64,000 bases of DNA, from assembly GCA_021647985.1 (NCBI GenBank), contig JAKITQ010000010.1:1-64000 (forward strand), read 5' to 3'. This DNA is from Flavobacteriaceae bacterium. Its GTDB lineage: Bacteria; Bacteroidota; Bacteroidia; Flavobacteriales; Flavobacteriaceae. Position numbers and translations under genes: made by a program. Below, one piece after another: positions 1 to 64,000 of the stretch (position 1 is the first letter of the stretch; every line of letters begins with the position of its first letter). The notes under the pieces were generated by a model. It was given only the letters and a program-made list of their open reading frames with translations, searched no databases and was not told where the DNA came from.

Positions 1-169
1 ATCCAAAATAATCTTGTTGAAATTGACTATTAAGATACTGAATGTCAATAACTTAAACAAGTTTAAACTGTTGTTTTTCAACTAATTTAACTTGTTTTTT
101 TGTTTGTTTTTAACTCTTGATTCGCATATATAATAGGTTTTCTGATTTTAAAATAATTATTTGAATCGT

Positions 170-1087
170 ATGAAAGTTTTTAAAGAAATAACTCCTTTAA
201 CTCAAAATGATGTCTTTGTCATTATTAATTCTGAGAAAATTGGATTTGAATATCCTATTCACTATCATTCAGCTTATGAACTTACCTTGGTTTTGAATAG
301 TTCAGGGAACAGAATAATTGGCGATTCTGTTGAAAAATACGGTTCTAATGACCTTGTATTAATAGGGCCTGAAATATATCATAAATGGGATGATGATGAT
401 GTACCTCCTACAAAAAGAAATAATGCACATGTAATAACAATTCAATTTTCGAAGAATCTTTTCAATCAATCTTTATTTTTAAAAGATGATTTTATATCGA
501 TAAAAAACCTTTTAAAGGATTCTCAAAGAGGATTAAAATTCACAGGTGATACTTTTAAAATCATAGCTTTAAAAATACATAATCTAGTTACTATTAGTGG
601 ATTTAATGCAGTAATTGAGTTTCTTAAAATCTTGCAATTACTTTCTATTTCTAATAACAAAAAATATTTAGCAGGTGAAGGATTTATCTCAATTAAAGAA
701 TATGAGAAAGGGGATAGGGTAAACAAAATGTATAAGTACATTTTAGCTAATTTTAACAATCGTAATTTAAGGATAAATGATTTGGCAGATGAAGCTAATA
801 TGAGCCCTTCAGCTTTTGGTCATTTTTTTAAAAAATGTACAAATAAGAGTTTTACCCAATTTGTAGTTGATTTAAGACTAGGTCACGCATCAAAACTATT
901 GATAGATTCAAATCTTTCAATAAGCGAAATTGCATTTATTTCTGGGTTTAATAATATAGCTAATTTTAATAGGTTGTTTAAAAAAAATAAATTTTTTACT
1001 CCAAAACATTACAGACAAGAATTGATACAAACTGTTAATTTCAATTGGAGGAAGCAACTATCCGCCAATCAGTTTATACCTTCATAA
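170..1087 (+). CDS. AraC-family transcriptional regulator
   Basis: This is a 305-residue AraC/XylS-type DNA-binding regulator. The N-terminal third looks like a cupin sensor domain, with the segments HYHSAYEL and GPEIYHKW supplying the usual histidines. The C-terminal ~100 residues hold two helix-turn-helix units: the first contains LADEANMSPSAFGHFFKK and the second ISEIAFISGFNNIANFNRLF, ending in the family's TPKHYR signature. An in-frame TTG lies 9 bases upstream at 161, but the ATG at 170 is the more natural start. The gene converges on the MFS transporter gene with only 16 bases between stop codons. A cupin-type AraC protein next to a sugar-type transporter suggests control of carbohydrate uptake; the ligand is unknown. 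Family assignment is secure, the target is inference. Confidence 0.9.
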   Translation: MKVFKEITPLTQNDVFVIINSEKIGFEYPIHYHSAYELTLVLNSSGNRIIGDSVEKYGSNDLVLIGPEIYHKWDDDDVPPTKRNNAHVITIQFSKNLFNQSLFLKDDFISIKNLLKDSQRGLKFTGDTFKIIALKIHNLVTISGFNAVIEFLKILQLLSISNNKKYLAGEGFISIKEYEKGDRVNKMYKYILANFNNRNLRINDLADEANMSPSAFGHFFKKCTNKSFTQFVVDLRLGHASKLLIDSNLSISEIAFISGFNNIANFNRLFKKNKFFTPKHYRQELIQTVNFNWRKQLSANQFIPS

Positions 1088-1103
1088 AATTTAATACTGT
1101 ATT

Positions 1104-2423
1104 TTATTCATTTAAAGATTCATCATCAGGATCTACTTTCAATCTTGTCGCTAGAAAAGCTGCAATAATAAAGAAAACGCCAGCAAATAACATTGCATTA
1201 ATTGCATTTCCACCTAATAAGTATTTATAAATAGGTCCAAAAGTTAGTGTTTGAATAAACATTGGAATCACAATCATCGTATTTAAAATTCCCATGTATA
1301 CACCTCTTCGATCTTGTGGAATAATTTTCGAAACCATTGTATAAGGAATTCCCATCATAGCGGCCCAACCTATTCCGAATAAAATCATAGGTATCAGTAC
1401 AAGGTTTGGATCAGATATATAAGAGATTGAAAATAAAGCTATTGCTGTACCTAGTAAACTCACAGCATAGATTTTTCTACCTCCAAAACGAAGAGTTAAT
1501 GGTACTAGAGCAAGCGCAATGACCATGGTCACTATATTATATGTCAGACTCATTTTAGCAGCTTGAGAAGCTGCTTCAGAAGTTGAATAGCCCATAGTTA
1601 GTTTAAAAAGTGGTGTTGTAAACTGCCAATATATAAAGAGTGCATACCATTGAAATAGGTAAACAGCACCAACTTTCCACATAAACGAAGGCATCTTCTT
1701 TATAGATTCAACAATTTCCAAAAAAGGTTTGGCTATGCGTTGACCTAGAGGTAAGGCTTTAATGTGATTTATTTCGGCAAGTTCATCATCAGTAGGTGGG
1801 ATTTCTGGAGTTTTGAAAACTGACCACAGAATAGTCGCTAATGATAGAAAAGCACCAATAAAAAACGAATAATATAACCATTGCGGGATAGTTCCTGCTT
1901 CTTCAACAGATTCTCCACCAAACCAATATTGAAATAAAACAATGGAACCATTTGCCAATAAAATACCAGCACCTACAAAAAGACTTTGCATTTGGAACCC
2001 TAAACTCAATTGATTTTTTGGTAATTTATCTCCAACAAAAGCTCTATAAGGCTCCATCGCCATATTATTTCCAACATCCAAAACCCATAACAAGCCAACA
2101 GCAAACCAGAGTACTGGACTATGAGGGAACGCAAATAAACATAAACTGCCCAATAATGCTCCAATTAAAAAATACGGTTTACGTCTTCCCCAACGAAGAG
2201 ACCAGGTTCTATCTGACATAGCGCCAATAATAGGCTGAACTATTAAACCAGTTACAGGACCAGCTATATTTAAAATAGGTAACATCTCTTCTGAGGCTCC
2301 TAAATAAAGAAAAATAGGATTGATTGCTGTTTGTTGCAAGCCAAAACTATATTGGATTCCTAAAAATCCAACATTCATATTCCAGATTTGCCAAAAATTT
2401 AAGCATGGTTTTTTAATATTCAT
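1104..2423 (-). CDS. MFS transporter, sugar (SLC45/maltose-type)
   Basis: This is a 439-residue integral membrane protein with about 12 hydrophobic segments and a long central loop near residues 200-225. The N-terminus (NFWQIWNMNVGFLGIQYSF) and the loop motif RWGRRKPYF between early helices match the Bacteroidota MFS group related to SLC45/MalT-like sucrose, maltose or oligosaccharide carriers. It should act in the inner membrane, probably by cation symport. It is the last gene of a seven-gene minus-strand run and follows the GyrI-like gene by 18 bases, so it is probably co-transcribed with the VCBS/haloperoxidase genes. Substrate cannot be read from the sequence. MFS membership is secure, sugar specificity is moderate. 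Confidence 0.85.
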   Translation of the reverse strand: MNIKKPCLNFWQIWNMNVGFLGIQYSFGLQQTAINPIFLYLGASEEMLPILNIAGPVTGLIVQPIIGAMSDRTWSLRWGRRKPYFLIGALLGSLCLFAFPHSPVLWFAVGLLWVLDVGNNMAMEPYRAFVGDKLPKNQLSLGFQMQSLFVGAGILLANGSIVLFQYWFGGESVEEAGTIPQWLYYSFFIGAFLSLATILWSVFKTPEIPPTDDELAEINHIKALPLGQRIAKPFLEIVESIKKMPSFMWKVGAVYLFQWYALFIYWQFTTPLFKLTMGYSTSEAASQAAKMSLTYNIVTMVIALALVPLTLRFGGRKIYAVSLLGTAIALFSISYISDPNLVLIPMILFGIGWAAMMGIPYTMVSKIIPQDRRGVYMGILNTMIVIPMFIQTLTFGPIYKYLLGGNAINAMLFAGVFFIIAAFLATRLKVDPDDESLNE

Positions 2424-2441
2424 GTTTAAAAGTAAGTAATT

Positions 2442-3329
2442 CTATTTAATCGGTAAATAAATTTCGGCTTTCCAGTCAAGTTCATTGCCACCAAAATTTG
2501 GATTGTTGTAAAATATTTCAACTGGTTTCTTTTCAATTTCGATATTATTTTTTTTAGCGTAATTTATTAAAGCATACCAAGCCCTATCTGAAGTTATGTA
2601 ATTTCCATTATAAATTGCCTTTAATGCATTTTTACCTTCAAATTGTTTGTATTTAATTAATTTATGATTAGGCAAAGAATCGCTTTTTATTATCGGATAG
2701 CAAAAATTATAATGAATACTATCCTTTGTCATATCCCAATAGGTTATTTCAACAAAGGGGTGACCATTTAGCTCCACATTATTTTCAAAAAGAATTGTAC
2801 TTAATAGTGAATAATTTTGCATCATGCCAGACGCTTTACCTATTTGACGACCTTTGATAGGTACAAAAGCACAATATGTAGATTTTAATTCGCTTTGGCC
2901 TTCAATAGTTATTTTGAATTTTTTTATATGTTCATTGAGTTTTTTATGAAAGTCAAGTATAGATTTTTTGGTTCTTTTTTCAAAATCTGTATAACCAAAA
3001 GGAATGGTTATTTTATTCATTAAACTGTGATTGACATCAGTTATGTACACTTTTACTTTTGATGTAGAATCATTTAGAGCATTTATTTCCCATTTATATA
3101 TGTAGGTGGAGTCCTTGAAAGAAACCTTTTGCTTTAAAATATGTATATCATCTTGCTCAATAATACTTGAATCATCTAAAGCGGAGCTCCATATTTTTAT
3201 GGATTGATTAATTGTTCCCGGAAATGTTTTTGCTTTAAAGCTAACCAAATAATCATAGGGTTTTATAAATAAATACCATGTTAAATACCCTATAAGAATG
3301 ATTGGAACTAAATATTTAATTTTTTTCAT
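2442..3329 (-). CDS. membrane-anchored GyrI-like effector-binding domain protein
   Basis: This is a 295-residue protein with one N-terminal membrane helix (about residues 5-25, YLVPIILIGYLTWYLFIK). A middle region follows that resembles the SRPBCC-like fold often found in this architecture. The C-terminal part (about 150-295) resembles a GyrI-like/AraC effector-binding domain: it has YWDMTKDSIHYNFCYPI followed by a stretch with GNYITSDRAWYALINYAKK and ends EIYLPIK. No DNA-binding domain is present, so it is not a classical regulator and may bind a small molecule at the membrane. It lies 57 bases downstream of the 4Fe-4S protein gene and 18 bases upstream of the MFS gene, consistent with one operon. 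The role in the cluster is unknown. Confidence 0.65.
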   Translation of the reverse strand: MKKIKYLVPIILIGYLTWYLFIKPYDYLVSFKAKTFPGTINQSIKIWSSALDDSSIIEQDDIHILKQKVSFKDSTYIYKWEINALNDSTSKVKVYITDVNHSLMNKITIPFGYTDFEKRTKKSILDFHKKLNEHIKKFKITIEGQSELKSTYCAFVPIKGRQIGKASGMMQNYSLLSTILFENNVELNGHPFVEITYWDMTKDSIHYNFCYPIIKSDSLPNHKLIKYKQFEGKNALKAIYNGNYITSDRAWYALINYAKKNNIEIEKKPVEIFYNNPNFGGNELDWKAEIYLPIK

Positions 3330-3386
3330 TTAATAAGTCAATTAATTGTTTTTCAGATTATTTAAGAGATGTTTTATTGTTTAATT

Positions 3387-4457
3387 TTATGTTATAATAT
3401 TAACAATAGATTTATTTTGTTTGTCATAGGGTGGTCTTAATAGCCAACTGGTCGTTTGCTTTTTATTGATATTTAACCACCATATAAAAAAAATTGTTGT
3501 TGATATTTGCAATATACTTGGAAACCAGCTTGGCATAGAATTACTCAAGTCAACTAACATGCCATCACTAGGAAATAAACCGAATCCAAAAAGGGCAGGA
3601 AGGCGGTACCAATAATATAGTGAAACTGCCGCTGTTGCAAATAAATTAATAATTACGTTTTCGTATTTTTTAGCAAATGTTTTTTTCATAGTAATAAATA
3701 ACACCAAAGTAATTGTCATTGCGGCAAAAGGATATACATAAGTAGATAATAAATATTGCCACCCTTCACCATTATAATAATCTTGAACATGAAACCATCC
3801 CCAAATAAAACCTGGGAATCCGCCAATCATTAAAGTTCCTGAAATTCTTTGGTTGAATTTCTTTTTCTTTTTATAAAGAGGGTGAATATTGGTGGTAGAA
3901 TCTGGACAAACACTAACACAGTTGACACATGAACTACAATGTGCATTAGGTAATTCAAATAAACTTTTTCTCCCGTACAGTTTTTCAACTGGGTGTATTG
4001 GACACAATCCAGAACACCAGGCACTTTTCCAATCATATTTAAAACTTAGGACAACAGCAAATAAAATTGTTACACCAATTAAAATCGCTGTTGCTGGTCC
4101 ATTGGTGTTAAATAAAGTGTGTCTTAACGGAATAATCATAAATAATAAAACGACTGAGATTAACTGGAGCTTTGCCTGTTGTTTGACTTTGAGCTTTTTA
4201 TTATTAGAAAAACCGAGATGTCGGGATATAAGTGAAATAGAGGCCAATGGACAAATATTCCTCCATAGTCCGGTAGCTACCACTAATAATGCAGGGGCTA
4301 TTGGAATTAAAACGTTCCAGAAGGCATGAATTCCAATGTCAGGAATAAAAATCAAAAATAAGAAAATACCTAAACCAATTAAGCCGAATAAAACTTGTAC
4401 AATTCTCCAATAAATGAATGACCTACCAACTAAAATGGATTTTTCTTTTAATATCAT
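3387..4457 (-). CDS. membrane 4Fe-4S ferredoxin-type protein (NapH/NosR-like)
   Basis: This is a 356-residue polytopic membrane protein with about seven hydrophobic helices. Between helices it carries two cysteine clusters: CSGLCPIHPVEKLYG, and the ferredoxin-like CSSCVNCVSVCPDS. An additional NICPLASISLISRH motif lies near the N-terminus. This layout resembles the polyferredoxin membrane modules of the NapH, CcoG and NosR families, which pass electrons across or along the inner membrane. No periplasmic flavin domain is attached. The gene starts 28 bases after the haloperoxidase-like gene ends, in the same orientation, which suggests it supplies or removes electrons for a periplasmic process encoded by this run. 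The partner enzyme is not established. Fe-S binding is well supported, specific role is inference. Confidence 0.75.
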   Translation of the reverse strand: MILKEKSILVGRSFIYWRIVQVLFGLIGLGIFLFLIFIPDIGIHAFWNVLIPIAPALLVVATGLWRNICPLASISLISRHLGFSNNKKLKVKQQAKLQLISVVLLFMIIPLRHTLFNTNGPATAILIGVTILFAVVLSFKYDWKSAWCSGLCPIHPVEKLYGRKSLFELPNAHCSSCVNCVSVCPDSTTNIHPLYKKKKKFNQRISGTLMIGGFPGFIWGWFHVQDYYNGEGWQYLLSTYVYPFAAMTITLVLFITMKKTFAKKYENVIINLFATAAVSLYYWYRLPALFGFGLFPSDGMLVDLSNSMPSWFPSILQISTTIFFIWWLNINKKQTTSWLLRPPYDKQNKSIVNIIT

Positions 4458-4485
4458 AAAAATATAATTGTTAGATTTTAATGTA

Positions 4486-5817
4486 TCAATCGTTTGAGAT
4501 CATATTAAGATTCTTTACAACAAACTTACCGAGATCTCTTCCTTGTTTAACTCCTATTTCTACGGCTGCACGATAATGAATACCGCCGTACATTCTACTA
4601 ATTGCTGCCTCATTTGCCGCCTGATTAAACGAAGTAAAACTTCTTACAGGTAAGCCATATTGTAATTCGGTATCATCATCAAATGAGAAATCATCGCCAA
4701 AAACATCTGTTAATGCAACAGCAGCAGCTCCCGAAGCTACAGAATGACCGCTCGTGTATTCAGGAAATGGAGGAGTTTGTAAAATAGGTTTCCAGTTTTC
4801 ATCAATATGTTCATTGATCAATGTTTCGGGTCGGATAAGGTTACTACGATATTTCTCATCCCAACAACTTATAAATGCGTCCGCAATAGCTATAGCTGTT
4901 TTGGTATATGCATAAACCGTTTTATCAAAATCATAATTTGATTTTTTACAGGCAATCTTGCATATACCTATCCAGTGGGCACCTGGAGTAATTTTTTTAG
5001 TGGCAAACATCAAATGTCCACGAGTAACTGAAACATATGGGTTACAATCCCAAAACTGAGCAATTTCTACTTCTTCTGATGCATCACCATTTTTAGTAAT
5101 CTGGTTACTTATATCATATACTTCTTTAAGTTCTTTATAAAAATCAGAGCCTTTCTCCATAGAAAATTTAGGCGGTGGTAGCGGTTTAAACTGAGCTGCT
5201 GAATCTATAACAAAGGGACGTATTTTACTCCAATGGGGTTCAAGACCATCCATATAAGCAGGTGGCGTAGGTTGCCATCTTTCAGGGTCATCAGAATTAA
5301 TAGTAAATTTTGACATTGTTCTTGTTTGTTTGTAATTATCTTTATCCATCCATAAAGCAATGTGATTTGCTACTTCCAAACCATAAAGTTTAGATGCCTT
5401 GAATACTGTCGAATTTTTTAATTTCCAAACTCGATAAAGACTATCTCTGTAGATTTCCATAGTTTTTTCAGAAAAAATCAATCGTTTACTAAGATCAATA
5501 TGTGCAATTAATGCAGCCAATTGATAATTTATTGGTTCTGAAACGTCTGCTTTAGGAATTTCGGTAAGATCAGTAACCTGCTTTTTTAAAGGCAAATATT
5601 TATCATTTTTTTGAGCAATAATTTCATAGGCCGCAATGTTTGGATAGGCAAAAATTCTACTTGCTACAGGAGGAGAAAAAATGTCATGAACCATTATTTC
5701 TACAACTTTATCTACTGTTTCATGAAAATTTTGGGTGGTAATCACTATGGGTTCCTCTTTTTTATTACAAGAAATCAAAAGTGTAAATGCTAACATTAGT
5801 ACTAGTAGCTTTTTCAT
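4486..5817 (-). CDS. vanadium-dependent haloperoxidase-like (PAP2 superfamily) lipoprotein
   Basis: This is a 443-residue exported lipoprotein: signal segment MKKLLVLMLAFTLLISC with the lipobox cysteine at residue 17. The C-terminal third has the vanadate/phosphate pocket shared by haloperoxidases and PAP2 phosphatases: K322-x6-R329-P330, the TSGH box with H358, and S407-R408-x5-H414. The aspartate that follows the last histidine in many PAP2 phosphatases is replaced by alanine (HYRAA), which fits the haloperoxidase branch rather than lipid phosphatases. Activity could be halide oxidation by peroxide or phosphoester hydrolysis; sequence alone does not decide. It is 18 bases downstream of a VCBS gene, an arrangement I recognise from other Flavobacteriia. 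Family secure, reaction uncertain. Confidence 0.8.
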   Translation of the reverse strand: MKKLLVLMLAFTLLISCNKKEEPIVITTQNFHETVDKVVEIMVHDIFSPPVASRIFAYPNIAAYEIIAQKNDKYLPLKKQVTDLTEIPKADVSEPINYQLAALIAHIDLSKRLIFSEKTMEIYRDSLYRVWKLKNSTVFKASKLYGLEVANHIALWMDKDNYKQTRTMSKFTINSDDPERWQPTPPAYMDGLEPHWSKIRPFVIDSAAQFKPLPPPKFSMEKGSDFYKELKEVYDISNQITKNGDASEEVEIAQFWDCNPYVSVTRGHLMFATKKITPGAHWIGICKIACKKSNYDFDKTVYAYTKTAIAIADAFISCWDEKYRSNLIRPETLINEHIDENWKPILQTPPFPEYTSGHSVASGAAAVALTDVFGDDFSFDDDTELQYGLPVRSFTSFNQAANEAAISRMYGGIHYRAAVEIGVKQGRDLGKFVVKNLNMISND

Positions 5818-5835
5818 TTTTATATAATTTAACTT

Positions 5836-8800
5836 TTAATTATTTAATTCATAAACTTGAGCCACATTATCATTTATGGTAACCAATAAATAGGCTTTAT
5901 TATTTAAGGTTATAATATTTAGATGTCTAACTGATTTTTGCGCCAAATCCAATCCGATTTTATGACCTAAAATTATTTCATTTTCACCTTTTATCAGAGC
6001 GCCTGAAAAGGAATCAAATCTGCCATGAAATGGTTTTACTCCAAAGTAATTTCCGGCAGCCAAAATTTCATTTTTACCATCTTTATCAAAATCATAATTC
6101 AAAAAGGCAGTTATTGGAGAAACCTGTAATTCAACTTGAAAGGGAATAAAAATAAACTTGCCGTTTTCATTTTTTAAATAGCCGGATTCTAAGGTGTTTA
6201 CTTCTAATATATTTGTAATATTCAAAGTTTTATTATCGAAAATTTCATCAATAGATTTGCCAGCAAAATCTTTATAGGAATTGAATTTTTTTCTAAGACT
6301 TACCAATTGACCAGATAGTTCATCTAGACCTTGCAAAGGAAAATATTTACCATCTTTTTCTGTAACAACTATGGTTTCCGTACTGCCATTCTGATCAAAA
6401 TCAGCATAGTACATTTTCATTGGGTATTTATTTGAGGCTTTGAATTTTGTATTGATACCCCAATTTCCAAGCAAGTAATCTATATCACCATCATCATCCA
6501 GATCAAAAGGAATTATGCTCTGCCACAAGCCATTAAGGTTTTTAGTTAATAATTTTACTTCAATTAAAGTACCAGTATTATTTTTAAAGAACCTTGGCTG
6601 CATCCATTCGCCAATAACTATTAGGTCTTTAATACCATCATTATCAAAATCATCCCAAACGGCATCAGTAATCATTCCAACATTTTGTAAAGCCTCATTC
6701 TTTACTAGAGAGAAACGGCCTTTATCGTTAATCAGGATATAGGAATTTGGTATTTTTCCAAAATCATTAGAAACCACATTGCTGGCTACAAAAAGGTCTA
6801 AATCTCCATCATTGTCAATATCATTGGCTTTAATGACCGATGCATTTTCAAAATATTCAGGAAGTTTTATAATTTCAAATATCGAATCTTTTTGTATATA
6901 ATAACTATCTAATAAAGGTTTCATTTTATTGTAGAAATCGGCTCCTCCTGAACCGAGGAACAGATCATTTTTTCCATCATTATTGAAATCAGCAATTATG
7001 GCTGAAACATCTTCTTTAATAGAATCATTTGCAATCGAAATGATCTTTTTTTCAATATAAACGGAATCTGTTTGTATATATATTTTTGAGGGTATATGTT
7101 TAGAACCTCCAAAGAAAAGATCTTCTTTACCATCATCATTAATATCGCCTACAGCAGTTGCTGGACCCCTGTCAGATACCCTATACGGAATAAGTTTCTG
7201 TCTGTTGAAATCAATATAACTATCTTCTGTATGCTTAAAATTTATGCCGAGATTACCTTCAACTTTTTTGAATATTATATCTTGTTTTAACTGAAGAGAT
7301 TGATAGTCAAATGGTTTAGTTTTTTCAGGAGCAATAATTAAAGTTTGATTGGTTGTCACATTTTTTAATAGTTGAAAAGTTTTATCAGGCCAAACTATCT
7401 TGATCGAATCTATCATTTTTACATTTGCATATCCAAAATGAATTAAGGGTTCTGAAGATGATTGAAAACCTCTTACCGTGTATAGTTCTTTGTATTGAAG
7501 TTTACCCTTATGGTAAGAAAACACTTTGGTGCCAATTCCAAACTTATTTGGATTAGAATAGTTGAATTTAATTTTTATATAGTTGGCTTTTTTATTGGTT
7601 TTATTAATGTAGAGAGAAGCAGGGCTATTGATATTATTGATCACCAAATCAAGATCACCATCATTGTCTAGGTCACCAAAAGCGGTTGCCCCAGAAATAA
7701 GACTGTCCTTAATAATCCAATCGCCTGATTTATCTTGAAAAACAGTATTATTTCTTCCTTTAAAAATATAGTTGTGTACTTTTCCCGAAGGCATCATATC
7801 AATAGCTTCCTGGTCGATTAATTTAGTATTAATAATTTTTTTTTGAATTTGTTTATTGGACACGAATTTTATAAAATCAAGATCGTTTGGTCGTTTAGGG
7901 ATACCGTTGGAAATGAATAAATCCTGTTCTCCATCCTGATTATAATCTGCAAAAAGTGCACTCCAACTCCAATCAGTTGCAGCTATACCACTTAATAATG
8001 CAGTTTCTGTATAATTTCCATTTTGCTGATTTATGTAAAGCATATTTCTTGTAAACTGATAATGATACCCGTAACGTTTGGTACGCAATTTTTGAATTTG
8101 AAAATCGTCATCTCCTTCAGATGATTTCAAGACTTTTTCGTCTTCAGGAAGCATATCTAAGGATATAATATCAGGCCAACCATCATGGTTAAGGTCAGCT
8201 ACATCATTTCCCATGGAAAACCGTGTAGTATGTCCGAAATATTCTTTTAAACATTCGGTAAAAGTACCATCGCCATTGTTAATATAATAATAGTCATCTT
8301 CATGAAAATCATTACCTACATAAATATCAGGCCACCCATCTTGATTAAAATCTGATACGGATACGCCAAGACCATAACCATTAACACCTCCATAAATACC
8401 TGCCTGTTCACTTACATCAGTAAATTTATTTCCATCATTACGCATTAATTTATCTCCGGTTTGGAAGTTTCTGGTATTTCGCAAATTGGCATGACCAAAA
8501 GATTCTTGCGTGTGAACTGCATGATTGAGGATATACATGTCTAAATCACCATCAAGATCATAATCTAAAAAAGTTGCATTAGAACTATAAGACTCAAAAT
8601 CCAATCCATATTTGGCGGCACTTTCTGTAAAGGTATTATCGCCATTATTGATATACAATTCATTGTGTCCAATAAAACCGTTTATACCAACAACAGAACA
8701 AACATATATATCTAAAAGTCCATCCCCATTTATATCTACCATTACAGATCCGGTATTCCATGTGCTATTACCTGAAACACCGGCTTTTATAGTGATGTCT

Positions 8801-9084
8801 TCAAATTCCAGATTGCCCTTATTAAGATATAGTTTGTTTTTAACTTGATTTCCTGAAAAATAAATATCAGGAAGTTCATCATTGTTAATGTCACCAATTG
8901 CAACACCACCACCATTATAGAAGTAGAGGTAATCTAATATATTAAGATCATCTGTTTCAGTAATGGTATTGCTAAAGAAAATACCAGTTTTATCGGACGA
9001 TGGATTCTCAAAAACACTTCCTTCTTTTTGACTGCAACCAATATTCAATACGATGCATATGAGATATAAAATATATTTATTCAT
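5836..9084 (-). CDS. VCBS/FG-GAP repeat lipoprotein with ASPIC/UnbV domain (paralogue 3 of 3)
   Basis: This is a 1082-residue surface or periplasmic lipoprotein: N-terminal signal ending in LNIGC with the lipid-bearing cysteine at residue 17. The body is built from many FG-GAP/VCBS units with calcium-loop-like motifs such as DINNDELPDIYF, DYDLDGDLDMYIL and DLDNDGDLDLVI, predicting one or two beta-propellers. Around residues 495-590 lies an ASPIC/UnbV-type segment (KIKFNYSNPNKFGIG followed by RGFQSSSEPLIHFG and IVWPD). Its start overlaps the end of the preceding paralogue by 8 bases, indicating translational coupling. The three tandem copies share layout from end to end. Such proteins are thought to bind ligands or partners, not catalyse; the ligand here is unknown. 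Confidence 0.85.
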   Translation of the reverse strand: MNKYILYLICIVLNIGCSQKEGSVFENPSSDKTGIFFSNTITETDDLNILDYLYFYNGGGVAIGDINNDELPDIYFSGNQVKNKLYLNKGNLEFEDITIKAGVSGNSTWNTGSVMVDINGDGLLDIYVCSVVGINGFIGHNELYINNGDNTFTESAAKYGLDFESYSSNATFLDYDLDGDLDMYILNHAVHTQESFGHANLRNTRNFQTGDKLMRNDGNKFTDVSEQAGIYGGVNGYGLGVSVSDFNQDGWPDIYVGNDFHEDDYYYINNGDGTFTECLKEYFGHTTRFSMGNDVADLNHDGWPDIISLDMLPEDEKVLKSSEGDDDFQIQKLRTKRYGYHYQFTRNMLYINQQNGNYTETALLSGIAATDWSWSALFADYNQDGEQDLFISNGIPKRPNDLDFIKFVSNKQIQKKIINTKLIDQEAIDMMPSGKVHNYIFKGRNNTVFQDKSGDWIIKDSLISGATAFGDLDNDGDLDLVINNINSPASLYINKTNKKANYIKIKFNYSNPNKFGIGTKVFSYHKGKLQYKELYTVRGFQSSSEPLIHFGYANVKMIDSIKIVWPDKTFQLLKNVTTNQTLIIAPEKTKPFDYQSLQLKQDIIFKKVEGNLGINFKHTEDSYIDFNRQKLIPYRVSDRGPATAVGDINDDGKEDLFFGGSKHIPSKIYIQTDSVYIEKKIISIANDSIKEDVSAIIADFNNDGKNDLFLGSGGADFYNKMKPLLDSYYIQKDSIFEIIKLPEYFENASVIKANDIDNDGDLDLFVASNVVSNDFGKIPNSYILINDKGRFSLVKNEALQNVGMITDAVWDDFDNDGIKDLIVIGEWMQPRFFKNNTGTLIEVKLLTKNLNGLWQSIIPFDLDDDGDIDYLLGNWGINTKFKASNKYPMKMYYADFDQNGSTETIVVTEKDGKYFPLQGLDELSGQLVSLRKKFNSYKDFAGKSIDEIFDNKTLNITNILEVNTLESGYLKNENGKFIFIPFQVELQVSPITAFLNYDFDKDGKNEILAAGNYFGVKPFHGRFDSFSGALIKGENEIILGHKIGLDLAQKSVRHLNIITLNNKAYLLVTINDNVAQVYELNN

Positions 9085-12000
9085 TAATTGAAAATATTTT
9101 AGGTTTATTATTATTTATTGCAGTAATTATATAGGTTTTACCACTTTTGTCTTTGAATTGTTTTATATGTTTTATTTCATTTTTAACAAAAAATCCACTG
9201 ATATCATAATTTTGCCAGGTGAATCCCATTTTCCCATCGCCCAATAGAACACTTCCATAGTTAGCATCCATTCGGGAATATTGTGGCTTAAATTCAAAAT
9301 TATTACCACCAGTAATAATATCCATAAACCCGTCATTATTAATATCTATACAAGTAATTCCACAAACGCAGGATAATTGTACATTATACGGAAGCTTTTT
9401 AATTGTGAATTTTCCGTTGCCCTCATTTATTGCAATGATAGATTCTGCAATTGTAGTTTTTTTTATGATAGTATTCTTAAGAATTTCAGATGTATATAGT
9501 TCATCTATGGATTTTTTTGCATATTCAGATGCTTTAAGATTTTGTTTTTTTAAGGAGACCATTTGATTTGTCAGCTCTTTTTTCATGTGAATTGGAAAGT
9601 CTCTTCCATCAAAATTTCGTGTAACGACCTGTTCAATCGTGCCATTATTATCAAAATCATTAATCCACATTTTCATTGGGTTCTCTTCAGAAGTTTTATA
9701 GGCAGTATTGCTGCCTTGATTACCAATAATGAGATCCAAATCACCATCATTATCTAAATCAGCTGCTTCGATAACATTCCACCAGCCAAAATAATTATCC
9801 AGATCGGATGAAAATTTGGACAATGCTCTTCCTGAATTTTTGTAAATTATAGCTGTTCCCCATTCAGAGACAGTGATAAGATCACTTTTGCTATCACCAT
9901 CAATATCAGCCCAAATGGCATTAGTAATCATGCCACCGTCTTTAAGATCATATGCTAAACGCTCAGTAGCATCAGTAAACGTACCATCGCCATTATTTTC
10001 TAAAAATAAATGTTTGGCATCAATGCCATAGGTACCTACCACACTTCTTGAACCTATAAACACGTCAATATCTCCATCGCTATCAAAATCAAAAGGACTG
10101 ATAACCGAAATATTGTTGTACGTAGAGGGTAAATAAAGTTCAGATTTTGTAAAATTTCCTTTACCATCATTTAAATATAAGCGTGTTCGATAAGTTTTTT
10201 CTTCGCCCACTTGATTACCTCCTGTACCAACCATAAGATCAATATCACCATCACCATCAATATCAAAAAATGCAGAAGCAGTATCTTCAAAAACTGCATC
10301 AGATTCTAATGCTCTTTGAAAGGTTCTTTTAAGATTTCCGTTACCATTGTTTAAATAAATAATACCAGCTTGTCTTTTAGCACCTCCAAAATAAATATCT
10401 TCATTACCATCGCCATTAATATCTGCAATTGACATTGTAGGACCTTCTTGTGAGAGCATTTTAGAGATGAGACCTTCATAGTCGAAATCCGAATAACTAT
10501 TTTCTTTATGGGTAATTAATTGCTTATTTGGTATTTCTTTTAGAAGTGTTTTATTAATATTTTTTTTGTGAGGGATATAATTTTCTTTTGCATCCATCTG
10601 TTTAAATTCGAGGAATTGATTGGCCTTTACATTCACCAATTTTTGTGTCTTATCATCCGGCCAAATTACTCTTAATGAATCGATAATGTTTGTTGTTCCT
10701 AACCCTATGGTCATTGTATATTCCATCGATGATTGAAAACCCCGGGAAGGAATAAGTTCTTGTAAAACAATATTATTATCGTAGTATAATTTTACAGTAG
10801 TGCCAATGGCAAAATTATTTTTTTTGTTTCCTTCAAACTTAAGTTTAATATAATTGTTATTTGTAACCGTTTCCGCATTGTTTTTATATACATAAGCTTT
10901 CATGTTTACATTATTAATGACCATATCTAAATCACCATCATTATCTAAGTCAGCATAGGCAGCACCATTAGATAAACTCGGAATTTTAAGTCCCCAAGAT
11001 TTAGTTTTGTCGGTGAATGTTATATCATGATTATTCATATATGCGTAGTTAGACTGAAGTGCTACTGGCATCTTATTTATAATTGAGTCAATAGATTCCT
11101 TTTTACCAGTAAGCGCCATATTTTGAATAATATCGTTAGCAAAGAAATCTACAAAATCAAGATCAGTAAGGTCATGATTTATCCCATTGGTTATATAAAT
11201 ATCTCTAAATCCGTCGTTATCCATATCGAATAGAAGTCCAGCCCAACTCCAATCAGTTTTAGCCACACCACTATAAAAAGCTACTTCAGAAAAGGTGTTA
11301 TTTCCATTGTTTATCTGAAGGGTATTTTGTATGTATTGCTGATAAAAATCTTTGCTTTGTTTTAATTTAAAGATATTATATCCTTCAAATTCCATTACGC
11401 TTTTAACACGCTGGTCTCCTTCTGGCAGCATATCGGTAACAAAAACATCTATATACCCATCATTGTTAATATCTGCCATATCAATTCCCATAGCGGAAAG
11501 AGACAAATGTGAAGTCCATTTTTTAATCTCTTCGGTAAAAGTACCATCCTGATTGTTTATATATAAATAATCACGTTCATAAAAGTCGTTAGAAACATAA
11601 ATATCGGGATATAGATCACCATTTATATCACTGACCATCACCCCTAATCCAAACCCTATGAGGCTACCGTAAATACCTGCTTTTTCACTGACATCAGTAA
11701 ATATTCCTCCATCGTTACGCAGCAGCATGTCTCCAACCCCTTTAAATATATCAGGAACACCTTCCCAATCCTGTGCTCGAACTTCTCTTTGCTCGGCATA
11801 ACCCAAACTACTCACAGGTATATTACTATTATTCAGAATATATACGTCTAGATCACCATCTTTATCAAAATCAAAAAAAGTTGCATGTGTACTAAAACCT
11901 GTTTTTGCCAGATTATATGTAGCCGCTTTCTCTGTAAAAGTTAGGTCACCGTTATTGATATATAGATCATTGTCGTGATTATTACCTTTCATATTACCCG

Positions 12001-12436
12001 CATTACTCACATAAATATCCAATAAGCCATCCTGGTTGATGTCAACCATCGTAACCCCGGTTGACCAAGGCTTATTACCTGTAATTCCAGCAGATTCAGA
12101 AATATCTTCAAACTTAAAATCTCCTTTATTCAAATAGAGTTTGTTGGGCCCCATATTGGCTGTCATGTAAATATCCGCAAGTCCGTCATTGTTTATATCG
12201 CCAATAGCAACTCCACCACCATTATAAAAGTTTCGATATTTAAAGATGTTGAAGTTTTTTTGGTTTACAACTTCGTTAATAAAATCTATACCAGTCTCTT
12301 CAGGTGTTAACAGTGTGAACAATGTTAAACCCTCTTCTTTTGTTATTAGATCTTCTTCTTTATTTGATCTACAAGAATAAAATAAAGGTATGATTATCAG
12401 AAAAATGCATATCACTTTAAATAGTTGAAAATTCAT
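9077..12436 (-). CDS. VCBS/FG-GAP repeat lipoprotein with ASPIC/UnbV domain (paralogue 2 of 3)
   Basis: This is a 1119-residue lipoprotein with signal segment FLIIIPLFYSC (lipobox cysteine near residue 22). Repeated motifs such as DINNDGLADIYM, DINQDGLLDIYV, DFDKDGDLDVYIL and DLDNDGDLDLIIG mark FG-GAP/VCBS units over nearly the whole length. A central ASPIC/UnbV-like part contains NNYIKLKFEGNKKNNFAIG, RGFQSSMEYTMTIG and LRVIWPDD. It begins 6 bases after the first paralogue ends and its last codons overlap the third paralogue. It is slightly longer than its neighbours. The role is likely extracellular binding, possibly of polysaccharide or another cell-surface component. Family assignment is firm; function is not known. 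Confidence 0.85.
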   Translation of the reverse strand: MNFQLFKVICIFLIIIPLFYSCRSNKEEDLITKEEGLTLFTLLTPEETGIDFINEVVNQKNFNIFKYRNFYNGGGVAIGDINNDGLADIYMTANMGPNKLYLNKGDFKFEDISESAGITGNKPWSTGVTMVDINQDGLLDIYVSNAGNMKGNNHDNDLYINNGDLTFTEKAATYNLAKTGFSTHATFFDFDKDGDLDVYILNNSNIPVSSLGYAEQREVRAQDWEGVPDIFKGVGDMLLRNDGGIFTDVSEKAGIYGSLIGFGLGVMVSDINGDLYPDIYVSNDFYERDYLYINNQDGTFTEEIKKWTSHLSLSAMGIDMADINNDGYIDVFVTDMLPEGDQRVKSVMEFEGYNIFKLKQSKDFYQQYIQNTLQINNGNNTFSEVAFYSGVAKTDWSWAGLLFDMDNDGFRDIYITNGINHDLTDLDFVDFFANDIIQNMALTGKKESIDSIINKMPVALQSNYAYMNNHDITFTDKTKSWGLKIPSLSNGAAYADLDNDGDLDMVINNVNMKAYVYKNNAETVTNNNYIKLKFEGNKKNNFAIGTTVKLYYDNNIVLQELIPSRGFQSSMEYTMTIGLGTTNIIDSLRVIWPDDKTQKLVNVKANQFLEFKQMDAKENYIPHKKNINKTLLKEIPNKQLITHKENSYSDFDYEGLISKMLSQEGPTMSIADINGDGNEDIYFGGAKRQAGIIYLNNGNGNLKRTFQRALESDAVFEDTASAFFDIDGDGDIDLMVGTGGNQVGEEKTYRTRLYLNDGKGNFTKSELYLPSTYNNISVISPFDFDSDGDIDVFIGSRSVVGTYGIDAKHLFLENNGDGTFTDATERLAYDLKDGGMITNAIWADIDGDSKSDLITVSEWGTAIIYKNSGRALSKFSSDLDNYFGWWNVIEAADLDNDGDLDLIIGNQGSNTAYKTSEENPMKMWINDFDNNGTIEQVVTRNFDGRDFPIHMKKELTNQMVSLKKQNLKASEYAKKSIDELYTSEILKNTIIKKTTIAESIIAINEGNGKFTIKKLPYNVQLSCVCGITCIDINNDGFMDIITGGNNFEFKPQYSRMDANYGSVLLGDGKMGFTWQNYDISGFFVKNEIKHIKQFKDKSGKTYIITAINNNKPKIFSINE

Positions 12437-12442
12437 TTTGTT

Positions 12443-15400
12443 TTAGTTTTTAGTTTTTTTTAAAAATATTGGGCTATTATTATTTATGGAAACTATTAAG
12501 TACTCCTTTCCATTTACTTTTAGTTTTTTAATGTCTCTTGCTGGACCTGAAATATCAAACGATTGATTTTTTTTAATGGTAAAAAAGCCATTTTGATCAT
12601 TGAGTAGTAAAATTCCATGAAAGGCATCTAATCTACCTAGTTGTGTACTAATATGATAATCATTTCCAGCTATTAATATATCCTTAAAGCCATCATTATT
12701 AAAATCGCTTGCGTATAATATTTCTATTGATGAGGCCTGTGTTAAAAAAGGCAATTTCTTACTAATGAATTTACCATTTCCATTATTTTCAAAATAACAA
12801 CTTGCCAATTCAAAAATTTGTTTTTTATATGCATTTTCAATTTTCTCTATATCAAATAATTCTGAGAATTCAGCTTTTGCAAAATCGCTATAAGAAAGAA
12901 ACTTTTTATTCAACATGGGTAACTGTTTTGTCAGTTCATCTTTTGAAGAAAACACTGTTTCCTTACCCTGAGCATAGTAAGTAACTATTTGTTCTGAGGT
13001 ACCATTATCATCAAAATCATTTCTATATAATTGTAGAGGTTCTTTATTTGAGGCCCTTAAACGTGTGTTTAATCCCCAATTGCCAACAACAAGATCTATG
13101 TCGCCATCTTTGTCAAAATCTTCCGCAATAATGCTATTCCACCATCCGTTGGATTTTTCAAGGTTGTTGTTTCTTTGTAATTTAAATCGTTTTCCATCAT
13201 ATATAAATACCGAAATCGGCATCCAATGGCCTACAGTAATAAAATCTGGAAATCCATCGTCATCCAAATCAACAATCACAATATCTTCAATAAGGCCAAT
13301 ACTTGAAAACCCAACTGCTTTAGTTTCACTAACATCTTTAAAGTTTCCTTGACCATCATTTTCAAAAATATAGTTCTTTGCTGATTTCCCAAATTGTTGA
13401 GGTAGTGCATTTGCTCCAATTACGATATCTAGGTCTCCATCAGCATCGAGATCAAATGTTTTAACAACAGATGCATTTATCTCAATATTATTAAAATTAT
13501 TACTTATTTTTAATTTGCCGAATTCATTGAGGTATAATCTTGGTGCCAATGCTGTTCCTGATTTGAATTCATTACCGCCAGAGACAACAAGTAGATCCTG
13601 ATCGCCATCGTTATCGGCATCAAAGAAAATATTATCTGTATCTTCATTGACACTATTTTTTTCAAAAACATCCTGTTGAGATAATGAAAATAGTCCGTTA
13701 ACATCTTGAATATATAATGCTCCAGGTTGTTTTTTTGCGCCTCCAATAAAGATATCATCTAAGCCATCAGAATTAAAATCAACTATCGATATTTTTGGCC
13801 CTTCAAATCCTTTGGCATAAGGTATTAGTGGTTCACGGCTAAACTCGTTAGACGGAAATTCATGATGTTTGAAATCAATAGGAGCATCAACATTTATTAA
13901 ATAGTTCTTATCTTTTGAACTGATGGAATAATAATTATATGAAGCTTCAAAAAATTTAAAAACAGTTGCGGTATTGGATTTTATATTTGTTAAAGTTTGA
14001 AATGTTCCTCCGGGCCAAATTACAGTTAGGGAATCAACTAGCTCATGTTTACCAATACCAATGGTCAATTCTGGTGACACAGCCGATAAATATCCTCTGG
14101 TTAAAAAATTTTCGTTGGTAATTGTCAAGGAATCCAAATACACAAGAACCTTAGCTCCGATGCCAAATTTGTTTTTTGAGGAGCCTTCAAATTTAATTTT
14201 TATATAATTATTTTGATTAATTGTTTCAGATTTGTTTTCAAGAATTGTTGCTATATTATTTACATTATTTACAATAATATCCAGATCACCATCATTATCT
14301 AGATCAGCATAAACTGCGCCATTACTAAATGAAGAAGTTTCTTCAAACCATTGGTTGGTAACATTGGAAAAAGTGAGATCGGCATTATTTTTAAAAAAAT
14401 AATTTTTTAGTTTTTTTTCAGGAATTTCTTTAGTAAAGCTCAAATCTTCCTGGTTCATTCCTTTATTAATACGTTCCTGAATTTTGTCATTAGCAATAAA
14501 ATTCATAAAATCCATATCGTTCGTAGCGCCTTTTATTCCATTGGTAATAAAAACATCTTTAAAACCATCATTATCAAGATCAACAATAAGTGGCGCCCAA
14601 GACCAATCGGTAGAAGCAATACCCGAAGAAAATGCAATTTCCGAAAAAGATGTATTACCCAAGTTTAGATGCATGGTATTTTGCATATATTGAGGACGAT
14701 AGTCATTCTTCAAATATTGATCATAAATTTGATTGTTAAATTCTGACCCCGACGTTTTAAGAGTTTCAATATTTTCAGGGAGCATGTCTAATGAAATGAT
14801 ATCGGTTAGTCCATCATTATTTATATCGGCAATATCATTACCCATTGAATAATGTGTTGTATGACCTAATTTTGTCTCATTTTGTGAAATAATCTCCTTA
14901 AAAGTTCCATTTTTTTGATTCATATAGAGATAATCATTTTCAAAAAAATCATTCCCAATATAGATATCAGGATATCCATCATTATTGAGGTCACTAACAG
15001 AAATACCCAATCCATATCCTATTTTACCCTGAAAAATTCCTGCTTCTTTTGAAACTTCAATAAATTTCCCATTTTCGTTATTGAAAAGTTTATCGCCCGA
15101 AAGACTATCAAATTTATGTCTCAATTTTCCATTTCCATATGTTCTGTTAGGAAAAACAGAATGATTTAGTAAATACATATCCAGATCACCATCCAGGTCG
15201 TAATCAAAAAAAGAGGCCTGTGTACCAAAACTGACAATATCCAAATTGTATGCATTGGCCTCTTCTTTAAAAGTTAGAGAATTTTCACCAGAAGAACCTT
15301 GATTTATATATAGCAGATTTTTTCCTCCAATATTTTGATACTTACCAACTTTGCAAATATAAATATCTAACAGGCCATCATTATTGATATCAACAAGAGT

Positions 15401-15727
15401 TATTCCGGTTGTCCATCCATCAAAATTCTTTATTCCTGCCATTTTGGTGATATCATCGAATTGAAAATTTCCTTTATTAATATATAGTTTGTCCTGAACT
15501 TGATTTCCGGTAAAATAAAGATCTATTAAGCCATCATTATTAAAATCTGCGGAAGCAACTCCTGCGCCGTTATAGTAATAGAGATAAGTAAGAATATTTA
15601 AAGATGGCGTTGGGGTTAGGGTGTTGCTAAACTTAATTCCAGTATCTTGTTTTAATTCGAACAATTTATTTTTATCACTGCAAGAATTAAAATAAAATAA
15701 AATAATCAAGAATGTATAACGTTTCAT
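12443..15727 (-). CDS. VCBS/FG-GAP repeat lipoprotein with ASPIC/UnbV domain (paralogue 1 of 3)
   Basis: This is a 1094-residue lipoprotein, the promoter-proximal gene of the seven-gene run. The signal is short (MKRYTFLIILFYFNSC, cysteine at residue 16). FG-GAP/VCBS units recur throughout, for example DFNNDGLIDLYF, DINNDGLLDIYI and DYDLDGDLDMYLL. The ASPIC/UnbV-like middle has NNYIKIKFEGSSKNKFGIG, RGYLSAVSPELTIG and LTVIWPGG. The C-terminal ~80 residues match those of the other two paralogues, so the triplication covers complete genes. The 294 bases upstream contain a strong hairpin and tandem repeats (listed separately), the likely control region. No catalytic domain is visible. Family firm, ligand unknown. 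Confidence 0.85.
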   Translation of the reverse strand: MKRYTFLIILFYFNSCSDKNKLFELKQDTGIKFSNTLTPTPSLNILTYLYYYNGAGVASADFNNDGLIDLYFTGNQVQDKLYINKGNFQFDDITKMAGIKNFDGWTTGITLVDINNDGLLDIYICKVGKYQNIGGKNLLYINQGSSGENSLTFKEEANAYNLDIVSFGTQASFFDYDLDGDLDMYLLNHSVFPNRTYGNGKLRHKFDSLSGDKLFNNENGKFIEVSKEAGIFQGKIGYGLGISVSDLNNDGYPDIYIGNDFFENDYLYMNQKNGTFKEIISQNETKLGHTTHYSMGNDIADINNDGLTDIISLDMLPENIETLKTSGSEFNNQIYDQYLKNDYRPQYMQNTMHLNLGNTSFSEIAFSSGIASTDWSWAPLIVDLDNDGFKDVFITNGIKGATNDMDFMNFIANDKIQERINKGMNQEDLSFTKEIPEKKLKNYFFKNNADLTFSNVTNQWFEETSSFSNGAVYADLDNDGDLDIIVNNVNNIATILENKSETINQNNYIKIKFEGSSKNKFGIGAKVLVYLDSLTITNENFLTRGYLSAVSPELTIGIGKHELVDSLTVIWPGGTFQTLTNIKSNTATVFKFFEASYNYYSISSKDKNYLINVDAPIDFKHHEFPSNEFSREPLIPYAKGFEGPKISIVDFNSDGLDDIFIGGAKKQPGALYIQDVNGLFSLSQQDVFEKNSVNEDTDNIFFDADNDGDQDLLVVSGGNEFKSGTALAPRLYLNEFGKLKISNNFNNIEINASVVKTFDLDADGDLDIVIGANALPQQFGKSAKNYIFENDGQGNFKDVSETKAVGFSSIGLIEDIVIVDLDDDGFPDFITVGHWMPISVFIYDGKRFKLQRNNNLEKSNGWWNSIIAEDFDKDGDIDLVVGNWGLNTRLRASNKEPLQLYRNDFDDNGTSEQIVTYYAQGKETVFSSKDELTKQLPMLNKKFLSYSDFAKAEFSELFDIEKIENAYKKQIFELASCYFENNGNGKFISKKLPFLTQASSIEILYASDFNNDGFKDILIAGNDYHISTQLGRLDAFHGILLLNDQNGFFTIKKNQSFDISGPARDIKKLKVNGKEYLIVSINNNSPIFLKKTKN

Positions 15728-15826
15728 TGGGCTCTATTTTTTTACGGTACCCATTTATTACAAGGTCGATATTGAGGGTTGAACATATTTGATAATTCTA
15801 ATTTAAATATTTATGATCGCTTCAAT

Positions 15827-15857
15827 AAAAAAGCTAACTTTAGAAGCTAGCTTTTTT
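15827..15857. terminator. terminator-like hairpin in a divergent intergenic region
   Basis: The arms 15827-15840 and 15844-15857 can pair over 14 positions with one mismatch and a 3-base loop. They start with six A and end with six T, so the structure works as an intrinsic terminator on either strand. It sits between divergent genes (VCBS paralogue 1 and the histidine kinase), so it is not at the end of any visible gene. It could be a leader attenuator for one of the two transcription units. Confidence 0.6.
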
Positions 15858-15911
15858 ATACTTATACTTTTTTACTTAATTATTATTATCACGGCTAAGT
15901 TATGGCAAAAG

Positions 15912-15975
15912 TTAATAGATTGTGGTTAATGAAAGTTTAAAAAGATTAATGAAAGGTTAAAAAGATTAATGATAA
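15912..15975 (+). promoter_or_regulatory. tandem 20-bp direct repeats, candidate response-regulator operator
   Basis: Two consecutive 20-bp units, 15926-15945 and 15946-15965, differ at one base and begin TTAATGAAAG. A third partial unit starts at 15966 (TTAATGATAA) and a looser copy at 15912 (TTAATAGATT). Twenty-base phasing equals two helical turns, as expected for side-by-side dimers of an OmpR/PhoB-type regulator. They end 46 bases before the histidine kinase ATG. Binding by the adjacent response regulator is inference. Confidence 0.5.
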
Positions 15976-16021
15976 ACAAAAAAACTATTTTATAAATGTA
16001 TTTTATGGATATTAGTGTTCT

Positions 16022-17308
16022 ATGAATGGAAAAAAGTTTCATATAGTAATATTTATAATATTTATAATTTCGATTATTGGAATTGCAATTGTGCAATATC
16101 AATATTTGCGTATTGGATTAAATCTTGCCAAAGTTCAGTTCAATCAAAAAATTGGTTTGGCGGTAAATGAAATTAAAGAAGTGCTTGGTCAATCTAACGA
16201 GTTGACTTTCTTGGTTGGAAAAGCTATTACAAAAGACGATACCTATTTCAAGTTAAGTATTGATAGTGTTTATGATGCCTCAAGTTATTTTTTAAATGAT
16301 TTTTTAAAAGAGAAACTTCTACAACAAGGCATAAAATCAGAGTTTACTTATACTTTATATACAAAAGATACGACAGAATATTTATTATCTCCTAAGTCAT
16401 ATAACAATGAAGACACTCTTTTAAAATATCAAATTGTGCTTGATGGATATTTACCATCATTGGTAAAAAAAAGATTAATTTTAGAGCTTCAATTTAAAAA
16501 TTTGAACAAATATTTTTTGTCTCAATTAAATGGTCTAACCATACCCAGTTTGCTTTTTATTGTAGCAATTTTATTCGTGATAATTTGGGTTCTTAAATCA
16601 TTTTATTGGCAAAAAAATCTAATAACAATAACCAATGAGTTTATTAATAACCTTACACATGAATTAAAAACCCCAGTTTTTTCTATAGGAATTGCGTCTA
16701 AGATTTTATTGGAAAAAACAGAAAATGAAAATAAGGAATTGGTTAGTTTGATTAGAAGTCAAGTCGATAAACTTAAAAATCAAATAGAAAAAGTACTGGA
16801 ATTAGCAAGTTTAGAGGGTAAAAGAAATTTTATTGAGAGAAAAGTTATAGATTTTAATCCTGTTATTATAAACTTGATTAAAGATTTTAAAAAAATAGCC
16901 ACAATGGAAAATATTCAATTTTTGAGTGAGGTTAAGGGTGAAATTTATATGCTTAATTGTAATTCTTATCATTTAGAGAATGCAATAAACGGTCTTTTAG
17001 AAAATGCTAAAAAGTACTCAAATGAAAAGATAGAAATTGCTCTTTTGGTATTTCAAGAAGAAAAAAGGTTAATCATTAGTGTGAAGGATAATGGTATTGG
17101 TATTTCAGATAATGATAAAAAGAATATTTTTGATAAATATTATAGGGTGTCTTCAGGAGATGTTCACAATGTAAAAGGATATGGTTTGGGATTGAATTAT
17201 GCAAAAAGAATTGTAAAATTGCATAAAGGGAAAATAACAGTAAAAAGTACTTTAGGCCAAGGGTCTGAGTTTATTATTAGCTTACCATTGATTAAAAATG
17301 AAAAATAG
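16022..17308 (+). CDS. sensor histidine kinase
   Basis: This is a 428-residue inner-membrane two-component sensor. One membrane helix spans about residues 7-27 and a second about 174-193; the ~145 residues between them form a periplasmic sensor with no domain I recognise. The HisKA segment has the phospho-acceptor His213 in NLTHELKTPV. The HATPase domain shows the N box (NAINGLLENAKKYS), G1 box (DNGIGIS) and G2 box (GYGLGLNYAKRIV). The stop overlaps the response-regulator start by 11 bases, so the pair is co-translated. There is no HAMP domain between TM2 and HisKA. The stimulus is unknown; neighbouring SusCD and VCBS genes make envelope or glycan sensing plausible. Confidence 0.92.
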   Translation: MNGKKFHIVIFIIFIISIIGIAIVQYQYLRIGLNLAKVQFNQKIGLAVNEIKEVLGQSNELTFLVGKAITKDDTYFKLSIDSVYDASSYFLNDFLKEKLLQQGIKSEFTYTLYTKDTTEYLLSPKSYNNEDTLLKYQIVLDGYLPSLVKKRLILELQFKNLNKYFLSQLNGLTIPSLLFIVAILFVIIWVLKSFYWQKNLITITNEFINNLTHELKTPVFSIGIASKILLEKTENENKELVSLIRSQVDKLKNQIEKVLELASLEGKRNFIERKVIDFNPVIINLIKDFKKIATMENIQFLSEVKGEIYMLNCNSYHLENAINGLLENAKKYSNEKIEIALLVFQEEKRLIISVKDNGIGISDNDKKNIFDKYYRVSSGDVHNVKGYGLGLNYAKRIVKLHKGKITVKSTLGQGSEFIISLPLIKNEK

Positions 17309-18002
17309 CAAAAAAATATTATTAGTAGAAGACGACGAATCATTAGGGTATTTGCTTTCGGAATATTTAAGAATGAAGGAATTTGATGTTATTTGGAGCA
17401 AAAATGGCAAATCAGCATTTGAAGTTCTAGAACGAGAATATTTCGATTTGATCGTTTTAGACGTAATGATGCCCGATACGGATGGTTTTACTTTGGCGAA
17501 TAAAATTAAGCAACATTTTACGGAGACACCATTTATTTTTTTAACTGCACGTTCCTTAAAAATTGATGTTTTAAAAGGCTTTGCTTTGGGGGCTGTTGAT
17601 TACTTAAAGAAACCGATAGATGAAGAAGAATTGGTAGTAAGATTAAATACACTTTTACATACTTTATCTGTTAAAAAAAACGCTTCGAACATTGATATTA
17701 AAGAAATTACTATTGGAGAGTATACTTATGACAAAAGCAATCTAAAATTGGTTTATAAAGATGGTTTTACTAAGCAGTTAACCTTTCGTGAAAATATGTT
17801 ATTGTACCTCCTTATATCGAAAAAAAATCAATTATGTTCTCATAAGGAGATTTTAAATAATATTTGGGGTAAAAATGATTTTTTTAGCAAAAAAAGCTTA
17901 AATGTTTTTATTTCACATTTAAGAAAATACTTAAGTAAAGACCCTTCCATTAAAATTGAAAATTTACACAATCAAGGTTTTATACTTAAAATAGATGAAT
18001 AG
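17298..18002 (+). CDS. OmpR/PhoB-family response regulator
   Basis: This is a 234-residue response regulator. The receiver domain (about 5-118) has the acidic pair in LVEDDES, the phosphorylation site Asp55 in VLDVMMPDTDG, the conserved Thr in FLTAR and Lys in DYLKKP. The C-terminal part (about 135-232) is a winged helix of the OmpR type with the recognition region around SKKSLNVFISHLRKYL. It overlaps the kinase gene by 11 bases and ends just before a bidirectional terminator. Direct repeats upstream of the kinase are a plausible autoregulatory site. Assignment is firm; regulated genes are not known. Confidence 0.93.
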   Translation: MKNSKKILLVEDDESLGYLLSEYLRMKEFDVIWSKNGKSAFEVLEREYFDLIVLDVMMPDTDGFTLANKIKQHFTETPFIFLTARSLKIDVLKGFALGAVDYLKKPIDEEELVVRLNTLLHTLSVKKNASNIDIKEITIGEYTYDKSNLKLVYKDGFTKQLTFRENMLLYLLISKKNQLCSHKEILNNIWGKNDFFSKKSLNVFISHLRKYLSKDPSIKIENLHNQGFILKIDE

Positions 18003-18009
18003 CAATAAA

Positions 18010-18037
18010 AAAAAGCCCTTTAGAAAAAGGGCTTTTT
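18010..18037. terminator. bidirectional intrinsic terminator
   Basis: Perfect 12-bp arms (18010-18021 and 18026-18037, core AAGCCCTTT / AAAGGGCTT) with a 4-base loop, flanked by A and T runs. It separates the convergent response-regulator and SusD genes and can serve both. Confidence 0.9.
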
Positions 18038-18056
18038 ATCTATTTTAAGGATAAAA

Positions 18057-19616
18057 TTAATATCCAGGATTTTGAACTAAATTAGGATTAGATAGTATAG
18101 CGTTTGACGGAATTGGATATAAGTTTCTATTCTCATCACCTATAGAACCAGGATCTTTAAAATCCCAATCTTTTGTAAATTGACCAAATCGAATCAAGTC
18201 GGTTCTTCTAACAAATTCTATATATAATTCTCTCCCTCTTTCATCCAATAGATCACTTTCAGAAACACTTGGCAATGGCTGAGCACCTCTTAAGACTCTT
18301 AGTTCATTAACCATAGCTGATGGATCACCACCACTTCTCATCATAGCTTCTGCTTTCATTAAATGGGCATCTGCATATCTGAATATAACTTGATGACCAG
18401 CAAATGCACCATTTACAGGGTGATATTTTATCATACGAATTCCAGTTTGTTCATCATTACCAACCAAACCAGGTAGATCTTTTTTAAATACCAAAGGAGA
18501 ACCAGGTCTATCATTCAGTGGAGTTCCAGTAGCATCATATTGTTGCCCTATTAAAAACCCAAAACCAATACCTAAATTACTAGCATCAGCAGTAAGATTA
18601 TCTGGTACAAATCCTCTTCGTTCTTCTTGACCATCACCAACATAGTTTGAATTTGGATTCCCTTCAAAAAGGTCATAAAACTCGGCTAAGGTGGTAAAAC
18701 CATTCCATCCACCACCGGTATTGTCTGGAGAAATTTGATTGTAATGTAAGCCATTCCATATTCTATTACCTGTAGAACTTCTTGTAAACCAAATGGTTTC
18801 ATTATCAACAGCCTCTGTAAAAAGGTCGAAATAACCTGCTTGCAGTCCAAAACCGTCATTGGCAATAGCATCTACTGCTGCAATTACTTCAGCCATATCA
18901 CCAGAATCAGCAGAACCAGTTCCTTTATAAATATGTGCATTTAAAAGTAATCTTGCCTTTAAGAAATTAGCAGAGGCTTTTGAAGCAACTCCAGTTTCAG
19001 AACTAGGGCCTGTAGCCGGTAAATTAGAGATAGCATCATTTAAGTCTTGTAAAATAAAATCATAAGCTTCGGTGGTGCTTAACACAACCGGATCAATTTC
19101 TGGCCCTTCATCAGGTTGTCTAAATGGAACTACTCCATATGTATCCATAATAATCCACATGCTATACGCTCTTATGAATTTTGCTTCTGCCTCTTGTGCG
19201 GGAGTTGGATTACTTCTGCTATCAATTATCTCGGAAGCCAAAAAAGTGTTTTGATTGAATTGGTTCCATACAGTAAATACAAATGCATGAGGTGGAGTCC
19301 ATGTATGTGCATGTAATGTTCTCCAAATACCATTATCACCCCAGTCAGTTCCTCTTGTAGGTACTAAAAGTTCGTCTGTAGAAACCTCTGCCATTGCGTA
19401 ATAGTTAGCTTGATCTTCTAACTGACCTCTCAATGCATTATATAAATTTGTTAATGATGATTCTACATTTTCAACACCATTAAATTCATCTGTTGAAATA
19501 CTGAAGATAGAATCAGTTTCTTTGATCTCTAAATCAGTACATGAGATCATAAATAGAACTGACATCAATGTCAATAAACCTATTTCTTTTATTTGTTTTT
19601 TAATCATAATTTTCAT
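18057..19616 (-). CDS. SusD/RagB-family glycan-binding lipoprotein
   Basis: This is a 519-residue outer-membrane surface lipoprotein; signal peptide with lipobox cysteine at residue 26 (LFMISC). The length and the N-terminal TPR-like architecture fit SusD/RagB. Conserved-looking features are AEAKFIRAYSMWIIMDTYG, the C-terminal RYADAHLMKAEAMMRSGG, and the closing ERGRELYIEFVRRTDLIRFG. It captures oligosaccharides and hands them to the SusC channel encoded 14 bases upstream in the same operon. The downstream side carries a strong terminator, so susC-susD form the whole transcript on this side. Linkage to the GH32 genes suggests fructan or levan, but this is contextual. Confidence 0.93.
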   Translation of the reverse strand: MKIMIKKQIKEIGLLTLMSVLFMISCTDLEIKETDSIFSISTDEFNGVENVESSLTNLYNALRGQLEDQANYYAMAEVSTDELLVPTRGTDWGDNGIWRTLHAHTWTPPHAFVFTVWNQFNQNTFLASEIIDSRSNPTPAQEAEAKFIRAYSMWIIMDTYGVVPFRQPDEGPEIDPVVLSTTEAYDFILQDLNDAISNLPATGPSSETGVASKASANFLKARLLLNAHIYKGTGSADSGDMAEVIAAVDAIANDGFGLQAGYFDLFTEAVDNETIWFTRSSTGNRIWNGLHYNQISPDNTGGGWNGFTTLAEFYDLFEGNPNSNYVGDGQEERRGFVPDNLTADASNLGIGFGFLIGQQYDATGTPLNDRPGSPLVFKKDLPGLVGNDEQTGIRMIKYHPVNGAFAGHQVIFRYADAHLMKAEAMMRSGGDPSAMVNELRVLRGAQPLPSVSESDLLDERGRELYIEFVRRTDLIRFGQFTKDWDFKDPGSIGDENRNLYPIPSNAILSNPNLVQNPGY

Positions 19617-19630
19617 GACTTTTTATTTTT

Positions 19631-22600
19631 TTAAAATGTTACATTTAATCCAAGCGTAAATACTCTTGGTCTAGGATAAGATGTATAATCTATACCAGCT
19701 GTTGGTAAATTATTCAACAGAGCTGAATTGCCTGGATTTGTACTCAATTCAGGATCTAAACCTGTGTAATCTGTGATTAAAAACAAGTTTTGTCCTGTTA
19801 AATAAAATCGTAAAGAATTTAAAAAACTATCCTCACCTATTGGTACAGTATATCCGATAGTAGCATTTTGTAAACGAACAAAATTACCTTTTTCTAAAAA
19901 TCTTGTTGACACTGCAGCTTCTGCATTTCCTGCCTCCCCACTAGTTAATACATTGGGTGTAACGTTACGCGCATTGGCAATTGCTCCTGCGGTAAAAAAG
20001 GCATTCGCTGTATTATTATATATATAAAATCCTGATTGTCCTGTTAAAAATGCTGAAAAATCCCAGTTTTTATAGGTTAGGTTTGTTGAAAGACCGAAAT
20101 TAGTTGTAGGTAAAGCACTTTTGCCCACAAATGTTTGGTTATCACCAATTGGTTGACCATTGGCATCAAAGCCTTCAAATTCTCTTAAGAAATAGGAGAA
20201 TAAGGGTTGATTTCCTGCCAAAATTTGCGAAAATGCTTGTGATAATCCTTGTCCGTTAATAGTACCAGCTGGAATTTGCCCTCCAAAATCTTGCATTTCA
20301 TTTTCATTATATGCAATATTAAATCCTGCGCTCCAAGTAAAATCATCCGTTTGAAAAAAGTCATAATTAATAGAAAATTCAACACCTTGATTTAATACAA
20401 TAGCATCTAAATTTATAAAGAAAAAAGGTTGCGGTGAAGGTTGTGCGGCTTCAACACGTAACAAAATATCCTGTGTTTCCGATCTGTACAAATCAAAACT
20501 ACCGGTCAATCTATCATTATTTAATCCAAAATCAATACCAAATCCATATGACGTTGTTTCCTCCCATTTTAGAGCTGGGTTTGCAAATGAAACAACTTCA
20601 AGCCCAGGAGTATTAATATCTCCACCACCAGTAATATCAGGACCAGCATATCGTTCTCTACGAATAAAATTACCATGTCCTAAGCCATCTTGATTACCTG
20701 TTATACCCCAACTTACTCTTGCTTTTAAAAGGGAAACAGCATCTCCAATAAAATCTTCCTCATTTATTTTCCAAGCAAAAGCTGCTGATGGAAATATACC
20801 ATATTGATTATCACTACCAAAACGAGATGATCCATCAATTCTTACGGTACCGGTAAATAAATATTTATTGGCGATGGTATAATTTCCTCTTGTGAAGAAA
20901 GATTGTATTTCATCAGTAGTATCAAAGAAATCTCCATAAATTGAAGATACCGGAGAAACTCCTGTTGTCGCTAATACATCAGTTACCGGATTTGGAAATA
21001 AACGATTGATAAAACCACCATTCGCATCCCTACCGTATTGTTGGTATGATCCTGTTATCGAGTTCTGTATAGAAGAAGCAGTTGTTCTAAGATCACCTGC
21101 CATAGCGTTCATATTGGTAGTATTATAACCCCAACCCTGAACATTTCGACCACTTCTTTGGAAATCCTGAAAAGAATAACCGGCGAGAAGGTTTAATTTA
21201 GAATTACCAAATTCTTTATCCCAAGTAAGGGTAAGCTCTAATAATTTACTTTCAGCATCCAAATCAGATAATGTAGCATAACCAGTTCCAAAAATTCCAT
21301 CACCGGCATTTCTTGCCAAACCAGATGTTTGAACCTCTCTTGTTGATTTTGACTTATCATAACCTAAAGTGATTTTAGCATTTAAATCGGAGGTTAAATC
21401 ATAATCAGCAGAAAAATTAAGCAATATTCTATCTGTATCAGAAGTATTTTGTATATATTTTAGCATATTTGCAGGGTTTCTTTGACCTCCTGAATCAAAA
21501 TCAGGATCATTAGGCCAAGTTGGGTTGGCAGAATATGCAGAGCCTAAAAGGTCACCTTGGAAACCAGCATTACCACTTATCGCAGGTAATTCATCACCAA
21601 CATTTGATATGGTTGACTGTAAATTTAATTTTAATTTGTCATCAAAAAAGCGATGTGATAAATTTAATCTACCTGAAATTCTCTGTAAAGAAGAATTTTC
21701 TAGTATTCCTTGCAAGTCTTGATAGCCAATGGTTGCTCTAACTGACCCGTTGTCATAAGCTCGTGAATATGCAAAATTTTGATCGTGTGAAAAAGAAGTT
21801 CTTGTAACAACATCTTGCCAATCTGTATTAGCACCAAAATCTTGAGCAGCAGCATTACCACCAAATTGAGTAACTGCACCCAAAAAGTCTTCCGCACCTA
21901 ATAAATTATATCTATTTGCTGGCGATGACGAACTCATAGCTGAATTAAATTCAAATCGACCTCCTTGGCCCCTTCCTTTTTTAGTTGTTACAATAACCAC
22001 ACCATTTGCACCTCTTGAGCCATAAATTGCTGTAGCCGATGCATCTTTTAAAATACTTATGCTTTCAATATCGCTCGGATTAAGGAAACTAAGAGGATTT
22101 ACCGCTGAGCTAGAGCCAAATCCGGTATCTCCACTTTCAGCGGATGTATTTTCACCAGATAGAGGAACCCCATCAACAACATATAAGGGGTTGTTATTGG
22201 ATCGTACAGAATTAGTACCACGAATACGAATCGCTATTCCGGCTCCAGGTTCACCACTTGATTGGGTAATTTGAACCCCTGCAACTTTTCCTTGAATAAG
22301 TTGTTCAGGTGCGACAATAGCACCTCCGTTAAAATCTTTTGAACTAACAGAAGCAACTGCTCCGGTTGCATCTTTTACCGTAGTTGTACCATAGCCAATC
22401 ACGATAACTTCGTCTAAAGCTTCGGCATCAACTGCTAATTGTACATCAATAGTTGATTGTCCGTTTACAGTAATAGATTGGGTTGTAAAACCAACAAAAC
22501 TAAATTCTAGTACTGCGTCTGAACCTACATTATCAATGGTGTAATTTCCGTCAAAATCTGTAGAAACTCCATTGGTTGTGCCTTTAACAAGGACATTAAC

Positions 22601-22717
22601 TCCAGGTAATGGTCCATCATCACCTGTAATTGTTCCGCTCACTGTTTGAGCGAGTATTACGCTACCGAATAGCATAATACCCAAAAACATAAATTGTTTG
22701 AGTAATTTAATTTTCAT
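19631..22717 (-). CDS. SusC/RagA-family TonB-dependent outer-membrane transporter
   Basis: The reading frame opens at 22771, but the ATG at 22717 gives a normal signal peptide (MKIKLLKQFMFLGIML... cleaved after LAQ) and a 1028-residue protein. Order of domains: carboxypeptidase-like regulatory domain (GTITGDDGPLPGVNVLVKG), the SusC signature EALDEVIVIGYG, a TonB plug (GVQITQSSGEPGAGIAIRIR, with ATAIYGSRGANGVV), then a 22-strand-type barrel ending in the aromatic terminus LNVTF. It imports oligosaccharides across the outer membrane with TonB energy, paired with the SusD protein immediately downstream. The 714-base upstream region holds a strong hairpin and two LacI-type operators. Confidence 0.94.
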   Translation of the reverse strand: MKIKLLKQFMFLGIMLFGSVILAQTVSGTITGDDGPLPGVNVLVKGTTNGVSTDFDGNYTIDNVGSDAVLEFSFVGFTTQSITVNGQSTIDVQLAVDAEALDEVIVIGYGTTTVKDATGAVASVSSKDFNGGAIVAPEQLIQGKVAGVQITQSSGEPGAGIAIRIRGTNSVRSNNNPLYVVDGVPLSGENTSAESGDTGFGSSSAVNPLSFLNPSDIESISILKDASATAIYGSRGANGVVIVTTKKGRGQGGRFEFNSAMSSSSPANRYNLLGAEDFLGAVTQFGGNAAAQDFGANTDWQDVVTRTSFSHDQNFAYSRAYDNGSVRATIGYQDLQGILENSSLQRISGRLNLSHRFFDDKLKLNLQSTISNVGDELPAISGNAGFQGDLLGSAYSANPTWPNDPDFDSGGQRNPANMLKYIQNTSDTDRILLNFSADYDLTSDLNAKITLGYDKSKSTREVQTSGLARNAGDGIFGTGYATLSDLDAESKLLELTLTWDKEFGNSKLNLLAGYSFQDFQRSGRNVQGWGYNTTNMNAMAGDLRTTASSIQNSITGSYQQYGRDANGGFINRLFPNPVTDVLATTGVSPVSSIYGDFFDTTDEIQSFFTRGNYTIANKYLFTGTVRIDGSSRFGSDNQYGIFPSAAFAWKINEEDFIGDAVSLLKARVSWGITGNQDGLGHGNFIRRERYAGPDITGGGDINTPGLEVVSFANPALKWEETTSYGFGIDFGLNNDRLTGSFDLYRSETQDILLRVEAAQPSPQPFFFINLDAIVLNQGVEFSINYDFFQTDDFTWSAGFNIAYNENEMQDFGGQIPAGTINGQGLSQAFSQILAGNQPLFSYFLREFEGFDANGQPIGDNQTFVGKSALPTTNFGLSTNLTYKNWDFSAFLTGQSGFYIYNNTANAFFTAGAIANARNVTPNVLTSGEAGNAEAAVSTRFLEKGNFVRLQNATIGYTVPIGEDSFLNSLRFYLTGQNLFLITDYTGLDPELSTNPGNSALLNNLPTAGIDYTSYPRPRVFTLGLNVTF

Positions 22718-22876
22718 AATAATAATTAATTTAAGTATAAGTAATAATAAAATTAAAATATTAAAAATCATATATTCTTAATATAGGGTAATTGAATTGA
22801 TAATAAAAATTGAATAATGTGTTAAATAAAATTAAAAGTTATCTTATAATTCATTAAGGTTATAAAAAAATCTTGA

Positions 22877-22912
22877 ATCAACTAACTTCTAAATTATTAG
22901 AAGTTAGTTGAT
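22877..22912. promoter_or_regulatory. perfect 16-bp inverted repeat in the susC leader
   Basis: Arms 22877-22892 and 22897-22912 (starting ATCAACTAACTTCTAA) are exact reverse complements around a 4-base loop. There is no long T run immediately after either arm, so it is not a typical terminator. It lies 160-195 bases upstream of the susC ATG, where it could be an RNA leader structure or a protein-binding dyad. Confidence 0.6.
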
Positions 22913-23154
22913 AACATTATTAGATCGATATATTACATGTATTAATTTAAATTTATGATTTTCAGAAATTTAAATATTTAATAATTTCATCATATTTATT
23001 TAAGAGCAGGCTATAGTTCTGCAATTTACAAACTAGAATGGCTTATAGACTAATACAATTCCGTCAAAAACATATACTATTAGGAATTAGTATAATTCTA
23101 TTAATTAGAAGTCTAAGATATAATGATTTACTTTAATTCATGATTTATTATGTT

Positions 23155-23170
23155 ACGAAATCGTTTTCGT
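23155..23170. promoter_or_regulatory. LacI-family operator, copy 1
   Basis: ACGAAATCGTTTTCGT is a 16-bp near-perfect dyad centred on CG, one symmetric pair mismatched. It closely resembles the E. coli PurR box (ACGCAAACGTTTTCGT), the classic shape bound by LacI-family dimers. The adjacent gene is a LacI-family regulator. Confidence 0.75.
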
Positions 23171-23186
23171 GTTAATAACTTGTACA

Positions 23187-23202
23187 ACGAAATCGTTTTC
23201 GT
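23187..23202. promoter_or_regulatory. LacI-family operator, copy 2
   Basis: This is an exact second copy of ACGAAATCGTTTTCGT, starting 32 bases after the first (about three helical turns), which puts both sites on the same face of the DNA and would allow cooperative binding or local looping. Confidence 0.75.
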
Positions 23203-23431
23203 AGATTAAATTATCTTAATGATTATTTAATAAATATGGTTTTTTGATACAATATTATATTGTAAGCCCTTTTTCAGTTCACTTGGTTCTAAAAAATCTA
23301 AATTTTACAAATCGATTCACCCATTATTAAAGACCGTAAATGCCATTGCACTTTACGTCATTGCAGCTATTTATATAGAAAATTGTTCGTTTATTTATGA
23401 TTTGTATTGAAAAATACATTAATTTAGTTTG

Positions 23432-24451
23432 ATGCCACAAATAAGATTAAAAGACGTAGCAAATATACTAGGCTTATCAAATTCTACGGTTTCTAAAGCC
23501 TTAAATGACTCTTTCGAAATAAGTGATGAAACCAAACGAAAAGTACAACATACAGCAAGGTTGCTAAATTATACACCAAATCAAGTAGCCGTTAACCTTA
23601 GAAAAAAGCATACCAAAACAATAGGTGTAATTATTCCAACTATGGTTCATCATTTTTTTTCTAAAATTATTGATGGTATTATAGAAAGAGCTGAAAAAGA
23701 TGGGTATTTGGTAATAATTCTTCAGTCTAATGAAAGTATTTCTCTTGAAAAAAAGCAGGTAAACTTGTTAATTGATAAGAGGGTAGATGGCATATTAATA
23801 TCTCTTTCCAATGAAACTAATGAGTTTGTTCATTTAAAAAAGATTTTAAGTAGAAATATACCTTTAATTCTATTTGACAAAATTGAACCTTCTATTGCAT
23901 GTTCGAAAGTTAAAATTGATGATTTCGAAGCTGCATATAGTTCTGTGGTTTTTCTCATTAAGAAGGGCTATAAGAAAATTGCACATTTTAGAGGCGATTT
24001 TAATCCTAAAAATTCTGTCGATAGGTTTAATGGCTATAAACAAGCACTTTTAGATAATAATATAGACTTTGATCCTTCGTTGGTATTTTTATGTGATAAT
24101 AATTCTGATTTTGAGGATGGATATTCTAATGCGAAAAAATTGATTTCTGATAAAATTAAAGTTGACGCTATTTTTGCTATAACTGATTTAATAGCCATAG
24201 GTGCCATTAAATATCTTAAAGAACAACAGATAAAAGTTCCTGAAGAAATTGCTGTTTTTGGTTTCAGCAACTGGTTTATGTCTTCTGTTATTAGTCCTAC
24301 GCTATCCACTGTAGATCAACCAGCATATAAAATGGGGAAAGTATCTATGGAAATTTTACTCGACGAAATACGAACTCTAAAAGAGAATAAAACAGTTACT
24401 CACAAAGAGATTACTCTTCCAACGAAATTAGTTATTAGAAATTCTTGTTAA
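23432..24451 (+). CDS. LacI-family transcriptional regulator
   Basis: This is a 339-residue repressor-type protein. The N-terminal HTH (about residues 3-25) has LKDVANILGLSNSTVSKALN, the standard LacI recognition pattern, followed by the hinge region with YTPNQVAVNLRKK. The remaining ~280 residues are a periplasmic-binding-protein-like sugar sensor, with TIGVIIPTMVHHFFSKIIDG opening it and FGFSNW and TVDQPAYKMGK near the end. A TTG three bases upstream could also be used, but ATG at 23432 fits. It is divergent from susC and faces the PfkB kinase gene. It probably senses a fructose-related sugar and controls the locus through the two CG-centred dyads upstream. Family firm, ligand inferred. Confidence 0.93.
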   Translation: MPQIRLKDVANILGLSNSTVSKALNDSFEISDETKRKVQHTARLLNYTPNQVAVNLRKKHTKTIGVIIPTMVHHFFSKIIDGIIERAEKDGYLVIILQSNESISLEKKQVNLLIDKRVDGILISLSNETNEFVHLKKILSRNIPLILFDKIEPSIACSKVKIDDFEAAYSSVVFLIKKGYKKIAHFRGDFNPKNSVDRFNGYKQALLDNNIDFDPSLVFLCDNNSDFEDGYSNAKKLISDKIKVDAIFAITDLIAIGAIKYLKEQQIKVPEEIAVFGFSNWFMSSVISPTLSTVDQPAYKMGKVSMEILLDEIRTLKENKTVTHKEITLPTKLVIRNSC

Positions 24452-24466
24452 ACCCAATATATGAAA

Positions 24467-24629
24467 TATACCCAAGCCAAATAGCTTTTCGGTTTTTTCT
24501 CTCTTTCTTTTTTCCTCTAACTGCGTTAAAATTTTAAACCGTAGCTATGGCTATGCTTGAAAATTTTGTCTTGTTACAGACAAAAATAAAATCGGTAAAA
24601 TTCCCGACAACCTATTTGGCTTGGGTATA
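24467..24629. repeat. 163-bp palindromic element with 18-bp perfect terminal inverted repeats
   Basis: Outer arms 24467-24484 and 24612-24629 (TATACCCAAGCCAAATAG) are exact reverse complements. Inside are further stems: AAAATTTT at 24528-24535 and 24560-24567, and TTTTGTC (24564-24570) with GACAAAA (24579-24585). It fills most of the convergent gap between lacI and the PfkB kinase gene. No ORF is present. It may be a MITE-like or REP-like dispersed repeat, or an unusually large bidirectional terminator. Confidence 0.7.
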
Positions 24630-24711
24630 GAATTTTAGTTATAGTCTTAAACGAATGCAAAATATACGACTTTGACACTTTTTTAGTATTAATCGAAATC
24701 AGATTTATAGA

Positions 24712-25614
24712 TTAATGGTTGTCATTTTTAAATTTTTTTATAAAAGTTGTTGTTTCCGATTGCGAAATTTTCGGATTAGCTCCTTTTTTACCTGCTACCA
24801 AAGCACCAATAGCACAAGCAATGTTTAATGCTTCGCCCGGTTGTACTTTTTTCAAAAGGTTACTAATTAAAGTAGCCAAAAATGAATCACCTGCTCCAAC
24901 AGTATCAACAACTTTAATAGGGTAGGCGTTGTTGTTGTTGTACAATTGGCCATTAAAAAGTAATATAGCACCATTTTTACCCTTTGTTATACATATTTGA
25001 AAAGTATGGGTGTGTTCAGAAAGAAAGGTTATTTGATCAACTATGGACTCGGAATTACAACCTAAAGCTGCACATATTTCATTTAACTCTTCATCATTAC
25101 ATTTAATAAAATCCGATTTATTCATTAATTCTAACAACAAATCTAAAGTATAAAAGGGAGGACGAAGATTCACATCAAATACCTTAAATGAAGCATTTAG
25201 CAATAAATTCAATAAAGTATTTTTTGTTTTTTCATTTCTGGAAGCTAGACTTCCAAAAATAAAAGCATCTGATGACTTTACATTTTTAAGAGCCTGATCT
25301 GATACTTCTATATTATCCCAAGCTACAGGTTGTTCTATTTTATATGTTGCTGAATTGTTTTCATCTAAAGTTACTTCAACGCACCCTGTATCTAGAATTT
25401 CATCTATTTGAATTAATGAAGTATCTAATCCATTTTTTTTGACATATTGTACCAAATCTCTCCCTATTTCATCATTTCCAACCCTACTTATTATATTTGT
25501 ATCCATACCAAAAGAATATAACCTTAAAGCTACATTTAATGGTGCACCCCCTATCTTTTTGTGACTAGGAAAAACATCCCAAAGCACTTCTCCAAAGCAA
25601 GTTACTTTTGGCAT
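24712..25614 (-). CDS. PfkB-family carbohydrate kinase, probable fructokinase
   Basis: This is a 300-residue cytoplasmic sugar kinase of the ribokinase/PfkB family. It opens with VTCFGEVLWDVFPS and the substrate-side GGAPLNVALRL, and ends with the ATP/anion-hole signature DTVGAGDSF (237-245), where Asp243 is the catalytic base. Residues GNDEIGRD also match fructokinase-type members. It should phosphorylate free fructose released by the GH32 enzyme. It is 6 bases downstream of the sugar porter gene and last in the GH32-porter-kinase operon. Other PfkB substrates cannot be excluded, but the context strongly favours fructose. Confidence 0.88.
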   Translation of the reverse strand: MPKVTCFGEVLWDVFPSHKKIGGAPLNVALRLYSFGMDTNIISRVGNDEIGRDLVQYVKKNGLDTSLIQIDEILDTGCVEVTLDENNSATYKIEQPVAWDNIEVSDQALKNVKSSDAFIFGSLASRNEKTKNTLLNLLLNASFKVFDVNLRPPFYTLDLLLELMNKSDFIKCNDEELNEICAALGCNSESIVDQITFLSEHTHTFQICITKGKNGAILLFNGQLYNNNNAYPIKVVDTVGAGDSFLATLISNLLKKVQPGEALNIACAIGALVAGKKGANPKISQSETTTFIKKFKNDNH

Positions 25615-25620
25615 AACCGA

Positions 25621-26940
25621 TTATTTTTTAATTAATTTTTTTTCTAATTCTTCTAAAGTAATTCCTTTAGTTTCAGGCATCAAAAAGAATACAAACAACA
25701 GCTGAAAAACCATCATCAAAGCGAAAAATGCAAAGACAATTCCCGCGCCAATAGTTGCAAATAAAAATGGAATAGTGGAAGGAATAATGGCGGCTAATAC
25801 CCAATGTGTCGATGATCCGAATGATTGACCTGATGCCCGCAAGTGATCCGGGAAAATTTCAGAAATAAACACCCATATAACTGCTCCCTGACCTATGGCA
25901 TGAGAGGCTATAAAAATAAATAAGAAAATTGGAACAGCTAGTCCGGTCCAATTCATAAAAAATGCCATGGCCACAAGTGATAAAGAAATTATATATCCAA
26001 CAGAACCAAAATACATAAGTCTTTTTCTTCCGAGTTTATCAATCAAAGCCACTCCAATAATGGTAAATACTAAATTTGTAATGCCGATACCAATACTGCT
26101 TAATAATGCTGTACGCTCACCTAGGCCGGCTTCTTCAAAAATACGTGGAGCATAATACAGAAAGGCATTGATTCCAGATAGTTGATTGAAAAAAGCAATT
26201 AGAAATGCCAACATTAAAGGAAAGTGATACTTTTTCATAAAAATAGTTTCTTTACTATGGATATGAGTTTTATGGCCTTTTTCAATTTCAGAAATTAATG
26301 CATCCACGTCTTGATTGGGATAAATCAAATTTAAAACATTTTTAGCTTCTTTTTTTCTACCTTTTAATAGAAGCCATCTTGGGCTCATTGGTACCCTTAG
26401 TATCAATAAGGTATAAATTACAGCAGGAATAGCTTCCACTCCAATCATCCACCTCCATGCATTTTCACCTATATTATTTAATAGATAATTGGATAAAAAA
26501 GCAATTAAAATTCCAAAAACAATATTAAACTGATAAAGGGCAACAAGTCGCCCTCTGTCTTTCGCAGGTGCAATTTCAGATACATAAGCCGGGGCTGCAA
26601 TAGTTGAAGCACCAACACCTAACCCACCTATAAATCTAAAAAAAGCAAAGGTATATGGATCATTGACAAGTGCTGAGCCAATAGCAGAGAAAGTATATAA
26701 AACCCCAATTATTATTAAGGTATTCTTTCTTCCAAATTTATTTGTGGGAATACCACCAAATATGGCACCGATTACTGTTCCCCAAAGCGCCATAGCCATT
26801 ACTATAGAACCATGAAAAACATCAGAAGAACCCCATAAAATCTGTAATTTTTTATCGGCTCCCGAAATAACTACCGTATCAAAGCCAAAAAGAAAACCAG
26901 CTAAGGCAACAACTATTGACCAAAGAAATACTTTATTCAT
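25621..26940 (-). CDS. sugar porter-family MFS transporter
   Basis: From the ATG at 26940 this is a 439-residue, 12-helix inner-membrane sugar transporter; an in-frame ATG seven codons upstream (26961) is possible. Sugar-porter motifs are visible: FGFDTVVISG in helix 1, NKFGRKN after helix 2, PAYVSEIAPAKDRGRL, the helix-7 QLSGINAFLYYAPRIF, DKLGRKRLM and the C-terminal PETKG. With the chosen start, the ATG overlaps the end of the GH32 gene by 8 bases (ATGAATAA), indicating translational coupling. It should import fructose, sucrose or short fructo-oligosaccharides for the cytoplasmic GH32 enzyme and the kinase. Confidence 0.92.
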   Translation of the reverse strand: MNKVFLWSIVVALAGFLFGFDTVVISGADKKLQILWGSSDVFHGSIVMAMALWGTVIGAIFGGIPTNKFGRKNTLIIIGVLYTFSAIGSALVNDPYTFAFFRFIGGLGVGASTIAAPAYVSEIAPAKDRGRLVALYQFNIVFGILIAFLSNYLLNNIGENAWRWMIGVEAIPAVIYTLLILRVPMSPRWLLLKGRKKEAKNVLNLIYPNQDVDALISEIEKGHKTHIHSKETIFMKKYHFPLMLAFLIAFFNQLSGINAFLYYAPRIFEEAGLGERTALLSSIGIGITNLVFTIIGVALIDKLGRKRLMYFGSVGYIISLSLVAMAFFMNWTGLAVPIFLFIFIASHAIGQGAVIWVFISEIFPDHLRASGQSFGSSTHWVLAAIIPSTIPFLFATIGAGIVFAFFALMMVFQLLFVFFLMPETKGITLEELEKKLIKK

Positions 26941-28393
26941 CTTTCCAAATTGATTTAACATGATTTAATTTAAAATTTTCAATTCTAACACTATCTTTTG
27001 ACGATATTTGTAGTGTTTTATAAAATTCTGTTGGAAAAATTTGTTCTGTCATCACATACTTTCCATGATCAATAAATATCTCAATAGATGACCAATCTAG
27101 TATTATTCTAACATCAACCACTTTGTCAGACAAAAAATAGGTTAACTTATGAAAACAGTTTGCAAAATTCTCATCAAAATTTACTAATCCTGATTGTTTT
27201 CTATCCAGAATCATTTCTTTTTTATCAGGATTAATTTCAAAAATTAAAGATTCGTTTTTATTATTTTTATACGAAATACTTAATCTTTTCGATAAATTCG
27301 TATTGAATCTGATTTCTGTTTGATTGAAATTGGAATGTTTTAGTCCGAAAACATCCTTTAAATATATGTAATCTTTTTTTAAGACTTGGGTAATTTGATT
27401 ATCGAAAGATTTTATTACCTCATTTCGTAAAAAACATTTGTTGTTTTCTTTGATGAGTGATAACTCTCTGGGTAGGGTCATTGCTCCTCTCCAGGTTTTA
27501 GTAGGTGTTTTTAACCCGTACTGCCAATTGCTCATCCAACCTATTAGTATGCGTTTACCATTTGGCGTGTTATTAAATGTAATTCCGGCATAATTATCTG
27601 TACCCATATCAACCCATTTGTGGTCTTTGTATTGCACCTTATAAGCTTCTCCATCAAAATCTCCTACAAAATATTGAGTTCCTGACCCACCATTCGGTGC
27701 TCCCGGATTTATACTGATAAGAAGTATCCATTTTTCTTCATTGGTACCTTCAATTTTTAATTTAAAGAGATCCGGACATTCCCATACGCCACCATGCGCT
27801 CCAATTTCTTTACCAAAATCGCTTAGATGAGTCCATTTTTTTAAGTTAGGAGAATTATAAAACTTAACATGATCTCCGGCTACTAAGATCATAATCCATT
27901 GATTTGTTTCTTTGTGAAAAAACACTTTAGGATCTCTAAAGTCTTTTATACTCTTATTTCCTAATACTGGATTGTTATCGTGTTTTACCCAAGTATCTCC
28001 ATTGTCTAAGCTAAATGCAATTCCTTGGGTTTGATAATCATTTCTTCCAGCTTCTTCTTTTTCCCTTAAGTGATAAGTAAAAATAGCAACTAGTGGTGGA
28101 TTTTTCTCTGTTCCAAAACCTGAAGTATTATCGTGATCTACAACTGCACATCCTGAAAAGATATACCCATGCTTATCGGGATAAAGTGCTATCGGTTTGT
28201 GTTTCCAATTAATAAGATTATTACTTACGGCATGTCCCCAATACATTGGTCCCCAAACTATATCATCTGGATAATATTGATAAAATAAATGGTAAATACC
28301 ATTGTGATATACTAAGCCATTAGGGTCATTCATCCAGTTTTTTTTAGGTGTGAAATGAAATTGAGGTCTAAACTGTTCACAATAACCGATCAT
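26933..28393 (-). CDS. glycoside hydrolase family 32 (fructosidase/sucrose-6-phosphate hydrolase type)
   Basis: This is a 486-residue enzyme hydrolysing beta-fructosides such as sucrose or fructo-oligosaccharides. The five-blade catalytic domain shows all three GH32 signatures: NWMNDPNG with nucleophile Asp23, RDP with transition-state stabiliser Asp154, and WECPD with acid/base Glu205. The C-terminal ~150 residues fit the GH32 beta-sandwich. There is no signal peptide, so it acts in the cytoplasm on imported sugar, and outer-surface cleavage would need another enzyme outside this window. It heads the GH32-porter-kinase operon and diverges from a second MFS gene. Family certain, exact substrate inferred. 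Confidence 0.95.
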   Translation of the reverse strand: MIGYCEQFRPQFHFTPKKNWMNDPNGLVYHNGIYHLFYQYYPDDIVWGPMYWGHAVSNNLINWKHKPIALYPDKHGYIFSGCAVVDHDNTSGFGTEKNPPLVAIFTYHLREKEEAGRNDYQTQGIAFSLDNGDTWVKHDNNPVLGNKSIKDFRDPKVFFHKETNQWIMILVAGDHVKFYNSPNLKKWTHLSDFGKEIGAHGGVWECPDLFKLKIEGTNEEKWILLISINPGAPNGGSGTQYFVGDFDGEAYKVQYKDHKWVDMGTDNYAGITFNNTPNGKRILIGWMSNWQYGLKTPTKTWRGAMTLPRELSLIKENNKCFLRNEVIKSFDNQITQVLKKDYIYLKDVFGLKHSNFNQTEIRFNTNLSKRLSISYKNNKNESLIFEINPDKKEMILDRKQSGLVNFDENFANCFHKLTYFLSDKVVDVRIILDWSSIEIFIDHGKYVMTEQIFPTEFYKTLQISSKDSVRIENFKLNHVKSIWKDE

Positions 28394-28577
28394 AACTGTT
28401 TTAATATTATGGAAATGAATGACTTATTAATTATTTGATTTTTCTAATTAAAAGAATAAACTATTGAACCAATTATTATATATGTTAGTTATTCAATTAT
28501 TGAGAAAAATAGTATTAGTAATTATTCAAAAATTAGGGGCAAATTTATAAAAAAATTCAATAAAAATATATCTTACC

Positions 28578-28585
28578 TATATTTG
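28578..28585 (+). promoter_or_regulatory. candidate Bacteroidota -7 promoter element
   Basis: TATATTTG fits the TAnnTTTG consensus; predicted start about 120 bases before the MFS gene at 28712. The -33 element is not clear. Confidence 0.4.
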
Positions 28586-28610
28586 TTTCATAAAATCACT
28601 TAATTAATTG

Positions 28611-28628
28611 TTAACTAACAGTAGTTAA
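28611..28628. promoter_or_regulatory. 18-bp dyad downstream of the candidate MFS promoter
   Basis: TTAACTA (28611-28617) and TAGTTAA (28622-28628) are exact reverse complements with a 4-base spacer. The site lies 25 bases beyond the -7 element, a position from which a bound protein would block transcription. The binding protein is unknown. Confidence 0.45.
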
Positions 28629-28711
28629 TATTATTTATTTAAAGGTCAAACGGTATAAAAAAATATAATTTTGATTTGGTTCTGTGTCTAATAAAATAGA
28701 AAATTAAACCG

Positions 28712-29938
28712 GTGAAAAACTTAGGAATAAAATTATCACTATTTATTAATTATTTGGTTTTTGCCATGTTATTGAATAGTGTTGGAGCAGTTATTTTACA
28801 GATGCAACGCAACTTTGATGTATCTAAATCTACTGCCAGTATTTTAGAAGGATTTAAAGATCTACCAATTGCATTTATTTCCTTTTTTGTTGCATCATTT
28901 TTACCAAAACTAGGATATAAAAAGGCGATGCTTATTGCATTGACTTTGGTTATTATAACTACGTTTACCATGCCATTTGCTAATGATTTTTGGTTTTTTA
29001 AATTTCAATTTTTTGTGGTAGGCGTTTCTTTTGCCTTAATAAAAGTTAGTGTTTTTGCAACAATAGGTTTAATAACCAATAATACCAAAGAGCACTCTAG
29101 TTTTATGAGCACCATAGAAGGTGTTTTTATGGTAGGGGTTTTATTAGGAAACATATTATTTAGTCTTTTTATTGATGATGCAAATCCAAAATCACCTTTT
29201 TGGTTAAATGTCTATTGGATATTAGGTGTACTTAGTTCATTAGCTTTTATTTCACTTATTTTTGCTAAACTTGATGAAAAAGGAGCTCAAATTGAAGGAA
29301 GATCTTCAAAAGAAGACCTTTTCGAAATGCTTAAAATGATTGTTATGCCATTGGTATTTATATTTGTTATTAGCGTTTTTTTATATGTATTGATTGAACA
29401 AAGTTTCCAAACCTGGACACCAACTTTTTATAAAGACATTCTCTATGTTCCAGCGAGTATGAGTATTCAAGCCGGAGCAATTTTAGCGGGTGCTTTTGCG
29501 ATTGGAAGATTTGGAGCAGGTATCGCTCTTAAGAGAATTCATTGGATATATGTTGTTTCTTTTTGCATAATTATGAGTGCAATTGTGGTGTTACTTACAA
29601 TTCCATTAATAAAAAACATTGTAGCCAAGGAAAATATTTCATGGTTAAATGCACCCTTTGTTGCTTATCTTTTTCCAATAATGGGTGTTTTTTTATCGCC
29701 TATATATCCTACAATAAACTCTGTAATATTAAGTTCTCTGCCCAAACATATGCACAGCTCTATGTCAGGTTTAATTGTTATATTTTCAGCTCTAGGCGGT
29801 ACAACAGGCTCTATTATAACTGGTCATGTTTTTGATAGTTTTGACGGGCAAACCACTTATTATTTTTCATTGATTCCTATGGCCTTATTATTTATTTCAC
29901 TTCAAATTTTCAATAAAAAAAATGCGATTCTAAGTTAA
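28712..29938 (+). CDS. MFS transporter
   Basis: This is a 408-residue inner-membrane transporter with about 12 helices, starting at a GTG codon; no ATG is available nearby that preserves the first helix. The helix 1 region (FINYLVFAMLLNSVGAVILQM) and the following FKDLPIAFISFFVASFLPKLGYKKAM are reminiscent of the FucP-type or related sugar MFS branch, though I cannot name the subfamily with certainty. It is divergent from the GH32 operon and has its own candidate promoter and dyad. In this setting it may carry a hexose or fructose released from fructan. Family secure, substrate inferred. Confidence 0.8.
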   Translation: MKNLGIKLSLFINYLVFAMLLNSVGAVILQMQRNFDVSKSTASILEGFKDLPIAFISFFVASFLPKLGYKKAMLIALTLVIITTFTMPFANDFWFFKFQFFVVGVSFALIKVSVFATIGLITNNTKEHSSFMSTIEGVFMVGVLLGNILFSLFIDDANPKSPFWLNVYWILGVLSSLAFISLIFAKLDEKGAQIEGRSSKEDLFEMLKMIVMPLVFIFVISVFLYVLIEQSFQTWTPTFYKDILYVPASMSIQAGAILAGAFAIGRFGAGIALKRIHWIYVVSFCIIMSAIVVLLTIPLIKNIVAKENISWLNAPFVAYLFPIMGVFLSPIYPTINSVILSSLPKHMHSSMSGLIVIFSALGGTTGSIITGHVFDSFDGQTTYYFSLIPMALLFISLQIFNKKNAILS

Positions 29939-30052
29939 TATTCGAGAAGCTATAGATCAATTGCTTCGGGCAGAAGATTCAGATAATGATAAATAAATTG
30001 ATATGTCCAATGGCAATTTATGGTTAACCAAATGAACTTCTATTTTAATAAC

Positions 30053-30955
30053 TTAAATCATTTTTAAATTATTCACTTCTTGTTCACTTAAATGTCTCCA
30101 TACGCCACGTGATAAATTCTTTTTAGTAAGACCAGCAAAAATAACTCGATCTAATTTAGTCACTTTATAGCCAAAATGCTCAAAAATTCTTCGAACAATG
30201 CGGTTTCTTCCAGAGTGGATTTCAATACCAATTTCGGTTTTCGGTTTGTTTTCTATATAAGATACTTTGTCAACAAATACCATTTTGCCGTCTAAAACAA
30301 AATTTTCGGCTATTTTATTTAAATCAGTCATAGATAATTTTTTATCTAAATTAACTTGATACAGTTTTTTTACCTGATGTTTTGGATGCGTTAACTTTTT
30401 AGCCATTTCTCCATCATTGGTAAACAATAACAAGCCTGTTGTTAACCTATCTAATCTACCAACAGGGTATATGCGTTCTTTGGCTGCTTTATTTATCAAT
30501 TCCATTACTGTTTTTCTACCCCTTTCATCATCCATTGTGGTGATGTAATTTTTTGGTTTATTCAATAAAACATATCGTTTGGCTTCAGGTGAAATTAAAG
30601 CATCATCAAAACGTACTTCATCGGTTAGTTTTACTTTAAAACCCATTTCGGTAATAATTTCACCATTTACCGTTGCACTACCTGATTTGATATAAGTATC
30701 AGCTTCTCTTCTTGAACAGATACCCGAATTTGCAATGTATTTATTTAGTCGAATTTCATCGGACTCGCTTGTTTTAGTAACAGTTGAAGATTTTTGTTTA
30801 AAATTTTTAATTTTTTGCGGATGTGGTCTAAAGTTTTTATCTTTTGATTTGCCAAAAGGTTTTTTAGATTTTTCAAAAGAAGATCCATCTTTTTTGGTTT
30901 GTTTATTTGAAGAACCAGATTGTCGTCCTCGCGACGAGTTGTTTTTTGAAGTCAT
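30053..30955 (-). CDS. rRNA pseudouridine synthase (RluB/RsuA type)
   Basis: This is a 300-residue pseudouridine synthase. Residues 1-65 are a Lys/Ser-rich basic extension, common in Bacteroidota members and likely to bind RNA. An S4 domain follows (about 68-125, IRLNKYIANSGICSRREAD). The catalytic domain then has PVGRLDRLTTGLL with catalytic Asp169, and RNRIVRRIFEHFGYKV near the end. It converts a specific uridine of 23S or 16S rRNA; the RluB/E/F/RsuA branch cannot be separated by eye, though the extension and S4 domain favour the RluB type. A good -7 promoter element lies just upstream. Confidence 0.92.
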   Translation of the reverse strand: MTSKNNSSRGRQSGSSNKQTKKDGSSFEKSKKPFGKSKDKNFRPHPQKIKNFKQKSSTVTKTSESDEIRLNKYIANSGICSRREADTYIKSGSATVNGEIITEMGFKVKLTDEVRFDDALISPEAKRYVLLNKPKNYITTMDDERGRKTVMELINKAAKERIYPVGRLDRLTTGLLLFTNDGEMAKKLTHPKHQVKKLYQVNLDKKLSMTDLNKIAENFVLDGKMVFVDKVSYIENKPKTEIGIEIHSGRNRIVRRIFEHFGYKVTKLDRVIFAGLTKKNLSRGVWRHLSEQEVNNLKMI

Positions 30956-30969
30956 TTATATATTTTTTG

Positions 30970-30977
30970 CAAAAATA
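30970..30977 (-). promoter_or_regulatory. Bacteroidota -7 promoter element for the pseudouridine synthase
   Basis: The minus strand reads TATTTTTG, matching TAnnTTTG, ending 15 bases before the ATG. TTG-containing sequence lies upstream at roughly the right distance for a -33 element. The predicted leader would be very short. Confidence 0.45.
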
Positions 30978-31012
30978 CAAAATCAATTCAATATCAATGT
31001 GTTAAAGATCAC

Positions 31013-31963
31013 TTAAATTCGGGCGTTAAGAATACGTTGAATGATTACTGATGTATCTATTAACATTAAACTAATAACACCAATTACAATTACTAATTTA
31101 ATTATATTATGTAGAATCACATAATCTTTTTTTGAATTTGCTCTCCATAATAAAAAGAGAAAGAGTGCAAAAACTATACCTACAAAATAGAAATAATATT
31201 TCATCATTCCAATTTCTGGATATCTCCATAAAAAATAGATAGGGTCTAGCGTAAAGATCACCAATATCGTGATCAATAATTTAGTAAAATAATCACCATA
31301 TTTAACAGGTATGGTTTGATAATTTTGTGCAAAATCACCTTTGATATTTTCTAAATCTTTAGTCAGTTCTCGTATCATTAATACAAAAAACAAAAATGCT
31401 GCATGTGTAAAAATTATAGTAGAAAAATTTTTATAATAAATAAATATGACAAAAAATGGTAAAATTGCTAATGTTGCGGCAGAAAACAAACCCATTAAGG
31501 GATGCTTTTTTAATTTATGAGAATACAACCAAATTAAAAAGATATAAACAGAGAAAAATAATGCAGCTCGCCAAGAAACAAAAAAGGCAAATAGTACTCC
31601 AATAAAATTCAAAGCAAAATAGATATTTAGTTTGGTTCTTTGTCCAACGATACTATCAATTTTAGACTTTAATGGTTTGTTAATTCTGTCTTTTTTACTA
31701 TCGTAGAAATTATTGATAATATAACCAGCAGCGATAACACAAGTTGTTGCCAATACAATGAAGTAAAGATCTAAGTTCAAGATAACTTCTCGCAAAGATT
31801 TGTGCGGAGCAAAAATAAATATAGCGGCCAAGTATTGGGCGAAAACGATAATGGCGATATTGTAACCTCTTACTACTGATAAAAGGCTCAAAAACTTATA
31901 GATTAATGAATATTTTTTTGGATTTTTTGGTGTGTTTCCTTCTGCTATATTGAGTAGATCCAT
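31013..31963 (-). CDS. UbiA-family prenyltransferase (geranylgeranylglycerol-phosphate type)
   Basis: This is a 316-residue polytopic membrane protein with about nine hydrophobic segments. Both metal-prenyl-diphosphate motifs of the UbiA superfamily are present: NNFYDSKKDRINKP (N-x3-D-x3-D type) and DLENIKGDFAQNYQTIP. It joins a prenyl chain to an acceptor in the inner membrane. Homologues in Flavobacteriia are usually annotated as geranylgeranylglycerol-phosphate geranylgeranyltransferase, an archaeal-lipid type enzyme, but menaquinone-type acceptors cannot be excluded from sequence. It follows the GHMP kinase gene by 18 bases, linking it to isoprenoid synthesis. Confidence 0.8.
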   Translation of the reverse strand: MDLLNIAEGNTPKNPKKYSLIYKFLSLLSVVRGYNIAIIVFAQYLAAIFIFAPHKSLREVILNLDLYFIVLATTCVIAAGYIINNFYDSKKDRINKPLKSKIDSIVGQRTKLNIYFALNFIGVLFAFFVSWRAALFFSVYIFLIWLYSHKLKKHPLMGLFSAATLAILPFFVIFIYYKNFSTIIFTHAAFLFFVLMIRELTKDLENIKGDFAQNYQTIPVKYGDYFTKLLITILVIFTLDPIYFLWRYPEIGMMKYYFYFVGIVFALFLFLLWRANSKKDYVILHNIIKLVIVIGVISLMLIDTSVIIQRILNARI

Positions 31964-31981
31964 GATAAAATAGCAGTTTTT

Positions 31982-32908
31982 TTAAAATCGATAAACCAAT
32001 TCTAATTTATAATTTTTCAATACATTTTTTGTTCTGTCATAGTCTTCTGTAAATCCTAAAATATAACCACCACCTCCTGATCCGCAAAGTTTTAAGTAAT
32101 AATCATTGGTCTCAATACCTTGTTTCCAAAGTAGGTGAAAAGATTTAGGAATCATTGGTTTAAAATGTTTTAAAACTACTTTTGAAAGACTTTTTACGTT
32201 GCTAAATAAAGATTTTGCGTCACCTTGTAAAAAATCATCAATACAAGCGTCTGTATATTTTGCAAAATCATGGTCTATCATTTTTCTAAAGCCTTCATTT
32301 TTCATTTTATTCATGAAAATATTAACCATAGGTTGTGTTTCGCCAACCATTTCAGAGTCCAACAAAAAAACAGCACCTTTACCTTCTTTTTGTGAAGGAA
32401 TCCCAGTTGCTTCTAAATGGTCTTTAGAGTTGATTAATATTGGGATACTTAAATAAGAATTTAAAGGGTCGAGACCAGAGCTTTTTCCATGAAAAAATGA
32501 TTCCATTAAAGAAAATGTATTTTTAAGTTGTAATAATTTATCTCGTGTTAAATTTTCAAGAACGGTAATTTTATTATTTGCGTATTTATCATAAATCGCA
32601 GCAACTAAGGCTCCAGAGCTTCCAACACCGTAACCTTCCGGTATACTGGAATCAAAATACATGCCATTTGAAATATCTTTTTCAAACTCGGTCAATCTCA
32701 ATTGAACAGACGCATCTTTTAAAAGCAATAAATAATCGTAAAACTCAAGTAATTTAGTATTTGATTTTTTGGCTTTGTCTGTAAAAACATCAGAAACTTT
32801 TAATGCCCCTTGGTAAGAATTATAAGGAATGGCTAAACCTTTCGAATCTTTAATAATACCATATTCACCAAAAAGTAAAATTTTAGCATAAAATAAAGGT
32901 CCTTTCAT
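31982..32908 (-). CDS. GHMP-family kinase, probable mevalonate kinase
   Basis: This is a 308-residue GHMP kinase. It has an N-terminal AKILLFGEYGII, the glycine-rich ATP loop PEGYGVGSSGALVAAIYD, the conserved HGKSSGLDPLNS substrate region and the C-terminal KLCGSGGGGYILGF. These fit mevalonate kinase, which phosphorylates mevalonate in the mevalonate isoprenoid pathway. Its neighbours are a prenyltransferase and, about 0.8 kb away, diphosphomevalonate decarboxylase, which supports the assignment. A strong -7 element lies 35 bases upstream. Galactokinase-like alternatives are less likely given the context. Confidence 0.85.
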   Translation of the reverse strand: MKGPLFYAKILLFGEYGIIKDSKGLAIPYNSYQGALKVSDVFTDKAKKSNTKLLEFYDYLLLLKDASVQLRLTEFEKDISNGMYFDSSIPEGYGVGSSGALVAAIYDKYANNKITVLENLTRDKLLQLKNTFSLMESFFHGKSSGLDPLNSYLSIPILINSKDHLEATGIPSQKEGKGAVFLLDSEMVGETQPMVNIFMNKMKNEGFRKMIDHDFAKYTDACIDDFLQGDAKSLFSNVKSLSKVVLKHFKPMIPKSFHLLWKQGIETNDYYLKLCGSGGGGYILGFTEDYDRTKNVLKNYKLELVYRF

Positions 32909-32942
32909 TAGTAATTCTTTAATGTTTATAACAATTTGGGTA

Positions 32943-32950
32943 CAAATATA
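32943..32950 (-). promoter_or_regulatory. Bacteroidota -7 promoter element for the mevalonate kinase operon
   Basis: The minus strand reads TATATTTG, a full match to TAnnTTTG, 35 bases upstream of the kinase ATG, giving a leader of about 25-30 bases for the kinase-prenyltransferase operon. Confidence 0.55.
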
Positions 32951-33018
32951 ATAGAAATTAATTTTGTAAACATTTATTAAACGTTAAGTTAGAGAAAAAC
33001 TTGTATAAAAACTTTATT

Positions 33019-33594
33019 TTATTGATTTTCAACAGTGCCGTCGTAATAATTCGTTTTCCAAACATCTACTTTTCTGTCGAAAACATATTTACCTTCATTT
33101 TTTAATTTGCCATTTAAATAATAACTTTTCCAGACACCTTCTTTTTGACCATTTTCAAAAAAACCGGTTTCTTTTGGATTACCATTATCAAACCATGCTT
33201 TCCATTTGCCATTTTTCTTTCCTTGTGTATAGCTTTCTTCACTTTTTAATTTTCCATTTTCAAAATACACTAGTCTTTTACCATTTAAAATACCATCTTT
33301 ATAGTTAACATTTTGAAAGACTTTTCCATTTTCATGATACCATTTTATTTCACCTTGGTATACTTCCTTTTCTTTATCTAATGACAAGCCTTCCATTTGT
33401 TTAGATCCGGAAATATAATAATCAACAAACCAATAAGAATTCCCTTTTTTAATTACGTTACTACGGTAAAAGTTCGCATTATTTTTAGTGGTTTTTTTCC
33501 AATTACTATCGTACCAAATGGTATCGTTTTGAGAAGATAAAGCAAAGGGTAATATCAATAAAATTACTAGTATTAGTGAGGTAATATTTTTCAT
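33019..33594 (-). CDS. secreted MORN-repeat protein (YwqK-like)
   Basis: This is a 191-residue exported protein with a signal peptide of about 21 residues (ILPFALSSQ). From about residue 85 to the end it consists of MORN/YwqK-type repeats of roughly 23 residues, visible as recurring YHENGK, YFENGK, WFDNGN, YYLNGK and YYDGT with KNGKWK or KEGVWK between. Databases often label this family a toxin-antitoxin YwqK-like antitoxin, but no toxin gene is adjacent and export argues against that role here. It lies between mevalonate-pathway genes with separate spacing on both sides. Function unknown. Confidence 0.8.
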   Translation of the reverse strand: MKNITSLILVILLILPFALSSQNDTIWYDSNWKKTTKNNANFYRSNVIKKGNSYWFVDYYISGSKQMEGLSLDKEKEVYQGEIKWYHENGKVFQNVNYKDGILNGKRLVYFENGKLKSEESYTQGKKNGKWKAWFDNGNPKETGFFENGQKEGVWKSYYLNGKLKNEGKYVFDRKVDVWKTNYYDGTVENQ

Positions 33595-33731
33595 AATTAG
33601 AGAAATTGAAGTTAATAAAATACATATTTATTCAACTATAAAGTTGATTAAAATATATAGGGTTAATTTTCTCTATTTAAAAAATCAGATAAAAATATAA
33701 TTTTATATGAAAAAGGAATCGGAATTTCTTT

Positions 33732-34817
33732 TTACAATTGCCATGCCCCAGTTCCGGCCTTGTCACAAATATACTGATTATTTTGGCAAAAAGCTATTAA
33801 TTCATTTGTTATAAACGCATTAACTTGATCGTTTTCCTTTTCAGGAAACAGCACATGTACGTTGGCACCGGCATCTAGTGTAAAGCAAATATTAGATTGG
33901 TTGCGCTTTCGGTAATCCCATATTTTTTCAATAATTTTTAGAGTATTTGATTTCATTAAAATAAAATATGGGTTAGAAGTCAACATCATGGCGTGTAAGG
34001 TTAAGGCCTCACTTTCTACCAATTGAACGAACGCTTTAAGATCGCCATTTTGAAGAATCTTATTCATAGCAGAAATATTTTTGTTGCCCTGTTCAAAACG
34101 TGCTTTTGCAAATGGATGTTCATGCATAAGATTATGACCAAGTGTACTTGAAACTTTTTTTTCACCTTTGTCAACCAGTAAAATGGAGTCTTTGTAATTT
34201 TTAAAATTCACATGAATATTATTAGGGAATTTTATTCCATAAAGATCAGAACTATACGAAAAATCATCATGTTTACCCCAAACAACTATTTCACCTTCAA
34301 CACTTCTAGCGGCACTTCCAGATCCTAATCGGGCTAGAAACGATGCTTTTTTATTAAAATAATCATCTGTTAAATTTGTGTTGAATACTTTTTCTATACT
34401 CATTAAACATAAGGCCAAAGCGCTTAATCCGCTTGCCGAAGATGCTATGCCGCTGCTATGTGGAAAAGAATTTTCTGTTTTGATTACAAAACCGTACTCC
34501 GTGATAAACGGAATATATTTTTCAATTCTTTCAAAAAACTTTATAATTTTGGGTTTAAAATCTTTATTTATTAAGCCTTCAAAAATAACTTGAATATCAT
34601 ATCCATTTGAAGGATTTTCTTTTTTTGAAAACTCTAAAGTTGTTGTTGTATGACAATTGTTTAAGGTAAAGCTGATGGAAGTGTTTTTAGGAATTTGCGG
34701 TTCACTTTTCCCCCAGTATTTTACCAAAGCAATATTACTAGGACTTCTCCATGTAAAGGTTCCTTTTTTTAAATTATTGGAGTTGTATTTTTTAAGGACA
34801 AAATCATTTTCAGTCAA
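33732..34817 (-). CDS. mvaD: diphosphomevalonate decarboxylase
   Basis: This is a 361-residue enzyme that converts mevalonate diphosphate to isopentenyl diphosphate with ATP, the committed end of the mevalonate route. Family marks are SPSNIALVKYWGK with SISFTL near the N-terminus, the phosphate loop FPHSSGIASSASGLSAL, the catalytic-Asp/Arg region LGSGSAARSVEGEIVVWG, and the C-terminal TLDAGANVHVLF. Length is a little above the usual ~330, mainly through an N-terminal extension of about 20 residues. Together with the two GHMP kinases in this window it indicates that the organism uses the mevalonate rather than the MEP pathway. Confidence 0.95.
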   Translation of the reverse strand: MTENDFVLKKYNSNNLKKGTFTWRSPSNIALVKYWGKSEPQIPKNTSISFTLNNCHTTTTLEFSKKENPSNGYDIQVIFEGLINKDFKPKIIKFFERIEKYIPFITEYGFVIKTENSFPHSSGIASSASGLSALALCLMSIEKVFNTNLTDDYFNKKASFLARLGSGSAARSVEGEIVVWGKHDDFSYSSDLYGIKFPNNIHVNFKNYKDSILLVDKGEKKVSSTLGHNLMHEHPFAKARFEQGNKNISAMNKILQNGDLKAFVQLVESEALTLHAMMLTSNPYFILMKSNTLKIIEKIWDYRKRNQSNICFTLDAGANVHVLFPEKENDQVNAFITNELIAFCQNNQYICDKAGTGAWQL

Positions 34818-35010
34818 AACAGTAAATTTAGTTCAAAGATAATTGTTTAACTAAACATTTTCTAATCTAAGTAATACATCTTTTTTATAACTTCTACTTA
34901 TACGACAAAATACACTTGACATAACACTAGTATTTTAAGTTAACATTACAGTAATAAATTTTCAATAAAATAAATTTTATTTTAAAAACATACATGTTAA
35001 TTTTTATAAG

Positions 35011-35032
35011 TTAGGAATCCTTACTATATTTG
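35011..35032 (+). promoter_or_regulatory. promoter with TTAGGA-A-TCCTTA dyad (site 1)
   Basis: A near-palindrome at 35011-35023 (TTAGGA, A, TCCTTA) sits directly upstream of a perfect -7 element TATATTTG at 35025-35032. Five bases further is a second exact palindrome, GGCAATATTGCC at 35037-35048, covering the expected transcription start. The promoter drives the broken thioredoxin-like gene at 35071. Confidence 0.6.
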
Positions 35033-35070
35033 TATCGGCAATATTGCCAAATTAATTAAAAAAAGTAACT

Positions 35071-35483
35071 ATGAGTAAATCAATTTTTTATCACGCAGGA
35101 TGTTCAGTATGTTTAAGTGCATTTAAACTATGATAAACAAACATACAAATCATATAAAAGAAAAACAGCTTAAGGAACATTGATAACTTTTTCTAAAACC
35201 CAAAGGGAGTTTTTTAGAAAAAGTTATCAATGTTCCGTGAATTAATTACTAAATTTGAACAAATAAACAACCAAAAATGGTCAACCTATTTTAGGACGAG
35301 ACCCAAGCCATTTTGAATTTTATTAACCCTTTAGAAGTAGAAGTTGTAAATTTAACTAAGGATAAGTCTCGCATAGACGAAGCCGAAAAGATAGGTGTAA
35401 AATCGGTGCCAGCATTGGTTACTCCAAATGGAAACGTTCTTCACATCAATTTTGGAGCATCTATGGAAGATGTTAAAGGTTAA
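35071..35483 (+). pseudogene. thioredoxin-like gene, split by a palindromic insertion
   Basis: The 5' part (35071-35121) encodes MSKSIFYHAGCSVCLSA, including a redox CxxC (CSVC), and then runs into a stop at 35131. The 3' part resumes around 35298-35304 in a different frame and reads QAILNFINPLEVEVVNL, followed by VKSVPALVTPNGNVLHINFG and a stop at 35481. Both parts match a small thioredoxin-fold family of about 80 residues. Roughly 175 bases of unrelated sequence with a large inverted repeat separate them. The product is therefore inactive unless the insert is removed. The cis-Pro in SVPALV and the CxxC are intact on either side, so disruption looks recent. Confidence 0.8.
35174..35237. repeat. 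inverted repeat in the insert that breaks the thioredoxin-like gene
   Basis: Arms 35174-35198 and 35212-35237 (starting GGAACATTGATAACTTTTTC) are reverse complements apart from one extra A in the second arm. The 13-base loop includes CCCAAAGGGAG. The hairpin sits in the middle of the ~175-bp insertion and has no coding capacity, so it resembles a MITE or REP-type element. Confidence 0.75.
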
Positions 35484-35501
35484 AAAATTTCTAATCAGTA
35501 G

Positions 35502-35514
35502 TTAGGAATCCTAT
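35502..35514. promoter_or_regulatory. TTAGGA-A-TCCTAT dyad (site 2)
   Basis: Shares the 13-base string AGTTAGGAATCCT with site 1 and lies 37 bases before the ATG of the secreted protein at 35551. Half-sites TTAGGA and TCCTA(A) are separated by one base. Confidence 0.5.
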
Positions 35515-35550
35515 TTAAAATAGAATTAATAACTACACAAATTTTAAAAA

Positions 35551-36276
35551 ATGAAAAATATTATAATATTATTAGCAGTAACAATCTTTACAAGCACTGC
35601 GCTTTATGCTTGTGGCAATTGCAAAAATTATGACAATGATAATTTTAAAATAAAAAAAGTATCTGTAACGCACAAGGCATCAATTTCAAGTACTATTTGG
35701 AAAATAGAAGTTGTAGGAAATGCAGGGGAAACAACTCCAAAACCAGTTGGTCAATTAAATGGTGCTCCTGTTTTAGGGTATGTTTTTCCAACATCATTAA
35801 AACCAACTGATGTTGGTTTTAATCAAACTGCCGGAATTGTAGCATTGGCTTTAACTTCACATCCAGATTTTGACGATACACCACTTTGGGATGAAAACAA
35901 TGATAAGAATTATGCTAATGATGGAATCGTTTGGCATCCACATTGGGTAATTCTTATAGAAGACAAAAGCGTTGACGGAGGGTTATCCGTTAAGCAATTC
36001 GATAAAAATGATACAACTGTTGTATTGCCACCAACAAACCCTGGAATGCCAATGTATATGGATTCTCCAGGGTTCCAAGTCACTACAAAAGGAAATACTA
36101 TAAAAGTTGTTGTTCCCGATTATCGAATGAATAATCAAATTGATTTTAAATACGATGGTGTCGCATGTTTTATGCAAGTAAATACTGAAATGAAAGACAA
36201 ACCAATGTTAGGAGTCTATAAAGTTTATAGTGTTGCAAGTGGTGACCTTTCTCTTCCATATGTTGTAAAAAAGTAA
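35551..36276 (+). CDS. exported protein of unknown function with CGNC and HPHW motifs
   Basis: This is a 241-residue protein with a signal peptide (about 1-20). The mature N-terminus begins Cys21-Gly-Asn-Cys24, which is either a lipobox cysteine (LYAC, a weak match) or a CxxC thiol/metal site. A WHPHW motif at 128-132 could bind metal. The rest is a soluble beta-rich looking chain; I do not recognise a family. It starts 37 bases after a TTAGGA-type dyad and is followed by the DUF2024 gene after 3 bases, so the two are co-transcribed. Context of thioredoxin-like, CxxC and four-Cys MarR proteins hints at thiol or metal stress, as inference only. Confidence 0.7.
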   Translation: MKNIIILLAVTIFTSTALYACGNCKNYDNDNFKIKKVSVTHKASISSTIWKIEVVGNAGETTPKPVGQLNGAPVLGYVFPTSLKPTDVGFNQTAGIVALALTSHPDFDDTPLWDENNDKNYANDGIVWHPHWVILIEDKSVDGGLSVKQFDKNDTTVVLPPTNPGMPMYMDSPGFQVTTKGNTIKVVVPDYRMNNQIDFKYDGVACFMQVNTEMKDKPMLGVYKVYSVASGDLSLPYVVKK

Positions 36277-36279
36277 TTT

Positions 36280-36543
36280 ATGAAGGTATCTATTTGGGAC
36301 ACTTATGTAAAAAGACAAGATGGATTAATAATGCATTTTGATATTGTTGTTGACAGTAAATTGACTGATAAAACCAAGGTTTTTGATTTTGGCAGAGATT
36401 ATTTGAAAAGCAAATCATTCAAAAGTGAAGAATTAACATCGAAGAAATGTGTGTTCTGTCATATTGAAGAAGCAATAGAATTTATGGAAAACGAAATTAT
36501 AAGCAAAGGATATTATATAATTGAAATGGAAAATTGTAATTAA
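36280..36543 (+). CDS. DUF2024-family protein
   Basis: This is an 87-residue small protein of the DUF2024 family, recognised by MKVSIWDTYVKR, the central FDFGRDYL and the KKCVFCHIEEA stretch. Cys57 and Cys60 with His61 form a CxxCH motif, so metal or thiol chemistry is possible. Function of the family is not known to me. It begins 3 bases after the exported protein gene ends and precedes the MarR gene, with a dyad and hairpin between them. Confidence 0.8.
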   Translation: MKVSIWDTYVKRQDGLIMHFDIVVDSKLTDKTKVFDFGRDYLKSKSFKSEELTSKKCVFCHIEEAIEFMENEIISKGYYIIEMENCN

Positions 36544-36560
36544 TTATTTGAATAGATTAA

Positions 36561-36605
36561 TTAGGATTACTAACTTTACCTGCTAAAGTAAACTATTAGC
36601 AGGTA
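36561..36605 (+). promoter_or_regulatory. TTAGGA-T-TACTAA dyad (site 3) and 10-bp-stem hairpin before marR
   Basis: A third TTAGGA-type dyad occupies 36561-36573 and overlaps TAACTTTA, a near match to the -7 consensus. Directly after it, arms 36577-36586 and 36596-36605 (TACCTGCTAA and its reverse complement) form a perfect 10-bp stem ending 9 bases before the MarR ATG. A short T run follows, so the hairpin could be the terminator of the preceding genes or an autoregulatory operator. Confidence 0.5.
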
Positions 36606-36614
36606 TTTTTATAA

Positions 36615-37235
36615 ATGGACAAGAGTATTTTTAACATAGAATTTCAACAAAAAAGTATCACAAGTAAAATTGTTGTTGGCTTAGAGCGTATATCAGAAGT
36701 TTTTAAAGTTTTACTTTGGGAACACGCAAAAGTTATTGGTTTGAGCCCTATTCAAATTCAAATTTTAATTTTTATTGCTTATCACAAACAGGAACTCTGT
36801 AATGTTAGCCATTTGGCAAAGGAGTTTAATGTTACAAAACCAACTATAAGTGACGCTATCCGCGTGTTGGATATAAAGAAATACATTATTAAAGATTATT
36901 CTTTATCAGATAGTCGCAGGTATTCCATTTTATTATCTAACCTAGGGAGAAGCACGGTTTCTGAAACTGAAAATTTTGCAAACCCAATAGAAATGCAACT
37001 TAAAAATATTGAAAAGGTAGATTTAGAAAATGTATTTGAAACATTGAGCAAGTTAATTTATCAATTAAATAACAACGGAATCTTAACGGTTCAACGAACC
37101 TGTTTTGGTTGTAAATTTTATGATAATTCTAAAAATGAAGATTATTGTAATTTTATGAAAAAAGAGTTATTAACTACTGATATCCGTTTGGATTGTTCGG
37201 AATTTGAAGCAATGCCTACAGGTAACGAAGTATAA
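36615..37235 (+). CDS. MarR-family regulator with C-terminal four-cysteine motif
   Basis: This is a 206-residue winged-helix regulator. The HTH region (about 60-90) reads LCNVSHLAKEFNVTKPTISD followed by a wing with LSDSRRYSILLSNLG. It is longer than a plain MarR (~145 residues): the extra C-terminal part carries Cys163-x2-Cys166-x11-Cys178-x15-Cys194, a spacing suited to a zinc or Fe-S site or a thiol sensor. An additional Cys62 lies at the start of the HTH. It is flanked by genes sharing a TTAGGA-type dyad, which makes it the natural candidate repressor for this small cluster. The signal is unknown; redox or metal is suggested by the cysteines. Confidence 0.88.
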   Translation: MDKSIFNIEFQQKSITSKIVVGLERISEVFKVLLWEHAKVIGLSPIQIQILIFIAYHKQELCNVSHLAKEFNVTKPTISDAIRVLDIKKYIIKDYSLSDSRRYSILLSNLGRSTVSETENFANPIEMQLKNIEKVDLENVFETLSKLIYQLNNNGILTVQRTCFGCKFYDNSKNEDYCNFMKKELLTTDIRLDCSEFEAMPTGNEV

Positions 37236-37289
37236 AAAATATGGGTTTTATTTTGTATTTAAATATATTCTTTTCCAACATGAATAGGA

Positions 37290-37297
37290 TATATTTG
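37290..37297 (+). promoter_or_regulatory. Bacteroidota -7 element very close to a start codon
   Basis: TATATTTG lies only 12 bases before the TTG start at 37310, preceded by the half-site ATAGGA. If used, the mRNA would be nearly leaderless. Confidence 0.45.
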
Positions 37298-37309
37298 TAA
37301 AAAAACATT

Positions 37310-37546
37310 TTGAATAGAAAAATAAAATTAATCTGGGATTTTCGTGGTCCAGAAGCATTTGAAATTGCCAAACATCATGTTATCCATTTAGAAGAATTTG
37401 CTGTTAAAGAAAATCTTCAGTTTTATGAAGTTGCAACCAATAAAATTTCTGAAATGTATTGCTTGGCTTTTATAACTGTAGATGAAAAAGACATGATCAC
37501 CTATAGAGATGCATTAAAACCCCATAGAGGTGAAGTTGCACCATGA
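37310..37546 (+). CDS. conserved small protein of unknown function (78 aa)
   Basis: This is a 78-residue soluble protein beginning at a TTG codon; no in-frame ATG exists near the N-terminus. Sequence features are KIKLIWDFRGPEAFEIAKHH, HLEEFAVKEN and the C-terminal ALKPHRG. I recognise the pattern as conserved in Bacteroidota but know no function. Three histidines cluster in KHHVIH and one in KPHRG. It follows the MarR gene by 74 bases in the same orientation, with its own -7 element, and probably belongs to the same stress-related cluster. Confidence 0.7.
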   Translation: MNRKIKLIWDFRGPEAFEIAKHHVIHLEEFAVKENLQFYEVATNKISEMYCLAFITVDEKDMITYRDALKPHRGEVAP

Positions 37547-37980
37547 TATTGATTTACTTTAGGAAAAGATTTTTTTCATTCTTTTTTTATCTAAAAAAAG
37601 GATAAGCAAATTTATTGAATAAAAATCAGTTAAAACCAGTCAACACTTATCAGGGAAGTTCATAACTCAACAGAGATATTAAGGATTATTGTAAATTATA
37701 ATTGGAGAATAATATTGTTTTTTTTAAATAAAATGGAAATTAATGAATACCAACCTTCAATTTGAATCAATGTTATCAAGTCATTGGTCAGAAGTATCAA
37801 AAATAGGCCTTTTAAACAAGCAACGGAAAAATAATGTTTTGATGGAAAGAAGAAGTAAAGTTGTTGGAGTTTAAAGCATGGATGCGTTTAAATTTGTTAA
37901 ACTTATGTTATTTAACATGTTTTTGGGTTTCTGTAAGAGGATATTTTAATTCTTTTGATTGACAACTTAAAAACCTTTTA
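37547..37980. other. 434-bp intergenic region with little content
   Basis: AT-rich sequence without a recognised gene or strong hairpin. The only reading frame of note is the 43-codon one listed separately. Confidence 0.5.
37743..37874 (+). CDS. possible 43-aa small ORF or gene remnant
   Basis: An ATG-initiated frame of 43 codons (MNTNLQFESMLSSHWSEVSK at the start, ending RRSKVVGV) occupies an otherwise empty gap. Composition is protein-like rather than the Lys/Asn/Ile noise typical of AT-rich spacer, with a basic C-terminus. I recognise no family. It may be the leftover of a decayed gene. Confidence is low. Confidence 0.2.
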   Translation: MNTNLQFESMLSSHWSEVSKIGLLNKQRKNNVLMERRSKVVGV

Positions 37981-39573
37981 ATGCAAACACTACTACAATT
38001 TTTTACCATTTCGAAGAAACACAAACTCCAGTTTTTTAATAGATATCTAAAAAATTGGAATAAAACAGGGCTTACTGTTTTAACCCTTTTTCTTTATAAT
38101 ACTTCCATTTCGCAAACTATATTAGATACTACAAATGTTAAAATGAATAAAGAAGTAAAAGGGGTTTTACTTGATTTTGACAGCAATACGCCTTTGCCCT
38201 ATGCAAACATAGTTCTCTTGCATAAAAATACGGGAACAATAACCAATGAAAAAGGGGAGTTTAAATTCAATATTACTGCACTGCATAAAAACGATACTTT
38301 GAGTTTTCAATATATTGGATATGACTCGAAAAACATACCTATCACACAACTAGATACCGTGTCTATTGTTTATTTAAAAGAAAACACATATAATTTAAAT
38401 GAAATTTTTGTTTTTACCAATGATTTAAATGCAGAATCAATTGTAAGAAAAGTACTAAAAAAAAAGGAATCAAACTATAAAAGAAACTTTAATAAAAGTC
38501 GAACATTTATTCGTAAGCGGTTTATATCTGATATTAATAATATCCATTTTGATTATAAGAAAAGCTCATTTCCTGAATTGAATGAAGAAATGATTAAAAA
38601 AATTGAAAGAAAAATCCCAAAACATTCGGTTTCTTTTACAGATTTTTTGGGTGATCTATATTTTTCAAATAGCAATGTTGATTCACTTCATCTCAAAGTC
38701 GACCCTATTAAAATGGTGAGCCTTAAAGATAAAAATCTCGCAGATGTTGAGCAATTAGAATCACTTTTTGAAAACCTTTTAAAAAACACTGAAGAAAAAG
38801 AATACTGGAAAATTAAAAGCGGAATTCTCGGTGGTAAAATTGATTATAGCGAAGATACCAATAAAGCAAAAAACGATTCTTTAAAATTATTAAATGAGAG
38901 AGAATTTAAAACCAAATATTATAGAAACGCAATTAATTACTCCTTGAAATATAGTTCTTTTAACAATAAGAAAGATTGGGATTTTTTATACCACACCGGT
39001 AAATACGAATATACCCTTGTTGGCGGTACAGTTATAAATGGAGAAGACGTTTACGTAATTGATTTTACTCCAAAAAAAGGAGGCAAATTTGAAGGTAGAG
39101 TATATATTGCCATAAAATCATTTGCCTTGATCAGAGCTGATTATGAGTATGGACAAGGGAAAACGGGTACAAATATTAATCTATTCGGAATAGGATATAC
39201 AAAGAACGTTTTTAATGGATCTATTTCATTTGAAAAGAAAAACGATTTATATCAATTAAAATATTGTTCAAAAAAAGTGGGAATAAGAATGAAAGTTGAT
39301 AGAAACATATCACTAATAAAGAAAAGGAAAAGATTTTTATTGGATAAAAAACTCGATGAAGTAAAAGTTAGATTAAATCTTTCTTCTTCTGAAGAATACT
39401 CTTTTGAAATATTGGTATTAGATCAGAAAGAAATTTCGAATAAACAATTTAAAGATTTTAAACAGAAAGAATTTGTAAAACTTATTTATGTAGATCAATT
39501 TGATGACCAATTATGGAATGGCTATTCGATAATTGAACCTACCAAACAAATGAGAGAATATAAAAAACAGTAA
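37981..39573 (+). CDS. exported protein with carboxypeptidase-like regulatory domain
   Basis: This is a 530-residue protein. A long N-terminal region (first ~45 residues) ends in a hydrophobic stretch and SISQ, a likely signal cleavage site. Residues about 57-140 form a CarboxypepD_reg-like beta-sandwich (VKGVLLDFDSNTPLPYANI, followed by GTITNEKGEFKFNI). The remaining ~390 residues resemble the DUF5686-like periplasmic or outer-membrane proteins of Bacteroidota, with GGKFEGRVYIAIKSFALIRA. The role is unknown, probably in the cell envelope. It stands alone, between a 434-base spacer and a convergent flavoprotein gene. Confidence 0.7.
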   Translation: MQTLLQFFTISKKHKLQFFNRYLKNWNKTGLTVLTLFLYNTSISQTILDTTNVKMNKEVKGVLLDFDSNTPLPYANIVLLHKNTGTITNEKGEFKFNITALHKNDTLSFQYIGYDSKNIPITQLDTVSIVYLKENTYNLNEIFVFTNDLNAESIVRKVLKKKESNYKRNFNKSRTFIRKRFISDINNIHFDYKKSSFPELNEEMIKKIERKIPKHSVSFTDFLGDLYFSNSNVDSLHLKVDPIKMVSLKDKNLADVEQLESLFENLLKNTEEKEYWKIKSGILGGKIDYSEDTNKAKNDSLKLLNEREFKTKYYRNAINYSLKYSSFNNKKDWDFLYHTGKYEYTLVGGTVINGEDVYVIDFTPKKGGKFEGRVYIAIKSFALIRADYEYGQGKTGTNINLFGIGYTKNVFNGSISFEKKNDLYQLKYCSKKVGIRMKVDRNISLIKKRKRFLLDKKLDEVKVRLNLSSSEEYSFEILVLDQKEISNKQFKDFKQKEFVKLIYVDQFDDQLWNGYSIIEPTKQMREYKKQ

Positions 39574-39617
39574 TACTATTAGATTAAACGAAAATAATAT
39601 AAAAATGGGATTTAATA

Positions 39618-40832
39618 TTACTCGGCAATTGATTTTCCAGCTATAAAACCTCCAGTCCATGCATTTTGGAAATTAAAACCACCGGTTATAGCATCAATGT
39701 TTAAAACCTCTCCGGCAAAAAAAAGATTTTTATGAAGCTTACTTTCAAATCTTTTAAAATTAATCTCTTTAAGATCTATCCCTCCCGCTGTAACAAACTC
39801 TTCTTTAAAAGTAGTTTTTCCATAGGCTTCAAAAGTAGCGTTACAAAGCTGATTTGTTAAATTTTCTAATTGTTTGTTAGAAATATCTGCCCAGCGTTGA
39901 TCTTGTTTTATATGTGAAGCTAGCACCAATTTCTCCCACAATCGTTTAGGGATATCTTTAAAAACAGAGTTTACAATAATCTGTTTTTTAGGATTTTGTT
40001 TTTTTAGGATTTTTAATTTCTTCAAAACTGTTTCTATAGATTTTGATAACCAATTCACTTTTACTTTATATTGATAATTTTTATCGGCTAAAAAGATGGC
40101 ACCAAAAGCAGATAATTTTAAAATAGCAGGTCCGCTAAGTCCCCAATGGGTTACTAAAAGCGGTCCGTTTGACTCATATTTTGAATCACATAAAGAAACG
40201 GTTGCATTTGGTACTGATATACCGGGAATTTCTTTTAGTCGATCATCACTAATATTAAAAGTAAACAAGGATGGTACTGGTGCAATTATTTTATGTTTAA
40301 GCTTTGAGATTAGATGCCATATTTTAGAATTGCTTCCACTAGCAATTAATAATTTATCTGCAATAAATATTTGCTTAGATGTTTCAATCTCAAATTGAGA
40401 ACCTGTTTTCTCAATTCGGGTTACGTTTTGATTTAATTGCAATTGTACTCCAACTTTTTTTGCACTTTCGGTTAGGCAATCAATAATGGTTTGCGAATTA
40501 TTTGATTCCGGAAAGATTCGATTGTCTTGTTCTATTTTTAAGGGCACGCCACGGTTTTCGAACCACTCCATAGTGTCACCCGTCATAAACTGATGAAAGG
40601 GGCCGAGTAATTCTTTATTTCCTCTTGGGTAAAATGCTATCAATTCTTTTGGTGTAAAACAGGCATGTGTAACATTGCACCTTCCTCCACCGGAAACTTT
40701 TACTTTTTGTAAAACTTTTCCAGATTTTTCAAGGATTATCACTTCAAAATTTGGATTCGTCTCTGCAATAGTTATTGCAGCAAAAAAACCAGCTGCTCCT
40801 CCTCCTATAATAATAATTTTTTGTTTCATCAT
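39618..40832 (-). CDS. NAD(P)/FAD-dependent oxidoreductase, BaiN/HI0933 family
   Basis: This is a 404-residue flavoprotein. The N-terminal Rossmann motif is IIIIGGGAAGFFAAITIAE; it is followed by the family signature KVKVSGGGRCNVTH and ends in AGEVLNIDAITGGFNFQNAW. The family is often labelled BaiN-like or HI0933-like; the substrate is not established. It begins one base before the GYDIA-kinase stop codon region, so it is the last gene of the panC-panD-flippase-kinase run. A link to isoprenoid metabolism is only positional. Confidence 0.88.
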   Translation of the reverse strand: MMKQKIIIIGGGAAGFFAAITIAETNPNFEVIILEKSGKVLQKVKVSGGGRCNVTHACFTPKELIAFYPRGNKELLGPFHQFMTGDTMEWFENRGVPLKIEQDNRIFPESNNSQTIIDCLTESAKKVGVQLQLNQNVTRIEKTGSQFEIETSKQIFIADKLLIASGSNSKIWHLISKLKHKIIAPVPSLFTFNISDDRLKEIPGISVPNATVSLCDSKYESNGPLLVTHWGLSGPAILKLSAFGAIFLADKNYQYKVKVNWLSKSIETVLKKLKILKKQNPKKQIIVNSVFKDIPKRLWEKLVLASHIKQDQRWADISNKQLENLTNQLCNATFEAYGKTTFKEEFVTAGGIDLKEINFKRFESKLHKNLFFAGEVLNIDAITGGFNFQNAWTGGFIAGKSIAE

Positions 40833-41741
40833 TTATAAAATCATTTCTTGAAATGGAATTACCGTTGTAAATCCTTTGTTTTTAAAATAGGCTGGCGTTT
40901 CTTCATTGCCAGTTGCTAGAATAAAATCTCCACCCCAGGCACCTAAGCTTTTTGTTTGCCCAAAATAATTATTAAATAGCTCCTTTTGAATTGGGTTTTG
41001 CTGTAAAATTGACCCGATTATTTTTTCGTGTTCTTTTAAAATATTTTCAAATTCTGTTAAGATAGAGCATTTTAAAAGCTGTTTTGTTAAGTTGGAAATT
41101 TCACGGACTATATCTTGCTTGTCCTGTTTAATTTTTTGGTATTTTTTAATAGCATTTTTACTATTTTGTTTTTTATTTAGATACACAAAATAAAGCTGAT
41201 TTTTAAATTCAGGGTCAAAGTTTACAGTTTTAACTTTAGGTTTATTTTCTTGTATTTGATAAATGATTGGCGAATTATTTTCCGCGCAAGCGATATCATA
41301 ACCGCTTCCACCAAAACTCTTAAAGAGTAATTCATAGGCATCTACCTTTGCCCATTTGGCAATATTATTGATTAGGGTAGAGGAGCTGCCTAAACCCCAA
41401 TTATTAGGAAAAGTAAGATTGGTTTTTACATTAAAACCTTGATTAGTAAGTAAAAAGGCAGGATTTAATTTTTGTGCTTCAACAAGAATGTTTTGGAGAA
41501 TTTTAGCGATTTCTAAATTAGAATTATTTGATTTTATCTCAAAATTTGGCAGCTTGAATTGGCATGTAAACCATGGTTTTTTTTTGTGGTCGATACTATT
41601 CCAAATCAACCCTGAATTTATATTTTCTTCAACGAATAGATCTTGGCCAAATTTAGTTGGTAAAGCCAAAGATTTTGCTCCATCAAGTACAACATATTCA
41701 CCTGTAATTAAAAGTTTACCGTTACTATTATATCGCTGCAT
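40833..41741 (-). CDS. GYDIA-family GHMP kinase, candidate phosphomevalonate kinase
   Basis: The reading frame opens at 41828, but the ATG at 41741 begins the real domain (MQRYNSNGKLLITGEYVVLD) and avoids overlap with the flippase gene, giving 302 residues. GHMP marks are NWGLGSSSTLINNIAKW for the ATP loop and the family-naming GGSGYDIACAE. The C-terminal GHMP motif is present as SLGAWGGDFILATG. Bacteroidota members of this family sit with mevalonate genes and are good candidates for the phosphomevalonate kinase step between the mevalonate kinase and decarboxylase also encoded here; this is inference. It is in the panC-panD operon. Confidence 0.85.
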   Translation of the reverse strand: MQRYNSNGKLLITGEYVVLDGAKSLALPTKFGQDLFVEENINSGLIWNSIDHKKKPWFTCQFKLPNFEIKSNNSNLEIAKILQNILVEAQKLNPAFLLTNQGFNVKTNLTFPNNWGLGSSSTLINNIAKWAKVDAYELLFKSFGGSGYDIACAENNSPIIYQIQENKPKVKTVNFDPEFKNQLYFVYLNKKQNSKNAIKKYQKIKQDKQDIVREISNLTKQLLKCSILTEFENILKEHEKIIGSILQQNPIQKELFNNYFGQTKSLGAWGGDFILATGNEETPAYFKNKGFTTVIPFQEMIL

Positions 41742-41775
41742 AAATCCAAAATTAATTTTTTTTTTGCAATATTGA

Positions 41776-42747
41776 TTAAATCCGATTCTTGTTATAGATT
41801 GGTAATAATATAAATGATAATCCGCCAAAAATTAAGACCATTAAAGTCTGGGCGGTCCACATAATCCATCCAAATGCTAAAGCGGGGTTTTGACCAACAC
41901 CATATAGTGTTATTGCACTGGCTACAAATACAGGATAAGTACCTAGTCCTCCATTAGTTATAGCCATGCTTAAGCCACCAACTACAAATCCAACAATGAT
42001 GGCACTAAAAGGTAAATTTGAAGTTTCAGGTAAAGCAAAAGTTACTACATAAAACATCAACAGGTACATAAACCAAATAAAGAGTGTATGAAAAATAAAG
42101 GCCCATTTTTTTTTCATTTTAAAAATGCTAATAACACCTTGAATTAATCCGTAAATAAAATTTTGAACTTTTTGAACAAATTTATTTTCAGACTTTTTAA
42201 TAAAACGATAAAAAATTAATGTAATAATTATTCCTAAAATAATAATATAATAAAGTGCATTTGAATTTGAAGACTCTTCTTTAAAAAGATAAGCACTTAA
42301 AAGTTTTGTTTGTAAGAAAAAGGCCGTCGACATAATACTTAAAAGCATAATTACATCGGCAATACGTTCAGAAACAATGGTTCCAAAAGCTTTTTCAAAG
42401 GGTATTTTTTCATATTTAGAAATTGCTGTGGCTCGTGCAAATTCTCCGGCTCGGGGTATCATTAAGTTAACCAAATATGCTATTAAAACCGTCATTATAT
42501 TATTGGCTAATTTAGGTTTAAACCCTAATGGCTCTAACATAAATTGCCAACGATAGGCTCTTGATAAATGACTTAAAACTCCAAAAAATAAAGAGAGAGC
42601 GACCCACCAATAATTAGCAGTTTTAAAAGAGTTTTTAATTGCCAATTTATCTTCTGAACCTAATTTTGATAATGAATACCATATCAAAAAAGCTCCCAGA
42701 GCAATTGGAAGTATGGTAAAAATTATTTTTTTATATTTTTTTGTCAA
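41776..42747 (-). CDS. flippase-like (LPG synthase TM-domain) membrane protein
   Basis: This is a 323-residue protein with about eight membrane helices. It matches the lysylphosphatidylglycerol-synthase transmembrane (UPF0104) family: SRAYRWQFMLEPLG, the conserved RAGEFARATAISKYEKIPFE and the ERIADV region. Related proteins flip or build lipids in the inner membrane; no catalytic synthase domain is attached. It overlaps nothing and starts 4 bases after panD ends on the same strand. The substrate is unknown, polyprenyl or phospholipid being the usual guesses. Confidence 0.85.
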   Translation of the reverse strand: MTKKYKKIIFTILPIALGAFLIWYSLSKLGSEDKLAIKNSFKTANYWWVALSLFFGVLSHLSRAYRWQFMLEPLGFKPKLANNIMTVLIAYLVNLMIPRAGEFARATAISKYEKIPFEKAFGTIVSERIADVIMLLSIMSTAFFLQTKLLSAYLFKEESSNSNALYYIIILGIIITLIFYRFIKKSENKFVQKVQNFIYGLIQGVISIFKMKKKWAFIFHTLFIWFMYLLMFYVVTFALPETSNLPFSAIIVGFVVGGLSMAITNGGLGTYPVFVASAITLYGVGQNPALAFGWIMWTAQTLMVLIFGGLSFILLPIYNKNRI

Positions 42748-42751
42748 AAAA

Positions 42752-43102
42752 TTATGTCAAAGAATTATTAAGTTCATTTGGAAAAATAATTGAAGGATTA
42801 AATTTTTTGGCCTCTTCAAATTCCAGCATGGCATAAGATATAATAATAATAATATCTCCTTTTGCAACTTTTCTAGCTGCAGGTCCGTTTAATACGATGT
42901 CACCACTTTTTCTTCCTCCTTTAATTGCATAAGTAACAAAACGTTCGCCGTTGTTGATGTTTACAATATGAACTTTTTCTCCTTCAATAATATTTGAGGC
43001 ATTCATTAGATCTTCATCAATTGTAATGCTTCCAATATAATTTAAATCAGAGCCAGTAATTTTAACGCGATGGATTTTTGATTTTACAACTTCAATATAC
43101 AT
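42752..43102 (-). CDS. panD: aspartate 1-decarboxylase
   Basis: This is the pyruvoyl enzyme that makes beta-alanine for pantothenate and CoA. The frame opens at a TTG (43126), but the ATG at 43102 starts the standard N-terminus [20 protein letters not shown] and gives 116 residues. The self-cleavage site Gly24-Ser25 lies in NYIGSITID, at the same position as in E. coli PanD, and Tyr22 precedes it. The C-terminal part contains [17 protein letters not shown] and [12 protein letters not shown]. It is 30 bases downstream of panC, the partner enzyme using its product. Confidence 0.96.
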
Positions 43103-43132
43103 ATTATAGCTTGAAAATTTTGGCAAAGTTAC

Positions 43133-43975
43133 TTAATTTAAAGCTATATTATCTATTAATCGAACTTCACCAGCAAAGGCGGCAATAAAAGCTCTGTATT
43201 TTTTGTTTTTCAATTTTTTATTAATAGAAATAAGAGTATCTATTTCAGCTATTTCAAAGTATTCTAGAGCTAAAAACGGATTATTTTCAAATTCTTTTTC
43301 AACAAAATATTTAACAGTTTCAATACCTTTATTGGCGAATAATTCTTTGCTTTTTATTAAAATTTTATGAATTATTGGAGCGGCATTTCTTTGTTGTAAA
43401 TTCAATCGAACATTTCTAGAACTCATAGCCAAACCATCTGCTTCTCTAAAGATTGGACATGGAATAATTTGAATTGGAAAACAGTTAATGGAAACCATTT
43501 TTTTTATGATTTGTAATTGCTGGAAATCTTTTTCTCCAAAGTAGGCTTTATTGGGCTTTAAAATTTCAAAAAATCTTTTAACTATAGTTCCCACACCATC
43601 AAAATGACCTTTTCTAAAAGCACCTTCCATTACTTGGTCTAATCCGTTAAAGTTAAAAGATTCTGATTTTATTTTTGAATCATAGATTTCATTTGCTGTT
43701 GGGCAAAAAACAAAATCACAGGATATGGATTTTAACAATTTTAAATCGTTATCTATCGTACTTGGGTAATTGATTAGGTCTTCCTTATTGTCAAATTGTG
43801 TCGGGTTTACAAAAATGCTTACTACTATATAGTCATTTTCTTTTTTTGCCTTTTTAATAATGGATAAATGACCCCCATGTAGGGCTCCCATTGTTGGCAC
43901 AAAACCCAATGATTTTGATTTGTTGATAACCAATAAATTACTATGTATTGACTTTATAGTTTTAAAAACTTTCAT
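43133..43975 (-). CDS. panC: pantoate--beta-alanine ligase
   Basis: This is a 280-residue pantothenate synthetase that joins pantoate to beta-alanine with ATP. The nucleotidyl-transferase signature is PTMGALHGGHLSII, with the HGGH form of the HxGH motif. Other marks are FVNPTQFDNKEDLINYPST, GEKDFQQLQIIKKMV and the MSSRNVRL KMSKS-like loop. Length is typical. It heads a minus-strand run with panD, a flippase-like gene, the GYDIA kinase and a flavoprotein, and diverges from the glycogen-synthase-like gene with a ~100-base shared control region. Confidence 0.96.
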   Translation of the reverse strand: MKVFKTIKSIHSNLLVINKSKSLGFVPTMGALHGGHLSIIKKAKKENDYIVVSIFVNPTQFDNKEDLINYPSTIDNDLKLLKSISCDFVFCPTANEIYDSKIKSESFNFNGLDQVMEGAFRKGHFDGVGTIVKRFFEILKPNKAYFGEKDFQQLQIIKKMVSINCFPIQIIPCPIFREADGLAMSSRNVRLNLQQRNAAPIIHKILIKSKELFANKGIETVKYFVEKEFENNPFLALEYFEIAEIDTLISINKKLKNKKYRAFIAAFAGEVRLIDNIALN

Positions 43976-44044
43976 TTGGTGTTAATTATTGTTAATTAAA
44001 GGGGTAAACTTATAAAATACATCTTAAAATTACATATATTTTCG

Positions 44045-44052
44045 TAATTTTG
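44045..44052 (+). promoter_or_regulatory. Bacteroidota -7 element for the glycogen-synthase-like gene
   Basis: TAATTTTG fits TAnnTTTG and lies 24 bases before the ATG at 44077, giving a short leader. Confidence 0.45.
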
Positions 44053-44076
44053 CACGAATCCAAAATAGATTGATAA

Positions 44077-44886
44077 ATGAAAGACAAGAGAATACTTTTT
44101 ATATCATCAGAATTAACACCATATTTACCTGAAACTGAAGTATCTAAAATGGCATTTGAGGTGCCAAAAGAAATGCATCATCAAGGAGTTCAAATAAGAA
44201 TGTTTATGCCGAGGTTTGGCGTGATAAATGAGCGCAGACATCAATTGCATGAAGTAATTCGTTTATCGGGTATGAATTTGATTATCAACGATATGGATAT
44301 GCCTTTGATCATCAAAGTGGCTTCTGTTCCTAAAGAGAGAATGCAGGTATATTTTATTGATAATGAAGAGTACTTTAAAAGAAAGGCAGTATTTACTGAT
44401 GAAGATGGAAATTTGTTTGCGGATAATGATGAACGAGCTATTTTCTTTGCAAAAGGAGTGGTAGAAACTGTAAAAAAATTAAAATGGGCGCCAGATGTAA
44501 TCCATATTCATGGTTGGATGGCTTCTTTATTGCCTTTATATTTGAAAGAATATTATAAAAATGATCCATTATTTGCAGAAAGCAAAATAGTTGTCTCGGC
44601 ATTTAATTACAATACAAATGGTGTATTAAGTAATGAAAGTTTGGTAAATAAAATTAAATTTGATAAAATCCCAGAAGATAAATTACATTCTCTACAAAAG
44701 AAAAGTAACAATAGTTTTATGAAAGTTGCCATAGAAAATGCAGATGCTGTAATTAAAGGAACAGAAAACTTAAATGATGAATTATCTTCTTATATCGAAG
44801 GCCTTAGTATACCTGTTTTAGAATTCCACCCTTTAGAAAGTTTTACTGAAGCTTATTCAAACTTCTACTTAAACGAAGTATTATAA
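44077..44886 (+). CDS. glycogen/starch synthase N-terminal-domain protein
   Basis: This is a 269-residue protein equal to the N-terminal half of a GT5 glycogen synthase: ILFISSELTPYLPETEVSKM, MFMPRFGVINERRHQLHEV, NDERAIFFAKG and DVIHIHGWMASLLPLYLK. The C-terminal nucleotide-sugar domain of true glycogen synthase is missing, and the ADP-glucose-binding KxGG motif near the N-terminus is changed (EVSKM). Such half-proteins next to panC and a DUF4270 gene are widespread in Flavobacteriia, so this is not a local truncation. A glycan synthase activity on its own is doubtful; role unknown. Confidence 0.8.
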   Translation: MKDKRILFISSELTPYLPETEVSKMAFEVPKEMHHQGVQIRMFMPRFGVINERRHQLHEVIRLSGMNLIINDMDMPLIIKVASVPKERMQVYFIDNEEYFKRKAVFTDEDGNLFADNDERAIFFAKGVVETVKKLKWAPDVIHIHGWMASLLPLYLKEYYKNDPLFAESKIVVSAFNYNTNGVLSNESLVNKIKFDKIPEDKLHSLQKKSNNSFMKVAIENADAVIKGTENLNDELSSYIEGLSIPVLEFHPLESFTEAYSNFYLNEVL

Positions 44887-44907
44887 TTCATATCAAAAAA
44901 ATTGTTT

Positions 44908-46551
44908 ATGTCAAATAGAATTATGACTAATATTAAAAGTATTGGTTTGCTATTAATGTTGCTAATTGGAATTGTATCTTGTGAAAAAGACTTTGAAGAT
45001 ATTGGGGTTGATTTAGTAGATAATAATAAATTTTCTGTGGGAGATTCTACTTTAGAGATCATTGCCTATAATGTAAATATTGAAAAATCTAGAGTAGATA
45101 ATAATGATTTTACCAGACAACCTTTGTCCTTATTAGGAGTTAGTAATGATAATGATTTCGGTCATTTAAAAGCAACTTTAATTTCTCAATTAAGTTTACC
45201 AGCATTGGGTGTGAATTTTGGTCAAAACCCTTTGATAGATAAAGTTGTTTTAGATATACCATATATGGTAAAAGACACCACTGTTATTAAAGAAATTACC
45301 GATAATAATGATACGATTTATGAATCTATAAAAGCCATAGATTCTATTTACGGAAATAAAAGTATTGCTTATAATATAACCGTACATGAATTGGGTACCT
45401 TTTTAAACGTATTAGATCCTTTAGATCCTACCCAAGGGCAAGTGTATTATTCAGATAAAATATATCAATTAAAAGATCAAATTTACTCAGATAGTTTTAT
45501 AGCCAATGTAAATGACACCGTTTTATATGTTGATAGAGAGCTGGTTATAATTGGTGAAGATGGAAACGGTAATCCAATACATGATATAGATACAATTAAG
45601 AGAGAGAATTTAATACCTTCTATAAAATTAGAGTTAGCTAATGATTTTTTTCAAAATAGATTTTTAAATAATGGTGGTTCTAGTGACTTTGATAATAATG
45701 ATAGTTTTAGAAAATATTTTAGAGGCGTTTATGTTGATGCCAATGGTATGGATGGTTCATTAATAAATTTAAATACTAGAGGCTCAAGTGTCACTATTTA
45801 CTATACCAATGAGGTAATACAAGATGAAGCTGCCGATGAAGATTTAAATGGTAATGGCACATTTGGCGAAGATGATGTTACGGTAAAAACAAAACAAAGG
45901 GCAATTTTTGCTTTAGCTGGTGTATTTTCTAATAATTATATACATGATTATACCACAGGTGCAATCGGCAATGTGATCGTAAACCCTAATAAAATTAATG
46001 GGGAGGAAAAGTTATATGTACAGGGTGCCGCGGGCTCTGAAGCTATATTAGATTTAATTTCTGACGAGGCATTAGATGAAATAAGAAGTAAGAACTGGTT
46101 GATCAATGATGCTATTCTAACTTTTTATGTAGATGGAATTCAGGAAGAAGTTCCACAACAATTATTTTTGTATAATTATGAATATAATTCGAATATTACA
46201 GATTTAACCAGCCCTTTATTTGGTCCAGATGTTTTTGGTGGTAAATTAGAATATAAAAGAGAATTGATTCCAAGTAGTATGCCACCTAGGTATGAGAATG
46301 TACCAGAGAAATATGTTTTTAGAATAGCTAAATATTTTTCACAATTGGTAGATCAAACAAACCCTAAACCTATTACAAAACTGGCAATTAAAAATTTTGT
46401 TCGTACAGATACACCAAATTTCGCTTTTTTAGATACACTTGTACAGCCATTTAACTGGATACCAAAAGGAGTTGTTTTAAAAGGTAATTTACCCACAGCA
46501 AATAATGACAAACGCATCAAGTTAGAGATATTTTATTCAAAAATAAATTGA
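44908..46551 (+). CDS. DUF4270-family lipoprotein
   Basis: This is an exported lipoprotein of 547 residues from ATG 44908 (an in-frame TTG at 44902 and ATG at 44923 are alternatives). The signal LLMLLIGIVSC places the lipid-bearing cysteine at residue 26. DUF4270 marks include EDIGVDLVDNN after the signal, TDTPNFAFLDTLVQPFNWIP near the end, and a C-terminal RIKLEIFYSK. Function is unknown; the gene typically sits between the glycogen-synthase-like gene and glmS, as here. Confidence 0.85.
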   Translation: MSNRIMTNIKSIGLLLMLLIGIVSCEKDFEDIGVDLVDNNKFSVGDSTLEIIAYNVNIEKSRVDNNDFTRQPLSLLGVSNDNDFGHLKATLISQLSLPALGVNFGQNPLIDKVVLDIPYMVKDTTVIKEITDNNDTIYESIKAIDSIYGNKSIAYNITVHELGTFLNVLDPLDPTQGQVYYSDKIYQLKDQIYSDSFIANVNDTVLYVDRELVIIGEDGNGNPIHDIDTIKRENLIPSIKLELANDFFQNRFLNNGGSSDFDNNDSFRKYFRGVYVDANGMDGSLINLNTRGSSVTIYYTNEVIQDEAADEDLNGNGTFGEDDVTVKTKQRAIFALAGVFSNNYIHDYTTGAIGNVIVNPNKINGEEKLYVQGAAGSEAILDLISDEALDEIRSKNWLINDAILTFYVDGIQEEVPQQLFLYNYEYNSNITDLTSPLFGPDVFGGKLEYKRELIPSSMPPRYENVPEKYVFRIAKYFSQLVDQTNPKPITKLAIKNFVRTDTPNFAFLDTLVQPFNWIPKGVVLKGNLPTANNDKRIKLEIFYSKIN

Positions 46552-46654
46552 TAACTTACAAATATAATAAAACCCTAATAATTAATAGGAATACGAAACC
46601 TATACAATATATTGTCAGGTTTTTAAGTTTAATAAACTCAAAACTCAAATAAAA

Positions 46655-48508
46655 ATGTGCGGAATAACTGGTTATATTGGTTATCGTGATGCTTATCCGA
46701 TAATTATAAATGGATTAAAAAGATTAGAATACCGTGGGTACGATAGTGCTGGTGTAATGCTTTTTGATGGAACCCAAATTAACCTTTCAAAAACGAAAGG
46801 TAAAGTATCTGTTTTAGAAGAAAAAGTAAACAACGAAATTTCAAATAAAGGTGTTATTGGAATTGGTCATACAAGATGGGCAACCCATGGAGTACCTAAC
46901 GATGTTAATTCACATCCTCATATATCTCAATCAGGTAATTTAGTAATAGTACATAATGGTATTATTGAAAATTACAATACTTTAAAACAAGAACTAAAAA
47001 CGAGAGGATATACTTTTAAAAGTGATACCGATACCGAAGTGTTGATCAATTTAATTGAAGAAATTAAAACTGAACACAATGTAAAATTGGGTAAAGCAGT
47101 ACAAATTGCTTTGAATCAGGTGGTAGGAGCATATGCAATTGCGGTTTTTGATAAAACCAATCCCGATGAAATTGTTGTAGCTCGTCTAGGTAGCCCAATT
47201 GCCATTGGAGTTGGTAAAGATCTTAAAGAATTTTTTATTGCATCAGATGCATCACCATTTATTGAATATACCAAAGATGCTATTTATTTGGAAGATGAAG
47301 AAATGGCGATAATTTGTCAAGGTAAAGAGGTAAAAGTACGAAAAATAAAAGATGATACTTTGGTTGATACTGATGTTCAAGAGCTGCAAATGAACTTGGA
47401 ACAAATTGAAAAAGGAGGCTACGAACATTTTATGTTAAAGGAGATTTACGAACAACCAAGAGCCATTATAGATACTTATCGCGGAAGGCTTTTAAGAGAA
47501 AAGGGCATTATAAAAATGTCGGGGGTTGAAGATAATATGGGTAAATTTCTTAATGCAGAGCGTATCGTTATAGTGGCTTGTGGTACTTCATGGCATGCTG
47601 CTTTAGTGGCTGAATATTTGTTTGAAGATTTTGCCAGAATCCCGGTAGAGGTAGAGTACGCTTCTGAGTTTAGATATAGAAATCCGGTATTAACCGAAAA
47701 AGATATAGTAATAGCCATTTCTCAGTCTGGTGAAACAGCCGATACCTTAGCGGCCATAAAGTTAGCAAAAGAAAGAGGTGCATTTGTTTTTGGTGTATGT
47801 AATGTAGTGGGTTCCTCTATCGCTCGCGAAACTCACGCGGGTGCTTATACCCATGCAGGGCCAGAGATTGGTGTTGCCTCAACAAAGGCATTTACAACAC
47901 AAATTACAGTACTAAGTTTGATGGCATTGCGATTGGCCAGAGCCAAAGGAACCATGTCAAGTTCAAAATATCGTCATTATTTACAAGAGTTAGAATTAAT
48001 ACCTCAAAAGGTTGAGAGCTTGTTAAAAGTTGATGATCATATAAAAGAAATCGCAAAAAAGTATATGTTATCTAATAACTGTTTGTATTTAGGTAGAGGT
48101 TATAATTTTCCTGTTGCATTAGAGGGAGCTTTAAAATTAAAGGAAATATCTTATATACATGCCGAAGGTTACCCTGCAGCAGAAATGAAACACGGTCCTA
48201 TTGCCTTAATTGACGATAGAATGCCTGTGATAGTAATAGCCACAAGCAAGGGGCATTATGACAAGGTAGTTAGTAATATTCAAGAGATAAAATCTAGAAG
48301 TGGTAAAATTATTGCCGTTGTAACGGAAGGAGATACAATTGTTAGAGAAATTGCCGACCATGTTATTGAAGTGCCGGAAACGGAAGAGGCATTTACACCT
48401 TTGTTGACTACAATTCCTTTACAATTATTATCCTATCATATAGCTGTAATGCGTAATTGTAATGTAGACCAACCGCGAAATTTAGCAAAAAGCGTTACGG
48501 TGGAATAA
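46655..48508 (+). CDS. glmS: glutamine--fructose-6-phosphate aminotransferase (isomerizing)
   Basis: This is a 617-residue enzyme that makes glucosamine-6-phosphate for peptidoglycan and lipopolysaccharide. The N-terminal glutaminase starts MCGITGYIGYRDA with nucleophile Cys2 (Cys1 after Met removal) and has GIGHTRWATHG and DTDTEVL. Two SIS domains follow, with the sugar-phosphate sites ACGTSWHAALVAEYLFE, SQSGETADTLAAIK and GRGYNFPVALEGALKLKE. The C-terminus DQPRNLAKSVTVE is canonical. No glmS ribozyme-like structure was seen in the 103-base upstream gap. Assignment certain. Confidence 0.98.
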   Translation: MCGITGYIGYRDAYPIIINGLKRLEYRGYDSAGVMLFDGTQINLSKTKGKVSVLEEKVNNEISNKGVIGIGHTRWATHGVPNDVNSHPHISQSGNLVIVHNGIIENYNTLKQELKTRGYTFKSDTDTEVLINLIEEIKTEHNVKLGKAVQIALNQVVGAYAIAVFDKTNPDEIVVARLGSPIAIGVGKDLKEFFIASDASPFIEYTKDAIYLEDEEMAIICQGKEVKVRKIKDDTLVDTDVQELQMNLEQIEKGGYEHFMLKEIYEQPRAIIDTYRGRLLREKGIIKMSGVEDNMGKFLNAERIVIVACGTSWHAALVAEYLFEDFARIPVEVEYASEFRYRNPVLTEKDIVIAISQSGETADTLAAIKLAKERGAFVFGVCNVVGSSIARETHAGAYTHAGPEIGVASTKAFTTQITVLSLMALRLARAKGTMSSSKYRHYLQELELIPQKVESLLKVDDHIKEIAKKYMLSNNCLYLGRGYNFPVALEGALKLKEISYIHAEGYPAAEMKHGPIALIDDRMPVIVIATSKGHYDKVVSNIQEIKSRSGKIIAVVTEGDTIVREIADHVIEVPETEEAFTPLLTTIPLQLLSYHIAVMRNCNVDQPRNLAKSVTVE

Positions 48509-48678
48509 CATTACGTGACATTTATTCTTACCCATACAATAGTAAGATTAATCGTCACTGGGGAATAACTCAACACGGTAGAATAGTGTTATGTGTCTCT
48601 AATATTCATTTCTTAAATAATTATGCAAAGCGCTCAATACGAGAGAATTAATTAAATATATCAAAACATAACCTAAGT

Positions 48679-49536
48679 ATGGTTGATGATAATTCTAAGT
48701 TAAATGGTAGAATTTCTGTTAATTTTATCAATGTAAAATTATGGTTTTTGTTTCCTGCTGTGTTTTTATTATTGTTGATTTCTTATTATTTTCTTTTTGT
48801 TAGCGCAGGTAATAACTTTATTGATGCATATATTTCTTCACAAAAAGATTTATTTTTCTATCTAAACGATAAATTATCTGAATATCCAGTTTTAGTATTT
48901 AACCTTACTCAATTAGGAGATGTACTGATTTCTTTCTCGCTGTTAAGTGTTTTTATTGTTTATGCCCCTAAACTTTGGGAAGTCTTGTTTACATCTGCCA
49001 TATTATCATTAATAGTATCCGCTTCGTTAAAAAAATTATTCTCTGTTCCAAGACCTGCAGCAGTATTTGATCCTGATAATTTTAGTATTATCGGAAGGAC
49101 TCTTTCCGGAAACACAGCGTTGCCTTCAGGGCATTCTATCGCTACTTTTGTTGTGGTAACAGTTCTCTTATTTGCTTTTATGCCTAAGAAAAAAATCCAT
49201 AGAATATTATGGGTTTTATCATTGCTTATTATTGGCTTAGTCATCGCTTTATCAAGAGTAGGTGTAGGGGCTCACTATCCTTTAGATGTTGTTATTGGTA
49301 GTACTCTTGGGTTTATGGTATCCGTTATAGGTATTAGAATAAATAATAAAATGAAATGGTTTCGTTGGATTAAAAACAAAAAGTATTATCCTGTTTTTAT
49401 ATTACTATTTGCTATTTGTATTTGGGTGATAATTACAAAAACAGGAAGTAATAATTTACTGATTTTTTATTTTTCAATATCCTCTTTAATCGTAACTTTG
49501 TATCTAATAATAAGTTTTTATGTCAAAAAAAATTAA
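48679..49536 (+). CDS. PAP2-family membrane phosphatase
   Basis: This is a 285-residue phosphatase with about six to eight membrane helices. It has the complete PAP2 active site: KKLFSVPRP (K-x6-RP), PSGHSIA, and SRVGVGAHYPLDV (SR-x5-H-x3-D). It acts at the outer face of the inner membrane. Its stop overlaps the start of the EptA-like gene by 17 bases, so the two are coupled. That pairing suggests lipid A dephosphorylation (LpxE/LpxF-like) followed by phosphoethanolamine addition; undecaprenyl or phosphatidylglycerol phosphate are alternatives. Confidence 0.88.
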   Translation: MVDDNSKLNGRISVNFINVKLWFLFPAVFLLLLISYYFLFVSAGNNFIDAYISSQKDLFFYLNDKLSEYPVLVFNLTQLGDVLISFSLLSVFIVYAPKLWEVLFTSAILSLIVSASLKKLFSVPRPAAVFDPDNFSIIGRTLSGNTALPSGHSIATFVVVTVLLFAFMPKKKIHRILWVLSLLIIGLVIALSRVGVGAHYPLDVVIGSTLGFMVSVIGIRINNKMKWFRWIKNKKYYPVFILLFAICIWVIITKTGSNNLLIFYFSISSLIVTLYLIISFYVKKN

Positions 49537-51046
49537 GTTAAGTTATTTTGCGTTAATCATCAGTTTTGTTAACTTGATTTTATACCAGTATCCTTTTTAT
49601 AAATATTTTTATAATAATGTTGAGGTTGCAAGTACAAGTGGTGTATTTTTTCTTCTAAGTCTGATAGTTGCATCGATTGTTTTAAATGCTCTGGTTTTTT
49701 ATATTGGCTTGTATTTACTTCGTTCATTTGGTAAGTGGATTATCGTGCTTTTCTTTATCATTAATGCGGTTGCTCTCTATTTTATAAATACCTATGGTGT
49801 TCTTATAGATGAAACAATGATTGGGAATATTCTAAATACCAATTATGAGGAATCAACCAGCTTTTTATCTTTTGGTTTATTGCTATATTTATTCTTATTG
49901 GGTGTTTTGCCAAGTATTTTAATTTTTAAAATGAATTATACAAGTGTAAAACTGAAGAAATTTTTAATACATGTTTCCTTAGCTTTAGTCTTTCTTTTAG
50001 CACTCGTTTTTGTCAATGCTTCAAATTGGCTATGGATTGATAAAAACTCCAAAGTTATAGGTAGTTTGATTATGCCGTGGTCGTATGTTGTTAATACAAA
50101 CAGATATTTTCTTCATAAAAATCAAGAAAATAAAAAACAAATTTTATTGCCAAAAGCAACGGTTAAAAATGATAAAAAATCTATCGTTGTTCTAGTTATT
50201 GGAGAATCTGCACGAAGTAGTAATTTTTTATTATATGGATATAAAAAAAATACAAATCCACTACTTTCAAAAATAGAAAATGTTCATCATTTCAATGCAG
50301 AGGCATGTGCTACATACACTACAGCTGGGATTAAGTGTATTTTAGAACATAAGAACACAAGTAAATTATTTGAAATTTTACCGAATTATTTATACAGAAA
50401 TGATGTTGAAGTTATTTGGCGAACAACAAATTGGGGAGAACCAAAGGTTAACATTAAATACTATCAAAAAAGGAAAGATTTAGAAAAACTGTGTGAAGGA
50501 GAAGGATGTGCATATGATGAAGTATTACTCAGTGGGCTGAGAAAGCAGATTTTGGAGAGTAAAAAGAACAAAGTATTAGTGGTACTTCATACCAGTACCA
50601 GTCACGGCCCAACGTATTATAAAAAATATCCAAAAAAATTCGAAAAATTTACACCGGTATGTGAAAGTGTTGAGTTAGCAAATTGCACTGATGATGAATT
50701 GATCAATGCATATGACAATACTATAGTTTATACCGATTACATTCTGGCTTCTTTGATTGGAGAATTAAAACAACTGGATACGTATAATTCCTCAATGATT
50801 TTTATTTCGGATCATGGGGAATCTTTAGGAGAAAATAATTTATACATGCATGGCATACCTGCAAGTATAGCGCCTAAAGAACAGTTGGACATTCCATTTA
50901 TTGTATGGATATCTAATAATTCAAAAAAGCTAAAGGATAACGATATGCTGTCACAGCACAATATATTTCATAGTGTTTTAGATTTTCTGGAAATAGATAG
51001 TCCTATTTATGATAAGAAAATGAGTATTTTTAAAAGTGAAAATTAA
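49520..51046 (+). CDS. EptA-like phosphoethanolamine transferase (sulfatase fold)
   Basis: This is a 508-residue inner-membrane enzyme with five membrane helices in the first ~165 residues and a periplasmic alkaline-phosphatase-like domain. The domain begins with VLVIGESARSSNFLLYGY and has SDHGESLGENNLYMHG near the end, the metal-binding region. The usual nucleophile of EptA/MCR enzymes is Thr in GETxR; here it is Ser230 (GESAR). Cysteines around residues 257-265 and 325-363 fit the disulfides of this family. It should transfer phosphoethanolamine to a lipid A-type acceptor. It overlaps the PAP2 gene by 17 bases. Confidence 0.88.
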   Translation: MSKKIKLSYFALIISFVNLILYQYPFYKYFYNNVEVASTSGVFFLLSLIVASIVLNALVFYIGLYLLRSFGKWIIVLFFIINAVALYFINTYGVLIDETMIGNILNTNYEESTSFLSFGLLLYLFLLGVLPSILIFKMNYTSVKLKKFLIHVSLALVFLLALVFVNASNWLWIDKNSKVIGSLIMPWSYVVNTNRYFLHKNQENKKQILLPKATVKNDKKSIVVLVIGESARSSNFLLYGYKKNTNPLLSKIENVHHFNAEACATYTTAGIKCILEHKNTSKLFEILPNYLYRNDVEVIWRTTNWGEPKVNIKYYQKRKDLEKLCEGEGCAYDEVLLSGLRKQILESKKNKVLVVLHTSTSHGPTYYKKYPKKFEKFTPVCESVELANCTDDELINAYDNTIVYTDYILASLIGELKQLDTYNSSMIFISDHGESLGENNLYMHGIPASIAPKEQLDIPFIVWISNNSKKLKDNDMLSQHNIFHSVLDFLEIDSPIYDKKMSIFKSEN

Positions 51047-51063
51047 GGATTAATCAAATAAAA

Positions 51064-51630
51064 TTACTTCCCATTAAATTCACTCATGGTATTGGCAATT
51101 CCGGCAAGGGCAAAAGATTTAATGGCTTTGGTTGACTTATCAATACGCTCAGAAAGTTTGTCTTCTTCCTCTTGATTCCAGTTACCCAAAACATAATCTA
51201 CTTGACTGCCAGTTTTAAATTCGGCACCTACACCAAAACGAAGCCGGCTATAATTTGGGGTCTGCAAATGTTCATTGATATTGCTTAACCCATTATGTCC
51301 ACCGGCACTTCCTTTGGTTTTTAAACGAAGGGAGCCAAATGGTAAATTTAGATCGTCAGTTATTATTAAAATATTTTCAATTGGAATTTTTTCTAATTGT
51401 TGCCAATATTTAACAGCCTTACCACTAAGGTTCATAAAAGTGTTTGGTTTTAAGAGGATAAATGTGCGGCCTTTGTATCGAAACCTTGAAAGATCACCTA
51501 GTTTTTTCGTTTCAAAGGGTGTTTTTTCATTTTCCGCCAAGGCTTCTAAAATTTTGAACCCAATATTATGCCGTGTATTTTTATATTTATCACCAATATT
51601 TCCCAAACCAACAATTAAGAATTTTTTCAT
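51064..51630 (-). CDS. pth: peptidyl-tRNA hydrolase
   Basis: This is a 188-residue enzyme that releases peptides from stalled peptidyl-tRNA. The frame opens at 51690, but the ATG at 51630 begins the canonical MKKFLIVGLGNIGDKY, with the catalytic His in NTRHNIGF. Further marks are KPNTFMNLSGKAV, ITDDLNLPFG and the GSAGGHNGLSNI loop. The 20 residues upstream could be an extension, but nothing in them looks conserved. It follows rplY, separated by a strong terminator; prs-rplY-pth order is standard in many bacteria. Confidence 0.95.
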   Translation of the reverse strand: MKKFLIVGLGNIGDKYKNTRHNIGFKILEALAENEKTPFETKKLGDLSRFRYKGRTFILLKPNTFMNLSGKAVKYWQQLEKIPIENILIITDDLNLPFGSLRLKTKGSAGGHNGLSNINEHLQTPNYSRLRFGVGAEFKTGSQVDYVLGNWNQEEEDKLSERIDKSTKAIKSFALAGIANTMSEFNGK

Positions 51631-51701
51631 GTCAATCGGTTTATTGTTTTTTAATTGAAATAACGTATTTAGATAATGCCATATTTTCATGCAATAAATA
51701 T

Positions 51702-51731
51702 AAAAAAAAGCTTCTCGATAATCGAGAAGCT
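51702..51731 (-). terminator. intrinsic terminator after rplY
   Basis: Arms 51709-51719 and 51721-51731 (AGCTTCTCGAT and its reverse complement) with eight A at 51702-51709, which become a U tract on the minus-strand transcript. It lies between rplY and pth. Confidence 0.85.
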
Positions 51732-51754
51732 CTTAAATAAAAGTATGTTTTATT

Positions 51755-52408
51755 TTATTTAGCTGCAGGAGCTCCTTCTTCAGCACTTCCTTCAGCACCT
51801 TCTTCAATACCTTCTTCAATACCTTCTTCTCCTTCTTCAGATTCATCTTCAGTTTCGAGGGTTAAACGAGAGATTCTCACTTGAACAACCACGGTATTAT
51901 CTGGATGAAGAATTGCATATTTATCATTAGTAACTTCGGTAACAAAAAGTTTATCACCAATATTTAATTCAGATATATCAGCATTGATAAAATCTGGTAA
52001 ATTGGCAGGTATAGCTCTAACTTTTAATTTTCTATTAGGAAAACGCATATTACCACCTGCAACAACACCAGGAGCAGTACCTATTAAATGAACAGGAATA
52101 TCCATTGTTACTTCCTTATCTTCAAATATTTGGTAAAAATCTACATGTAAGATTTTATCCGATACAGGATGAAATTGAATATCTTGTAATATAGCGTTGA
52201 ATTTATCGCCATTTTCAAGTTCAATTACTGCAGTAAATACCTCAGGAGTATACACCAATGATTTGAATGATTTTTCTTCTGCTGCAAAGTGTAATGTTTT
52301 GTCTCCTCCGTATAAAACGCAAGGAACCTTTCCAGCATTACGTAAGGCTTTGGTAGCTACCTTGCCTACGCTTTCTCTTTTAGATCCTTTGATCGTAATC
52401 GATTTCAT
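51755..52408 (-). CDS. rplY: 50S ribosomal protein L25/general stress protein Ctc
   Basis: This is a 217-residue L25 of the long TL5/Ctc type binding 5S rRNA. The N-terminal L25 domain has [20 protein letters not shown] and [11 protein letters not shown]; the C-terminal TL5 domain follows with [20 protein letters not shown]. The last ~35 residues are an acidic Glu/Gly/Ala-rich tail, typical in Bacteroidota. It starts 21 bases after prs ends on the same strand. Confidence 0.96.
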
Positions 52409-52429
52409 TTGTTTTGAATTTAAATTATT

Positions 52430-53371
52430 TTACATTAAAAATTTATCGCTTATAGATGTATTGTTTTGTACTTTATACATCACATCAGCGAATAAGGGGG
52501 CGCAAGATACTACTTTTATCTTAGAAGAATTCTGTTTTAAAGGAATTGTATCTGTAACAATTAGCTCTATTAAACTGGAGTCTTCAATTCGTTTATAGGC
52601 ATCTCCAGAAAGTATGGCATGTGTTGTAATTGCACGTACACTAATGGCACCTTTTTCTATCATTAAATCAGCTGCCTTTGCCAAAGTACCTGCAGTATCA
52701 ACCATGTCGTCAACTATAATTACGTTTCTACCTGTAACATCTCCAATAAGTTCCATGGTCGATATAATATTTGCTTTTTCACGTTGTTTGTAACAAATTA
52801 CTACTTCACTTTTTAAAAATTTAGAATATGCATAAGCCCTTTTTGAACCTCCCATATCAGGAGATGCAATGGTAATATTATCTAAATTTAATGCTTCGAT
52901 ATGTGGTAATAATATAGTAGATGCATAAAGATGATCTACCGGAATTTCAAAGAACCCCTGAATTTGATCTGCATGCAGATCCATTGTCATGACTCTGGTA
53001 GCGCCAGCGGCCTGTAATATTTTAGCAACTAATTTTGCAGCGATTGGTACTCTAGGCTTGTCTTTTCTGTCTTGACGAGCCCATCCAAAATATGGCATTA
53101 CAGCAGTAATATGACGAGCAGAAGCACGTTTGGCCGCATCAATCATTAAAAGCATTTCCATTAGGTTATCATTTGGAGGCATGGTAGAACCTATTAAAAA
53201 GATCCTTCGCCCTCGAATAGATTCTTCAAATGAAACTTGAAATTCACCATCGCTAAAGATATTTTTTTTGACTTTTCCGAGTTCAATACCATAAGTTTTA
53301 GCAATATTTTGGGCTAACTCGATGCTTTGTGAAGAGGCGAATATTTTTGGCCCTAGCCTTTCTTGATTCAT
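52430..53371 (-). CDS. prs: ribose-phosphate pyrophosphokinase
   Basis: This is a 313-residue class I PRPP synthetase making the activated ribose for nucleotides, His and Trp. It has FSDGEFQVSFEESIRG, the ATP-binding flexible-loop region MPYFGWARQDRKDKPR, MDLHADQIQGFFEIPVDHL, and the PRPP-binding loop IIVDDMVDTAGTLAKAADLM. Length is typical. It leads the prs-rplY-(terminator)-pth run and has a -7 element 45 bases upstream. Confidence 0.97.
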   Translation of the reverse strand: MNQERLGPKIFASSQSIELAQNIAKTYGIELGKVKKNIFSDGEFQVSFEESIRGRRIFLIGSTMPPNDNLMEMLLMIDAAKRASARHITAVMPYFGWARQDRKDKPRVPIAAKLVAKILQAAGATRVMTMDLHADQIQGFFEIPVDHLYASTILLPHIEALNLDNITIASPDMGGSKRAYAYSKFLKSEVVICYKQREKANIISTMELIGDVTGRNVIIVDDMVDTAGTLAKAADLMIEKGAISVRAITTHAILSGDAYKRIEDSSLIELIVTDTIPLKQNSSKIKVVSCAPLFADVMYKVQNNTSISDKFLM

Positions 53372-53415
53372 AAAGTTGTGTGTTTTTAGTGTGTTGTTTT
53401 TGATTGATTTATTTG

Positions 53416-53423
53416 CAAAATTA
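53416..53423 (-). promoter_or_regulatory. Bacteroidota -7 promoter element for prs
   Basis: The minus strand reads TAATTTTG, matching TAnnTTTG, 45 bases before the prs ATG. Confidence 0.45.
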
Positions 53424-53535
53424 AATAATTATTACCATTGTAACAGTATGAATTGTAAAGTTTTTATGTTAAATAAGACATATTATAGCAGGTTTAAATT
53501 TTTAATAAAAAGATATTTTTTTTAAACATTTAGTT

Positions 53536-53543
53536 TATATTTG
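53536..53543 (+). promoter_or_regulatory. Bacteroidota -7 promoter element for the tRNA-Leu locus
   Basis: TATATTTG, a full consensus match, lies about 120 bases before a tRNA-Leu remnant and 180 bases before the intact tRNA-Leu. Confidence 0.55.
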
Positions 53544-53643
53544 CAAACCGAAATTTATCATGTGATTTATACAAAGATAAGTAAGGTAATTATTACCAAA
53601 GAGCAACTTAGAAAAATAAGAAACTCTTTAAATTAAGGTAAAG

Positions 53644-53696
53644 TGCCTGCCGGTAGGCAGGGCGAAATTGGTAGACCTGTCTGCCGACAGGCAGGT
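53644..53696. repeat. two GCCTGCC-type palindromic repeats inside a tRNA remnant
   Basis: The first (53644-53660, TGCCTGCCGGTAGGCAG) replaces the acceptor stem. The second (53677-53696, CTGTCTGCCGACAGGCAGGT) lies between the D-arm and anticodon arm of the tRNA-like sequence. Both are short imperfect palindromes with GCCTGCC/GGCAGGC cores. Confidence 0.7.
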
Positions 53697-53715
53697 GCGC
53701 AAGGATTTAAAATCC
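53661..53715 (+). pseudogene. tRNA-Leu(UAA) remnant
   Basis: Removing the 20-bp palindrome at 53677-53696 restores GGCGAAATTGGTAGAC joined to GCGCAAGGATTTAAAATCC, the D arm and anticodon arm of a tRNA-Leu with anticodon TAA (loop TTTAAAA between GGAT and ATCC). The variable, T and 3' acceptor parts are missing, and the next gene follows 8 bases later. It cannot form a working tRNA. Confidence 0.65.
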
Positions 53716-53723
53716 AAAATTAA

Positions 53724-53807
53724 GCCTTGGTGGCGGAATTGGTAGACGCGCTGGATTCAAAATCCAGTGATTGCAAAATCGTGTGGGTTCGATTCCCACC
53801 CAAGGTA
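53724..53807 (+). tRNA. tRNA-Leu (anticodon CAA)
   Basis: This is an 84-nt class II tRNA. The acceptor stem GCCTTGG pairs with CCAAGGT (first pair G-T), followed by discriminator A at 53807; CCA is not encoded. The D arm contains AATTGGTAGAC, the anticodon stem CTGGA/TCCAG encloses TTCAAAA with anticodon CAA at 53758-53760, a long variable arm follows, and the T arm is GTGGG-TTCGATT-CCCAC. It reads UUG codons. Confidence 0.96.
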
Positions 53808-53810
53808 CTT

Positions 53811-53851
53811 TAAAACCCTGTAATTATTTAAATTACAGGGTTTTATTTTTT
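53811..53851 (+). terminator. intrinsic terminator after tRNA-Leu
   Basis: Perfect 14-bp arms at 53811-53824 and 53832-53845 (TAAAACCCTGTAAT) with a 7-base loop, followed by a T-rich tail. Confidence 0.9.
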
Positions 53852-54042
53852 TATTTCAACATTTAATGTAAATTTATAATAAACAGTAAAATAGTACAGT
53901 CTTTATTGTTAAGCAACCTAAATAAATTTGTAGATATAATCGATTATTAACTTATTTTTTTCTATAAATTCAAGTTTTTTTAATTAACCATATTTTACTA
54001 CATTTAGCCCCATTAAAAATCAATTAATTAAACAAGTAAAAT

Positions 54043-56385
54043 ATGGAATTTATAGTAAATTATTTACCTTTATTTGGTGTTCTAGCTCTTGTGTTTATAA
54101 TCTTTAAAAACAATTGGGTTGTAAAACAAGAAGAAGGTGATGCAAAAATGACAAGAATTGCTAAGAATATTGCAGACGGAGCAATGTCGTTTTTAAAAGC
54201 AGAATACAAAGTTTTAGCCATTTTTGTGGTAGCAGTTGCAATCTTATTATATTTTAAAGGAACTTCTGAAGCAGGTTCAAGTGGCATGGTAGCAGTATCG
54301 TTTATTGTTGGAGCTATTTGTTCTGCATTAGCAGGGTTTATAGGTATGAAAGTAGCAACTAAGGCAAATGTAAGAACAACGCAAGCAGCAAAAACCTCTT
54401 TAGGCAAAGCATTAGAAGTTGCTTTTGCTGGAGGTGCAGTAATGGGATTAGGTGTTGTTGGATTAGGTGTTTTAGGATTGAGTGGATTATTTATGATTTA
54501 TCAAGAAATGTGGCCTGGCGCAGATAATTTATCAATGGTATTAAATGTACTTTCAGGATTTTCTTTAGGAGCGTCATCAATTGCATTATTTGCACGTGTT
54601 GGTGGAGGTATTTATACCAAAGCTGCTGATGTTGGAGCCGATTTGGTTGGTAAAGTTGAAGCAGGTATTCCTGAAGATCATCCATTAAACCCTGCTACAA
54701 TTGCAGATAATGTTGGTGATAATGTTGGTGATGTTGCTGGTATGGGTGCAGATTTATTCGAATCGTATGTCGGTTCTATTATTGGTACTATGGTATTAGG
54801 AGCTTTTATCTTTACACCAAATTTTGATGGTTTAGGAGCTGTTTATTTACCTTTGGTTCTTGCAGCTATTGGTATTGTAATGTCTATTTTAGGAACATTT
54901 TTTGTAAAAGTAAAAGATGGCGGAAACCCTCAAACAGCACTTAATATTGGTGAGTATGGCTCTGCAGGATTAATGGTTATAGCATCCTATTTTATTATTC
55001 ATTCTTTAATTCCTGAATCTGTAGAAGGATTACCTTCTGGAGCAATGGGCGTATTTTGGTCTACAATAACAGGATTAGTTGCAGGACTATTGGTTGGTAA
55101 AATAACTGAATATTATACAGCTACAGGTAAAAAACCTGTAATGTCAATAGTAAAACAATCTGAAACAGGATCGGCAACAAATATAATTGCTGGTTTAGGA
55201 GTTGGTATGATGTCAACCATGTTTCCAATTCTAATAATAGCAACAGCTATTATGGTATCTCACCACTTTGCAGGTATGTATGGAATCGCTATTGCTGCTG
55301 TAGGTATGTTAGCAAATACGGGGATTCAATTAGCTATTGATGCTTATGGACCAATTTGTGATAATGCTGGTGGTATTGCTGAAATGGCAGAATTGCCAAA
55401 AGAAGTACGTAAGCGTACAGACAAATTAGATGCTGTTGGTAACTCAACTGCAGCTGTTGGTAAAGGTTTTGCAATTGCTTCGGCAGCGTTAACGGCTTTG
55501 GCATTATTTGCTGCCTTTATGAAAACTGCAAATGTTACTGCAATTGATGTTTCTCAGCCAAAAATTATGGCCGGACTTTTAGTTGGTGGTATGTTACCAT
55601 TTGTATTCTCTGCATTATCTATGAACGCTGTTGGTCGAGCCGCTATGGCAATGATTGAAGAAGTTCGTCGTCAATTTAGAGATATTCCTCAATTAAAAGC
55701 AGCCTTGGTTATTATGAGAAAATATGATTCTGACATGTCCAAAGCAACTCCTGAAGATAGAAAAATATTTGACGAAGCTGATGGTGTTGCTGATTATGGA
55801 AAATGTATTGATATATCTACAAAAGCATCTATTAAAGAAATGGTATTGCCAGGTTTATTGGCAATCGTTGTTCCAGTAGCTGTTGGTTTTATTGGAGGTG
55901 CAGAAATGTTAGGCGGTTTATTGGCAGGTGTAACAACTTGTGGTGTGTTAATGGCAATTTTTCAATCTAATGCCGGTGGCGCTTGGGATAATGCCAAGAA
56001 AACAATTGAAGAACAAGGAAGAAAAGGAACTGATGCTCATAAAGCATCCGTTGTTGGCGATACTGTTGGCGATCCGTTTAAAGATACTTCAGGTCCGTCT
56101 TTAAATATTTTATTAAAATTAATGTCGGTTGTAGCTCTAGTTATTGCTCCAAGTATCGCATTAAATATAGATAAAATGGAAGCGCATAACTCGATGACTA
56201 TCGAACTTCATGAAGCACTTACCAGTTCAAAAAATGTTGAAAAAGAAATTCGTGTTGAAGTAAAAGATAATGGAGATAAAATTGCTACTGTAACTACAAC
56301 AACTACCGTTGATGGGCTTGAAAAAGTAGAAGTTGAAACTCTAGAAGGTGAAGATGTTGAAAAGTTGATCAAGAAAAAAGAGTAG
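54043..56385 (+). CDS. hppA: membrane-bound ion-translocating pyrophosphatase
   Basis: This is a 780-residue M-PPase with about 16 membrane helices, using PPi hydrolysis to pump H+ or Na+ across the inner membrane. The substrate site shows [39 protein letters not shown] and, near the C-terminus, [17 protein letters not shown]. The K+-site motif reads [11 protein letters not shown] with Ala rather than Lys, which marks the K+-dependent subfamily. That subfamily contains most Na+-pumping forms. The last ~50 residues are a charged Thr/Glu/Lys-rich extension. A terminator follows directly. Confidence 0.96.
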
Positions 56386-56407
56386 ACATATTTACTATAA
56401 TAAGTTT

Positions 56408-56436
56408 AAAAACTCCCATGTTATTGGGAGTTTTTT
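56408..56436 (+). terminator. intrinsic terminator after hppA
   Basis: Arms AAAAACTCCCA and TGGGAGTTTTT around a 6-base loop with a six-T tail, about 20 bases after the hppA stop. Confidence 0.9.
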
Positions 56437-56505
56437 ATTTTGAAATTCATCTCTTTTGGGAAATTTTCATTAAATAAGGTATCTTTGATTTTTCAATAAT
56501 AAACA

Positions 56506-57153
56506 ATGCAGAAAATTTTTATTTTTATTTTTTTTTATCCTTTCTTTTTACTGGCGCAATCCGATACTACTTTTGTTGATAACAAATATTTAGAAGACCA
56601 ACTTTATATAGATCTTACTTATATTAAATTATTAGATTTACCTGATCAAATTACGCAAACAGGATTTTCTTATGGTTTGGGTTTTGGCTTTATTAAGGAT
56701 TTGCCATTCAATGCAAGAAGAAATTTTGGAATAGGTATTGGATTAGGATATGCTTTTAACACTTATTTTTTTAATGTTAGAGAAGATGAGCAAAACGAAT
56801 CGAATGTTCTTAAAAGTAATAAAATCACTATGCATACGGTTGAAATGCCCTTTGAACTTCGTTTTCGTACCTCAACGCCAGAAAAATATAAATTTTGGAG
56901 GGTATACCCTGGTTTTAAATTGAGCTACGTGTTCGCAAATAACTCAAGTTTAAAACAGAGAGATGATTTTGATGTAAGAGATATTATTGAGATTAATGAT
57001 TTTCTTTATGGAGCTACTTTGTCAACGGGATATAATAAATGGAATTTACATGTTTATTATGGATTAAATGAACTGTTTACCAATACAAAAATAAATTCAT
57101 ATGATATTAGTTTGAGGGATATACGAATTGGTATAATTTTTTATGTGTTATAA
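56506..57153 (+). CDS. outer-membrane beta-barrel protein (PorT-like)
   Basis: This is a 215-residue exported protein with a signal peptide (FYPFFLLAQSD, cleavage after LAQ). Alternating hydrophobic strands such as GFSYGLGFGFIKDLPFN, GIGIGLGYAFNTYFFNV and DIRIGIIFYVL at the end fit an 8-strand-type barrel of the PorT/porin-like family in Bacteroidota. PorT itself belongs to the type IX secretion and gliding machinery, but specific identity is not certain. It lies 120 bases after hppA, past the terminator, and converges with the next gene. Confidence 0.7.
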   Translation: MQKIFIFIFFYPFFLLAQSDTTFVDNKYLEDQLYIDLTYIKLLDLPDQITQTGFSYGLGFGFIKDLPFNARRNFGIGIGLGYAFNTYFFNVREDEQNESNVLKSNKITMHTVEMPFELRFRTSTPEKYKFWRVYPGFKLSYVFANNSSLKQRDDFDVRDIIEINDFLYGATLSTGYNKWNLHVYYGLNELFTNTKINSYDISLRDIRIGIIFYVL

Positions 57154-57197
57154 TAACCTGAGTTCCACCTAAGCTTTGTTTGCAGTTTAGGTCTAAC

Positions 57198-57806
57198 TTA
57201 GGTTAATAAGTAAAATTGATAACTTACCCATTGTGTAATAATTCCAATTAAAAAGCCAATGTAAACTTCCTTAGGCCTATGTGCATTTAATTTTAATCGA
57301 GAAACCGCCACCAGACCCGAGATTAAAAATAATAATGATATGATTAAATTAAAATTTAGATGGTAATCATAACTCATAACAATAACAAAGCCGAGTATAC
57401 CCCCCAGCCCTAAAGTATGTAAGCTAGTTTTTATTTTAAAACGAAATAAAAGATAAGTGAAGCCTAAAGCAGTGGTAATTCCGAAAAATGAGTATGCCAA
57501 TAGATCAATAATTTTAATATTTAAAAGTATTTTGCCAATCATAAATGATAAAATAATAAAAAATATTATTGGAAACTTTCTTTCTTCAATACTTCTTAAA
57601 TGATAACTGTTTATTAATTTCATTCTTTTGAGGAGAATTAATAAGAAAATAGGTAATATGTATGTACTTACAAATATGATAAATAAAATGATATATTCTT
57701 GTTGTTTTACAATGTGCTTCGGACTTAAAAATAAAAATAAAAAGGTGCCTATAAATGAACATAGTAAGGGGTGGAAGAGGTAAGATATAAGTTTGTAAAA
57801 TTTCAC
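57198..57806 (-). CDS. integral membrane protein, divergent PAP2-like
   Basis: This is a 202-residue protein with about six membrane helices. The C-terminal half has GFVIVMSYDYHLNFN and SRLKLNAHRPKEVYIGFLIG, reminiscent of the last motif of PAP2 proteins (SR-x5-H...), with H preceding RPKEVYIG. The K-x6-RP and PSGH motifs are not obvious (SLHTLGLGG stands where PSGH would be), so phosphatase activity is doubtful. It is monocistronic, convergent with the outer-membrane protein gene. Confidence 0.55.
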   Translation of the reverse strand: MKFYKLISYLFHPLLCSFIGTFLFLFLSPKHIVKQQEYIILFIIFVSTYILPIFLLILLKRMKLINSYHLRSIEERKFPIIFFIILSFMIGKILLNIKIIDLLAYSFFGITTALGFTYLLFRFKIKTSLHTLGLGGILGFVIVMSYDYHLNFNLIISLLFLISGLVAVSRLKLNAHRPKEVYIGFLIGIITQWVSYQFYLLT

Positions 57807-57934
57807 AGGTCTTAAATAATAATAGTTTGTTAAATTTTTGTATAATGTTGATTTAAAGTTAGCTATATCAAAACACTTAGATGCGATAAAGCATTGATAT
57901 TCAAAATTTCAATTTATAATCTGCCTGCCGGAGA

Positions 57935-58083
57935 GGTCAATGTCAATAAGTTAAGTAATCCAAATTCTCATTCAATGATTTTTTACCCTAACCCTAAAGG
58001 AGAAAATCATTGAATGCTTAACTTTTTTGACTCCCTTTAGGGTAAGGGGAAGAACAAAAAATCTTAACTTATTGACATTGACC
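57935..58083. repeat. 149-bp palindromic element nested in a GCCTGCC repeat
   Basis: Perfect 21-bp arms at 57935-57955 and 58063-58083 (GGTCAATGTCAATAAGTTAA...). An inner 14-bp stem pairs CATTCAATGATTTT with AAAATCATTGAATG, and CCCTAACCCTAAAGGAG can pair alternatively with CTCCCTTTAGGGTAAGGGG. The element is flanked by CTGCCTGCCGG (57921-57931) and CGAGGCAGG (58086-58094), which would join into one GCCTGCC-type palindrome if it were removed. No coding capacity. It occupies most of the 324-base gap after rpoN. Confidence 0.75.
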
Positions 58084-58130
58084 GGCGAGGCAGGTTCAAC
58101 ATCCATAATTACACGAAGTGTTGAAATAAA

Positions 58131-59579
58131 TTACAATATTTTTTTTCTTAATCTCGCTACAGGTATATCCAATTGCTCTCTATATTTCGCAACAGTTCTT
58201 CTCGCTATTAAATATCCTTTTTCTTTTAATAAAGCAGATAGTTTTTCATCGGTTAATGGCTTTTTTTTGTTTTCCTTATCAATTTCTGATTGTAAAATAT
58301 TTTTAATTTCTCTAGTGGAAACATCATCACCCTGGTCATTTTTCATAGATTCTGAGAAAAATTCTTTAATTAACTTAGTACCATAAGGAGTATCGACATA
58401 TTTACTGTTTGCAACTCTAGATACTGTAGATACATCCATATTAATTATATCTGCAATATCTTTTAAAACCATTGGCCTTAATTTGCGCTCATCACCGGTT
58501 AACAGATATTCTTTTTGATACTGCATAATTGCCGTCATTGTTAGCATTAAAGTTTGCTGACGTTGTTTAATGGCGTCAATAAACCATTTAGCGGCATCTA
58601 ATTTTTGCTTGATAAACAATACAGCATCTTTTTGTGATTTTGATTTGTTTTTAGACGCTGCATACCCTTTTAACATATTGTCATATTCTCTTGAAATATG
58701 TAAATCAGGAGCGTTACGAGCATTCAAGCTCAGTTCTAAACTTCCGTCATTTATAAGAATAGAAAAGTCAGGTACAATATGTTCAATAACAGTTAAATTA
58801 CCTGCAAACGAGCCTCCTGGTTTTGGATTTAATTTCTCTATTTCTTGGATAGCACAAATTAATTGCTCTTTGGAAACACTGTGTTTTTGGATTAATTTAT
58901 CATAATGTTTTTTTACAAAAAGATCAAAAGAATTTTGAAGGATATTTATAGCCAATATTCTTTCTTCATTTACTTTTTTTATTTTTAACTGGATTAATAA
59001 ACATTCTTTTAATGTTCGGGCGCCAACACCAGCAGGGTCTAAATCTTGAACGACACCTATTATTTTTTCAATTTCTTCTGAAGTGGTATGAATATTTTCA
59101 GAAAAAGCCAAATCATCAATAATATCATCATTCGATCGGCGAATATAACCACTACCATCTATGCACCCAACAATAAATTCTGCAATATTAAACTCTTGAT
59201 CATTTAATGTATAAGTATTTAGCTGATTGGTTAAGTGTTGGTTAAAAGTGACTCCTCCAGAGTAAGGTATGCGAGAATCCTCGTCGTCTACACTATAGTT
59301 ATTTGCTTGTAACCTATAATTAGGAATTTCATCGTCACTCAAATATTCATCAATATTGATATCCGTTTCAATAGTTTCTGTACCTTCATCATAATCATCT
59401 TGATTGTTTTCAAATTCATCAAGATTTTCTTTTCCCCCTTCTAAGGCAGGGTTTTCTTCAATTTCTTGTGATAATTTTTGTTCAAAAGCTTGCGTAGGCA
59501 ATTGAATTAACTTCATCAACTGTATTTGTTGTGGTGATAATTTTTGTTGTAATTTAAAATGTAAACTTTGTTTTAACAT
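58131..59579 (-). CDS. rpoN: RNA polymerase sigma-54 factor
   Basis: The frame opens at 59609, but the ATG at 59579 starts the standard region I MLKQSLHFKLQQKLSPQQIQ and gives 482 residues. Region I is rich in Gln and Leu; an acidic region II follows (about 45-90). The core-binding and HTH domain has DIADIINMDVSTVSRVANSK, and the RpoN box reads ARRTVAKYREQL. It directs activator-dependent transcription from -24/-12 promoters. It lies 82 bases downstream of asnS on the same strand, a common Flavobacteriia arrangement. Confidence 0.97.
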   Translation of the reverse strand: MLKQSLHFKLQQKLSPQQIQLMKLIQLPTQAFEQKLSQEIEENPALEGGKENLDEFENNQDDYDEGTETIETDINIDEYLSDDEIPNYRLQANNYSVDDEDSRIPYSGGVTFNQHLTNQLNTYTLNDQEFNIAEFIVGCIDGSGYIRRSNDDIIDDLAFSENIHTTSEEIEKIIGVVQDLDPAGVGARTLKECLLIQLKIKKVNEERILAINILQNSFDLFVKKHYDKLIQKHSVSKEQLICAIQEIEKLNPKPGGSFAGNLTVIEHIVPDFSILINDGSLELSLNARNAPDLHISREYDNMLKGYAASKNKSKSQKDAVLFIKQKLDAAKWFIDAIKQRQQTLMLTMTAIMQYQKEYLLTGDERKLRPMVLKDIADIINMDVSTVSRVANSKYVDTPYGTKLIKEFFSESMKNDQGDDVSTREIKNILQSEIDKENKKKPLTDEKLSALLKEKGYLIARRTVAKYREQLDIPVARLRKKIL

Positions 59580-59661
59580 AAGGCAATACTCTTCCAGATA
59601 AAAATACAAAAAAGTATTGTATTTCTAAATCATAAAAGTTAAACTAATTCAATTAAAATAT

Positions 59662-61095
59662 TTAAAATTCAGCGCTTAAAGGAGCTCTTGGAAATGGTAT
59701 AACATCACGAATATTACCCATACCTGTTGTAAATTGCACCAATCTTTCAAAACCTAAACCAAATCCAGAATGAACCGCTGTACCAAATTTACGCGTATCT
59801 AAATACCACCACAATTCTTTTTCATCGATATCTAAGGCTTTAATTTTTTCTTTTAATACATTTAGGCGTTCTTCTCTTTGGCTACCTCCTACAATTTCAC
59901 CAATTCCCGGAAATAGAACATCCATGGCACGAACTGTTTTCCCATCATCATTCAAACGCATATAAAAAGCTTTGATTGTTGCCGGATAATCAAATAAAAT
60001 TACCGGACATTTAAAATGTTTTTCAACCAAAAATCTTTCGTGTTCACTTTGCAAATCTACTCCCCATTCGTTGATAGGAAATTTAAATTTTTTCTTTTTA
60101 TTAGGTTTGCTATTTCTTAATATATCAAAAGCCTCAGTATAACTTACTCGTTTGAAATTATTATCAATTACAAAATGTAATTTATCAAGAAGATTCATTT
60201 CACTTCTTAAATTTGCTGGTTTAGATTTATCTTCCTGAATCAAACGTTGCTCTAAAAATGCCAAATCGTCTTTACAGTTTTCTAAAACATATTCTAAGAC
60301 CTTTTTGATAAAATCTTCACTTAAATCCATATTTGCATCTAAGTCATTAAAAGCAACTTCCGGTTCAATCATCCAAAATTCTGCTAAATGACGTGAGGTA
60401 TTAGAGTTTTCGGCTCTAAAAGTTGGTCCAAAGGTGTAGACCTTTCCCAATGCCATTGCATAGGTTTCTGCTTCTAACTGACCAGAAACTGTTAAGTTTG
60501 TTTCTTTACCAAAAAAATCTTGTTTATAATCAATTTCGCCAAGGTCATTTAATGGTGGTTTTTTTTGATCTAATGTAGAAACCCTAAACATTTCTCCAGC
60601 TCCTTCTGCATCAGAACCTGTAATGATGGGTGTATGTAAATTATAAAAACCATTAGATGTAAAATATTGGTGTACAGCAAATGATAAGGCAGATCGCACT
60701 CTCATTACAGCGCCAAAAGTATTGGTTCGAGCCCTTAAATGTGCATTTTCACGTAAAAACTCTAAACTGTGTTTTTTAGGTTGAATAGGGTATGTATCAG
60801 GGTCAGAATCTCCCAAAATTTCAATAGTATTCACTTGAATTTCAACCGTTTGTCCTTTACCTTGACTTTCAACTAAAATTCCTTTGATATCAATGGCAGC
60901 TCCTGTAGTTATTCTTTTTAATATTTTTTCATCAGTGCTTTCAAAATTTATAACACATTGTATATTTTTAATAGTCGAACCATCGTTTAAAGCAATAAAC
61001 CTATTGCTTCTAAAAGTTCGTACCCATCCTTTTATATTTATTTCCTGTAAAAATTTTTCTGATTGTAATAATTCAGCAACGCTATATCTTTTCAC
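59662..61095 (-). CDS. asnS: asparaginyl-tRNA synthetase
   Basis: This is a 477-residue class II synthetase charging tRNA-Asn. The N-terminal OB-fold has [19 protein letters not shown]; the catalytic domain has [31 protein letters not shown] with [20 protein letters not shown] (motif 2), and the motif 3 segment [20 protein letters not shown]. The C-terminus [12 protein letters not shown] is canonical for AsnRS. A good -7 element is 55 bases upstream and rpoN follows. Confidence 0.97.
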
Positions 61096-61149
61096 TTGTT
61101 TATTTTATTTGAATTATTTATAAATAAGTTGATTCAAAAATTTGAAATG

Positions 61150-61157
61150 CAAAGATA
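61150..61157 (-). promoter_or_regulatory. Bacteroidota -7 promoter element for asnS-rpoN
   Basis: The minus strand reads TATCTTTG, a full TAnnTTTG match, about 55 bases before the asnS ATG. The -33 element is not clear. Confidence 0.5.
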
Positions 61158-61194
61158 AGTAATGTAATGCGTATGCTAAAACAGATAAAGTATA

Positions 61195-62055
61195 TTATTT
61201 TAATAAACCCAATAAATAGGTGCCATAACCACTCTTAATTAATGGATTGGCTACTTTTTTAAGCTGCTCAGCGTTTATAAACCCTTGTCGAAATGCGATT
61301 TCTTCTATACAGCCAATTTTTAAACCTTGTCGTTCTTCAATTACCTGAACAAATTGTTGTGCCTGAATAAGAGAATTAAAAGTACCTGTATCTAGCCACG
61401 CTGTACCACGACCAATTACACCAACTTTTAAATTACCCTGCTCTAAATATTTTTTGTTGATATCAGTAATCTCATATTCACCTCTTGCCGAAGGTTTTAA
61501 ATTTTTTGCAATTTGAATCACACTATTATTATAAAAATACAAACCTGGAACAGCAAAATTAGATTTTGGTTTTTTTGGTTTTTCTTCAATAGAAATGGCA
61601 TTATTGTCATTATCAAATTCAACCACACCGTAGCGTTCTGGATCATTAACGTGGTAAGCAAAAACAACACCTCCTTTTGGATTTGCAGCATCTTTTATTC
61701 TTTTTTCAAGATCTGCACCATAAAATATATTATCTCCTAAGATTAGAGCAACGTCATCATTTCCAATAAAGTCTTCGCCAATAACAAAGGCCTGTGCCAA
61801 ACCATTTGGTACTTCCTGAACGGCGTATTCAAAATTACATCCAAGGCTTTTACCATTGCCCAATAGCCTTTCAAATAAGGGTAAATCATTTGGTGTAGAA
61901 ATAATTAAAATATCCTTTATGCCGGCAAGCATTAATACCGATAGAGGATAATAAATCATCGGTTTGTCATAAATAGGCATTAATTGTTTGCTAATGGCTA
62001 ATGTTAACGGATGCAGTCTGGTTCCGCTACCACCTGCAAGTATTATTCCTTTCAT
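61195..62055 (-). CDS. rfbA: glucose-1-phosphate thymidylyltransferase
   Basis: This is a 286-residue enzyme making dTDP-glucose from Glc-1-P and dTTP, first step of dTDP-rhamnose synthesis for LPS O-antigen or capsule. It opens with [16 protein letters not shown] and [16 protein letters not shown], then has LGDNIFYG with the metal Asp, [20 protein letters not shown] and [15 protein letters not shown]. No other rfb genes are next to it in the window. It follows the RND/MMPL gene by 7 bases and may be co-transcribed. Confidence 0.96.
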
Positions 62056-62062
62056 AGGTCTA

Positions 62063-64000
62063 TTATTTGATGTCGTTATCTTCTTCTTCTTCTTCTTTTG
62101 GTATAATAATTGTCAAGGCAGGTTTCTTTAACGTTTTTTTGTTGGCAATTTTAGATTCTAGCGATAACAATAACGAAGGTAACAATAATAAATTGGATAT
62201 CATGGCGAATAAAAGAGTTACAGAAACCAAGCCACCTAATGCTTTTGTGCCACCAAAACTAGAAATCGTAAAAACTAAAAACCCAAAAAACAATACAATG
62301 GAAGTATAAAACATACTAACTCCGGTTTCACGCAAAGCAGCATAAACAGATTTTCTAACATTCCATTTATGGAAAACCAATTCTTGTCTGTATTTGGCTA
62401 AAAAGTGTATCGTATCATCAACCGAAATTCCAAACGCAATACTAAAAACCAATATGGTTGAAGGTTTAATAGGTACACCCAAATAGCCCATTAGTCCCGC
62501 AGTAATTAGTAAAGGCAATATGTTTGGTATGAGTGATATAATAATCATTTTATAAGACCTAAACATCCAAGCCATAAACAAAGAGATCAATAAAATAGCA
62601 AGAGATAAGGATATGGCTAAATTTTTAACCAAGTAGTTTGTGCCCTTTAAAAAAACAAGAGCTTTTCCTGTTAAGGTAATATCGTAATTTTTCTTTGGAA
62701 AAACTTGTTCAATTTTATCTTGTATTCGCTGTTCGATATGCTCCATTTTTTCCGTACCAATATCTTTCATAAAAGTAGTAATCCGGGCATATTGACCAGT
62801 GGAGTCAATAAAATTTTTCAACATATTCGAATGGGTATCAGAATTTTTAGTGTAGGCGAGAATAAAGTTTTTTTCTTGCTCGGTTGGGAGTTGGTAATAT
62901 TTCGGATTTCCGTTATAAAAGGTTTGTTTTGAATATTTAACCATATTTAATATGGAGACAGATTTTGAAAGTTCGGGTATTTCATTAATTTCCTCATCCA
63001 ATTTATTCATCCGCTTTAGCGTAGATAAATTCATTACACCATTTTTCTTTTTGGTGTCAATTAAAATCTCTAAAGGCATAATACCTCCAAATTCATTTTC
63101 AAAAAACACAATATCCTTATAAAACTGTTTGCCTTTGGGCATGTCTTCAATAAGACTTCCAGAAACACGGATTGTATAAACCCCCATTATACTTACAATA
63201 ATAATGATTACTGTTGAAATATAAATAGCGATTCTATTATGTCTCACTGTATTTTCCATCCAGTTAACAATTGCATCGATCCATTTTCTTTCTAAGTGCT
63301 TTAGATGTTTTTCTTGGGGTTTATGCATGAAGCTGTAAATAATCGGAATTATTAAAATAGAAAGCACAAAAATTGCCATAATATTGATTGAGGCAATAAC
63401 TCCAAATTCATTTAATAGTTGACTATTTGTAAAAATAAAGGTTGCAAAACCAGATGCAGTTGTAATGTTGGTCATTAAAGTTGCATTTCCAATTTTAGAA
63501 ATAACACGCTGTAATGACTTGGCTTGATTGCCATGTTTTTTAACCTCTTGTTGGTATTTATTAATTAAAAAAACTGCATTCGGAACACCAATAACTATAA
63601 TCAATGGAGGGATTAATGCCATTAAAACAGAAATTTCATATTCAAACCAGCCAATAAAACCAACCGACCAAATTACACCAATACTAACAACCAATAAGGT
63701 AATAAATGTTGCCCGGTATGAACGAAAGAATAACCAAAATATCAATGAAGTAATAAATAGAGCCAGTCCCACAAAAAGGCCTATTTCGTCAATGATATTT
63801 TGGGCATTCATAGTCCGGATATAAGGCATGCCAGAAACACGTATATCTAGCCCAGTTTCTTTTTCAAATTGTTCAATGGCGGGATTTAAATCATCAAATA
63901 CAAATCGTTCACGAATTTTTGTATTTACTATTTTCTTGTCTAAATATATGGCAGTTCGTATCGTTCCAGTATTTTTATTGAATAAAAAGTTATCAAAGAA
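62063..64000 (-). CDS. RND/MMPL-family membrane exporter, 5' end beyond the window
   Basis: An ATG-initiated frame begins at 63829, but the same frame stays open to the window end and encodes credible periplasmic-domain sequence (for example [19 protein letters not shown]), so the gene is partial and starts outside. At least 645 residues are visible. Two blocks of hydrophobic helices flank a large soluble loop ([20 protein letters not shown]); the second block has [22 protein letters not shown], the MMPL/RND helix-4-type motif with its acidic pair. The C-terminus ends in a short poly-Glu tail (EEEEED). It likely exports lipids or hydrophobic compounds; the substrate is unknown. Confidence 0.85.

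Follow-up and report, generated by a model that had tools for sequence, protein, structure and literature searches.

A palindrome-bearing partial tRNA-Leu copy in a Flavobacteriaceae genome, probable relic of a small GIY-YIG nuclease element of tRNA genes

Upstream of an intact tRNA-Leu(CAA) gene in a Flavobacteriaceae bacterium, a stretch of tRNA-like sequence is interrupted by palindromes, which raises the question of whether a second tRNA gene has decayed here or another kind of sequence has left its trace. Here, we describe this locus in a window of 64,000 nucleotides (the whole stretch of DNA analysed; contig JAKITQ010000010.1, positions 1 to 64,000, assembly GCA_021647985.1), which comes from a draft assembly of 3.0 Mb in 80 contigs, and compare it with related loci in other genomes (coordinates in Table 1). 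The tRNA-Leu(CAA) gene is the single tRNA of the whole window (ARAGORN, Rfam), and the partial copy ends 7 nt 5' of it. Further upstream, TATATTTG is called promoter-like by comparison with the Bacteroidota -7 consensus.

Table 1. Features of the tRNA-Leu(CAA) locus (positions of the window)
Feature	Position	Strand	Basis
Promoter-like TATATTTG of the tRNA-Leu locus	53536..53543	+	Sequence; many same-genus loci have a similar motif directly 5' of tRNA-Leu(CAA) (by eye)
GIY-YIG ORF remnant, 13 codons plus stop (TKEQLRKIRNSLN, stop)	53595..53636	+	Likeness to the C-terminal ends of GIY-YIG proteins encoded at tRNA-Leu(CAA)
Palindrome 1, TGCCTGCCGGTAGGCA, one G-T pair	53644..53659	.	Junction of missing acceptor strand and D arm; reading of sequence
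Partial (5') tRNA-Leu copy, positions 9-43, insert 2 included	53661..53716	+	Alignment, shuffle test
Insert 2, 20 nt, palindromic, CCTGTCTGCCGACAGGCAGG, between GGTAGAC and GCGC	53677..53696	.	Alignment to intact tRNA
Intact tRNA-Leu(CAA)	53724..53808	+	ARAGORN; Rfam tRNA, 60.4 bits
15-bp inverted repeat, probable tRNA terminator	53811..53845	+	Repeat from sequence; terminator role inferred

The partial copy aligns with the adjacent tRNA-Leu(CAA) across its 20-nt insert, with a score that 2000 shuffles never reached. This upholds the proposal of the first-pass annotation that a tRNA-Leu remnant is broken here by palindromes; as had also been stated, the copy lacks its 3' part. Insert 2, described there as exact, is an imperfect palindrome: it contains a T-G pair, and its centre is mispaired. 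Palindrome 1 does lie where the acceptor strand and the D arm would meet, the place that a hairpin occupies in a related locus (L213, below), but its supposed replacement of the acceptor stem is not demonstrated, since the 7 nt before it (GGTAAAG) are unlike GCCTTGG and the acceptor strand is therefore mutated or absent. Identification of the remnant as tRNA-Leu(UAA) finds no support. With the insert spliced out, the 35-nt copy has a score of 26 to the genome's own Leu(CAA) and of 22 to its own Leu(UAA), and appears slightly better explained as a copy of the former, a difference that rests on few positions. The anticodon triplet of the copy is TAA, but the same CAA-to-TAA change occurs in the copy at another locus (L215), itself before a tRNA-Leu(CAA). 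A further tRNA-Leu(UAA) gene was correctly anticipated, and lies intact elsewhere in the genome (C1:32290), beside a tRNA-Gly(GCC).

The likeness of the 13-codon remnant to the C-terminus of GIY-YIG proteins was spotted by eye and shuffle-tested afterwards. With a Leu-type C-terminus as query across 149 genomes of the family, five ORFs (L212-L216) were found to end 0-29 nt before a tRNA-Leu(CAA), with a sixth (L217) in mirror order; among 30 further GIY-YIG ORFs of the family, 19 have a tRNA nearby by script and 11 do not, L217 being one of the latter until the locus is read, which brings the count to 20. Compared with the C-termini of L212 (which ends in GKEQLRKLRSAKI and a stop), L213, L119 and L217, the remnant TKEQLRKIRNSLN was matched as well by none of 2000 shuffles for each, and the two queries tiled along the whole window, L212 and L119, both scored best at its position; the remnant was not matched to L215 (591/2000 shuffles) or L216 (347/2000). 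L212 and L216 carry the same CCTGTCTGCCGACAGGCAGG at the same position of a tRNA-Leu copy, followed by a whole GIY-YIG ORF and then the intact tRNA-Leu(CAA). A different hairpin occupies the insert 2 position in L215, and the mirror form L217 has a 3' copy with a T-arm hairpin. A broken ORF precedes tRNA-Leu(CAA) in L214, with no copy by eye, and L119 retains an ORF piece, with no tRNA copy found. Given this order of copy, hairpin, ORF and tRNA in L212 and L216, and the remnant 5' of the fragment, the window probably contains the decayed remains, without an ORF, of one of a family of small elements that sit in tRNA (and tmRNA) genes and whose spread would involve cutting and copying by repair. 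Read as a unit, the locus is best taken as one ORF that would have lost all but its last codons, then the displaced half, then the restored tRNA.

Relatives in the genus and beyond show what a complete member looks like. Two other genomes hold a palindrome-bearing tRNA-Arg(TCG) copy followed by an 80-88-codon ORF and then the intact tRNA, and this ORF is a GIY-YIG nuclease by Pfam (PF01541, 1.5e-15). A genus search with it yielded 21 matches. The ten strongest of them (down to 1.9e-7) each sit right at a tRNA gene or a copy of one, nine by ARAGORN, at isotypes Arg(TCG), Ala(GGC), Asp(GTC), Pro(TGG) and Leu(CAA). One of these loci (L114) runs off its contig between two tRNA copies, and repeated copies or tandem units are found in L113, L114, L116 and L118 (L113, L114, L112 and L111 also bear the labels L132, L133, L135 and L136, respectively). 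One of the eleven weaker matches (L127) is a further piece of ORF in the L113 locus, and the other ten are in loci without a tRNA.

A protein-only scan of one genome per species (84,980 species) gave 235 relatives, from which the best 80 were kept. An intact same-strand tRNA adjoins the ORF in 63 of these 80 loci, which span several phyla (ARAGORN): in 35 the ORF precedes a tRNA within 60 nt, and in 28 the tRNA precedes the ORF within 160 nt. The tRNA start called by ARAGORN lies at or before the end of the ORF stop codon in 22 of the 35, by 3 nt or more in 20. A partial tRNA copy stands on the far side of the ORF in 53 of the 63 tRNA-adjacent loci (54 by test, L175 being spurious because its match falls within a neighbouring intact tRNA; the copies of L198 and L160 are weak), and none in 9 (10 with L175 so counted); in L164 a copy of the tRNA 3' part lies on the 5' side. 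Direct repeats surround the ORF in 67 of the 80 loci, among which the two tRNAs of L175 may count, versus 3 of 138 control windows; among these three, at least those of L171 and L177 come from loci with repeated copies. Of the 17 loci with no adjacent ARAGORN tRNA, about 12 have tRNA-like copies, a tRNA or a tmRNA (Rfam, partly by eye), including L202 at a tmRNA and L149 beside a group I intron, and five (L163, L182, L200, L205, L206) have no tRNA, tmRNA or tRNA-like copy by eye and Rfam. The best explanation of these loci is a full unit of about 300 bp, in which a displaced partial tRNA copy with one or more hairpins is followed by a 75-100-codon GIY-YIG ORF and the intact tRNA, or the same parts in mirror order. 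In the loci read, the space between partial copy and intact tRNA has room for the GIY-YIG ORF only, and no integrase.

In Neomarinimicrobiota (L202, 790-1145 and about 1731), the family GIY-YIG ORF lies 3' of a tmRNA (Rfam) with repeats resembling the tmRNA 3' end on both sides (by eye), and the family thus seems to reach beyond tRNA genes. In Nomurabacteria (L149, 1501-1997), the GIY-YIG ORF runs directly into a group I intron match (Rfam, 57.6 bits) and has hairpin-like sequence 5' of it, a possible link between GIY-YIG elements and tRNA introns. In L171 and L190 (L177 is similar), GIY-YIG ORFs alternate with 3' copies like the tRNA-Met copy of L187, and GGGCGTACGCC replaces the anticodon arm (by eye).

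The proteins match Pfam PF01541 for four of five queries (E 4.8e-15 to 4.9e-18), the 43-aa piece of L119 having no match, and Y5, G18, R26, H30, A58 and E62 are invariant in an alignment of 46 of the best 80. The predicted GIY-YIG fold is confident (pLDDT 96.4). The nearest solved relatives are UPF0213 and Slx1 GIY-YIG nucleases, by profile (1ywl, 1.3e-9; 1zg2, 6e-9; Slx1 4xlg, 6.4e-5) and by fold (1zg2, 7.9e-5; Slx1, 2.9e-3). Slx1 works with Slx4 on branched DNA, and we know of no tie of UPF0213 or Slx1 nucleases to tRNA genes. Phage records gave no match at 1e-5 and viral contigs none, and three proteins searched against PHROGs gave one weak match (3.4e-4). The proteins cluster by anticodon, with 38 changes on the tree versus a shuffled mean of 51.4 (minimum 47 in 200 shuffles), on a tree of 63 of the 80 proteins built from few columns, with 35 of 60 inner branches drawn open; this clustering could come from target specificity or from common descent.

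How the palindromes came to sit in the copies is a separate matter. They may be passengers, that is, REP-like repeats that settle in neutral DNA and are frequent in displaced tRNA copies only because these tolerate them; this view concerns the hairpins only, is compatible with the element reading, and has in our judgement slightly less than an even chance of being right. In its favour, the 20-mer of insert 2 is found at ≤2 mismatches in 36, 29, 8 and 6 copies in four other genomes, a range (6 to 36) in keeping with the many genomic copies of REP-like palindromes; the window's own 3.0-Mb genome has 3 to 4 (3 places at ≤3 mismatches; 4 by a degenerate pattern at ≤2). Likewise, of 77 sites examined in 56 loci of the genus, a count from which the sites of G007, G010 and G014 were mostly left out, 63 have no ARAGORN tRNA within 500 nt or none in their locus at all, 14 are within 500 nt and 9 within 100 nt, so that most genus palindrome sites lie elsewhere than at tRNAs and GCCTGCC palindromes may be ordinary repeats. 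A dense cluster of CCTGCCTGCCGGCAGGCAGG-like palindromes was also seen in G004 (C16:798300-852000, L065-L068), and ARAGORN placed no tRNA in the parts of this region that were retrieved. Inserts of at least 8 nt occur in 36 of 54 partial copies, and 24 of the 40 inserts outdo 95% of their own shuffles in folding (L175 included in both counts), with no clear preference for loops: a restriction of hairpins to tRNA loops, suspected by eye, was dropped with 12 of 40 in stems where 17 were expected (12 of 30 after merging, 12.9 expected), as was, on reading the alignments, the idea that hairpins always disrupt the T-loop.

Against mere passage stand the 9 of 77 genus sites within 100 nt of a tRNA, and the window's own genome, where all 3 places at ≤3 mismatches (3 of 4 by the degenerate pattern, the fourth not at a tRNA) are partial tRNA copies adjoining the matching intact tRNA, namely Leu(CAA), Asn(GTT) and Thr(GGT); the Leu and Thr copies pass the shuffle test, and the Asn copy, of 15 nt, was judged by eye only. 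Moreover, hairpins of different sequence recur in tRNA copies of several phyla. The first-pass annotation had concluded that GCCTGCC repeats can enter structured RNA genes; their recurrence in tRNA copies bears this out in part, but what the loci show is hairpins in displaced copies belonging to the GIY-YIG element, not the invasion of a working RNA gene. Short hairpin inserts in structured RNA genes are familiar from Rickettsia palindromic elements and mitochondrial double-hairpin elements; unlike those, the present hairpins lie in displaced tRNA copies joined to a nuclease gene. A tally of the GCCTGCC heptamer alone gave no enrichment in the window (2 found versus 1.68 expected). A lone TGCCTGCCGGA half-palindrome at 57922-57932 of the window is apparently a chance occurrence or a decayed copy.

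The original proposal, in which a complete further tRNA-Leu gene was once present and fell into decay when palindromic repeats had entered it, would account for a tRNA-like copy with palindromes at 53644-53716 and for a palindrome that is a dispersed repeat in several genomes. It is nevertheless very unlikely in the light of the genus: the Leu(CAA) loci fetched from 16 of its 22 genomes (the six outside this coverage include the window's own genome) each contain exactly one tRNA (ARAGORN), and a search of the 300 nt 5' of tRNA-Leu(CAA) found no partial copy in any of the 16 (lowest p 0.04). GIY-YIG-like C-terminal codons directly 5' of the fragment, and the same copy and hairpin ahead of a whole GIY-YIG ORF in L212 and L216, also speak against it, and a second tRNA-Leu(UAA) gene is improbable as the identity of the fragment. 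That the copy and hairpin form a retained regulatory RNA leader of the tRNA operon, as their position between promoter-like site and tRNA and a tRNA-Asn hairpin copy shared by three same-genus genomes (L073, L088, L093) might suggest, is about as improbable, given a copy in 0 of the 16 other same-genus Leu(CAA) loci, hairpins whose sequence and position vary widely, and ORF-bearing forms that account for both copy and hairpin.

The window is thus best regarded as an old relic of a GIY-YIG element, and the layout of its relatives suggests how such an element might move. The predicted nuclease would cut a tRNA gene, and repair would copy the whole unit into the cut; the tRNA part carried by the element would restore the split gene, and the original half would stay behind. 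Later the ORF could decay to a few codons, as in the window. The hairpins in the displaced half may be passengers or may act as a bar to recombination or misfolding with the intact tRNA; our guess is that they most likely break up this half and so block its recombination or folding with the intact gene. We also entertain, with rather more doubt than belief, the broader idea that all these loci form one mobile-element-like class, in which an Slx1/UPF0213-like GIY-YIG nuclease and half a tRNA make up a minimal split-and-restore homing system across several phyla, many isotypes and tmRNA, the hairpins being a working part that would mark the half as occupied or block its folding or recombination with the restored tRNA.

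Parts of this scheme have counterparts in known systems. Free-standing homing endonucleases act by cutting a gene into which repair then copies the unit (PMC2988022). SegB, a phage enzyme, makes its cuts inside tRNA genes and can drive tandem amplification (PMC13096335). The present elements resemble the SegB-type GIY-YIG endonucleases of T4-like phages in having an intron-free nuclease gene beside many tRNA isotypes, and their tandem units recall SegB-driven amplification (PMC2988022, PMC13096335). They differ from SegB in residing in bacterial chromosomes, in a protein of about 80 aa with no phage-record match at 1e-5, in the hairpin-bearing partial tRNA copy on the other side of the ORF, and in the frequent overlap of ORF and tRNA. 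In tRNA/tmRNA genomic islands (Islander, PMC4383910), the target is split and restored by element sequence, with the displaced fragment at the far end, and both the restored target and the displaced fragment have their likeness here. Unlike those islands, the units read have no integrase, measure about 300 bp and hold one GIY-YIG ORF, and their displaced fragment is a 5' or 3' part, often with hairpins. The literature matches listed, judged by title and the start of the abstract and with coverage short of subscription journals and preprints, include no description of a bacterial-chromosome element of this type, and a tRNA-splitting GIY-YIG element is apparently so far undescribed. An odd pseudogene thereby becomes the trace of an apparent mobile element housed in essential RNA genes without disabling them, which may account for stray tRNA halves, for hairpins near tRNA genes and for small GIY-YIG ORFs beside tRNAs. 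The natural series of intact, ORF-less, remnant and empty loci offers material for the study of homing, tRNA repair and the role of the hairpins.

Anatomy, tRNA adjacency, partial copies, hairpins and tandem units can be read directly from these loci, as can decay stages and presence or absence at one orthologous tRNA. At tRNA-Arg(TCG), 18 loci of the genus (excluding L273, with only 24 nt upstream, and L114 of G007, whose contig ends before the intact tRNA) comprise 3 with ORF and copy, 3 with a hairpin copy only, 2 with a C-terminal ORF remnant only and 10 with neither. The D-stem of the intact tRNA is altered in 6 of the 8 loci with element traces and in 4 of the 10 without, a weak coupling; immunity through an altered D-stem was considered and rejected as unproven, because some empty loci share that stem. 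At one of the three loci with a hairpin copy only, in G019, three tandem ORF-less partial tRNA-Arg copies spaced 80 nt apart, with the hairpin TCCCGATAGTTATCGGGA, lie 240 nt 5' of tRNA-Arg(TCG) (L274), and this triple copy looks like a non-autonomous derivative. Among 28 tRNA genes examined in the window's genome, a clear partial copy is found at Leu(CAA), Ala(GGC), Thr(GGT) and Arg(TCT); candidates at Arg(ACG) and Tyr were weak distant matches and were not counted. The same genome (G000, contig C43) has a fragment of the tRNA-Arg(TCT) 3' end about 150 nt 3' of the intact gene (L248, 1227-1243).
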